DNA of 38,374 nt. Source: Caldimicrobium sp. (GTDB lineage: Bacteria > Desulfobacterota > Thermodesulfobacteria > Thermodesulfobacteriales > Thermodesulfobacteriaceae). A program made the translations under genes and the position numbers. Shown one piece after another: positions 1-38,374 of the stretch (positions within the stretch are counted from its first letter, which is position 1; each line of letters begins with the position of its first letter). A model generated the notes under the pieces. That model was not told the DNA's origin. It was given only the letters and a program-made list of their open reading frames with translations, and ran no database searches. Location: NCBI GenBank assembly GCA_009903935.1, contig WYEG01000040.1:1-38374 (forward strand), in the 5' to 3' direction.

Positions 1-92
1 CTCGGCTTACGCCTCGGGGCGACATTCCCCGCAGTGTTTTCCCGAGGTGCGTAAGCGCCGAGGGACCCCTCGCCTTGCGGCTCGGGGCGACA
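1..92. repeat. GC-rich dispersed palindromic repeat, copy 1 (partial at window edge)
   Basis: This stretch shares blocks such as GCCGAGGGACCCCTCG and CTCGGGGCGACA with the stretches near 3.4-3.6, 7.85-8.1, 8.8-8.9 and 38.1-38.4 kb. The blocks are partly self-complementary, so the element can fold as RNA or single-stranded DNA. It lies just past the cutA stop codon. No credible gene is present in it. Confidence 0.75.
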
Positions 93-109
93 ACTATTTG
101 AAATCCTCC

Positions 110-433
110 TTAACCTCTTGTCTCCGCTAAAAGCCATTCTTTATAGGGCTTAAAAAGTATTTCCACCTCAAGCTTTGCCACGCAGGGACAAGTGTAGGTG
201 TGGAGCTCCTTTATACGCTCTGTTGCCCTTTCAGCTAAACTTCCCCTTGTTTTGACTATCATCACAACCTCAGGGCTTTCTTCAATCTTCCCTTGCCAAT
301 GATAGAGGGAATAGATGTTTTGGAAAATGTTTACGCAGGCACAAAGCCTATCCTCAAGAAGGGCCTTAGCTATGGTCTTTGCCGTCTCAAACTTATCAGC
401 GGTTACATAAAGAAAGACTATTCTTTCACTCAT
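110..433 (-). CDS. cutA: CutA-like divalent cation tolerance protein
   Basis: A 107-residue protein of normal CutA length. CutA proteins are small cytoplasmic trimers with a ferredoxin-like fold, linked to copper/divalent cation tolerance, though their biochemical role is poorly settled. The recognisable family pattern is visible: an early CACVNIF strand, the segment IYSLYHWQGKIEES, then EVVMIVKT, and a later CPCVAKLEVE strand. The start codon overlaps the stop of the upstream sensor kinase (ATGA), so it is translated as the last gene of a three-gene operon. This places it with a Cys-rich sensor, which fits metal or redox stress. The family call is secure; the function is known only in outline. 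Confidence 0.93.
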   Translation of the reverse strand: MSERIVFLYVTADKFETAKTIAKALLEDRLCACVNIFQNIYSLYHWQGKIEESPEVVMIVKTRGSLAERATERIKELHTYTCPCVAKLEVEILFKPYKEWLLAETRG

Positions 434-3030
434 GCCCTACCTCCTTCTATAACCTCGAACAATTTTTCAAGGGGAAAGGGCTTATAAATAACCGCATCAT
501 ACCGGACATGCCTTGCCCGTTCAGAAACCTCCTTAGGCGTGTATCCAGTCATCAAAACTATCTTTACGCCCCCCGAAAGTAGCCCCTCTTGTCTTAGCCT
601 TTCAATGAGATAAACTCCACCCTTACCCTGCGGGACTGTGAGGTCAAGAAGGAGAACCTCAAAGGGTCTTCCCTCCTCATAAGCAGATTTATAAGCTTGA
701 AAGGCAGAATCCCCTTCCTCGAAGGTTTCAACTTCATAACCCCTTTCCCTTAAGACCTCAGCTAAAAGCTCCCTCACCTCTTCCTCGTCCTCAAGGATGA
801 GGACCCGCTTTGCCGCGTGCTTCTTTTCAACCTTAGTTTCCTTATGTTCCTCGATAATAGCAGTGATGACCTTTGGTTTTCTTGGGAGCTTGATGGTAAA
901 GGTTGTTCCTTTACCGACTTGGCTATCAATTGAGATTTGTCCTCCGTAGAGGTCTACGACCCTTTTTACAACTGTTAGCCCAAGCCCCGTGCCGTGAGGC
1001 TTCGTGGTAAAGCCAGGGTCGAATATCTTTGATAATAGCTCAGCAGGTATCCCAGGTCCGTTGTCCTCAAACTTAAGGACTACATTGTCATCCTCAGCAA
1101 AGGCAGAAACCTTGAGGACTCCTTTTCCTCCCATAGCATCCTTGGCGTTTAGCGCAAGGTTTTGAAGGATAGACAAAAGATGGGCATGGTCCATAAGGAG
1201 CTTTAGCTCCTCTTCTACAGAAAATTCAGCCTTGACCTCAGACCCCTGAAGATAGAAGGAAACCCATTCCGGAATGAACTTGTCAAGCTTTATCTCTTCA
1301 AACTTTCTTAAATCCCTTCCTGAAAGGATAAAAAGCTCTAAAACCCTTTGAGAAACCTTATCAAAGGCCTCTTTTACCTTCTTTACATGCTTTGCCTTAT
1401 CATGGTCTAAGGCATCCTTTAGCTTTAGCTCAAGGAGCTCAAGATGCCCTTTGATTACCATGAGGAGGTTGTTTAGGTCATGGGCAAGCCCTCCTGCAAT
1501 CTGTAGGACAGCCGATGTCTTCTCAGCCTTTCTTGCCTCTTCTTCAAGGATCAACCGCTCAGTAATATCAAAGATCAAGCCAAGAAAACATCTTTTACCA
1601 AAAAAGGATATCTCATCAAAAAGGATTTCAATCGGGACCTCCGAGCCATCCTTCCTTCTAAGCCTTGTCTGAACATGCTTTTTAGCAAGGGCTGAAGGTT
1701 GACCTTTTAGAATTTTAGAAAAGGCTACCCTTGCCCTCTCCCGTAGCTCAGGGGTTGGCGTCAAAAGGTCATGCAATCTTTCATTTAGGAGCTCGCTTTT
1801 TTCGTATCCTGTAAGCTTGGCTAAGCTTGAATTGACAAATACTATTTTTCGCCCCTCATCAAGAAGGGCTAACCCAACCGGCAAAAGCTCAACCAAGGTC
1901 TCAAAGAACTTTTGGGCTTCCTCCTTGACCTTGAGATATTCGGTAATGTCCTCTAAAACGGTGTAGATTAGGATGTCTCCATCTTGCTTGTAGACCTTTG
2001 AGGAAAGAAGGGCATAGAAGGGCTTTCCATTTAAGGTTTTAAGCTCTGCTTCATAAGCCCTTACCTCACCTTTTGTTAAGACTTCGGAGATGAAGGCTTG
2101 TCTCTCCTCAGGGTTTACCCAAAGGTTTTTAGCATTGAAATATTTTCCTTCAAAGTCTTCAGGGACCTCAAAAAGCGCCTTTGCCTGCCTGTTTGCTTTG
2201 ACGACCGCTCCATCAGGCTTTGTTATAACTATAGCTACGGGGTTTTCCTCAAAGAGCCTAACAATCTCGGTCACATCATCGTAGAAGGTTAATTTTAAGG
2301 TCTTGCCAGACCTTGTGCGGAATACCTGAAAATACCTTTGAAAATACTTGGAAAGCCTGGGAGAAAAGAGAATGCTATCCTCTTGCCCTTGCCCATGCAA
2401 TAAAGGACAATCCGGGCAGGGGTCAGTCCTCCCAAAAAGGATGTAGTGGCATTTAGGACACTCCTTTTCAATCAGGGGCTTTAAATTCTTACTTGCATAA
2501 AGGATGTTAAAGTTTTCATCATTTATGAAAAAGAACCCAGGATAAAGGTCAACCGTTGCCTTCAAAAGCTCTCCAATCTCCTTCTCTTCAGTCCTATCCT
2601 CTATAAAGTGAAGATAAGCAAAATGCTCGCCCCTTTCATCATACAAAGGAATTAGCGTAACCAAAAGATGCTTCTTTAGTTTTGGCTCAAAAAAATCTTT
2701 ATGATAAAACCCTTTGAGAGCAGTTTTCGCTTCCTTAAGCGCTGGAGAAGGCTCCTTAGGGCAGCAGGGTGGTTTTTCTTCGCTGGCTTCGCCTGGGCAT
2801 CTTGTAAAAGGGCAGGTGTAAGCATCCCCCTGCAAAGGGCAAAAATCCGGAAGCTTACTTAAGCCATGGACAAATTCGTAGCACTTTTTCCCTTCTACAT
2901 CTTCACGAGAGATGCCAAAAAATTGACAGAAGGCTTGATTTACCTTAAGTATGATAAGGTCTTTACTTAAAAGAAAGGCGGGAAGCTCTGAACTTTCTAA
3001 GATTTTATCTATATCAAGATGATAGGTCAT
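430..3030 (-). CDS. Hybrid sensor histidine kinase with four PAS-like domains and C-terminal receiver
   Basis: An 866-residue cytoplasmic kinase with no membrane segment. Rough order: PAS 1 (1-145), PAS 2 (150-255), PAS 3 (255-370), PAS 4 (370-495), dimerisation/His box with H517 in LAHDLNN, ATPase (about 610-720; N box NLALNAKDAM, DNGPGIP, GTGLGL) and a receiver domain (about 742-862; phospho-acceptor D796 in LLLDLTVP, T in LMTGY, K850). PAS 1 holds seven Cys between residues 35 and 90. PAS 2 holds a CxxC-x10-CxxC set (C191, C194, C205, C208), suggesting a bound metal, Fe-S cluster or thiol switch; this is inference. The gene overlaps both neighbours by four bases (DUF2892 upstream, cutA downstream). 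No separate response regulator is nearby, so the output partner is unknown. Confidence 0.93.
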   Translation of the reverse strand: MTYHLDIDKILESSELPAFLLSKDLIILKVNQAFCQFFGISREDVEGKKCYEFVHGLSKLPDFCPLQGDAYTCPFTRCPGEASEEKPPCCPKEPSPALKEAKTALKGFYHKDFFEPKLKKHLLVTLIPLYDERGEHFAYLHFIEDRTEEKEIGELLKATVDLYPGFFFINDENFNILYASKNLKPLIEKECPKCHYILFGRTDPCPDCPLLHGQGQEDSILFSPRLSKYFQRYFQVFRTRSGKTLKLTFYDDVTEIVRLFEENPVAIVITKPDGAVVKANRQAKALFEVPEDFEGKYFNAKNLWVNPEERQAFISEVLTKGEVRAYEAELKTLNGKPFYALLSSKVYKQDGDILIYTVLEDITEYLKVKEEAQKFFETLVELLPVGLALLDEGRKIVFVNSSLAKLTGYEKSELLNERLHDLLTPTPELRERARVAFSKILKGQPSALAKKHVQTRLRRKDGSEVPIEILFDEISFFGKRCFLGLIFDITERLILEEEARKAEKTSAVLQIAGGLAHDLNNLLMVIKGHLELLELKLKDALDHDKAKHVKKVKEAFDKVSQRVLELFILSGRDLRKFEEIKLDKFIPEWVSFYLQGSEVKAEFSVEEELKLLMDHAHLLSILQNLALNAKDAMGGKGVLKVSAFAEDDNVVLKFEDNGPGIPAELLSKIFDPGFTTKPHGTGLGLTVVKRVVDLYGGQISIDSQVGKGTTFTIKLPRKPKVITAIIEEHKETKVEKKHAAKRVLILEDEEEVRELLAEVLRERGYEVETFEEGDSAFQAYKSAYEEGRPFEVLLLDLTVPQGKGGVYLIERLRQEGLLSGGVKIVLMTGYTPKEVSERARHVRYDAVIYKPFPLEKLFEVIEGGRA

Positions 3031-3248
3031 TTATATTCGTTGCATTCCTTAATACCGAGCTTTCTGTAGACAACCATCACAGGGCACCAATTCGTAAAGG
3101 CAGATTGTATTTGATTGATAGCCATAAAGATCAGAAAGGCTTTCCAAAACCAATGCACATCTTGAGCGGGGATTATGCCAACTAAAGTTACCACAAGGAG
3201 CACCACCCCTGCCGTAAGCCTAAGAACTCTATCCATGGTCATAGCCAT
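3027..3248 (-). CDS. DUF2892 (YgaP-like) small inner-membrane protein
   Basis: A 73-residue protein with two hydrophobic stretches (about 9-26 and 35-48) followed by NWCPVM and a short basic tail. This is the DUF2892 pattern found alone or as the membrane part of YgaP-type rhodaneses. The conserved Cys after the second helix is characteristic. A strong ribosome site (AGGAGGG) sits nine bases before the ATG at 3248, which supports this start. It leads the operon with the sensor kinase and cutA; the kinase start overlaps its stop. A role in sulfur or membrane redox chemistry is suggested by the family only. Confidence 0.85.
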   Translation of the reverse strand: MAMTMDRVLRLTAGVVLLVVTLVGIIPAQDVHWFWKAFLIFMAINQIQSAFTNWCPVMVVYRKLGIKECNEYK

Positions 3249-3289
3249 AGTATCTTCCCTCCTTTTAGGTGTTGAGAAATTTAATAATA

Positions 3290-3318
3290 ATTTTAAACTT
3301 TATCCGAAGACTTAGCAA
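3290..3318 (-). promoter_or_regulatory. Probable sigma-70 promoter for DUF2892-kinase-cutA
   Basis: On the minus strand a -35-like TTGCTA (3313-3318) and a -10 TAAAAT (3290-3295) are separated by 17 bases. The site lies about 40-70 bases upstream of the first gene of the operon. Confidence 0.5.
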
Positions 3319-3360
3319 GTCGGGACAAATTTTTTATATTACCTCTGAGGTTGTTTCAAT

Positions 3361-3640
3361 AAAGCTCTCTGCCCTGTCTTGACGAGCGGAAAAGAGGCAT
3401 CCCTCTATTTCCAAGGAGCGAAAAAAGAGGAGACCCCTCGGGCCGAGCCCTCGGGGCGACAGCCTCCCACCGCGTCTTCTCGAGGCGCGCAAGCGCCGAG
3501 GGACCCCTCGCTTCCGCTCGGGGCGAAAAAAGGGAGCGATAGCGAGGCATCCCTCGCTATCGCTCGGGACGGCGTCCCTCATCACTTCGTTCGGGACGGC
3601 GTCTCACAGGGAGACCCTCCCTTACATCTTTTTGTTACCT
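3361..3640. repeat. GC-rich dispersed palindromic repeat, copy 2 (composite)
   Basis: A mosaic of the dispersed element occupying the divergent intergenic space. It contains GAGGCATCCCTC twice, TTCGTTCGGGACGGCGTC, GCGCCGAGGGACCCCTCG and CTCGGGGCGACA. Several blocks are inverted copies of one another, so long hairpins are possible. Open frames on both strands through here are low-complexity products of the repeat and are not genes. It sits between the two divergent promoters. Confidence 0.8.
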
Positions 3641-3641
3641 C

Positions 3642-3669
3642 TTGACAAATTATGAATAACGAATACAAT
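3642..3669 (+). promoter_or_regulatory. Strong sigma-70 promoter for cbiMNQO
   Basis: TTGACA at 3642-3647 and TACAAT at 3664-3669 are separated by 16 bases. Transcription would begin near 3676, leaving about 34 leader bases before the ATG at 3710. This decides between the two possible cbiM starts. The leader is too short for a cobalamin riboswitch and I see none. Confidence 0.65.
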
Positions 3670-3709
3670 TTTTCAAATGAAAATACTACGCTTAGGGAGG
3701 GTTAAAGCC

Positions 3710-4420
3710 ATGTTAACGGTTTTTCAGCTCCTTTTTATTTTATTTTTGCTCCCAAAGAATGCCTTGGCAATGCACATCGCTGAAGGGGTTATTCCCTTTA
3801 GCCAAGCCTTGCTTTGGTTCATTGCTTTGTTTATAGTTTTAATCCCCTCTTTCCTAAAACTAAGTAGAACGCTCAAAGAGCATCCTGAGAAGAAGGCGGT
3901 GTTTGCCTTTGCTACCGCCCTTGTGTTTCTTCTTTCCATGCTTCCCATACCTGTCCCCTTTGCGGGCACCTGTTCCCATCCTGTGGGGGTTAGCCTTGTG
4001 GTGATGCTCCTTGGGTTGGCCGGAGGGATAGTTTCTGGGTTTATCGTCCTTATCCTTCAAGCTTTTCTTCTTGCCCATGGGGGAGTTTCAAGCCTTGGGG
4101 CAAACGCCTTTTCCATGGCTGTTGTTGGAAGCCTTTTTGCCTACCTCGCTTTATCCCTCTTAAAAAGAACAAGCCTTCCTGTTTTCTTCGTTGGTTTTCT
4201 CATGGGGCTTCTTTCTGATTGGGCAACCTATCTTACAACGGCTCTCCAGCTCTCCCTTGCCTTGACCGGGCAAGAACCTTTTACAGCTATCTTCATCAAA
4301 GCCATCCTTGCCTTTCTTCCAACCCAACTTCCCATCGGTATCCTTGAGGGATTGCTTGCCGGTTCCATTGCCTCAGCCTTAGCCAAAAGAAGAAAAGACC
4401 TTCTTATCTGGGAGGTGTAA
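3710..4420 (+). CDS. cbiM: CbiM, substrate-specific membrane component of cobalt (or nickel) ECF transporter
   Basis: An integral membrane S-component that binds the metal ion. The start is set at ATG 3710, because GGGAGG lies nine bases upstream and the promoter would start RNA near 3676; the ATG at 3677 lacks these. From 3710 the protein is 236 residues: a signal peptide ending NALA, then MHIAEG. Cleavage after ALA would expose Met-His at the new N-terminus, which in this family helps coordinate the metal. The GTCSHPVGV motif and about six further hydrophobic segments fit CbiM. It is first of four co-directional genes (M, N, Q, O). Cobalt versus nickel cannot be settled from sequence; the CbiN-like partner favours cobalt. 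Confidence 0.93.
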   Translation: MLTVFQLLFILFLLPKNALAMHIAEGVIPFSQALLWFIALFIVLIPSFLKLSRTLKEHPEKKAVFAFATALVFLLSMLPIPVPFAGTCSHPVGVSLVVMLLGLAGGIVSGFIVLILQAFLLAHGGVSSLGANAFSMAVVGSLFAYLALSLLKRTSLPVFFVGFLMGLLSDWATYLTTALQLSLALTGQEPFTAIFIKAILAFLPTQLPIGILEGLLAGSIASALAKRRKDLLIWEV

Positions 4421-4421
4421 G

Positions 4422-4745
4422 ATGAAAAGACTACTCAAGATTTTAGGCTTGCTTCTCGTGCTATTTTCAGTCTTTATTCTAAACCAGCCTTTTGCTTTGG
4501 CTGAAGAGGGACCTAAAGAAGAAAAATGGAAAGGCTTTGATGAGGCGGTGCTTGAGAAGCTTGCTAAAGAGCATGGAAGGGAGCCAAAGGAGAGCTTCAT
4601 AACCCTTGAGGGAGACCTTGAGCTTTTTATGTTCAGCCTCATGTCCGGTATTTCTGGTTTTGTGGTAGGATATTACTTTAGAAAGATATTCGTTGAGGGT
4701 AGCCATGCATTTTCTCATAGAAAGAAAGGTCAACCTTCCTCTTGA
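4422..4745 (+). CDS. cbiN: CbiN-like small membrane component of the Co/Ni transporter
   Basis: A 107-residue protein with an N-terminal hydrophobic segment (about 5-25), a charged extracytoplasmic linker, and a C-terminal membrane helix. The segment LEGDLELFMFSLMSGISGF followed by VVGYYF resembles the conserved end of CbiN (acidic residue, LLFALQA, then G..GY). In the family, CbiN assists CbiM in metal loading. The start is one base after the cbiM stop with GGAGGT just upstream. The central loop is shorter and less Pro/Trp-rich than in enterobacterial CbiN, so this is a divergent member. Its position between cbiM and cbiQ supports the call. Confidence 0.8.
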   Translation: MKRLLKILGLLLVLFSVFILNQPFALAEEGPKEEKWKGFDEAVLEKLAKEHGREPKESFITLEGDLELFMFSLMSGISGFVVGYYFRKIFVEGSHAFSHRKKGQPSS

Positions 4746-5412
4746 AGGAAGGCTAAAGCTAATCTACCTTTTGTTTGTCCTAAGCCTGGTTCTTATTTCT
4801 GCTTCAATCCCTTTTCATGCTATAGTCCTTTCCCTCCATTTAACACTTCTTTTGCTCTTTCGCCTACCTAAAAAAGAACTATTAAAAGCCTACTCCGAGC
4901 CTTTGTTCGTAGCTTTTATGCTTCTTCTGATAAAAAGCGTAAGCCTTTCCCCCTTTGCCTTTTACCCGGAGCGCTTTGCTGAAAACTTAAGTTTAGCCAC
5001 AAGGGTTCTTTCAGCCTTCACCCTCTTTCTCTTGATTTTCTATTCCTTTTCTTTTACCGAACTTTTGCAAACCCTGCACAGCTTTCGCTTCCCCTCTTTA
5101 CTCGTTGAGTTGATGCTTCTTACCCATAGGTTTATCCTCTTACTCTACGAAGAATTTCTTACTATCTACTACGCTCAAAGAAATCGCCTTGGCTTCTGTG
5201 GAATAAGGACCTATGCTCGCTCGGTAAAGGCGGTAACTCAGGCCCTCTTTTTCAAGACCTTAGAACACGGTGAGAACGCCATCATGAGCATGAGACAAAG
5301 GGGTTACGATTTCAGAAATCTTTTTGTGAAAAAGACAAAGGTCCGTCCTCTGGAAATTGTCTACCTTTCTGGTATGATGGTAGTATGGCTTACCATTTTT
5401 CTCATCCTTTAA
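4705..5412 (+). CDS. cbiQ: CbiQ, ECF transporter transmembrane (T) component
   Basis: A 235-residue membrane protein that couples ATP hydrolysis by CbiO to the CbiM substrate unit. I place the start at ATG 4705, with GAGGGT five bases upstream; a TTG at 4693 in the same frame lacks a ribosome site. The gene begins inside cbiN, implying translational coupling. Hydrophobic segments lie around residues 20-60, 70-85, 100-125 and at the C-terminus. The coupling-helix motif MSMRQRGYD near residue 195 matches the Ala/Ser-Arg-Gly signature of T components. Confidence 0.92.
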   Translation: MHFLIERKVNLPLEGRLKLIYLLFVLSLVLISASIPFHAIVLSLHLTLLLLFRLPKKELLKAYSEPLFVAFMLLLIKSVSLSPFAFYPERFAENLSLATRVLSAFTLFLLIFYSFSFTELLQTLHSFRFPSLLVELMLLTHRFILLLYEEFLTIYYAQRNRLGFCGIRTYARSVKAVTQALFFKTLEHGENAIMSMRQRGYDFRNLFVKKTKVRPLEIVYLSGMMVVWLTIFLIL

Positions 5413-6251
5413 GGTTGGTTGTAAAGCTAAGAAGTTTTAGCTATTCTGGAGATGCTCTTCTACTTCAGGATGTAGAGTTTGAGGTCAAGGCTGGGGAGTG
5501 TTTGGTCATCCTTGGGGCAAGCGGGGCAGGAAAGACCACTCTTTTAAAGCTTATAGATGGGCTTTTGAAGGATTATGAAGGTGAGGTCCTTCTTGACGGT
5601 CAAGACATAAGAAAGCTAAAGCCTAAGGAAATTTACAGCAAGATGGGGCTTCTTTTTCAAAACCCCGATGAACAGCTCTTTGCTCCTACCGTGTTTGAGG
5701 ATGTAGCCTTTGGTCCAAGGAACATGGGGTTTGATGAGGAGGAAGTGATAAGAAGGGTGCTTCAAGCTTTAGACCTTGTTGAGTTATCAGGCTTTGAGGG
5801 TCGGTCTATATCTCAGCTCTCCTTTGGGCAAAAAAAGAGGGTTGCCCTTGCCGGACTTCTCGCCATGGGGCATGAGGTGCTTCTCCTTGATGAACCAACC
5901 CTTGGTCTTGACCCAATTAGGGAAAGAAGGTTTTTAAAGCTTTTAAAGAGGCTTCAAGAAGAAAGAAGCATAACTTTAGTCATCGCAACCCATCAAGTAG
6001 ATATCGTTCCTGAAATCGCAGACAGGGTGTTAATCCTTTCTGAGGGCAAGGTCTTTTTCCTTGGTCCTCCGGAGGAAATTTTCGGAACACCCCAACCTCT
6101 TGAAAAAGTTTACTTAAGGCTCCCTTTGGTTAGCGAAACCTTTTTGCCTCTTTGGGAAAGGGACGGGCTTAAGAAACTTCCTTTAACGGTTGAAGAGGGA
6201 AGGGAGATTTTAAAAAGGCTTCTTTCTAATAATTCTTTGCCTAATTCTTAG
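5385..6251 (+). CDS. cbiO: CbiO, ECF transporter ATPase
   Basis: A 288-residue ABC ATPase energising the cobalt/nickel transporter. Visible motifs: Walker A GASGAGKTT (44-52), Q loop FQNPDEQLF (Q92; NPDEQLF is typical of ECF ATPases), signature LSFGQKKR (145-152), Walker B VLLLDEPT (E170) and switch His in ATHQ (H203). The ATG at 5385 lies within cbiQ and has only a weak ribosome site. A TTG at 5415 would give the more usual N-terminus, so the start is uncertain. Its last bases overlap the convergent PIN-TRAM gene. A C-terminal extension of about 50 residues follows the ATPase core. Confidence 0.93.
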   Translation: MAYHFSHPLRLVVKLRSFSYSGDALLLQDVEFEVKAGECLVILGASGAGKTTLLKLIDGLLKDYEGEVLLDGQDIRKLKPKEIYSKMGLLFQNPDEQLFAPTVFEDVAFGPRNMGFDEEEVIRRVLQALDLVELSGFEGRSISQLSFGQKKRVALAGLLAMGHEVLLLDEPTLGLDPIRERRFLKLLKRLQEERSITLVIATHQVDIVPEIADRVLILSEGKVFFLGPPEEIFGTPQPLEKVYLRLPLVSETFLPLWERDGLKKLPLTVEEGREILKRLLSNNSLPNS

Positions 6252-7284
6252 GCTGGGCAAAGACGATCCTACCTGACGGGGTATGAAGGAGATGGGCTAC
6301 CACAACTTCAAGCTCTTTACCGATGAATTTTCTCCCTTGTTCCACGACAACCATCGTGCCATCATCGAGATAACCTACCCCTTGGTCCCTCTCTTTCCCC
6401 TCTTTTACTATCTGAATGGTTAGTTGATCGCCTGGCTTTACAGGGGTGCGAAGGGCAAGGAAGAGCTCGTTGACATTCAACACTTCAACATCGTAAAGCT
6501 TGCAGACCTGATTTAGGTTGTAATCTGTGGTTATAAGCTTTGCTTGGAGCTCAGCGCAGAGTTTGATCAGCTTTTCATCCGTGGGAAGGTTTTTATAATC
6601 CTGGTCTATGATGCGAAAATCCCCCCTCAAAACCTCTTTTAGTTCTTGCAAAAGTTCCAAAGCTCTTTTACCCTTTGCTCTTTTTGCTGGGTCTGTGCTA
6701 TCTGAGAGGGTTTGAATTTCTTCCACAACAAACCGGGGCACAAAGACAAGACCATCAAGCCAGCCGGTTTTTGCAACCTCAACGATCCTGCCATCTATGA
6801 TAGCGCTTGTATCTATCACCTTAGCGTTTCTCTTTGGCTTTGGTGATTTAGGTGGTTTGCTACCGAAAGAGACCTTAGCTAAAAGCCTCTCTCCAAGCTT
6901 TTCTAAGAAGTCAAGTATCGGAAGCTCAGCCAAAGTTTTACCACCGATAACCGCTCCAAGATAGCCAAGCCCGAGGGCACTCATGGTGTAGAGAAAGACC
7001 TGCCATACGCCTTGAGTAAAGATTTCAAAAAAGTTTGATATTAGCCTTGCAAGGAAAAGACCAAGGGCAAGCCCGATGGCTCCTCCTATTAACTTGACCG
7101 GCGCTAATCTTTTAAAGATATCTTCAAGATAAAGCGTCCCAATACCAAGCAAAAACCCAAGCCCACCCCCAGCTAAAAGCATCCACCATCCACGGTCTTT
7201 GAAATAGAAATAGAGATAGAAGATTATCACTCCGATGATGGTAGTTGCCGAGACAAAAAGGGCTCTAAACTTGCTTAGCTTCAT
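6241..7284 (-). CDS. Membrane-anchored PIN-TRAM domain protein (YacL family)
   Basis: A 347-residue protein. Three to four hydrophobic stretches (about 7-27, 34-50, 65-82, 92-116) anchor it in the membrane. A PIN nuclease-like domain follows from about 155 (VIDTSAIIDGRI with D158 and D164, later TTDYNLNQV), then a C-terminal TRAM RNA-binding domain (about 280-342, GVGYLDDGTMVVVEQGR). This is the YacL architecture common beside carD in many bacteria, and here it starts only four bases after the carD stop. RNA binding or cleavage is expected from the domains; no substrate is known. The gene ends convergently, overlapping cbiO by 11 bases. Confidence 0.9.
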   Translation of the reverse strand: MKLSKFRALFVSATTIIGVIIFYLYFYFKDRGWWMLLAGGGLGFLLGIGTLYLEDIFKRLAPVKLIGGAIGLALGLFLARLISNFFEIFTQGVWQVFLYTMSALGLGYLGAVIGGKTLAELPILDFLEKLGERLLAKVSFGSKPPKSPKPKRNAKVIDTSAIIDGRIVEVAKTGWLDGLVFVPRFVVEEIQTLSDSTDPAKRAKGKRALELLQELKEVLRGDFRIIDQDYKNLPTDEKLIKLCAELQAKLITTDYNLNQVCKLYDVEVLNVNELFLALRTPVKPGDQLTIQIVKEGKERDQGVGYLDDGTMVVVEQGRKFIGKELEVVVAHLLHTPSGRIVFAQPKN

Positions 7285-7288
7285 GGGC

Positions 7289-7771
7289 TTAGGTTTTTAA
7301 AAGCTCGTCAATCTCCTTTTCCAATTCTTTTTCTGACCTTCCAGTGGCTAAGGAAATTTCGGTAATCAAAAGGTTTTTTGCTTGCTCAAAGAGTTTACGT
7401 TCGCCGAAGGATAGGGGCTTCTTTTTTGAGATTTCATACAACTCCCGAAGAAGGCTTGCGAGCTCAAAAATATCTCCAGACTTTAACCTTTCAGTATATT
7501 CTTTGTAGCGCTTATTCCAAGAGCCGTTGAAGCATACTTTCTTTGGTTCTTGCAAGATTTTAAAAACTTGCGGGATAGAGCTCTTGGAAATTATCGGGCG
7601 AAGCTTGATCTTATTAACAGAATGTTGAGGGATGATAAATTCGGTGTTCCTGTCAAGGAGTTTACAGACATAGCTTAGCACCTTTGTGCCGGCAATCTCC
7701 TTTTCTTCAATACGAATTATTTTCCCGATGCCACAGCCTGGATAGACAACAAGGTCATTTTCTTTAAACAT
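7289..7771 (-). CDS. carD: CarD family transcription regulator
   Basis: A 160-residue protein. The N-terminal 60 residues (FKENDLVVYPGCGIGKI, then TEFIIPQHSVNKIKLRPIIS) form the RNA-polymerase-interacting domain shared by CarD, CdnL and Mfd. The helical C-terminus (about 70-158; SWNKRYKEYTERLKSGD) matches the DNA-binding half of CarD/CdnL. In this family the protein stabilises open promoter complexes, notably at rRNA promoters. It heads an operon with the PIN-TRAM gene, a widely conserved pairing. Confidence 0.9.
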   Translation of the reverse strand: MFKENDLVVYPGCGIGKIIRIEEKEIAGTKVLSYVCKLLDRNTEFIIPQHSVNKIKLRPIISKSSIPQVFKILQEPKKVCFNGSWNKRYKEYTERLKSGDIFELASLLRELYEISKKKPLSFGERKLFEQAKNLLITEISLATGRSEKELEKEIDELLKT

Positions 7772-7845
7772 GGACCGTCACCAAGTATAATTATACTACA
7801 AACAAGGAAATTTTAAACTTGAAGGGCGCTGGTTCAAAAAAACCT

Positions 7846-8084
7846 AATATTACCCCCGGGCTTTGCCCGAGGTGCGTAAGTGCCGAGGGACCCCTCGCTG
7901 GCGCTCGGGGCGACAAAATAATGCTCGGGGTGACCCCTCCATTCATGTCATGCCGAGCCCCCTTTTTTTGTCATGCCGAGCGTAGCGAGGCATCCCTCAC
8001 TTCGTTCGGGACGGCGTCCTTCACTCCCTTCGGGACGGCATCCCCAGGGAGACACCTCGCTTTGCGAGGGGCGACATAAAAAGG
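7846..8084. repeat. GC-rich dispersed palindromic repeat, copy 3 (composite)
   Basis: Contains GCCGAGGGACCCCTCG, GTCATGCCGAGCGTAGCGAG followed by GCATCCCTCACTTCGTTCGG, then GACGGCGTCC and CCTCGCTTTGCGAGGGGCGA. The GCCGAGCGTAGCGAGGC arm is the inverse of the CCTCGCT-CGCTCGG arm, so the unit is a long imperfect palindrome. It lies between carD and ferritin. The apparent reading frames inside are repeat artefacts. Confidence 0.8.
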
Positions 8085-8174
8085 GGTGGCTTGGGATGAC
8101 TTAAAAAGTGGCGCCGAATATAAGCTCCCACCAAGCCAAGGGACAAAAATCAAGAAAGATAGCTAAAAAAAGAG

Positions 8175-8693
8175 CTAAACTTGGGTCATAAGGAGGTTTA
8201 GGTCAAGGGGTCTTTGGGCAAGCTCATTGTCAAGGTAAAAAAGGGCTTGAGGGTCGTTTTTTATAAGTCTAAGCTTATTAAGTATGGCTTTAAAGGATGC
8301 TTCTTCTTCTACCTGCTCATCTACAAACCATTGCAAGAAGTTCTCGGTAGCGTAGTCTTCAAACTTTCTTGCTAAGGTCATAAGCTTGTTTATCCTTGAG
8401 GTAACTTCCTGCTCATGCTTATAAGCGTAGGCAAACACATCCTCAGGACTTTGCCATTCCTTTGGAGGGGCAGGGATCTCCTGAAGCACAACCCTTCCAT
8501 CCCTCTCAAAGATAAACTTATAAAACTTCATGGCATGCATGAACTCTTCGGCAGTTTGAGCCTTCATCCAATGGGCAAAGCCTGGCAAGCCTAAATCTTC
8601 AAAGTAAGCAGCCATGGCTAAATAAAGATAACCAGAGTAGACCTCCCACTTTAACTGCTCATTCAAAGCAGACTCCATCTCAGGATGTAGCAT
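8175..8693 (-). CDS. ftnA: Ferritin (non-heme, FtnA type)
   Basis: A 172-residue four-helix iron storage protein of the usual bacterial ferritin length. Ferroxidase ligands are visible: E17 (LKWEVYSGYLYLAMA), E50 and H53 (AEEFMHAMKFY), a Glu in YKHEQEV near 94 and a Gln in FVDEQVEEE near 127. A clear ribosome site GGAGGT precedes the ATG by five bases. It stands alone, between two copies of the GC-rich repeat. It stores iron delivered by systems such as FeoB, encoded elsewhere in the window, and protects against oxygen. Confidence 0.95.
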   Translation of the reverse strand: MLHPEMESALNEQLKWEVYSGYLYLAMAAYFEDLGLPGFAHWMKAQTAEEFMHAMKFYKFIFERDGRVVLQEIPAPPKEWQSPEDVFAYAYKHEQEVTSRINKLMTLARKFEDYATENFLQWFVDEQVEEEASFKAILNKLRLIKNDPQALFYLDNELAQRPLDLNLLMTQV

Positions 8694-8756
8694 GGCTAAC
8701 CTCCATTTTAAATTTTTATTTTTTTAGAAAAAAAATAAATCAAAATCCAAAAACTT

Positions 8757-8970
8757 CAACTGGTTCTGGTGCTGTTCAAAAAGGTCTCCCCCCACTTTGT
8801 CCTGCCGAGCGTAAGCCGTGCATCCCTCACTTCGTTCGGGACGGCGTCCCCAGGGAGCCCCCTCGCTTGCGCTCAGGGCGACAAAAAAGGGGGGCTCGGG
8901 GCGACAGCAGAAGGGCTTGCACAAAAACATTTTTAATACAGCCTCCAACTGGTTCTTGACGCTGTTTAAA
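8757..8970. repeat. GC-rich repeat copy 4 bounded by imperfect direct repeats
   Basis: The core (about 8786-8908) contains CCTCACTTCGTTCGGGACGG, CCTCGCTTGCGCTCAGGGCG and GGCTCGGGGCGACA. It is bracketed by two similar segments of 24-25 bases, at 8757-8780 and 8946-8970, both starting CAACTGGTTCT and ending GCTGTT(C/T)AAA. They differ at four or so positions. This may be the original extent of a small mobile or amplifying element. No gene lies within. Confidence 0.6.
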
Positions 8971-8974
8971 TGGA

Positions 8975-9040
8975 GGGGCAACCGGCGATTTCCTATTAAG
9001 TAAAGCCAATCGTAGGGATGATCGCTGGTCGCCAAATATT
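8975..9040. repeat. Imperfect inverted repeat (GTAGGG...GGTCGCC type)
   Basis: GGCAACCGGCGAT near 8978-8990 pairs with ATCGCTGGTCGCC near 9020-9032 at 11 of 13 positions, and a T-rich run follows. It could act as a hairpin past the porin stop codon, or be a worn member of the widespread GTAGGGGCGACC repeat type. Confidence 0.4.
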
Positions 9041-9050
9041 TTTTTAAGGC

Positions 9051-10466
9051 TTAATACCTATACCTAAGTTCAGCCCTTAAGAAATGAGCAGTCTTTGCCT
9101 TTTTAGCGTAAAAATCATCCGGGTCAAAAATTTCATACTGAAACATTCCAGTTAAACCTTTTTTGAACTGACACTTAGCCAAGATTAGGTAAAGGTCTCC
9201 ACGGTCCTTTCCATCATTTGAAAATACATAAGTGGGTAAGCCTCTTGTTTTTTCATCGGCGTAAAGCCTTTGGTACCCTAACTGTAAACTTAGATTTGGT
9301 AAGGGAGTTAGGTAAAGATTAACAAGGGGCATCTTAAGGTTTGTCCAATAACCCGGAATGGGTCCTGCTTTAGACATAGTTTCTAAAAGATAGGTGTATA
9401 TGATGAGCTCATTCCAGTTAGGGTTCCGTGAAAATAGCGGGTTAAAGCCTTCATCTTTTTTACTCTTTGGGTCATCTCCTGAGAGATAGACATAGCCAAT
9501 CTCAACTTTTGGCTTCATCGGGCAGCTTGAGAAGGATTTTTCAACAAAAACATAGCCACCCCAAGCCCTTCTATCCGTCCCGTTTGAGTATTCTCCAAAC
9601 TGGCGCACAAGCTCAGCCCTAACCTTAGCTACTTTGAAATCATAAACAGCCCTTGCTCCAAGGTTATGAAGGTATGAGGCAAACTTCGGTCCGCCATACC
9701 GGCGATCCTCTTCCTCCTTTTTATAGATGTAGTAAGGCTCAAGCTCTAAACCGTTTGAAAGCTTGTTCCGCGAGTAGACCCAAAAGCCAAGCTCGTTTGA
9801 GCCGTTAAGCCTCTTTTTGTGCTTTATGTAGAGGCTTCCTGTATTATCCGCTGCTGGGGGTTTATCATCATAGGCTGGATGTATGCTTGGAAGAAAGACA
9901 TCCCTCATGGTGTTGCGAACAAGCACGATGTCTACCGTGTTTTTTGGAGTTATGGTTAGGACACCTTTTATAGCATTAAAGTAAAAAGACTTTGAGCCAT
10001 CACCCGGCGTTCCCTCAAGGATAAGAAAGCCTTCACCATACATATCCTTTCCCAAGAAATCTTGCCGTCCAATCCTCAAGTCAAGAGGAAGACCAAACAC
10101 CCTTTTTAAGTCAAGGTATAGATTATCTATTACCACTTCATCCTGGTCAAACTTTCGTCTGTCAGTTCCGTCCTTTAGCATATGATAATACGGTCCCATC
10201 TGATACTTGGGTTCAGTGTTTAGCCTTACCATTAGGCTTGTCTGATTGTTAATCTTTACTTCATCCCAAAGCATTACCCTTAAACGGAAAAAGCTTCTAT
10301 CCTTAAAAGAATTCTTACTGGTGTTAGTCCCCAAGGTAAACAAATTATCCCAGTTTTCATAACGGAACCTTACATCAAACCCTGGCTTTTGTTCAAAACC
10401 AAAGGCAACTGCCCCATTAAGCAAGGTTAACCCAAGAAGGGCAGAAAGAACTTTTTTCTTTGCCAT
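9051..10466 (-). CDS. Outer-membrane beta-barrel porin, alginate-export (AlgE-like) domain
   Basis: A 471-residue exported protein. Residues 1-22 form a signal peptide (MAKKKVLSALLGLTLLNGAVAF). The mature part has alternating amphipathic strands throughout, an early GFDVRFRYENW, IGRQDFLGKDMYGEGFLILEGTPGDGSKS near the plug region, and a C-terminal aromatic end (AELRYRY), as expected for an outer-membrane barrel. The order RYE...R.RV...L.GRQ...G matches the alginate-export family, which in non-alginate bacteria serves as a general or unknown porin. GGGGTGAAGG lies directly before the ATG. A strong promoter is seen upstream. Substrate unknown. Confidence 0.85.
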   Translation of the reverse strand: MAKKKVLSALLGLTLLNGAVAFGFEQKPGFDVRFRYENWDNLFTLGTNTSKNSFKDRSFFRLRVMLWDEVKINNQTSLMVRLNTEPKYQMGPYYHMLKDGTDRRKFDQDEVVIDNLYLDLKRVFGLPLDLRIGRQDFLGKDMYGEGFLILEGTPGDGSKSFYFNAIKGVLTITPKNTVDIVLVRNTMRDVFLPSIHPAYDDKPPAADNTGSLYIKHKKRLNGSNELGFWVYSRNKLSNGLELEPYYIYKKEEEDRRYGGPKFASYLHNLGARAVYDFKVAKVRAELVRQFGEYSNGTDRRAWGGYVFVEKSFSSCPMKPKVEIGYVYLSGDDPKSKKDEGFNPLFSRNPNWNELIIYTYLLETMSKAGPIPGYWTNLKMPLVNLYLTPLPNLSLQLGYQRLYADEKTRGLPTYVFSNDGKDRGDLYLILAKCQFKKGLTGMFQYEIFDPDDFYAKKAKTAHFLRAELRYRY

Positions 10467-10500
10467 CCTTCACCCCCCGCTGAGATTGATGATAAGAGGC

Positions 10501-10529
10501 AAATTACCGAAAAATTGGAGTTATGTCAA
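10501..10529 (-). promoter_or_regulatory. Sigma-70 promoter for the AlgE-like porin
   Basis: On the minus strand TTGACA (10524-10529) and TAATTT (10501-10506) are spaced by exactly 17 bases, some 35-60 bases before the porin start. Confidence 0.6.
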
Positions 10530-10660
10530 GGGAGGGCGTCCTAAAATTAAGGGGGGTAAGCAGAGAGTATTTTGTGTATCATTTAAATGAACTTTAATTC
10601 AGGTATAATTTTAATGCTAAATTAGATGAAATAGTGTTTAATGTGCTTGGTGGAATAAAA

Positions 10661-11143
10661 ATGAGCAATTACCTAACTTTTGTATTTAACACTTTAACCA
10701 TGTTACTTCTTGATCTACTTATCCCAATTATAGCCCTTTTTTGAGGTCGCTATGAAAAAAAGGTCTTTTTTTAATCCCCCTTCCTCTTTATTGTTTTCTT
10801 TATATAGGACTTGTTAAGCTCATGCTATCTGCTGTTTTTTTATGACTGTTCTTTTAAGCCATCTTATTTTTTTCCTTAATATCTTCTCTCTTTATGAGTA
10901 TTCTTCGCGCTACCCTAGCCGAGTCATTCCCTGTTAAAATAAGAGGATCTTTTTTAGTTCTTTATAATATATCCCTTGCTATCTTTTTGGGGAACTGCAC
11001 CAATGGTTTCTACCCATTTTGTAGAAAAGTCTAACATTTTAACTTTTCCAGGAATTTATCTTACTGCAATTTTAGCTTTAGCCTTTGTTTTATCAATCCT
11101 TATCTACTTGAGACAAATTCAAGGAAGTCTAAAATTAAGCTAA
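10661..11143 (+). pseudogene. Decayed MFS transporter (metabolite:H+ symporter type), C-terminal half
   Basis: Reading across frames gives a recognisable transporter end: MSNYLTFVFNTLTMLLLDLL, then IPIIALF, a TGA (10742-10744), GRYEKK, several shifts, then LRATLAESFPVKIRGSFLVL with YNISLAIFLG, a one-base shift at the GGGG near 10990, and GTAPMVSTHFVEK followed by PGIYLTAILALAFVLSILIY before a TAA at 11141. The A-E-x-F-P-x-x-x-R-G and G-T-A-P motifs are typical of ProP/KgtP-like symporters. At least one stop and two or more frameshifts prevent expression of a full product, and the first half of the usual length (about 430 residues) is missing. It is AT-rich like the neighbouring P-type ATPase. 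Confidence 0.72.
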
Positions 11144-11166
11144 ATTTTTTAAATGATTTTACAATT

Positions 11167-13599
11167 TTATAAGTCATACTTTTTATAGAACAGCTTTTTA
11201 GCAATTTCTACTATTAAAATATAAAGTATAATTACTATCGCTACGAAAATATATAGTTGAATAGACAAGGGTTTAAGTTCTAAAAGTTTACCAAGAGGTG
11301 TAAATGGTAAAATAAAACCTATTATAGATATTGCAAACGTATTTACGAGTAGAAAAATTGATGGATTGCTATTTAAGAAGAATTTCTTGGTGCGTAAAAC
11401 CAATAAAATAAATATTTGTGTCAAAAGACTCTCAATAAACCATGCAGAACGAAAAAGTTCTACGCTTGTCTTAAAAATAAAAAGCAAAAAAGTAAAAGTT
11501 ATAAAATCAAATATTGAGCTTATTAATCCAAAAACTATCATAAATTTTTTAATAAACTCTATATCCCACTTTTTTGGACTTTTTATCCAATCTTTATCTA
11601 CATTATCAGAAGGTATAGACATCACAGCAATATCTGATAAAAGATTAGTTGTTAATACCTGTTTGGGCAACATAGGAAGAAAAGGCACTATAAAGGATGC
11701 TCCTGTCATAGAAAATACATTTCCAAAGTTAGAACTAACTTGCATAAAAAGGTACTTTATGGTATTTAAAAAAGTTTTCCTACCTTCAATGACAAAATCT
11801 ATTATGGCTTGTAAATCTGATTTTAAAAAAACTATATCTGCGCTTTCTTTTGCCACATCTACTGCATTTTCAACGGATATTGCAACGTCTGCACTTCTCA
11901 TTGCAGCGATATCATTTATACCGTCTCCCATATAACCAACTACATAGCCTGCTTTTCTAAGTGCGAGTACTATATTATCTTTTTGTAATGGAGAAAGTTC
12001 AGCAAATATAAAAGTATCTTTTACTCTTTTAATGAGAGCATCTTCAGAAATTTTATTTATTTCATCTCCACTTAGTACCCCACCTTTAAACCCAAGATTT
12101 TCAGCTATATGCTGAGCTACAAATTTGTTATCTCCTGTAATTATTCTTAGTTCTATCCCTAAACTTAAAAGTCTATCAATTAAGTCTTTTGCATCTTTTT
12201 TTAATGGGTCATGGAGAATAACGAATCCAAGAAAGATTTCCTCTTTCTCATCTTTAAAATCAATTTTGTCTTTATCAACTTGTTTGTAAGCTACAGCAAT
12301 TAATTTAAAACCTTGACAACTATAGTATGTGTAAAGCTCTTCAATCTTTTGAATAACCTCTTCAATATTAACAACCTTTCCATCAATTTCTGCATAGCTA
12401 CAAATTTCTATTACATGAAAATAAGCACCTTTTGTGACTAATATATTTTGCGTATCTTTTTTAACAAGAATTGATAACCTTTTTCTGTTAAAATCGTAGG
12501 GAAGTTCATCTAACTTTTTAAATTCCGAAATATTGATAGATTTTAAACTTTCTTTTATTGCATCGTCTATAGGATTTTTATAGCCGGTTTGAAAATGAGA
12601 GTTTATATAAGAAAATAAGGCTATTTTTTCATTATCTTTATCATTTATGTCTTTAAATGCAAACACTTTCATCTTCCCCTCTGTTAATGTTCCAGTTTTA
12701 TCACAACACAGAACATTCATACTACCAAAATTTTCTATAGACACCAATCTTTTTACTATTGCATCTTTACGAGCCATATTTCTTGCACCATAAGAAAGAG
12801 CAACACTTATTACTGCAGGAAGTAGTACTGGGGTTATACCAATCCCAAGAGAAAGTGCAAATAAGAGGGAGCTTATTATACCTCTGTCATAATAAGCATT
12901 AACTGCAAATACAATAATTATAAGAACTGTAGCTGTTTCAAAGAGTGTATACCCAAATCTTCTTAAACCTCTTTCGAAGTCTGTTCTTTCTTTACCAAGT
13001 CTTAATCTATCTACAATTTTTCCATATTCAGTATCCTTGCCAGTTTTTATAACTTCCATGACTCCAAATCCACTTATTACATGAGTTCCCATGAAAAGAT
13101 TGCTTCCTTCAAATTTTTCAACAGGATAGGCTTCCCCAGTCAATAAAGATTCATTTACAAATAAATCTTTACCTTTAATTACTACACCATCGGCAGGTAT
13201 CATATCCCCTGCTCGCAAAAAAACTATATCTCCTGGAACTACATGTTCAATTGGTATTTCCATTTCTTTACCATCTCTTATTACTGATACATAAGTCTTA
13301 ACCATAGAAAGAAGTTTTTCTATAGTTTTGTATGCACCTCTTTCCTGCCAAAAACCTAAGAACCCAGCAAGCAATATGATACTAATTATTATGAAAGCAT
13401 CTATTTTTTCACCTAAAATAGCCGAAAGTAAAGCAGTAAATAAAAGCAATAATATATAAGGACTTTTAAATTGATTTATTAATAGTTCTATATCTTTAAG
13501 TTTTTTATCTTCCTTTATCTTATTATAACCATAATTCTTAAGCCTTTCTTCCGCATCTTTTGTAGATAGACCTAATCTTTCTGAAAGTTCAATTTCCAT
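11167..13599 (-). CDS. P-type ATPase of the MgtA/MgtB (Mg2+, P3B) class
   Basis: An 810-residue ion pump with all main P-type elements: N-terminal cation ATPase domain, actuator loop with LLTGEAYPVEK, membrane motif GITPVLLPAV, phosphorylation site CCDKTGTLTEGK (about 300), hinge GYMGDGINDIAAMRSADVA, and six C-terminal helices. The class is indicated by IVKRLVSIENFGSMNVLCCD and by SSNFGNVFSMTGASFIVPFL with SPKKWDIEFIKKFM, close to the MgtA pattern. The actuator motif reads TGEA rather than the usual TGES. It is about 90 residues shorter than enterobacterial MgtA. The gene is much more AT-rich than the housekeeping operons, is not in an operon and lies between two decayed ORFs, which suggests acquisition. 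AGGAG precedes the start. Confidence 0.88.
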   Translation of the reverse strand: MEIELSERLGLSTKDAEERLKNYGYNKIKEDKKLKDIELLINQFKSPYILLLLFTALLSAILGEKIDAFIIISIILLAGFLGFWQERGAYKTIEKLLSMVKTYVSVIRDGKEMEIPIEHVVPGDIVFLRAGDMIPADGVVIKGKDLFVNESLLTGEAYPVEKFEGSNLFMGTHVISGFGVMEVIKTGKDTEYGKIVDRLRLGKERTDFERGLRRFGYTLFETATVLIIIVFAVNAYYDRGIISSLLFALSLGIGITPVLLPAVISVALSYGARNMARKDAIVKRLVSIENFGSMNVLCCDKTGTLTEGKMKVFAFKDINDKDNEKIALFSYINSHFQTGYKNPIDDAIKESLKSINISEFKKLDELPYDFNRKRLSILVKKDTQNILVTKGAYFHVIEICSYAEIDGKVVNIEEVIQKIEELYTYYSCQGFKLIAVAYKQVDKDKIDFKDEKEEIFLGFVILHDPLKKDAKDLIDRLLSLGIELRIITGDNKFVAQHIAENLGFKGGVLSGDEINKISEDALIKRVKDTFIFAELSPLQKDNIVLALRKAGYVVGYMGDGINDIAAMRSADVAISVENAVDVAKESADIVFLKSDLQAIIDFVIEGRKTFLNTIKYLFMQVSSNFGNVFSMTGASFIVPFLPMLPKQVLTTNLLSDIAVMSIPSDNVDKDWIKSPKKWDIEFIKKFMIVFGLISSIFDFITFTFLLFIFKTSVELFRSAWFIESLLTQIFILLVLRTKKFFLNSNPSIFLLVNTFAISIIGFILPFTPLGKLLELKPLSIQLYIFVAIVIILYILIVEIAKKLFYKKYDL

Positions 13600-13631
13600 A
13601 AAAAGGTCTCCTAAAGATCTGGATAGGGGAA

Positions 13632-13637
13632 ATTATA
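13632..13637 (-). promoter_or_regulatory. Likely -10 element for the P-type ATPase
   Basis: A perfect TATAAT on the minus strand lies about 33 bases before the ATPase start. The matching -35 region (GCTTAA at 13655-13660) is poor. No Mg riboswitch is apparent in so short a leader. Confidence 0.4.
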
Positions 13638-13689
13638 GCAAATTAACCTAAAAATTAAGCATCCTCTAAAGAAAGTATTCATAGTATCC

Positions 13690-14010
13690 TTTTTATTGTG
13701 TAAAAATTTCTCAGGAAAGAGCATGGTAGTTCCCCAAATCAATCTCGTTAAATCCCCATTAACCTCCTTAACTTTAACCTCTCATTCAGATCTTTCAAGG
13801 TCAAATATAATAATCTTTCAGCTGTTCCTTTTATCAAAAAGCTTGTTATTCAGCATTTTCTTGAAGAGTTTCTTAACATCTCATGAAAGTTGAAAGAACC
13901 ATCTTCCTTGAAAATAAACTTAATAACAAAGTCAATATTCCCATCAAAGAGTAAAAACACCATTTACCGGGTTTACAAGATAAATAAAATTGACCCTGCC
14001 ATTCTATTAA
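13690..14010 (-). pseudogene. Decayed ORF of unknown function
   Basis: No intact gene is present, but three minus-strand pieces read like soluble protein: EWQGQFYLSCKPGKWCFYS, then (after a shift in a T tract) FDGNIDFVIKFIFKEDGSFN with FHEMLRNS, then NNKLFDKRNS-stop-KIIIFDLERSE-stop-EVKVKEVNGDLTRLIWGTTM. Both internal stops are TGA (about 13818-13820 and 13782-13784). The original family is not recognised. Alternatively the pieces are chance open stretches in AT-rich DNA, though their composition argues against it. Confidence 0.35.
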
Positions 14011-14043
14011 ACTCTGGTTAAGCAATATTTAACCAAATATACT

Positions 14044-15402
14044 TCAGGCTCTTACTTTTGAAATTACAGGGGATTGGAGAAAGTACTTTTTTACAATCCT
14101 TGCCCTTTCAAAATGGTTTACGATGGGCTGAGGATAGGGAAGTTTGTACTCCAAGGGGTCATGAAGCATATAAGAGGGTAAATCCTTTAACTCAGGAAGG
14201 TATTTCTTTATATATCTTGCTTCAGGGTCAAATTTTTTAGCCTGAAGAATTGGGTTGAACATCCTAAAAGGCTTTGGGTCTGCTCCCACAGAAGCTACCC
14301 ATTGCCAATTTCCTGTATTCACTACCTCATCGTAATCGATGAGATTTTCTCTGAAGAAGGCTTCACCAAGCCTCCAATCGATAAACAAGTCTTTAGTTAA
14401 GAAAGAGGCAACGATCATCCTTGCCCGATTGTGCATGAACCCCTCTGATAATAACTGCCTAATTCCAGCATCGACGATGGGATATCCGGTTCTTCCCTCT
14501 GCAAGGGCTTTAAAAATCTTTTCATTATTTTCCCAAGGAATGTTCCTTCGGTTTTCCTGAAATTCGCATTCCTTAAGTTGAGGGAAATAGTGCTTTATAT
14601 GATACCAAAATTCTCTCCAAGCCAATTCTTTAATAAATTGGCAGTCTTCTCCGGCAACCTCTTTAGCCTTCTTAAATATTGTTCGTAGGGAGATGACCCC
14701 AAATCTTATGTAGGGCGAAAGCTTTGATGTGCCGTCAAGGTCAAGCCTATTTCTTGTTTCATCATATCTTCTAAAATCAAATTCGTTCAATCTTTGAAAA
14801 CCAAAATCTAAGGGAAAATATCTGTTTTCTTCATACTCTCTATTCTGCAAGAGTTTATCCAGTGTGCTAAAAGGCAGTTCTGGAACTTTGACCTTAGTAG
14901 GAATTGGTTTGCACTCAAGCATTAAATTTTTTAACCAATCCTTTAAAAAGTGGCTATAAACTCTCTTGAAGGGTACCTTGGTTATGTCGCAAAGAAAGTT
15001 TCCTAAGTAAACATGGAAGTCTATGCCATAAGAAAGACAGATTGATTTTACCTCCTTTTCAATTTCCTCACCTGTGAAGGAAAAGGCTTTATTGGTAAAG
15101 ACTGCCTGAGCTTGAGAGGTCTTAATTATCTCTGGAAAGACCTCTCTTGGCTCCCCAACGAAGACATAGAGCTTACCTCCAAGATCCCTTAAATCTTTGT
15201 CAAGCTTTTTTAAGGCTGATACAATAAATCCAAGCCTGTCTTTTCTTTTGCCAAATTTTTCAAGCAAGCTTGGAATAAAAATAAAGATAGGGATAATCTC
15301 CTCTGCAAGGATTGAAGCTTCATACAGAGCCTCATTATCATCAATCCTCAGATCCCTTTTAAACCAAACAACAACCCTTTTATACTTTTTCTTTTCATTC
15401 AT
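14044..15402 (-). CDS. phrB: Cryptochrome/photolyase family protein, class I CPD photolyase type
   Basis: A flavoenzyme that repairs UV pyrimidine dimers using light. I take ATG 15402 (MNEKKKYKRVVVWFKRDLR, 452 residues); an in-frame upstream ATG at 15453 adds 17 residues lying in the previous gene. The N-terminal alpha/beta antenna domain covers about 8-135 (WFKRDLRIDDNEAL). The FAD domain has GRTGYPIVDAGIRQL, HNRARMIVASFLTKDL, and NTGNWQWVASVGADPKPFRM followed by FNP. The tryptophans expected for electron transfer are present in this part. The gene overlaps the upstream EAL gene by eight bases, so the two are co-translated. DNA repair is more likely than signalling, but the overlap leaves a sensory role open. 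Confidence 0.92.
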   Translation of the reverse strand: MNEKKKYKRVVVWFKRDLRIDDNEALYEASILAEEIIPIFIFIPSLLEKFGKRKDRLGFIVSALKKLDKDLRDLGGKLYVFVGEPREVFPEIIKTSQAQAVFTNKAFSFTGEEIEKEVKSICLSYGIDFHVYLGNFLCDITKVPFKRVYSHFLKDWLKNLMLECKPIPTKVKVPELPFSTLDKLLQNREYEENRYFPLDFGFQRLNEFDFRRYDETRNRLDLDGTSKLSPYIRFGVISLRTIFKKAKEVAGEDCQFIKELAWREFWYHIKHYFPQLKECEFQENRRNIPWENNEKIFKALAEGRTGYPIVDAGIRQLLSEGFMHNRARMIVASFLTKDLFIDWRLGEAFFRENLIDYDEVVNTGNWQWVASVGADPKPFRMFNPILQAKKFDPEARYIKKYLPELKDLPSYMLHDPLEYKLPYPQPIVNHFERARIVKKYFLQSPVISKVRA

Positions 15403-16474
15403 TAAGCCAGCTAAAGTCGAGCTGAAATATTGGTTCTGGATGGGGTTTTGCAAAAAGGAATCCTTGCATTAATCTTACGCCAAGTTTGTAAAGAGTTTTG
15501 GCTTCTTCGCTTCTTTCTATTCCCTCAGCAATTATTTCAATTCCATGGGAGCTTACTGCCTGAATAAGTGCCTTTACTAAATCAAGCTTGATAGGGCTTT
15601 GGTCTATTCCTTCGATCAATTCTCTGCTAATTTTGACAAAATTTGGTTGCAATCTTATTAAGGCTTCAAGGGAGCTAAAACCTGTGCCAACATCATCTAA
15701 AGCGGTTTTGAACCCGTTCCCTCTGTAGTATTCAAGAATTTTATTGAGATGTTCAAAATCCTTTACCTTTTCAGTTTCTACCACCTCAAAGACTAAATTT
15801 TCGGGGTTCCACTCTAATTGAAAAGCCCATTTTATAGTGCTTTGCAGACAAAAAACAGGATCATAAATTACAGTGGGTAAAAAGTTAATGAAGACCTTAT
15901 GCTTTTTTAGACCCTTAACAGCGGCGGTTTTTACGGAAACCTCTCTACAACTCCGGTCAAGATAAAAAAGCGTGTCAGTTGCTCGAGCAGCTTCAAAAAG
16001 ATAGTATGGACTTAAAATTTCTCCGTTTTTCTTAACACCCCTTATCAAGCATTCAAAACCATAAACCTCTTTTCTTTCCAGGTTAACAATAGGATGGAAG
16101 TATACGGTTAGTCTATTTGTCTCTAAAATCTCAAGGTATTCGATATACCTTAAAATAGCTGAATAAACGCTCAAGGGTTTTAATCGAGGAATAACTGAAA
16201 GTAAATTCTCTCCCTTTGTAAGAAATCCGACCTTCAAATCTTCTTTTTCAGCTTCACTTAAAGGTTGACTGGCAAGGGTTGATATTAACTCTTCCATATT
16301 TACCTCTGGAATTAGTATCTGCCCTTGAAGTAGGTTATACGAGAAGTTGCTTTCAGAAATAAGCTTTGCCACTTTTTGTATCAGGAAATCTATAGAGGAA
16401 AAAATAACTACATCAACTTTCTCTCCCGGAAATTTTGGTAAGATTTCACATTTTGGGCAGGGTTTTTCGTCCAT
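15395..16474 (-). CDS. EAL-domain protein, probable c-di-GMP phosphodiesterase
   Basis: A 359-residue cytoplasmic protein. The first 100 residues are an unrecognised domain starting with a CxxC pair (C6, C9 in MDEKPCPKCEIL). The EAL domain spans about 115-345. Catalytic features are mostly present: the EAL motif reads ECL (141-143) in YGFECLIRG, N197 (FINFLP), E230 in FEVVE, DDVGTGFSS (D260, D261), K281 and E317 in AEGIE. Since Glu and the metal-binding acids remain, hydrolysis of c-di-GMP is plausible. GGGAGGT precedes the ATG. It is followed, with overlap, by the photolyase gene, hinting at light- or redox-linked second-messenger control; that link is inference. Confidence 0.88.
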   Translation of the reverse strand: MDEKPCPKCEILPKFPGEKVDVVIFSSIDFLIQKVAKLISESNFSYNLLQGQILIPEVNMEELISTLASQPLSEAEKEDLKVGFLTKGENLLSVIPRLKPLSVYSAILRYIEYLEILETNRLTVYFHPIVNLERKEVYGFECLIRGVKKNGEILSPYYLFEAARATDTLFYLDRSCREVSVKTAAVKGLKKHKVFINFLPTVIYDPVFCLQSTIKWAFQLEWNPENLVFEVVETEKVKDFEHLNKILEYYRGNGFKTALDDVGTGFSSLEALIRLQPNFVKISRELIEGIDQSPIKLDLVKALIQAVSSHGIEIIAEGIERSEEAKTLYKLGVRLMQGFLFAKPHPEPIFQLDFSWLNE

Positions 16475-16945
16475 GGCTACCTCCCTTGCTATGATATTTT
16501 TATATTTTTAAAAGGTTTCACAATTTTTTATCGTCGCGCTTACTTGTTATGATGTATTCTATCTCCTACAATTTTTATGTTAAGCTTTGTTTAATTTAAT
16601 AAATTCATCTTTGTTAGGCTTTTTAGGCCTCCAAAGGAATTTGTCCTTCTGCCCTCTAAATTAATTGGGCACATCCAATTCGTAGCCCCCTTTTTCTTAC
16701 TTAAAGAATACATTCTAATTTAGAAATTTGATTCCAATTTTTGGCGGAATATTCTTTTTGGAACTTAAAAATAAAAAAAAGGAGCTCAAAGCTTCTTGTA
16801 GGGATTAACCTTTAGAGGATGCATCTTTAGCTGTAATTTTTTAGAAAAACCTAACTGGTAGAATGCATTTAAACGAGGCTTGACGGCATAGGTTTCAGTG
16901 AAAGCTTCCTGCAAGTTTGCACACCCTTAAAACCAAGTCCCCCAT
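16475..16945. other. AT-rich intergenic region with a possible C-terminal gene remnant
   Basis: Contains the leader and ribosome site of the EAL gene at its left end. On the minus strand, 16580-16684 reads YELDVPN-stop-FRGQKDKFLWRPKKPNKDEF, then IKLNKA and a stop. This looks like the tail of a lost gene but matches no family I can name. The rest shows no gene, promoter or terminator I can support. Confidence 0.3.
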
Positions 16946-17285
16946 TTGCCTCAAACAAGCTTCGGGCTTGACTGTAGAAAATCAAACTCAACCGGGCAAA
17001 AAGACATTATCAAGCTTTTGATAGTTAGGCTTACAGAACTTGACGGAAAACCCATTACCGAAGACGAGCTTGAAGAGCTTCCCCCTTTTCTGATGTCATG
17101 GCTCTTATGCGAGAATTTAGAGTGCTCTATTCCCCTTTCCCAGCGGAGAAGCCATCTTAGCCATGATCAGACACGGCTTTTCTTTTACCGACTTAGAGCT
17201 AACATGCTTTATACCGAGCTGAAATACTTGATAAAGAAGCTTTCTTAATACTACGAAGAGCAGGCTAACCTTTTGGAATATGTTT
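16946..17285 (+). pseudogene. Decayed phage-like ORF (resembles phage tail assembly chaperone)
   Basis: Combining frames gives KDIIKLLIVRLTELDGKPIT followed by EDELEELPPF, then after a shift at CCCCCTTTT VMALMREFRVLYSPFPAE, then EAILAMIRHGFSFTDLEL, then MLYTELKYLIKKLS, a TAA, and YYEEQANLLEYV before a stop. The acidic helical layout with a late GFSFTDLELML segment resembles small tail-assembly proteins of Mu-like and siphophages. At least two frameshifts and one stop are needed to explain it. The plain open frame from 16946 to 17248 is therefore only part of the original gene. The phage assignment is by style, not by a diagnostic motif. Confidence 0.4.
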
Positions 17286-17525
17286 GAGCCTTTCTTCAAG
17301 GAGCTTCCTGAGTTTTCGCCTTTCCTTCCACCGCGCAAGATAACCGCTTATAAAAGGGATAGAGATTCTTCCAGCAAGCCACACGATGAAGACCACAAAA
17401 CCAATGGGAAGTAGTAAAAGAAAAAGCCACCAGAAGTAATAGCCTATTAATATGTTAATATGTATAAAAGAGCTATTAAAATCGGAGGCATACTCAAAGT
17501 ATAGACATGGATTTCTCGATTGCAA
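17265..17525 (-). CDS. Hypothetical small membrane protein
   Basis: An open frame of up to 86 residues. One strong hydrophobic segment (WWLFLLLLPIGFVVFIVWLA, about 32-51) is followed by a highly basic tail (ARWKERRKLRKLLEERLKHI), fitting an N-out/C-in single-pass protein. No ribosome site supports the ATG at 17525, and the first 25 residues look unlike a natural N-terminus. It may therefore start later at a non-ATG codon or be the tail of a lost gene. It overlaps the end of the decayed phage-like ORF on the other strand. Family not recognised. Confidence 0.35.
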   Translation of the reverse strand: MQSRNPCLYFEYASDFNSSFIHINILIGYYFWWLFLLLLPIGFVVFIVWLAGRISIPFISGYLARWKERRKLRKLLEERLKHIPKG

Positions 17526-17817
17526 TAGGAATAAGCTTCAGTCCTTCAGAGAAACACTTAGAAACAGGGCAACATTTTTGAAAGTATTTTGAAACTCAGT
17601 AACGCCTTGTAACACTTTTGTAATACAGGCTCAAATTGCTCTTAAGGCTCAAGTTTTCTGAGTTTCTGGGCTAAGGGAAAATTTAAAGAGGGTTTTCCCT
17701 TTGGGTTGTAGAGGGATAGGGTAGGGTCTTGACAATTTTATGATTTAAGGTATAGCAAAATTTAAGGTATACGAAGTAAATAAGCAAATCTTGACATAAC
17801 AATTGTGGGAGGTGCTT
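17526..17817 (+). promoter_or_regulatory. Promoter region of the secreted-protein cluster, with direct and inverted repeats
   Basis: A sigma-70-like promoter has TTGACA at 17729-17734 and TATAGC at 17751-17756 (spacer 16). The 12-base sequence ATTTAAGGTATA occurs twice, at 17743-17754 and 17760-17771, the first copy running into the -10. A second TTGACA lies at 17791-17796. Upstream, AAGGGAAAA (17673-17681) and TTTTCCCTT (17693-17701) form a perfect 9-base inverted repeat with an 11-base loop. These are candidate regulator sites; no gene lies in the region. Confidence 0.45.
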
Positions 17818-18138
17818 ATGAATAAGGCTGAATTAATTTCAAGGATAGTAAGCTTGGTGAAAAATTTGTTTTTAGGATTTTCAATTTTAATTATAATTTT
17901 TTCCCTTACAAGATTTGCTTGGGGATATGAAGATCCTGTTAAACCTGGAAGTTATCTTAATCCCTATGTTATTAAACCTTCACCTTTTGGAGATAGCTGG
18001 GAGATAAGACCTAAATATCCTACTTTTAATGAAAAACCATTTGCCCCAGGATCATATTTTAATCCCTATATTATTAAGAAACGTCCTTTTTCAAATGAAT
18101 ATGAGATAAAACCTAAATATCCTACTTTTGGTTATTAA
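17818..18138 (+). CDS. Small exported protein with a two-unit tandem repeat
   Basis: A 106-residue protein of unknown function. The ATG at 17818 is chosen because GGGAGGT lies just upstream; an earlier TTG adds five residues. Residues about 12-36 form a signal peptide or membrane anchor. The rest is two copies of a repeat of about 32 residues: PGSYLNPYVIKPSPFGDSWE then IRPKYPTF, and PGSYFNPYIIKKRPFSNEYE then IKPKYPTF. The repeat is rich in Pro, Tyr and Phe and predicted to be largely extended. It is AT-rich and leads a co-directional cluster of small exported proteins (to 19452). I cannot assign a family. Confidence 0.75.
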   Translation: MNKAELISRIVSLVKNLFLGFSILIIIFSLTRFAWGYEDPVKPGSYLNPYVIKPSPFGDSWEIRPKYPTFNEKPFAPGSYFNPYIIKKRPFSNEYEIKPKYPTFGY

Positions 18139-18163
18139 AAAAATTAATTAAAAAGATGTAAAA

Positions 18164-18550
18164 ATGAAAAGACTAACCTTTTTACCTTTGGTCCATTTTT
18201 TTATTCTACTCCTTACAACAGTTTTAACCTTTTATGTATATGCGAATGCTCAGGTTCAAACAGTTTCAGAGATTTTAAATCATCCTGATAAATACCATTT
18301 AAAAACTGTCCTAGTAAAAGGCGAGGTATTAGATGTAAAGCATAAGGTTTCTAAAAGAGGAAATCCATACACAGTTTTTGTTTTATCAGATGGGAAGAAG
18401 AGCCTTAATGTATTTACCTTTGGAACTCCTGAAATTAATGTTGGAGATAAAGTGAAAGTAGAAGGGATTTTTTATAAAGTAAAGTATGTCGGAAGATATA
18501 CTTTTTATAACGAAATTGATGCAACTAATGGACTAATAAAAAAAGAATAA
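18164..18550 (+). CDS. Exported OB-fold protein
   Basis: A 128-residue protein. Residues 1-29 are a signal peptide (ending YVYANAQ). The mature part, TVSEILNHPDKYHLKTVLVK, then GEVLDVKHKVSKRGNPYTVF, VLSDGKKSLNVFTFGTPEI, then VGDKVKVEGIFYKVKYVGR, has the five-strand layout of an OB fold of the nucleic-acid or BOF type found in periplasmic proteins. Binding of a nucleic acid, sugar or metal is possible; nothing shows which. It starts 25 bases after the preceding gene, with no strong ribosome site, and is AT-rich like its neighbours. Confidence 0.75.
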   Translation: MKRLTFLPLVHFFILLLTTVLTFYVYANAQVQTVSEILNHPDKYHLKTVLVKGEVLDVKHKVSKRGNPYTVFVLSDGKKSLNVFTFGTPEINVGDKVKVEGIFYKVKYVGRYTFYNEIDATNGLIKKE

Positions 18551-18554
18551 GCTT

Positions 18555-18858
18555 ATGAAAAAAATTAATTTTTTTACTTTTAATAGTGTTTTTCTTTTGG
18601 TTTAATGTAGGTTATAGTGCCAATTGTAAAGATGACACTTTATGGAAAGTAAGTAGAGGTGGAAAAATTTTAATTATGTTATCTAGTGAAGTTTATGAAG
18701 TTTTACCAGAAGATGAATTAGATTCACAATTGTGGCTACCTCCTTCGGAAGTAATTATATGAGAAAAATCTTTAAAAGTAAGGGGAAAATTATGGAAATA
18801 TTATGAAATAATCAATTTAGACGAAAATGAAAAGGTGGGAGCATTAAGAATTAAATAA
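18555..18858 (+). pseudogene. Frame-disrupted small secreted protein gene
   Basis: The ATG at 18555 opens a frame that stops after 16 codons. Dropping one A from the A7 run after ATG restores MKKLIFLLLIVFFFWFNVGY SA as a normal signal peptide, followed by NCKDDTLWKVSRGGKILIML, SSEVYEVLPEDELDSQLWLP, PSEVII, then a TGA at 18760-18762, and EKSLKVRGKLWKYYEIINLD to a TAA. It would be about 95 residues. The same A7 fault is found in the next gene. The TGA could replace Trp or Arg. The family is unknown. Whether it is dead or rescued by slippage is open. Confidence 0.6.
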
Positions 18859-18890
18859 AATAAAAATCCTTTGTTAGAAAAAAGGTAAAA

Positions 18891-19452
18891 ATGAAAAAAA
18901 TTATTTTTTTTGTTGTTAGTAGTGCTTTTAGTTTGTTTTAATTATGCCCATTCGCAAGATAATAACCTTAAAATAGTTATAGAAGAAGGTATAAAAGCTT
19001 GTAAAGAAGGGTGCAAAACTTATAACAGCCCCGGGTTTTGTAAAAGAATTTGTGAAAAAGAAATATTTGACCTAAGATGGAAATTTTTAGATTTAGATAG
19101 TTTGGGGTCAGCTCATTTTTATGATTCTGAAAGTATAGTTGTTTCTGGCAATATTGTTAAAGTATGGAAAAAACTGATATATTCAGAAAGGGGTAAGCAG
19201 TACTATATAAAATGGAGAATTCAAAAAAAATTAAATGTGAAAGGGTATAAAAATTTAGATTACACTTTAGACTTGTTTAAAATTGATTGTTTTAAAAAGA
19301 AATTTCAGATATTAGAAACTATTGATTATGCTTCAGATGGTTCAATTTTAGAAAGCGTTAATTTCCCTGAATTTTTATCTGAATGGTCATCAATCCTTCC
19401 AGATTCAGTGGGAGAAGGGTTATTTAAAAAGGTATGTGAAACTGAAAAATAA
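18891..19452 (+). CDS. Surface-adhesin E-like secreted protein with signal peptide out of frame
   Basis: The open frame from TTG 18910 encodes LLLVVLLVCFNYAHSQ, a signal-peptide core, then a mature part of about 165 residues. The likely native start is ATG 18891 (AGGT upstream), but its frame stops after 16 codons. Removing one A from the A7 run would give MKKLFFLLLVVLLVCF and a full-length product. The mature protein has a Cys-rich head (ACKEGCK, GFCKRICEKE). Its tail, with DSESIVVSGNIVKVWKK, LDLFKIDCFKKKFQILE, IDYASDGS and PDSVGEGLFKKVCE, fits the surface-adhesin E family, whose members are exported and of uncertain function. Last intact gene of the AT-rich cluster. Confidence 0.7.
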
Positions 19453-19465
19453 AAAGTAAATAACT

Positions 19466-19720
19466 ATGAAAGAGGAATTAGAAAGAGCAATTAAGAATTT
19501 GTTTCTGAACTTAAGTTTTCTGGGAAGAGTGAAAAAAACATTTCCGCTTATAGTTTTCATTTAGCTAAGTTTAAAGCTTTTATCTCAAAAAGGGGGCTTG
19601 ATTTTAGGCTTATTAATGGAAAAGAAGCAAAAGAATTTTGAAACTATCTTTCAAGTTTAGAACTGAGTCTTACTTCAATTAATACAATTCTTTCAGCTTG
19701 TAGGTCATTTTGTGGTTACG
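19466..19720 (+). pseudogene. Truncated tyrosine recombinase (integrase) N-terminal domain
   Basis: After ATG 19466 and one shift, the frame reads EFVSELKFSGKSEKNISAYS, FHLAKFKAFISKRGLDFRLI, NGKEAKEF, a TGA (19639-19641), NYLSSLELSLTSINTILSAC, RSFCGY. This is the SAM-like core-binding domain of phage-type integrases (SEKNISAYSFHLAKF; later helix with ALSLTSIN-like pattern). The catalytic domain with R-H-R-Y is absent, because sequence of different composition begins near 19721. It lies 260 bases from the 3' end of tRNA-Ser, a classic integration position. Confidence 0.6.
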
Positions 19721-19721
19721 T

Positions 19722-19915
19722 TGCGATCGGGTCTTTTCTGGTCATGGAAAGAGTTATGAGCTCGCTAACGGTAAAGAGGTCAGGGAGCTAATCTGGGTGA
19801 AGGATGCAGGCATAGGAGCCGTCGGCAAACTTGGTGATGTTTGTCCTTTCAAGCTGGATAATGGCTTTTTTGACCTTGGTTTTGGTCAGCTTTTTAGCCT
19901 GGTGCAATCAGTTGA
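19722..19915 (-). pseudogene. Fragment resembling a phage major capsid protein (N4-gp56 type)
   Basis: On the minus strand the frame gives LHQAKKLTKTKVKKAIIQLE, RTNITKFADGSYACILHPD, a TAG, LPDLFTVSELITLSMTRKDP. The pattern of a helix ending L-x-R/K-x-N, then F-x-D-G-x-Y-x-x-x-x-HPD, resembles N4-gp56 family major capsid proteins. Only about 60 residues remain of a protein that usually has about 300-400. The GC content is higher than the integrase fragment it abuts, so two different remnants appear joined at about 19721. Confidence 0.42.
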
Positions 19916-19978
19916 GAGATTGTTTTGTTTTAATCTTACCCGTTCGGTTTTTCTGAAAAATTATTATTACACTTACTG

Positions 19979-20069
19979 CGGAGGAGGAGGGATTCGAACC
20001 CCCGGTGCGGGTTTTAGCCCGCACAGCCGATTTCGAGTCGGCCCCCTTCGTCCACTCGGGCACTCCTCC
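19979..20069 (-). tRNA. tRNA-Ser (anticodon CGA)
   Basis: On the minus strand the 91-base gene starts GGAGGAGTGCCCGAGTGG and ends GTTCGAATCCCTCCTCCTCC plus G. The acceptor stem GGAGGAG/CTCCTCC is perfect. The anticodon loop CTCGAAA gives anticodon CGA, reading UCG. The long variable arm (TGTGCGGGCTAAAACCCGCA) is diagnostic for serine. The CCA end is not encoded. Its 3' end faces the phage/integrase scar, so it may have served as an attachment site; I found no second copy of the 3' end in the window. Confidence 0.97.
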
Positions 20070-20083
20070 TATTATATCTTATC

Positions 20084-20581
20084 CTAACAACCTTCTACCT
20101 TTTTCTTTGGCTGAGCTGGTTGAGCTTTTTCAGCTGGGGTTGCTGGCTTTGCTGGTTGGGCTGGTGTAGCAGGTTTTGCAGGCTCGGCAGGTTGAGCTTT
20201 TTCAGCTGGCTTTGCTTTCTCTGCATGAGTGGCGTTTGCTTCCTTTTTAGTTTGCTTAGTCTTTTTTGTGGGTTGAGCTGGCTTTGTTTTTTCTTCTGGT
20301 TTTGCGGATGAAGTTTGTTTTGCAGGCTCTGCCTTCGCTTTCGCTAACGAAAAAGCCTTCTTTATATCTTCGTCAGACAGGCTTTTGTGAATTGCTTTTT
20401 TAGCAGACTTATTCCTAAGAAAATCAAGGAGCTCGTTTTCATCCTTTGCACCCGAGCTTTTAATTTTTGAAGCAAGGTCAGCATCTGTCTTGTGACATTT
20501 CATGCAGGGAAGCGCCATTCCCAAGCTCGGCAAAAGCAACCCTACAGCACCTAACATGGCTAAAATTTTACTCCCTTTCAT
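20084..20581 (-). CDS. Secreted monoheme c-type cytochrome-like protein with Pro/Ala/Lys tail
   Basis: A 165-residue exported protein. Signal peptide 1-23 (LLLPSLGMA), then one CxxCH heme site (CMKCH, about 26-30), a short helical domain to about 80 (SDEDIKKAFSLAK), and a long low-complexity tail built from KPAEKAQPAEPAKPA-like units, ending KKKVEGC. The C-terminal Cys is unusual. With heme so near the N-terminus and no obvious distal Met, the ligand set is unclear. AAAGGAGGA precedes the ATG. It lies alone between the tRNA and the tadA operon. The tail may span the periplasm or cell wall layer or bind acidic surfaces (inference). Confidence 0.75.
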   Translation of the reverse strand: MKGSKILAMLGAVGLLLPSLGMALPCMKCHKTDADLASKIKSSGAKDENELLDFLRNKSAKKAIHKSLSDEDIKKAFSLAKAKAEPAKQTSSAKPEEKTKPAQPTKKTKQTKKEANATHAEKAKPAEKAQPAEPAKPATPAQPAKPATPAEKAQPAQPKKKVEGC

Positions 20582-20679
20582 ATCCTTCCTCCTTTACTTG
20601 ATTTTCTAAAAAATATAATCCAAAAATCCTGTTGTTGAAGTTATAGCTTAAGAATCCTTACTCTGATTGAAAGCCTAAA

Positions 20680-21153
20680 TTATCTTTTAGCTTTAAAAAA
20701 TTCCTTTAAAAGCAGCTCTGCTTCTTCTTTAAAAAGCCCGTAACGAACCTTGACCCTATGGTTTAGCCGAGGATCATTTGGGATCTGATATAAACTTACG
20801 CAGGCTCCGGTTTTTGGGTCAAGAGTGGCAAAGATTAGCTCTGTAATCCTTGCTAACACCATGGCATAAGCACACATCGCACAGGGCTCAAGAGTTACAT
20901 AAAGCTTGCATCCAAGCAAACGATAATTTCCAAGCCTTTTAGCACTTTCTCTTAAGACCAAGATTTCCGCATGAGCTGTAGGGTCGCAAAGGCTGATAAT
21001 TCTGTTGTGGTCCTTAGCTAAAACCTCCCCCTCGCTCGAGACTAAGACTGCCCCAACTGGCACCTCATCCTCTTCAAAGGCTTTTCTTGCCTCATCCAAA
21101 GCAAGGGACATGAAGTATTCGTCCTCTTTAGTAAAGGTAAAGATTTCTACCAT
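20680..21153 (-). CDS. tadA: tRNA-specific adenosine deaminase TadA
   Basis: A 157-residue zinc deaminase that converts A34 of tRNA-Arg(ACG) to inosine. Zinc and proton-shuttle residues are visible: H61 and E63 in PTAHAEILVLRESAK, C91 and C94 in EPCAMCAYAMV. The Asn of DHNRII, the aromatic/basic ends and GACVSLY fit TadA rather than cytosine or guanine deaminases. Its start overlaps the end of ispH by seven bases, making it last in the kdsA-to-tadA operon. Confidence 0.93.
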   Translation of the reverse strand: MVEIFTFTKEDEYFMSLALDEARKAFEEDEVPVGAVLVSSEGEVLAKDHNRIISLCDPTAHAEILVLRESAKRLGNYRLLGCKLYVTLEPCAMCAYAMVLARITELIFATLDPKTGACVSLYQIPNDPRLNHRVKVRYGLFKEEAELLLKEFFKAKR

Positions 21154-22781
21154 ATTCTAAGAATTATAGAAACTAACAGAAAAGAAGCAAAAGGTATAAG
21201 AGAAAGGAGTTCAAGATAAACAACTTGACCAAGCTTTCTTTTGAGAAGGGTCTGATAGAGTAAAAGACAGGAAAGAGCCGAAGTGACAAATAAAAGATTA
21301 GCAAGGCTAAAATAGGATAAACCAAAGGGAAGAATTAAAAGCCCAATCAATATAATCTTTAAAAGTTTTTTTATTCGTCTTTCATGAAAATCAAAAAAGG
21401 CTAAAAGAAAACTTCTTGGTAAAAAGCCATCAGTTTGCAGATAAACCATTTCTAAGTAAAATTTAACAAATAGTAAGATTAAAAGGGCATAGGAAGAAAG
21501 AAGGAGGAACTGATTGTCCCACAAGGGGTAAAGATAAAGGAGAAGAGCGATGTAAAAAAGGATATCTATGCCCCCTTGGAGAGGGCTTTGCTTAAAGAGA
21601 AAAGAAAGAAGAGAAAAAATAATCACTAAGCTTAAAATCCTTGGTTTATAAAGAAGCCCAAAGATGATGCTTAGAACAAAGAGCCCTGCCAAGCAAAGCC
21701 AAAAATAGCGTGAAAGGTAGAAATTAGTCCTTTCCGGATAGAAAAAGGGGAAGGCCTCTCGATTTATAAAGTTTACCAAAAAAATAAGAGCCGTTGAAAA
21801 GAAAAGAGAAAACAGCAAAAAAGTAATTTCAGAAAAGCTAAATGGTATGCCTTTTATTAGCAGGAGGGCTAAAAGAAGTATCGGAATAAAAAGTCCTGCG
21901 TATGCTTGGGAGATTGCCAAGCTTCTTAAAAGGGCGTAGGTTTTAGAGGTATGCTTTTTTAAAAGGTCAACCACTGAGTTTATCAGCCAGTTTGGAGTTG
22001 AGGCACCGGCTGTTATTCCAAGGCTACCAACCTTTTTTATCTCCTCAAGCGGGAGCTCTTCTGGTCTTTCTACGAAGTAGACTTTTTTCCCCTGAGATTC
22101 TGCAATCTGGGCGAGGCGTTTGGTGTTTGCTGAAAACTTTCCTCCTACAACCACGATGGCTTCGCAGGTCTCGCAAAGCTTTCTTACCCCAGCTTGCCTT
22201 ACCTCCGTTGCGTTGCAGATGGTGTTTATGATTTCAACATCTTGGAACCTGCTTTTTATTTCCTCGGCTAACAACTCAAAGACCTCTTCATCCTGAGTGG
22301 TTTGAGAAAGGACAACAAAAGGGGTTCCTTGCGGAAGAGCCTCTAAATCCCGTAGAGAGGAGACCACATAGCCCTTTCCTTGGCAATAGCCAAGGATGCC
22401 CTTTACCTCAGCGTGGTCCTTGTCTCCAATGATGATAACCGATTTTCCCTCTTTCACTGCCCGGTCAGCCAAAGCTTGCACTTTAAGAACTCGAGGGCAA
22501 GTTCCGTCAAGGAGTTTAAACTTCTCTTCAAGCACCTTCTTTTCTTGAGGGGGTATTCCATGGGCTCGTATAACGCATACTCCACCAGCCTGTCCTTCCT
22601 CTGGGGTTTTGATTACTTGCACTCCAAGCTTTAATAGGAGCTCAAGGGTTTGCGGATTGTGGATGAGCGGACCATAGGTGTAGATGGGCGATAGCCCTTG
22701 ATTTACCGCTCTAAGGACTAAGTTGACCGCCCTCCTTACACCCATACAAAAGCCAGCCTTCTCCGCAATTTTTATCCTCAT
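21147..22781 (-). CDS. ispH: IspH (HMBDP reductase) fused to a polytopic membrane domain
   Basis: A 544-residue protein, nearly twice the usual IspH length. Residues 1-283 are a full IspH, the [4Fe-4S] enzyme that makes IPP and DMAPP in the last MEP step: C12 (GFCMGV), H41, H74 (RAHG), C95 (GTCP), H123 and E125 (DKDHAEVKG), SQTTQ, C189 (NTICNAT) and GAST. Residues about 285-544 hold eight or nine hydrophobic segments. Their size and order recall UbiA prenyltransferases (VNFINREAF near the place of NDxxD), but the Asp-rich motifs are missing. There is no stop or frameshift at the junction. The gene overlaps radC upstream and tadA downstream by a few bases. Role of the added domain unknown. Confidence 0.93.
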   Translation of the reverse strand: MRIKIAEKAGFCMGVRRAVNLVLRAVNQGLSPIYTYGPLIHNPQTLELLLKLGVQVIKTPEEGQAGGVCVIRAHGIPPQEKKVLEEKFKLLDGTCPRVLKVQALADRAVKEGKSVIIIGDKDHAEVKGILGYCQGKGYVVSSLRDLEALPQGTPFVVLSQTTQDEEVFELLAEEIKSRFQDVEIINTICNATEVRQAGVRKLCETCEAIVVVGGKFSANTKRLAQIAESQGKKVYFVERPEELPLEEIKKVGSLGITAGASTPNWLINSVVDLLKKHTSKTYALLRSLAISQAYAGLFIPILLLALLLIKGIPFSFSEITFLLFSLFFSTALIFLVNFINREAFPFFYPERTNFYLSRYFWLCLAGLFVLSIIFGLLYKPRILSLVIIFSLLSFLFKQSPLQGGIDILFYIALLLYLYPLWDNQFLLLSSYALLILLFVKFYLEMVYLQTDGFLPRSFLLAFFDFHERRIKKLLKIILIGLLILPFGLSYFSLANLLFVTSALSCLLLYQTLLKRKLGQVVYLELLSLIPFASFLLVSIILRIW

Positions 22782-23542
22782 AGCCTTTGGCTCACTCTCC
22801 TTGCAATCTCCTCAAGCAAACCCTCTTCAGCAAAGCTAAAGTATCCAGAATCTCCTATTATCAGATGGTCTACAAGTTTAATATGAAGGAGCTTTCCGGC
22901 AAGGTAAAGAAGCTCTGTCAAGCGTATGTCTTCCTGAGAGGGCTTTAGGCTGCCTGAAGGGTGGTTGTGGGCAACGATGATCGAGCTTGCTGATAGCTTG
23001 ATCGCCTGAGAAAAAACTTCCCTTGGATAGACAACAGCCTCGGTGATGGTTCCTTCAAAGAGCTCATCAACATGTAAGACCTCGGATAACGCAGAGAGGT
23101 AGACTACGACGAAGGTTTCCCGCTTTCTTGCTTTGAGCTCAAACCAAAGGTAATCATAGACCTCCTTTGGGGAACGAAGATAGACCGCCTTTTTTGCCCT
23201 AGTGCGAAGATAACGCCTTGCCACTTCCCTTGCCACTTTAAGGGGAAGAATGGCAGATGGTCCAAGCCCTGAGATTTTAAGAAGCTCCGTAGGCTCTGCA
23301 TCAAGGACATTACTTAGGTCATTATTAAAACAAGCTAAGAGCTCCCTTGCTATCTTTCTGGTATCCTTTCTTGGGATGCCAAAGAAGAGAAGAAGCTCAA
23401 GTAGGTCTTCGTCGGTAAAGGCTTCTGGTCCCTCGCGGAAAAAGCGCTCCTTAACCCTTGCCCGATGACCTGTGGCTTTCTTCTCAAAATCCTCAAGCCT
23501 TTTTAACTTGGCTTTAAGCTTTTTATCTATGCTCTCGCTCAT
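22778..23542 (-). CDS. radC: RadC/JAB-domain protein
   Basis: A 254-residue protein. The N-terminal half has helix-hairpin-helix-like segments (DLLELLLFFG, LLKISGLGPS). The C-terminal JAB/MPN metal-binding domain contains E..TI, HNHPSG (about 200) and a downstream D (SQEDIRLT), the JAMM zinc set. RadC proteins are widespread. Their link to DNA repair is doubtful and the biochemical activity unproven. It overlaps ispH by four bases and follows the lptC-like gene by six, so it belongs to the kds operon. Confidence 0.93.
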   Translation of the reverse strand: MSESIDKKLKAKLKRLEDFEKKATGHRARVKERFFREGPEAFTDEDLLELLLFFGIPRKDTRKIARELLACFNNDLSNVLDAEPTELLKISGLGPSAILPLKVAREVARRYLRTRAKKAVYLRSPKEVYDYLWFELKARKRETFVVVYLSALSEVLHVDELFEGTITEAVVYPREVFSQAIKLSASSIIVAHNHPSGSLKPSQEDIRLTELLYLAGKLLHIKLVDHLIIGDSGYFSFAEEGLLEEIARRVSQRL

Positions 23543-23548
23543 AGAGGG

Positions 23549-24025
23549 TTAGAGGGAAAACTTAGCCTTCACATTGCCTTTTAAGCGAAACTCCCCGGTT
23601 GTAAGGTTGTAGTAAAGCTCGCTTCCTTCAACGATTATACCCTCTTTTTTTATGAAGACGCGCCCCGGAGCCCTCAACACCCCATCCTTTACGCTGTAGA
23701 AAAGCTCTTCGGTGTAAACATCCCCGTGCTTATCGGTTTTTAGTTCTACCGCACCTTGAAAGTGAAAGAGTTCTTTTTTCTTGTCGTAGAAGCCGAGCTT
23801 TGCCTTGATGTTTATCCCTTTCTTTGGGCTTACAAGCTCTAAATTTTTGGCTGAGAAGCTCTCATCAGGCTGTTTCTCAAAATAGTTTGCCTTAAGTTGT
23901 AGGGCAAGCGAATTTCCCTCAAACCTACGATAGGTAAAATCCTGAATTTTAACCGACTTTATTTGGGAAAAAGCTGAAGTAGCTAGGAAAATTAATAGGA
24001 GTAGCGAGAAAAAAGCTCTTCCCAT
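23549..24025 (-). CDS. lptC: LptC-like LPS export protein
   Basis: A 158-residue protein with an N-terminal hydrophobic segment (FFSLLLLIFLATSAFS) and a beta-rich periplasmic part: VKIQDFTYRRFEGNSLALQL, NYFEKQPDESFSAKNLELVS, ELFYSVKDGVLRAP, VEGSELYYNLTTGEFRLKGN. This is the LptC/OstA-like jellyroll. LptC takes LPS from the inner-membrane LptBFG complex and passes it to LptA. ATG 24025 with AAAGG upstream is preferred over a TTG at 24055. The position after kdsC is the usual one for lptC; no lptA or lptB follows here. An LptA-like role is the main alternative. Confidence 0.75.
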   Translation of the reverse strand: MGRAFFSLLLLIFLATSAFSQIKSVKIQDFTYRRFEGNSLALQLKANYFEKQPDESFSAKNLELVSPKKGINIKAKLGFYDKKKELFHFQGAVELKTDKHGDVYTEELFYSVKDGVLRAPGRVFIKKEGIIVEGSELYYNLTTGEFRLKGNVKAKFSL

Positions 24026-24537
24026 TTTCCTTTTGCCCTTATGATAAGTTCGCAAACCTCCCTCACTGCTCCCTTCCCGCCTTCCCTTGTTGTGATGTAG
24101 TGAGCATAATCTTTAACAGGAGGCCAGGCATTCGGAACGCTTATCGCTAAGCCTGCTTTTTTAAGGAGCGGGATATCTACCCAATCATCGCCCATGTAAG
24201 CTACGCTTTCAAAGGTTAGTCCCCTTTGCTTTAGAATAATTTCTACCGCGGAGAGCTTATCGAGCTCTCCTTGAATGATGAGCTCTATTCCAAGCTCCCT
24301 TCCTCGATGCTCTACCACCTTAGAATTCCTTGAAGAAACAATGCCTACCTCAACCCCAATTTTTTGAAGAAGCTTAATCCCCATTCCGTCAAGCACGGAG
24401 AAAACCTTTATCTCTTCTCCGGAGGAGGTAAGGATAATGCCTCCGTCGGTCAAAATTCCATCCACATCAAGAAGAAAGAGCTCAACCCTTTTTGCTCGAG
24501 AAAGGACTTCAGGAGGAAAATCCATGCCTTTGAGCAA
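23992..24537 (-). CDS. kdsC: KdsC, Kdo-8-phosphate phosphatase
   Basis: A HAD-family phosphatase of up to 181 residues, with no cap domain, that removes phosphate from Kdo-8-P. Motifs: LFLLDVDGILTDGGI (nucleophile Asp in DVDG), SSRNS in motif II position, K in the long helix, and AYMGDDWVDIPLLKKAG (motif IV). Length and GILTDG-I are characteristic for KdsC. The first codon at 24537 is TTG; an ATG at 24525 is an equally good start. Either start overlaps the end of kdsA, and the gene's end overlaps the lptC-like start. Confidence 0.93.
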   Translation of the reverse strand: MLKGMDFPPEVLSRAKRVELFLLDVDGILTDGGIILTSSGEEIKVFSVLDGMGIKLLQKIGVEVGIVSSRNSKVVEHRGRELGIELIIQGELDKLSAVEIILKQRGLTFESVAYMGDDWVDIPLLKKAGLAISVPNAWPPVKDYAHYITTREGGKGAVREVCELIIRAKGKWEELFSRYSY

Positions 24538-25303
24538 CCGCTAAAAGGTCTGCAATCTGGGAAAAAAGCTCTGGAAGGTCCTTTAGAGGTAAAGAGTTTG
24601 GTCCATCGCAAAGAGCTTTATCCGGCTCAGGATGCACCTCAAAAAATAGCCCGCTAACACCCACAGCAACAGCAGCCCTTGCTAAGGGAGCCACAAACTG
24701 CCTTTCTCCACCCGACCTTCCCTCCCCACCACCAGGCAGTTGAACGCTGTGGGTTGCATCAAAGATAATTCGGTCTGCGTATTCCTTCATGATGAGAAGG
24801 GAACGAAAATCTACGACCAGATTACGATAACCAAAGGTTGCCCCTCGCTCGGTTAGCCAAACTTCCTTTGGAGCGCCTATCCGAGCCTTTTCTACCGCAT
24901 ACTTCATGTCCCAAGGAGCCATAAACTGCCCCTTCTTGATGTTTACAATCCTCCCTGTTTTTCCAGAAGCTACAAGTAAGTCCGTCTGCCGACAAAGAAA
25001 GGCTGGTATTTGAATAACATCCGCTACTTGGGAGACGGGCTCAACCTGCCAGGACTCATGGACATCGGTAGTAACAGGAACACCAACCTTGCTTTTTACC
25101 TCAGAAAGCATCTCAAGCCCTTTTTCTAAACCTGGTCCCCGGTAAGAATAAAGACTTGTGCGGTTTGCCTTGTCAAAAGAAGCCTTAAAGATGTAGGAAA
25201 AGCCATGTTTTTGGCAAAGTTCTTTCACAAAGGAGGCAATGGTTAGGGCTGTGTCAAGGTCCTCAAGAACACAGGGACCGGCTATGATTAAAAACTCTTT
25301 CAT
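24509..25303 (-). CDS. kdsA: KdsA, Kdo-8-phosphate synthase
   Basis: A 264-residue TIM-barrel enzyme condensing arabinose-5-phosphate and phosphoenolpyruvate to Kdo-8-P for LPS inner core. Seen: IIAGPCVLED at the start, FKASFDKANRTS, TTDVHE, IQIPAFLCRQTDLL, NIKKGQFMAPWDM, ERGATFGY, DATHSVQLPGG and FFEVHPEPDKALCDGPNSLP. The Cys at position 11 (GPC) points to a metal-dependent form, but the metal site would need checking. It heads the minus-strand kdsA-kdsC-lptC-radC-ispH-tadA operon. No clear ribosome site lies before the ATG. Confidence 0.96.
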   Translation of the reverse strand: MKEFLIIAGPCVLEDLDTALTIASFVKELCQKHGFSYIFKASFDKANRTSLYSYRGPGLEKGLEMLSEVKSKVGVPVTTDVHESWQVEPVSQVADVIQIPAFLCRQTDLLVASGKTGRIVNIKKGQFMAPWDMKYAVEKARIGAPKEVWLTERGATFGYRNLVVDFRSLLIMKEYADRIIFDATHSVQLPGGGEGRSGGERQFVAPLARAAVAVGVSGLFFEVHPEPDKALCDGPNSLPLKDLPELFSQIADLLAVAQRHGFSS

Positions 25304-25654
25304 ACAAGAAAGAATTTTAATAGATGGAAGAGAAGTTTACAAGCCCCTACAGCCTCCCGTGCCGAGCGTAGCGAGAAAACCTTTCTTATTTCGTTTAGAT
25401 GCACAACAAGCGAGAGAGGCAAATTGAGTTTGATTTCAAATCAACCGTAGGGGGCGCTAGGCTTAGCGCCAAATGTGTTTCTGGATAAGCCACCGCTTGT
25501 CCGGGGCAGAGGTTTTGAGAAGATCCCTTTGGCAGCCACTCGGCTTAGGCTCGGGCTAACATAGATGAAGTTCGGGATGTGGCATTCCAAATTGGTAATA
25601 ATATGCGATATTGCCATTAGTAATCACAGGGTTGAGGTTTGAAAAGTTTGACCT
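25304..25654. repeat. Intergenic region with worn dispersed repeats
   Basis: GTGCCGAGCGTAGCGAGAAA near 25360 is a broken arm of the GC-rich element. GTAGGGGGCGCTAGGCTTAG with CGCC (25447-25470) contains a 7-base perfect hairpin (GGCGCTA/TAGCGCC). The following AATGTGTTTCTGGATAAGCC then ACCGCTTGTCC (to about 25503) is repeated with changes at 27117-27155. No gene or tRNA is evident. Confidence 0.5.
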
Positions 25655-26797
25655 TTAACCAAAAGTAATCTCTAAATACGGAGGGTTGATCTTTGCTGAC
25701 TTTACCTCTTTGTGGATCAACACCCTTGGAAGGAAAAAATGCTTTTTAAAATTGCCAATCCTTATGGTTAGTTCATCCCCAGAATGAAAGACTTCAAGCT
25801 TTTCCTTTGGCACTTCTCGTAGATGAAGCTTTAGCACAAAGTCTCCATCCCGTTCAAAGACTTCAAAGGGTTTGTCCTGATAGAAAACCTCGCTCGGGTC
25901 TTTATCGCCGTAGACAAGCCTTCCAAGTTCTTTAAGCTTTTCCAGACCAAGGACCTCCTCTTTAAGATATGGCACTTCAAATATAGGGGTAGGGTAGAAA
26001 TTTTGATAGATCTCCTCTAAGTATTTTTGCTGGATGCTTGCTAAAAAGTTTTCTTTTTCAGCTACCCTGTTCACCAAGATAGCGTCTACGGGAAAACCAA
26101 AAAGATGAAGGTAGGTGTAAGCCTTCTCAGTTTCCCTGAGAACCATCTTTTCAGGGTTGGTTACAATCCTTACTGAAGAAATTTTTGGGTTTTGCAAAAG
26201 ATAGTAGAGGTTGTAGACCTGTCTGAAAAGGTCTTCGAGGGCGTCGTAAGTTTCTTCTTCGGGCAAGGGCATGTCTGTTGCTACTTTAGCCACAGGGCGG
26301 ATAAACTTAATGAGCTTTCTCTGAAGAGGTAGCACCTTGGTGATCCACCAACTTGCTGCATCAGGCAAACTAAGAAACCTTAAAGTTTCGCCAGTTGGAG
26401 CAGAATCAACGATGATCACATCATACTTTCCTTCCTCAACATGGCTGTTTATCCAAAGAAAGGCAGAAACCTCTTCCATCCCTGGTAGAATAGACATCTC
26501 CTCCGCCAAGACCTCTTCAACACCCTGCCATTTGAGAAGACTTCTAAGATACTCTTGGAGCTTTCCCCAGTATTTTTCTACAGAAAAATAGACATCTATC
26601 TCCTGAGCAAAGAAGTTTTCAGCGATAGCCTTTGGCTCAGGACCTACCTCAACCTCTAACACATCCGAAAGCGAGTGAGCTGGGTCTACAGAGACAACTA
26701 AAACTTTCTTCCCAAGGGATGAAAGATAGGCTGCTGTTGCTGCAGACAAAGTGGTCTTTCCAACTCCACCTTTTCCGGTATAAAGGATTATCCGCAT
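25655..26797 (-). CDS. ArsA/GET3-family ATPase with C-terminal HSP20-like domain
   Basis: A 380-residue soluble P-loop ATPase. The deviant Walker A YTGKGGVGKTT lies at 6-16, switch I VVSVDPAHSLSDVL at 34-47, and switch II VDSAPTGETLRFL near 130. Residues about 305-380 (KPFEVFERDGDFVLKLHLRE, then IRIGNFKKHFFLPRVL) form the small HSP20-like domain seen in many bacterial ArsA homologues. There is no arsB or arsenic regulator nearby and no evident Cys triad for arsenite, so protein-handling or membrane-protein targeting is at least as likely as arsenite export. It follows a 70-residue helical protein by 11 bases. Confidence 0.9.
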   Translation of the reverse strand: MRIILYTGKGGVGKTTLSAATAAYLSSLGKKVLVVSVDPAHSLSDVLEVEVGPEPKAIAENFFAQEIDVYFSVEKYWGKLQEYLRSLLKWQGVEEVLAEEMSILPGMEEVSAFLWINSHVEEGKYDVIIVDSAPTGETLRFLSLPDAASWWITKVLPLQRKLIKFIRPVAKVATDMPLPEEETYDALEDLFRQVYNLYYLLQNPKISSVRIVTNPEKMVLRETEKAYTYLHLFGFPVDAILVNRVAEKENFLASIQQKYLEEIYQNFYPTPIFEVPYLKEEVLGLEKLKELGRLVYGDKDPSEVFYQDKPFEVFERDGDFVLKLHLREVPKEKLEVFHSGDELTIRIGNFKKHFFLPRVLIHKEVKSAKINPPYLEITFG

Positions 26798-26808
26798 GCG
26801 CTTGGGCT

Positions 26809-27021
26809 CTACTCCTCAGCCTCTACCTTAACCTTTTTTACCTCTTTCTTTGGTTTTTCAAGCTCTTCGACCTTCTTCTCGATAAGCTCCTTTAAAGCAA
26901 GAAGCATCTCCTTTTTGGCATTCTTAAGATGGGTTCTACTTTTTTCAGGGACAAAGGAGGTTAGGTCCTCGATGAAGGCTTCAAAAGCTTGGTTCAGATG
27001 CTCAATCCAACGAAATTTCAT
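26809..27021 (-). CDS. Small helical protein paired with the ArsA-like ATPase
   Basis: A 70-residue protein, nearly all helix: WIEHLNQAFEAFIEDLTSFV, then a Lys/Glu-rich coiled-coil-like tail (ALKELIEKKVEELEKPKKEV). AAAGGAGGTGGAGGG precedes the ATG, a very strong ribosome site, so the protein is probably made in quantity. It lies directly upstream of the ArsA-like gene in one operon. No family is recognised; the name is positional. Confidence 0.75.
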   Translation of the reverse strand: MKFRWIEHLNQAFEAFIEDLTSFVPEKSRTHLKNAKKEMLLALKELIEKKVEELEKPKKEVKKVKVEAEE

Positions 27022-27053
27022 GTCCCTCCACCTCCTTTCCGTCTTTTAATCTT

Positions 27054-27081
27054 ATCATAAGATTTTCAAACAAGAATTCAA
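27054..27081 (-). promoter_or_regulatory. Sigma-70 promoter for the ArsA operon
   Basis: On the minus strand TTGAAT (27076-27081) and TATGAT (27054-27059) are spaced by 16 bases, about 35 bases before the small helical protein. Confidence 0.5.
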
Positions 27082-27113
27082 GGTGGGAAAATAAAATGTA
27101 GGAGAACCCGTCT

Positions 27114-27160
27114 GGGCGTCCAATGTCTTTGTTTGGCAAGACACCGCTTGCCCCTACATG
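27114..27160. repeat. Second copy of the GCACCGCTTG-type dispersed repeat
   Basis: GGGCGTCCAATGTCTTTGTT followed by TGGCAAGACACCGCTTGCCC aligns with the segment near 25464-25506, with about three quarters of bases conserved. It lies in the divergent space between the ArsA operon and the metalloprotease gene. Confidence 0.45.
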
Positions 27161-27248
27161 CCTTTTTTGAACGAGCATTTAGCTCTACTAAAAACTTTCC
27201 CAAGTTTGTATTAAAATTATTTAAAAAAAGCAAAGCTTAAAGTGCAAA

Positions 27249-27749
27249 ATGTTTGTGCCGGGATCCGGAGCTTATCTTATAAACCCTTTTCGCAATACGG
27301 CTTCGAAAGATAATCTATCCTATAATCAAACTTCTTACGCTAACTCCAAGGACCAGGTTGAGGAGCAAAAGTTACGAATGGCAGTAGAAAGGCTAAAGAG
27401 AATAGAGGCAAGGGTTATTGCTCATGAGATGGCTCATAAGGTTGTAGGTGGGCAATATGCTGGTTCCGTCCGGTATGAGTATACCAGAGGTCCTGATGGC
27501 AGGCTTTACATCACCGGGGGAGAGGTTAGCATAGATGTGTCAGAAGAGCCAACCCCTGAGGAGACCATTCAAAAGATGGAAATCGTTAGGCGAGCTGCCC
27601 TTGCCCCAGCTGACCCTTCTCCTCAAGACCTTGCGGTTGCTCAAACAGCAACCATCAAAGAGATGAAGGCAAGGCTTGAACTTTGGCGAAAAAAATTCGA
27701 AGAACTTGAAAAACCAAGTCAACAGAACAAACTTTCAAAGGTAGCTTAA
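27249..27749 (+). CDS. Putative metalloprotease, SprA-related / CJM1_0395 family
   Basis: A 166-residue protein. The central signature is [19 protein letters not shown], with an HExxH zinc motif (HEMAH), followed by [20 protein letters not shown], the conserved G-P-D-G-x-x-Y-x-x-G-G-E block of the family. [31 protein letters not shown] completes the pattern. The N-terminus ([10 protein letters not shown]) is disordered and has no signal peptide. Such proteins are annotated as catalytic from motif only; substrate unknown. uvrC follows after 16 bases, so they may be co-transcribed. Confidence 0.85.
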
Positions 27750-27765
27750 CACATTGTAAGCACAT

Positions 27766-29589
27766 ATGACCATCCCCCTTTCTCAGCTTGAGCTTGAAAA
27801 GATACCGAACGAGCCTGGAGTTTATCTTTACAAAGATGCCAGAGGCGAGGTCCTTTATGTAGGCAAGGCAAAGGACCTTAGGGCAAGGATTTCAAGCTAC
27901 TTCCGAAACGGCTATCTTTCCCCTAAAGTTCAAAGGCTTTTAGATACCGCAAAAGAGCTTGAATACATCCTTACCCGCACAGAAAAAGAGGCTCTTCTCC
28001 TTGAAGCAACCTTAATCAAAAAATACCGCCCAAAATACAATGTCCTTCTAAAGGATGACAAAAACTATCCCCTCATCCGCATAAACTTAAACGAGGAATA
28101 TCCTGCCCTCCAAATAGTGAGAAAAAGAAAAAAGGGAGACAAAGCCCTCTACTTTGGTCCTTTCACCTCGGCAAAAGCCATAAGAGAGATACTCAAGCTC
28201 CTTTCTAAGACCTTTCCGCTAAGAAGATGCACCCTTGCTGAGATGAGGCGGAGGAGGGCTCCATGCGTCTACTATCAGATAAAAAAGTGCCTTGCCCCTT
28301 GCGTTAGAGATGTGCCAAGGGAAGAGTATGCCAAGCTTGTCCAAGGCGTAGTTGACTTTTTCCAGGGTAGGGCAAGGGAGCTCCTTGATAAGATGAAGGC
28401 AGAGATGCTTGAGCTTGCTGAAAGGCTTGAGTTTGAAAGGGCAGCCTTCCTTAGGGATAGGATTCAAGAGCTTGAGGAAGTTTTAAACAAACAGGCCGTA
28501 ATTCTCTCTACACCTGAAGACTTTGACCTCTGGCACGCAAAGATTGAAGACGAAGACCTATACTTGATAGTTCTTTTTGTGAGGTTTGGCTATCTCTACG
28601 GCTTCCAACCCTTTAGGCTAAAGAAGCCTATCGAGGAAGAGGGCGCTCTAAAGTCCCTTATCATCCAATACTACAGCGAGGGGAAAGTTATACCCGATAA
28701 GGTCTACCTTAGCTGGCAGGAAGAAAACCGGGAAGAGTTAGCCTTAGCCCTTTCAGACCTCGCTGGAAGAGAAGTAATTGTTTCCCCCTTGCCAAAGGGG
28801 GAAGAGTATTCTTACCTTTTGGAGATAGCCCAAAAGAACCTTGAGCATTTTAGGCTTTCTCAGCTAAGGAAAGAGAAGCCCTGGCATGATGGGCTTGCGG
28901 AGGAGCTGGCAAGGCTTTTGCGGATGCCTGACCTTCCTCGGTTCGTAGAGGCTGTTGACCTTTCGCAGTATGCGGGCACGGCAAGGGTTGGAGCAATCGT
29001 CTGCTTCTTTGAGGGTGAGCCTGATAAAACAAGATATCGCCACTATCACATAAAGAGCGAGGGGCGAGACGACTACTCCATGCTCTATGAAGTTGTTTAT
29101 CGCAGGCTAAGAAGAGGGCTTGAAGAGGGGAACCTGCCAGATGTTTTACTCATTGACGGAGGGAAGGGGCATCTACAAACAGCCCTTCAAGCTGCTGAGG
29201 ATTTAGGTATAACCGAGGTTGCCTTAGCCGGCGTTGCCAAAAACGAAAAAAGAGCCCCAGAAAAGCTTTATCTTCCGGGTAGGAAAAACCCTGTATTTTT
29301 GCCAAAGCATGAAAGGGTTTACCATTTCATCTGGAGGGTAATGGAAGAGGCTCACCGCTTTGCCAAGTCTTTTGCGGAAAAAACTAAAGAAAGGTTAGAC
29401 TTTTCTTCTGAGCTTCTTGACAGCATCCCTGGGCTTGGTCCAAAGAGGAAAAAGATTCTGCTTAGCCATTTTTCAAACCTTGAGGAGCTTTCTCAGGCAA
29501 GCTTAGAAGAGATTGCAAGGCTTCCAGGGTTTAATTTAAGCTTAGCAAAGAGGATAAAGGAAAGACTGACAGCTAATGAACAAAAATAA
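27766..29589 (+). CDS. uvrC: UvrC, excinuclease ABC subunit C
   Basis: A 607-residue nuclease making both incisions in nucleotide excision repair. Domain order: GIY-YIG (about 14-95; GVYLYKDARGEVLYVGKAK), a Cys set (RRCTLAEMRRRRAPCVYYQI then KKCLAPC, about 152-181) matching the reported Fe-S ligands, UVR motif (about 205-240), RNase H-like domain (DLSQYAGT..., LLIDGGKGHL, about 380-540) and tandem helix-hairpin-helix (SIPGLGPKRKKILLSHF, LPGFNLSLAKRIKE). No ribosome site is obvious before ATG 27766. It ends at a strong terminator. Confidence 0.96.
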   Translation: MTIPLSQLELEKIPNEPGVYLYKDARGEVLYVGKAKDLRARISSYFRNGYLSPKVQRLLDTAKELEYILTRTEKEALLLEATLIKKYRPKYNVLLKDDKNYPLIRINLNEEYPALQIVRKRKKGDKALYFGPFTSAKAIREILKLLSKTFPLRRCTLAEMRRRRAPCVYYQIKKCLAPCVRDVPREEYAKLVQGVVDFFQGRARELLDKMKAEMLELAERLEFERAAFLRDRIQELEEVLNKQAVILSTPEDFDLWHAKIEDEDLYLIVLFVRFGYLYGFQPFRLKKPIEEEGALKSLIIQYYSEGKVIPDKVYLSWQEENREELALALSDLAGREVIVSPLPKGEEYSYLLEIAQKNLEHFRLSQLRKEKPWHDGLAEELARLLRMPDLPRFVEAVDLSQYAGTARVGAIVCFFEGEPDKTRYRHYHIKSEGRDDYSMLYEVVYRRLRRGLEEGNLPDVLLIDGGKGHLQTALQAAEDLGITEVALAGVAKNEKRAPEKLYLPGRKNPVFLPKHERVYHFIWRVMEEAHRFAKSFAEKTKERLDFSSELLDSIPGLGPKRKKILLSHFSNLEELSQASLEEIARLPGFNLSLAKRIKERLTANEQK

Positions 29590-29620
29590 AAAACCCCGGG
29601 GATTTAGCCCCGGGGTTTTA
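29590..29620. terminator. Bidirectional Rho-independent terminator
   Basis: AAAACCCCGGGG-ATTTAG-CCCCGGGGTTTT: a perfect 8-base GC stem (29594-29601 with 29608-29615) extended by A-T pairs, followed by T4 and preceded by A runs. It starts one base after the uvrC stop and lies 24 bases from the end of the convergent DUF3373 porin gene, so it can serve both. Confidence 0.92.
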
Positions 29621-29643
29621 TCTTACTTAGAGATTATCAAGTT

Positions 29644-31383
29644 TTAGAAGAAGAGTTCGAGAGAGCCGTAGAGGTTCCACATGGTGTCGATGGGCACATA
29701 CATGGTCATGGCTTTCATGACCTGATTAAGGTCGCCAGACTTTGCCCACTTCTTGATGTCGCTGATCTTCCTTGGAGTCTCAAGCCAGTTTGCTGAACCG
29801 TAGTAATCAAACCAATAGTATTGGAAGCCTACCCTGAGGAGGGCTCTTCCGTTCTTGACAAGCTTTGCACCGACTGGTAGCTCCTGCTGCCAGTATACTT
29901 CTGCCACATGACCGCGGGTTGAAAGCTTGTTCATGTATGGGTCGTCAGAGCTGATGTGGAAGGGCATCCACCACTTGGAGCCGTAGTTGTATTCAAGACC
30001 AAGCTTTGCCCCGCAGACCTGAGGAATGGGGAACCTAACTCCAGCATACACCGCATAACCGTTGCGAGTCTTCTTTTTGATTTGAGTTGGGTCAAGGCTC
30101 ATTCCATTAAGTAAAGTGTAGTAAAGGGTCATTGGCATGCTAAATGTTCCCCAGCTCGGATCAGTTATAAATACATTCATAGGCATTTCACCGATGGCTT
30201 TTGGCTCAGCGATGCTCATACCGAGAGAGATAAAGTAGTCCAATCCCTCAAGGTTGAAGAATTTTACATTCTTGTGGGACCAGGTCAAACCGATCTCGTA
30301 GAGGTCTCCAAGGTTTGTTTTCCCACGCATTGGAGCTGGCATATACATACCAAAAGCGGGGTTAAACATATACATTTCTCCGCTTGGAAAGTCCATGATG
30401 TCTTGAGCCTTGAAGGCTTGGAAGTTGAGGAACATGTCGTTATCGTCATAAAGGTCGATGTTAAAGCCGTAGAACTCTACATCATCCTTAGCTCGGTCAA
30501 TGGGAGTTTTAAACCCAGACTCAAAGCCCCTTCCATAGCAGAACCTTGCCCTACCCGTTCCCCAGTCATAACCAATGGTAGCACCATCAAAGGGCACATC
30601 AATGTTAATAGCAGTGGGCGTAGCATCCCTCTTGTCTATACCTTCCCTGATCTCCAGAGGAACACCGTGAGTAGTTGGTCTGCGTCCGAAGGAGATCCAG
30701 ATTGGCTTTCCAAAGATATTAGACCAATTGAAGTAGGCTCTGTCAACATAGAGGGTGTTGTCAGCTGGTCTTGCGCCAAGGGTAAAGTTGTTCTTCATCG
30801 GGAAGAAGAGGTAAGGAGCAAAATAATCATCCGTCTCACCCCAAGCCTTCTGGTAGGCAAGCCTAACTTTAACTACAGTATCCTCGGTCGGCTTTACAGA
30901 AAGGTCAAGCCTTAGCCTGTTTGTCCAAAGAGAATCGTTATCGTCCTTGTGGCTTCTTGTTTTCTTCTCAAACTGAGCATAGACATTTGTTAGGTCATTG
31001 CCAAACATATCGGACAAATACGCTGTTGGTGGAATTAGGCCTAAAAATTTATAATAATTGACCATAGTCGGCATCATTCCAAGCATAAAGGCATTTCTTT
31101 CAATGTCTGCTCTGGTACTGTCAATCCTAACCCTAATGTCCCCACCTATCTTGAACTTGCCGATCCCGTCCTTGATGGCTGAGACAGTCTTATCAACGGC
31201 GCTCACCTTTTCTTCCTGAGTTGCCTGCTTTTCCTTTACCTCCTGAAGCTGAGCCTTCAAAGCCTCAAGCTCTTTAGAAAGCTGTTCAATCTTCTGTAAA
31301 AGCTCTTCCTGAGTTGCTGCCTGACCTGATGAGGCAAACAACCCTAAAACCACCGCCGAAATCAAAAACTTCTTCCCTTTCAT
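29644..31383 (-). CDS. DUF3373-family outer-membrane porin with N-terminal coiled coil
   Basis: A 579-residue exported protein. Signal peptide 1-22 (GLFASSGQA), then a coiled coil (about 24-72; LLQKIEQLSKELEALKAQLQ), then a beta-barrel with strands such as FKIGGDIRVRIDSTR, WTNRLRLDLSVKPTEDTVVK, RAYFNWSNIFGKPIWISFGR, and a final aromatic strand (LYGSLELFF). The barrel start with GD-R-R and the GRRPTTHG segment fits DUF3373 proteins of sulfate reducers and relatives. The coiled coil may span toward peptidoglycan. AGGAGGTGAGGTA precedes the ATG: high expression is expected. Substrate unknown. Confidence 0.85.
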   Translation of the reverse strand: MKGKKFLISAVVLGLFASSGQAATQEELLQKIEQLSKELEALKAQLQEVKEKQATQEEKVSAVDKTVSAIKDGIGKFKIGGDIRVRIDSTRADIERNAFMLGMMPTMVNYYKFLGLIPPTAYLSDMFGNDLTNVYAQFEKKTRSHKDDNDSLWTNRLRLDLSVKPTEDTVVKVRLAYQKAWGETDDYFAPYLFFPMKNNFTLGARPADNTLYVDRAYFNWSNIFGKPIWISFGRRPTTHGVPLEIREGIDKRDATPTAINIDVPFDGATIGYDWGTGRARFCYGRGFESGFKTPIDRAKDDVEFYGFNIDLYDDNDMFLNFQAFKAQDIMDFPSGEMYMFNPAFGMYMPAPMRGKTNLGDLYEIGLTWSHKNVKFFNLEGLDYFISLGMSIAEPKAIGEMPMNVFITDPSWGTFSMPMTLYYTLLNGMSLDPTQIKKKTRNGYAVYAGVRFPIPQVCGAKLGLEYNYGSKWWMPFHISSDDPYMNKLSTRGHVAEVYWQQELPVGAKLVKNGRALLRVGFQYYWFDYYGSANWLETPRKISDIKKWAKSGDLNQVMKAMTMYVPIDTMWNLYGSLELFF

Positions 31384-31430
31384 TACCTCACCTCCTATTT
31401 ATTTTCTTTAAAGAATTTTACAAATAAATT

Positions 31431-31458
31431 AATTTATTTTTAAATTCTAAGTTGTCAA
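31431..31458 (-). promoter_or_regulatory. Sigma-70 promoter for the DUF3373 porin
   Basis: On the minus strand TTGACA (31453-31458) and TAAATT (31431-31436) are spaced by 16 bases, about 50-75 bases before the porin start. Confidence 0.5.
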
Positions 31459-31599
31459 CCATTGAAAACCCCTTTTTGCGGTGAAGTTTGAGCATATTTT
31501 TCTATTAAAAGTCAATTTTTTTTATGATTTTGAAAATTTTCGTTAACTTTTGGTTTTGCACTTTATACCTGAATTGTCAAAAATGTTTGGTGATTGTGC

Positions 31600-31715
31600 G
31601 ATGGGTTCCGCTATGTTTTGTCCCTACGCGGAGAAGACGGGAAGGTCGCTTAGACCGAGGGGAAGGGTCCCGGGCTTATGCTCGTTAGCAGATGGTAGGG
31701 GCGCTATGTTTTCAG
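31600..31715. repeat. Composite repeat region before mqnE
   Basis: CGCTATGTTTT occurs twice (about 31610-31620 and 31702-31712), next to GTCCCTACGCGG and GGTAGGGGCGC, which are inverse to each other. This gives an imperfect inverted arrangement of about 110 bases. GGGAAGGTCGCTTAGACCGA and CCCGGGC lie between. An open frame crossing it (31550-31738) has the composition of a repeat, not of a gene. Confidence 0.4.
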
Positions 31716-31747
31716 ATGAAAAAAAAGAAGTAAAATGAAGTTTGAAT

Positions 31748-32749
31748 ATGCAAAGGCTTGATTTTAAAGAGGCGTTATCCCTTTATAAAAACGCTGACCT
31801 CTTTGAGCTCGGCAAGCTTGCTCACAGCTTTAAAGAAAGGCTCCACGGCAAAAATTACTACTACACTATCAATCGGCACATCAACTATACCAATGTCTGC
31901 ATCATGCACTGTAAATTCTGTGCCTATCACTGTTCCAAAGATGATGAAAGAGCCTATGTGCTTGAAATAGATGAGGTCTTAAGAAAGATAAGTGAAAGCC
32001 CAAACCTTAGAGAGGTTCACATCGTAGGTGGTCTAAACCCAGACCTTCCCTACGACTATTATGTTGAGCTTATCTCAGCCATAAGGAAAAACTTTCCAAC
32101 CTTAAGGATCCGAGGCTTTACCTGCGTTGAGGTTGATTTTTTGAGTAAAATTTCTGGAAAGGATGTAGCCGAGGTTTTAACAGACCTTAAAAGGGCAGGG
32201 CTTAATGCCTTGCCTGGTGGTGGGGCTGAGATCTTTTCTGATAGATTAAGAGAGGAGCTTTACCCAGCAAAGATTGACCATAGAAGATGGCTTGAAATTG
32301 CTAAAACTGCCCACAAGCTTGGTCTAAAAAGCAACGCCACCCTTCTTTTTGGTCATTTAGAGACAGAAGAAGAGATCATAGAGCATCTTATTATGCTTAG
32401 GGCTGCCCAGGATGAAACAGGTGGTTTTGAATGCTTTGTGCCCCTTCCTTTTTTGCCTGAAAACACAAAGCTTTCCCATCTTCCGCCTGTTTCCGCTCAA
32501 AAGATTTTAAGAACCTTTGCCATATCTCGCTTAGTCCTTGATAACTTTCCGCACATCAAGTCTTACTGGGTTTTTCTTGGCGTTGGTTTAGGGCAGGTTG
32601 CCCTTCTCTTCGGGGCAGACCATTTCCATGGCACTGTCATCGAGGAAAAGATAAGCGAAAGCCACAAAAGTGAAGTCATCACCAACCTACCCCAAGATGA
32701 GATAGAAAAGCTCATCAAAGAGGTAGGGGGCAACCCAGTTTTGATTTAG
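31748..32749 (+). CDS. mqnE: Aminofutalosine synthase MqnE (radical SAM)
   Basis: A 333-residue radical SAM enzyme that joins the chorismate-derived enolpyruvyl benzoate to adenosine in the futalosine route to menaquinone. The cluster motif is C51-x3-C55-x2-C58 in TNVCIMHCKFCAYHC. Family marks: INRHINYTN, HIVGGLNPDLPYDYY, FTCVEV, LNALPGGGAEIFSDR, NATLLFGHLETEEE, FVPLPFLPENT, NFPHIKSYW. ATG 31748 is preferred to an in-frame TTG at 31742. Other mqn genes are not in the window. A menaquinone-based anaerobic electron chain is implied. Confidence 0.93.
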   Translation: MQRLDFKEALSLYKNADLFELGKLAHSFKERLHGKNYYYTINRHINYTNVCIMHCKFCAYHCSKDDERAYVLEIDEVLRKISESPNLREVHIVGGLNPDLPYDYYVELISAIRKNFPTLRIRGFTCVEVDFLSKISGKDVAEVLTDLKRAGLNALPGGGAEIFSDRLREELYPAKIDHRRWLEIAKTAHKLGLKSNATLLFGHLETEEEIIEHLIMLRAAQDETGGFECFVPLPFLPENTKLSHLPPVSAQKILRTFAISRLVLDNFPHIKSYWVFLGVGLGQVALLFGADHFHGTVIEEKISESHKSEVITNLPQDEIEKLIKEVGGNPVLI

Positions 32750-32750
32750 A

Positions 32751-32779
32751 TTGACATGGAGATGGAACCCAAGTAAAAT
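32751..32779 (+). promoter_or_regulatory. Strong sigma-70 promoter for the ferritin-like gene and lptD
   Basis: A perfect TTGACA (32751-32756) and TAAAAT (32774-32779) are spaced by 17 bases, beginning one base after the mqnE stop. It gives the ferritin-like protein expression independent of mqnE. Confidence 0.7.
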
Positions 32780-32808
32780 AAGCTAAAATATTCCAAAGGA
32801 GGTGTCTT

Positions 32809-33102
32809 ATGCTTTCTAAAATACCCGTTGAGCTTGATAGGATCGATGAGGAGGACCTTGATAAACAGATCCTCCGTTTAGCCATCATGGCTGAGCTTGA
32901 CGCCATAAACCTCTATGAACAGCTTGCCAACATGACAGAGGATGAAAACATCAGAACCATCCTTCTTGATGTGGCAAGAGAAGAGAAGACCCATGTTGGT
33001 GAATTTATGGCTCTTCTCCTAAACTTAGATGAAGAGCAGGTAGAGGAGCTTGAGGCTGGAAAGGAAGAGGTTGAAGAGCTTCTTGAAGAAGAGGAGGAGT
33101 AA
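32809..33102 (+). CDS. Encapsulin-type ferritin-like protein, stand-alone
   Basis: A 97-residue two-helix protein. Iron ligand candidates are E29 and E37 (AIMAELDAINLYEQLA) and E59 with H62 (AREEKTHVGEFMALLLNLD). This is the short ferritin-like domain that, in Pyrococcus and other thermophiles, is fused to or carried inside an encapsulin shell; such domains pair up to make a ferroxidase. The C-terminus (EAGKEEVEELLEEEEE) is very acidic and shows no clear encapsulin-targeting tail. No encapsulin gene lies in the window. AAAGGAGGTG precedes the ATG and a strong promoter lies upstream, so it is probably abundant. It precedes lptD by 11 bases. Confidence 0.82.
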   Translation: MLSKIPVELDRIDEEDLDKQILRLAIMAELDAINLYEQLANMTEDENIRTILLDVAREEKTHVGEFMALLLNLDEEQVEELEAGKEEVEELLEEEEE

Positions 33103-33113
33103 TAAAGCCATCG

Positions 33114-35261
33114 TTGAAAGGGCAAAAAACTTTATCACTCTTTCTTGTTTGCTTCCTTGTTCTTTTATTAAAGATAAATTCTTTATACGCCCTGCCTGCA
33201 TCTTCAAAGATTGAGGTTTCTGCCGATAGGTTTGAAATCCTTGGGCGGGGCGAAAGGCTCCTTGCGGAAGGTAATGTTTTCATAGAAAGTAAAGATTTTT
33301 TTATCCTTGCTGACCAAGCAATCTTTGACCCAAGGCGGGAAATCTTAGTTTTAAAAAGATTCCAAATCCAGGATCTAACGGAAAATGCAAGCTTAAGGGG
33401 GGATTCGGCAACCGTTGACCTTAGGTTTAATCAGTTGGAGAGCGATAGCGTCCTCCTCTTTCTTAAAAAACAAAACATCCGCATAAAAGCCTATGGTTTT
33501 GAGAAGAACGCCTTAAACGAATACAAAGCAGAAAGGGCTATCATTACAAGCTGCGAGCTTGACTGTGAAAAGGAGGAGTTTCCGCCCTGGAGCATAGAGG
33601 TTAAAAACTTTATTTTTGGACCCGACGAGCTTTCTAAATCTGATGCTTCAAAGTTTAGAGCAGGCAAGTTCCCTCTTCTCTATCTTCCTAAGTCTATCCT
33701 CATGCCAAAGGTGAGCCTACCCGTATTGCAGGAGAGAAAGCAAGGGTTCCTTCTTCCGAACATCGCCCAGGGTAATAGACTTGGCTTTGGTTTCCAACTC
33801 CCCTACTTTCTACCCCTTACCGACCAGATAGACTTCACCATATCTCCCCTTTATCTTACGAAACGAGGGCTTCTTTTTGACTTGGAAAACAGAATAACCC
33901 TTACCGAAAACATTAAATCGGTCTTCAACTATCGATACATTGAGGATAGGGAAAAAGGGGAGGGGAACCGCTGGTGGTTAACAGGTAAGGTTGATGTTGG
34001 TTTAAGGGAAAATCTTGATGTGCATCTTGATGTTGACCTTACCTCTGATAAGGTGTTTCTTGATGAATTCAATGTTGGTGAAGGCGGGTTTGACCGAGTA
34101 AAATCTCGTTATCTTGAGACCTTTAGGCGGGATGTTGACGATAAAACTCAGGATTACCGCGCATCAAGCCTTTGGGGGCAGTGGTTTAGAGGTAGCCTCT
34201 ACAGCAGGATTTCAAGCACCTACTACGATTATCATGGTCCTAACGATGAGAAAACAATCCTTCAGCCCTTAGCCAATTTCCATCTAAACATCCTTCCCTT
34301 TGAGTGGCATGCCCTTTTGCCATCCTTTGTCTTTGATTATTACTATTTTTATAGAGAGAAGGACTACTACGGGCATAGGGTTTCGCCAAAGCTTGAATTG
34401 AACTATCCGTTTAAATTTTCCTATCTGCGAAATCTTTTTACCCTTTCCTACACCCAAAACCTTTATTATCTTTCCGAGAGGGGAAATTTTTCGCAGGACA
34501 ATCTCTCAAGCGGTTTTGTTTCTGCCGAGGTTTCTACTTATACCTTGCTTAAAAGGTCTTATTTCTTGCCTTTTGGCGGACCAAGAGATCTTAGCTTTGA
34601 GCATGTGCTTAAGCCCTTTGCCATTCTCCATTATCAGTCAAAACCCTCAAGAAAAGATGTCCCAATATTCGTAGATGAGGATTTGCTAAAGGATAAGACC
34701 TTGGTTTTGGAGTATGGGCTGTGGCAGTTCTTCAACCTTCCTACAAGCTACAATTTTATTGTTGTCAAAGCCTATCAAATCTACGACCTCGAGAAGGCAA
34801 AAAAGAGCGCAACCTCTTTACCCCCTGAGGAGCGAGCCTTCTCCGACCTCTATCTTCAAGTCCTACTTCAAGGGAGGAGAATTAGCGCAAGGTATGACGC
34901 AACCTACAACTTTTACGGTTACGGCTTTAAAAAGCATTATTTTACCATCACGACAAACAAGGTCCTAATCGATAGGCTAAACCTTCAGTATCAAGAGGAT
35001 TCAGCTTGGAAGACAAGGCAAGCTATTTTTGAGGCTTATCATACCTTTTGGCAAAAGTTAGCCCTTCATTTTTACGCCACAAGAAACCTAAAGCTTAACC
35101 AGACCTCCGAGCTTAAGTTTGAGCTTGCTTATCTGCATGATTGCTATCTCCTTGGGTTTGGTTTTACTTCAACGCCAAAGGATACAAGGTTTCATTTTAT
35201 GGTAAACCTTGTAGGGCTTGGCGGCTTAGGAACAAGCTCTTTAGCTCAAAATTATCCTTGA
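33114..35261 (+). CDS. lptD: LptD, LPS-assembly outer-membrane protein
   Basis: A 715-residue outer-membrane protein that inserts LPS into the outer leaflet. The TTG at 33114 is the only suitable start before the signal peptide (LFLVCFLVLLLKINSLYA). Residues about 32-140 form the OstA/LptA-like jellyroll (IEVSADRFEILGRGERLLAE, GNVFIESKD, LRGDSATVDL). A CELDCEKE pair lies near 148, and a large beta-barrel runs from about 200 (YLPKSILMPKVSLPVLQERK, QGFLLPNIAQGNRLGF). It ends convergent with feoB, overlapping by 21 bases. Together with kdsA/C and lptC it shows a true LPS outer membrane. Confidence 0.93.
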   Translation: MKGQKTLSLFLVCFLVLLLKINSLYALPASSKIEVSADRFEILGRGERLLAEGNVFIESKDFFILADQAIFDPRREILVLKRFQIQDLTENASLRGDSATVDLRFNQLESDSVLLFLKKQNIRIKAYGFEKNALNEYKAERAIITSCELDCEKEEFPPWSIEVKNFIFGPDELSKSDASKFRAGKFPLLYLPKSILMPKVSLPVLQERKQGFLLPNIAQGNRLGFGFQLPYFLPLTDQIDFTISPLYLTKRGLLFDLENRITLTENIKSVFNYRYIEDREKGEGNRWWLTGKVDVGLRENLDVHLDVDLTSDKVFLDEFNVGEGGFDRVKSRYLETFRRDVDDKTQDYRASSLWGQWFRGSLYSRISSTYYDYHGPNDEKTILQPLANFHLNILPFEWHALLPSFVFDYYYFYREKDYYGHRVSPKLELNYPFKFSYLRNLFTLSYTQNLYYLSERGNFSQDNLSSGFVSAEVSTYTLLKRSYFLPFGGPRDLSFEHVLKPFAILHYQSKPSRKDVPIFVDEDLLKDKTLVLEYGLWQFFNLPTSYNFIVVKAYQIYDLEKAKKSATSLPPEERAFSDLYLQVLLQGRRISARYDATYNFYGYGFKKHYFTITTNKVLIDRLNLQYQEDSAWKTRQAIFEAYHTFWQKLALHFYATRNLKLNQTSELKFELAYLHDCYLLGFGFTSTPKDTRFHFMVNLVGLGGLGTSSLAQNYP

Positions 35262-37205
35262 AAATTGATAAGTAAGGGTAGAAAGTATGTAGGCTAAAAA
35301 TAAGCTGTAGAAAAAGTAAAGAAGAGCGTAGCTCTTTCCTGCTTCTTTCCAAATAGTTGCAAGAGTTGCCATGCAAGACATGTATACAAGGATGAAAACC
35401 AAGAAAGACAGCGCTTGAGGAGGTTGAAATAGTCCCTTTATCTTTTCTTTAATAGTTTGCTTTTCTTCGTCTTCTTTATCCTCGTTAGAAAAAACAGTAG
35501 GATAGGGGTTAATAAGGGAGATTAAGCCTTTTTTAAAAGCTTCTACAAATCTCCTCCCCTGTTCTTGGGCTTTGCTCTTCCAGTCAAAGTGTTCCACCTT
35601 TTCTTCTTTTTCTTCCTCGACGATGACGCCAAGGGTGGAAATGATGGCTTCTCTCGCTAAAAAGGCTGGGATCAAGCTTGTTCCTATCCTCCAGTCATCC
35701 AAGCCAAGCGGTGCAAAGATGTAGGAGACGGCTTTTCCCACCCTTGCAGCGTAGGTATTTTCTAAATTTTTTTCTCCTAAGGGTAGGTTTAAAAGCAGCC
35801 ATATCACCACTGATATGGCAAAAATTATCGTTCCAGCTCTGAAAAGAAAGCTTTTAAGATGGAGCCAAACGATGCGAAATAGCATTTTTGCTGAGGGCAA
35901 ACGATAGGGTGGTAGGTCCATCACAAAATGAGAAAGTTCTTTTTTGTATAAAGTTTTTTGTAGGATTAAGCCGGTCAAAACCGCCACAAAAATTCCCAAC
36001 ATGTAGAGACAAAAGACGATTAAAACAGGGTTTTTAAAGAAGAGGCTTGCAAAAAAAGAGAATACAACGAGCCTTGCACTGCAAGACATAAAGGGTATCA
36101 TAGCCATCACGATCAATCTATCCTTAGGGTCAGGAAGGACCCTTAAGGCAAGGATGGCAGGAACATTGCAGCCAAACCCAAGGAGTAAAGGAATAACGCT
36201 ATGTCCGTGAAGCCCAATTCTATGAGTAAACCTATCCATAAGGAAGGCAACGCGGGGGAGATAGCCAGAGGTCTCTAAAAGAGTGATAAAAAGAAACATC
36301 AAAAAGACTGTCGGAACAAAGGTAAGAACTGTTCCAACTCCACCGATTACCGCGCTCCCAAAAAACTGCACCAAAAAGTCCGAAAGGCCGGAACGGCTCA
36401 AAAGGGAAGATAGCCCCTTACCCAAAAAATCCGAAAAAAAGCTGTCAAGAAAATCAACAAAAGGAGAAGAAAGGTCAAACACCGTCTTAAAAACAAGATA
36501 GTAAATCAAAAAAAGGAAGAAGATGCCAAAAACTGGGTGCAACAGAAGATTATCAAGAAAATCCGAAATGTTTCTTTGGGTAATAAGCCTTTTACGTAAG
36601 ACCTCTTGAGCTAAACCTTGAGCTAAGCTTGCATAATCAAAGTTTAAAGGTTCAGCACCGCTTACGATCTGAACAGGAATTCTTGAGAGGGTAGGGACTA
36701 AGTTTTTCTCATGGGCGATAAGGATAGCCTCAAGGAGCTCATCTGTTCCTTTTCCTGTTCTTCCTATGGTTTTGACAACCGGTACTTTTAAGATTTCAGA
36801 AAGTCTTGCCTCATCTATCTTTATGCCTAAAGCCTCGGCTTCATCAGCCATGTTGAGGGCAATTACCATCGGTTTTTTTAGCTGAGCAAGCTGAAGAGTA
36901 AGATAAAGGTCCCTTTCAAGCTTTGGGCTTTCAACCACATTAAGGATGAGGTCGTAGTCCCCTTGTTTTAGATAATCTACCGCCACCTTTTCATCTAAAG
37001 ATGTGTAAAATTCTAAAGTGTAGATGCCTGGGATGTCCACAAACTCAATTTCATAGCCTTGAAAAATGGTCCGCCCTTTCTTTTTTTCAACCGTAACCCC
37101 TGGGAAATTACCAATAGTTAAAGCTGTCCCGCAAAGATGATTGAGAAGACTTGTTTTGCCAACATTTGGGTTGCCTGCTAAGACGACGCGAATTTTTTCC
37201 ATCAT
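35241..37205 (-). CDS. feoB: FeoB, ferrous iron transporter
   Basis: A 654-residue membrane protein. The N-terminal G domain has G1 GNPNVGKTSL (11-20), FPGVTVEKKKGR, G3 DIPGIY, and G4 NMADEA. Gate regions and about eight or nine helices follow (GIFFLFLIYYLVFKTVFDLS, LGFGCNVPAILALR with the conserved GCNVPA, SCSARLVVFSF). Length is slightly shorter than E. coli FeoB (773). It follows the fur-feoA fusion by 14 bases in one operon, so iron uptake and its regulator are transcribed together. There is no separate feoA; the FeoA domain is in the neighbour. Confidence 0.96.
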   Translation of the reverse strand: MMEKIRVVLAGNPNVGKTSLLNHLCGTALTIGNFPGVTVEKKKGRTIFQGYEIEFVDIPGIYTLEFYTSLDEKVAVDYLKQGDYDLILNVVESPKLERDLYLTLQLAQLKKPMVIALNMADEAEALGIKIDEARLSEILKVPVVKTIGRTGKGTDELLEAILIAHEKNLVPTLSRIPVQIVSGAEPLNFDYASLAQGLAQEVLRKRLITQRNISDFLDNLLLHPVFGIFFLFLIYYLVFKTVFDLSSPFVDFLDSFFSDFLGKGLSSLLSRSGLSDFLVQFFGSAVIGGVGTVLTFVPTVFLMFLFITLLETSGYLPRVAFLMDRFTHRIGLHGHSVIPLLLGFGCNVPAILALRVLPDPKDRLIVMAMIPFMSCSARLVVFSFFASLFFKNPVLIVFCLYMLGIFVAVLTGLILQKTLYKKELSHFVMDLPPYRLPSAKMLFRIVWLHLKSFLFRAGTIIFAISVVIWLLLNLPLGEKNLENTYAARVGKAVSYIFAPLGLDDWRIGTSLIPAFLAREAIISTLGVIVEEEKEEKVEHFDWKSKAQEQGRRFVEAFKKGLISLINPYPTVFSNEDKEDEEKQTIKEKIKGLFQPPQALSFLVFILVYMSCMATLATIWKEAGKSYALLYFFYSLFLAYILSTLTYQFSRIILS

Positions 37206-37219
37206 TCCAATGGATATTT

Positions 37220-38032
37220 TTAAAGTTTAGATAAAAGCTTAATCAAAAAATTCCGGGGACAACCCTTTTCATCCTTTATTTGGCAAGCATCATCCTTATC
37301 TTTTAAAGGACAGGGTTCTTGCAGAGCTTCCTCTCCGTTGATAAGTTCGCAAGGTAAATCCTCGGTAACCTTTTCCGTCCTTACGATTTTAACCGGTATC
37401 TTGCTTGCAAGCTCCTTGTTTATGACGATTCGGGAGTTTCCAATTTCAACGAGTATTGTTCGACCACAGACCTGAAGCACCTTTAAGAGCTCCCCTTTTC
37501 TTAAACCCATGGCTATGAGCTTTTTACACATCACATCCGTGGGTAAATCAAGGACTTCAACAACCTTACCCTTTTCTACCATATCGAGGGTGGTGGTTTC
37601 GGCCTTTTGACAAGTCTCGCATATACCAAAGGATTCCAAGTGATGGGTAAGTAGCTTAAATCCCTTTTCAGCCTCCTTTGTTCGAATTAGGCGTTCAAGC
37701 TCAGGGTCGATGATTTCCTCAACTTTTCCACATCGCAAACAAAGGAAATGAAGATGTGGAGCTTTGTTTATCATTACTTCATAATGCGAGTGCCCATCTT
37801 GCCGATACACTTCTTGAATGTATCCAGCTTCGATGAATAAGGGAATGCTTCTATAGATGGAGGGCTTAGAAATTTTTTTGTTCTTTTGTCTTAGCCGTTG
37901 ATATAACTCCTCTACATCAAAGTGCCCATGAATGCTAAGAATTTCCTCAAGTATTTCTTCTCTTTCTGAGGTATATTTTAGCCCTTTTTTCCGAATAAAC
38001 TCCCTGAAGTTTTTTAAAATTTCTTCATGCAT
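37220..38032 (-). CDS. Fur-family repressor fused to a FeoA domain, with Cys-rich tail
   Basis: A 270-residue protein from ATG 38032 (a TTG at 38047 adds five). Numbered from the TTG, the Fur part (7-148) has winged-helix KKGLKYTSEREEILEEILS, then SKPSIYRSIPLF, metal residues H40, H42, H86, H88 (GHSHYE), H98, H100 (HLHFLC), and two zinc CxxC pairs (C103/C106, C143/C146). A FeoA-type SH3-like domain (about 153-225; KGKVVEVLDLPTDVMCKKLI, AMGLRKGELLKVL, GNSRIVINKELA) follows directly. The last 50 residues carry C233, C246, C255 and C263. It precedes feoB and probably represses this operon when iron is plentiful; the FeoA half may contact FeoB or modulate sensing. Confidence 0.92.
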   Translation of the reverse strand: MHEEILKNFREFIRKKGLKYTSEREEILEEILSIHGHFDVEELYQRLRQKNKKISKPSIYRSIPLFIEAGYIQEVYRQDGHSHYEVMINKAPHLHFLCLRCGKVEEIIDPELERLIRTKEAEKGFKLLTHHLESFGICETCQKAETTTLDMVEKGKVVEVLDLPTDVMCKKLIAMGLRKGELLKVLQVCGRTILVEIGNSRIVINKELASKIPVKIVRTEKVTEDLPCELINGEEALQEPCPLKDKDDACQIKDEKGCPRNFLIKLLSKL

Positions 38033-38055
38033 TATAAATTTTTGCAACTGATATT

Positions 38056-38111
38056 CAATTAAATAAATTTTCTATAACAAATTAAATTAATTCTCTATAA
38101 GAATTTGTCAA
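38056..38111 (-). promoter_or_regulatory. fur-feoA-feoB promoter with two tandem operator-like repeats
   Basis: On the minus strand TTGACA (38106-38111) is followed by two abutting direct repeats: copy 1 at 38078-38100 (23 bases) and copy 2 at 38056-38077 (22 bases). Both begin TTATAGA and end ATTTAATT(T)G, with one extra T in copy 1 and two substitutions. They cover the expected -10 and start region, the classic position for repressor sites. The sequence does not look like a canonical Fur box. Confidence 0.55.
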
Positions 38112-38134
38112 GAGGATATGGGAGATGTTTAAAA

Positions 38135-38374
38135 AAGTCCCCTACTCCGTCATGGCGAGCGTCCTGCTCCGTCGTGCCGAGCGTTAGCGAGGCATCCCTC
38201 ACTTCGTTCGGGATGACGCTTCATGAGGAGACCCCTCGCTTGCGCTCGGGGCGACAAAAAAGTAGGCTCGAGGCGAGAGCCCTTTTCTGTCGTTTCGAGC
38301 GAAGCGAGAAATCTCCACACCCTGTCATGCCCCTCCCCCTGTAGTGCCAAGAGTAGCGAGGCATCCCTCACTTC
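38135..38374. repeat. GC-rich dispersed palindromic repeat, copy 5 (runs off the window)
   Basis: Contains GTCATGGCGAGCG, CGTGCCGAGCGTTAGCGAGG then CATCCCTCACTTCGTTCGGG, CCTCGCTTGCGCTCGGGGCG, TTTCGAGCGAAGCGAGAAAT, and again GAGTAGCGAGGCATCCCTCA at the end. At least two successive units are present, the last cut off by the window edge. It lies upstream of the fur-feoA promoter. Open frames on both strands here are artefacts. Confidence 0.8.

Follow-up and report, generated by a model that had tools for sequence, protein, structure and literature searches.

Metal-responsive repressors of the DtxR type carry a C-terminal FeoA-like SH3 domain. In the FeoA–FeoB fusions of Bacteroides fragilis and Porphyromonas gingivalis, FeoA is covalently joined to its operon partner, and the FeoA–FeoB interaction in the B. 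fragilis FeoAB fusion is nucleotide-dependent (PMC8980893). For classical Fur, the residues that read DNA have been described in the Magnetospirillum protein as Lys15, Tyr56, and Arg57: binding is abolished in the R57A mutant, gives a very weak signal in Y56A, and is weakened in K15A (PMC4506495). The locus described here joins a Fur to a FeoA. It lies in the window (the whole 38,374-nucleotide stretch of Caldimicrobium sp. DNA that was analyzed), and it resembles the classical fur genes that stand beside feoA in the same bacterial family in its recognition and metal residues, a FeoA with a Cys tail, the gene order, and a Fur-box-like site in the promoter. In these relatives there are two genes, whereas the window encodes one protein. 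As in the FeoA–FeoB fusions, FeoA is covalently joined to an operon partner; there, however, it sits on the transporter, and here on the repressor.

The fusion gene occupies positions 37220–38032 of the minus strand, where one unbroken frame of 270 amino acids runs from an ATG at 38032 to a stop codon ending at 37220. The earlier note had placed a full Fur and a FeoA domain in this frame, upstream of feoB, and its coordinates are right. Pfam FUR (PF01475) matches residues 15–133 (102.9 bits against a curated cut-off of 23.1, E = 1.6e-29), and Pfam FeoA (PF04023) matches residues 148–215 (44.5 bits against 23, E = 1.6e-11), so that the profile search bears out the FeoA assignment of the earlier note. 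The feoB gene (35241–37205, minus strand), which encodes a ferrous iron transporter of 654 amino acids (TIGR00437, 1.6e-168; Pfam FeoB_N, Gate, and FeoB_C), starts 14 nt downstream on the same strand, with no other feoA between. The Fur part (residues 1–143, 37604–38032) comprises a winged helix and a dimerization/metal domain and is followed by a short junction (residues 144–147, 37592–37603). The FeoA SH3-like domain (residues 148–216, 37385–37591) is thus the second domain of a 270-residue protein rather than the small stand-alone protein that FeoA otherwise is. It shares the MGLRKG and CGR stretches and a Cys tail with the FeoA proteins that stand alone in the family. This tail, which ends the gene together with the stop codon (37220–37384), does contain the four Cys residues that had been noticed from the sequence (228, 241, 250, and 258); it is not special to the fusion, as the separate FeoA proteins of relatives have Cys tails too, and it is mostly without a confident fold.

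In the AlphaFold model, both domains are of high confidence (mean pLDDT of 86.6 for the whole protein), and most of residues 238–270 fall below 50. The pTM is low (0.57), as would be expected for two domains without a fixed relative placement. Fur proteins rank first in a Foldseek comparison with solved structures. The winged helix and dimerization domain that would mark a DtxR-type regulator are absent from the protein in a Pfam scan; an MntR model matches its FeoA part only (E = 0.0047). The fusion and the DtxR-type regulators have in common that a metal-responsive repressor carries a FeoA-like domain at its end, but DtxR belongs to another repressor superfamily, and the FeoA domain of the window protein derives from the feoA gene of its own family. 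No match spanning 80% of the fusion protein was found among plasmid records, and a scan of the protein against genome_contigs gave no match.

The Fur part has an intact set of DNA-contact residues in the alignment (K19, T21, R24, Y60, and R61). K19, Y60, and R61 align with K15, Y56, and R57 of Magnetospirillum Fur, which places the DNA-recognition pair Tyr60–Arg61 at 37850–37855 of the minus strand (role: PMC4506495). The Cys4 structural site is complete, with both CxxC pairs (C98/C101 and C138/C141) that the earlier note had reported, as is the regulatory His/Glu site (H37, E85, H93, H95, and E106). At the third metal site, E113 and H130 are present and the other two positions are occupied by P92 and L94, as they mostly are in relatives. 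These sites were assigned by mapping to the metal ligands of H. pylori Fur. With these residues in place, the Fur part is most likely a working Fe2+-dependent iron repressor. Within this 97% complete genome, it is probably also the cell's sole classical Fur, since the only other match to the fusion protein is a Fur-family protein of 135 amino acids that is 26% identical.

The junction was compared with those of 16 relatives, where the feoA start is usually preceded by a purine-rich ribosome site within the end of fur or in the gap after it. None of these signals survives in the window: fur has no stop, feoA has neither its ribosome site nor its ATG, and, as we read the alignment, a Thr codon stands where the ancestral FeoA began with Met. 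Because several independent differences are involved, a single frameshift or wrong base would not produce the fusion. The frameshift or assembly error that had been named as a possible source of the frame therefore very probably does not account for it: the fusion is genuine, a repressor gene merged in frame with the neighboring feoA. An internal restart yielding a separate FeoA was considered and dropped, because no ribosome site could be seen shortly before Met151.

Elsewhere in the family, fur and feoA are encoded separately: they abut, overlap, or have only a few bases between them, and in several relatives both lie in one frame that is interrupted by a single stop. The feoB gene follows at 8 of the 16 loci, in the sequence compared. 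At six of the other loci, extended by at least 5 kb of flank, the stretch contains no FeoB match, and the genome has its feoB elsewhere; the idea that feoB always follows the pair in this family was thus ruled out, and fur and feoA stay paired even without it. The window Fur domain is 51–65% identical to the family's separate Fur proteins and 22–31% identical to a second, phylum-wide family of fused proteins. In the Fur tree, it falls among the family Fur proteins (with low support there) and outside the fused family, which is held together with a support of 0.999. The FeoA domain clusters with the separate FeoA proteins of the family (support of 0.973) in a FeoA tree of uncertain root. Because both domains group with the family's separate genes, the fusion is read as having arisen in place, independently of the phylum-wide family, and the trees made here support at least two joinings of Fur to FeoA. 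Fusion of the window type was seen once in 41 genomes of the order, and among the long frames around other Fur matches of the phylum (L093–L105), none carries FeoA in the Fur frame. The FeoA search profile was built from a five-sequence alignment, as a ten-sequence alignment was too varied to scan with, and it found seven loci, all in Thermodesulfobacteriota judging by their record titles. In other genera of the order (L030–L035), a FeoA of a different type, and then a FeoB of 673–679 amino acids, come after fur in the feo operon.

A profile search of genomes sampled from the phylum carried the survey of such fusions beyond the single case of the earlier note. It returned full-length Fur–FeoA frames well apart from that of the window. 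With a profile made from these, such a protein was detected in 68 of 395 genomes and 49 of 243 genera, and Pfam detects both domains in all 23 members scanned. FeoB is present in the fetched stretch at 14 of 20 loci (L066–L085), commonly after a separate FeoA, and a classical fur adjoins at 7 of these 20; at five loci (L025–L029), no FeoB lies within the fetched stretch. In two members, L082 (3623–4651) and L085 (3528–4529), Fur, FeoA, and a second FeoA share one frame next to feoB. The order of Fur then FeoA and the frequent placement in feo operons are as in the window. In contrast to the window protein, these fusions form a separate clade, are often encoded next to a classical fur and a stand-alone feoA, and have lost the recognition residues: neither the Tyr nor the Arg is found at its position in any of 25 members. 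Glu is the commonest residue at the Arg position (12/25), Asp or Glu occupies the Lys position in 15/25, and Arg stands at the Tyr position in 7. All 25 retain the Cys4 and regulatory sites, 21 have a complete third metal site, and structure prediction still gives a Fur fold. Since the metal ligands are kept and the recognition Tyr and Arg are lost, the comparison suggests an iron sensor of Fur descent that no longer recognizes the classical Fur box; its target may be FeoB, Fur, or other DNA. This family may be a more interesting object than the window fusion. Neither kind of Fur–FeoA fusion was found described in a search of the open literature, which was limited to open papers.

Upstream of the fusion gene, a degenerate Fur-box-like site, TTGAATATCAGTTGCAA, is found at 38042–38058 of the minus strand (position −26), with three mismatches to WTGAAAATNATTTTCAW. 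The box scored is the delta-proteobacterial consensus (PMC545781). Alone, this site is weak, with about 0.06 expected by chance in that stretch, and across the window six such sites are found against 3.5 expected. Many relatives have a better site in this place: 12 of 19 upstream regions hold one with up to three mismatches, 11 of them with only one or two at −25 to −37. The upstream repeats of the earlier note correspond to two AT-rich direct repeats of 23 nt, 87% identical, that follow a TTGACA (38057–38102, minus strand). Relatives show no evident counterpart upstream, and the repeats may be operators or a local duplication. No clear ribosome site was seen before the fusion ATG. By eye, the stretches at 8724–9035 and 38140–38374, the latter reaching the contig end, hold similar-looking GGGATGACG-type repeats.

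The same genome has a second feo locus, L044 (G000:C48:3500-12500), at 1477–5729 of the minus strand. It encodes a 129-residue FeoA-like protein, a 213-residue FeoA–GGDEF fusion (FeoA, 2.3e-11; GGDEF, 2.1e-30), an HD-domain protein, a 76-residue FeoA, and a 717-residue FeoB. Predicted Fur regulons of Desulfovibrio also list GGDEF and HD-domain genes (PMC545781). In six family members (L107–L112), the gene after fur–feoA encodes a protein with a like start in all six; in the two that were Pfam-scanned (L107 and L110), it combines PilZ with a phosphoribosyltransferase and is followed by a gene for a solute-binding protein. The FeoA–GGDEF fusion and the PilZ gene beside fur–feoA are two hints of a link between cyclic-di-GMP and iron. 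Elsewhere in the window (8175–8693), a putative ferritin-like protein of 172 amino acids was noted by reading of the translation.

The reading judged somewhat probable is that two neighbors fused in frame and that both domains kept their ancestral jobs. The Fur part would act as an Fe2+-dependent repressor whose target is probably its own operon, and the FeoA part would go on serving the FeoB made from the next gene. The tether would mainly set repressor and FeoA at a one-to-one ratio, and some cross-talk with FeoB may occur besides. Several observations count against this proposal. With a single such fusion among the 41 genomes of the order, it is not possible to show that the fused state is conserved, and the second feo locus has its own FeoA, so the fused FeoA may be dispensable. 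In addition, only two of the four ligands are present at the third metal site, although relatives mostly lack the others too; the match to the Fur box upstream is degenerate, and a clear ribosome site is missing.

A broader reading, which is entertained tentatively, is that the Fur fold has repeatedly been recruited to FeoB via FeoA. The phylum-wide family would then no longer read DNA and would either sense Fe2+ on FeoB or pair with classical Fur and inactivate it, and the window protein would be a separate case that both represses DNA and docks on FeoB. A feedback device, as proposed in the earlier note, appears rather unlikely. Here, the FeoA part would dock on membrane FeoB, and the nucleotide or transport state of FeoB would hold the repressor off DNA, such that transporter activity sets transcription. 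By analogy, the nucleotide-dependent interaction in the natural B. fragilis fusion (PMC8980893) would fit such a device, as would the repeated joining of Fur to FeoA with one family widely kept, the pairing of fur and feoA without an adjacent feoB in six family members, which hints at a Fur–FeoA link, and a model of two confident domains with a low pTM. However, the junction is short, operon neighbors can fuse without any new regulation, and if both domains keep their old jobs after an in-frame fusion, feedback is not needed. It is less probable still that, as in DtxR, the repressor now uses its FeoA part as a built-in SH3-like module that has ceased to serve FeoB. DtxR-type regulators do carry such a domain, a separate FeoA is available at the other feo locus, and fur–feoA of relatives can sit away from feoB; against this, feoB comes directly after the fusion gene and no second feoA intervenes, and the domain retains the conserved stretches and Cys tail of stand-alone FeoA. 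Finally, a sequencing or assembly artefact is highly improbable: about 340 nt separate the gene from the contig end and the continuous frame is known from one genome of the genus, but the missing stop, ribosome site, and FeoA start codon are independent differences from relatives.

Two questions are open in the field: by what means FeoA influences FeoB, and whether iron import is sensed at the importer itself. The repressor–FeoA fusion and the Fur–FeoA family without DNA-reading residues are ready-made proteins for testing whether Fe2+ sensing is coupled to the importer, and iron sensing and import may have been physically tied together more than once.
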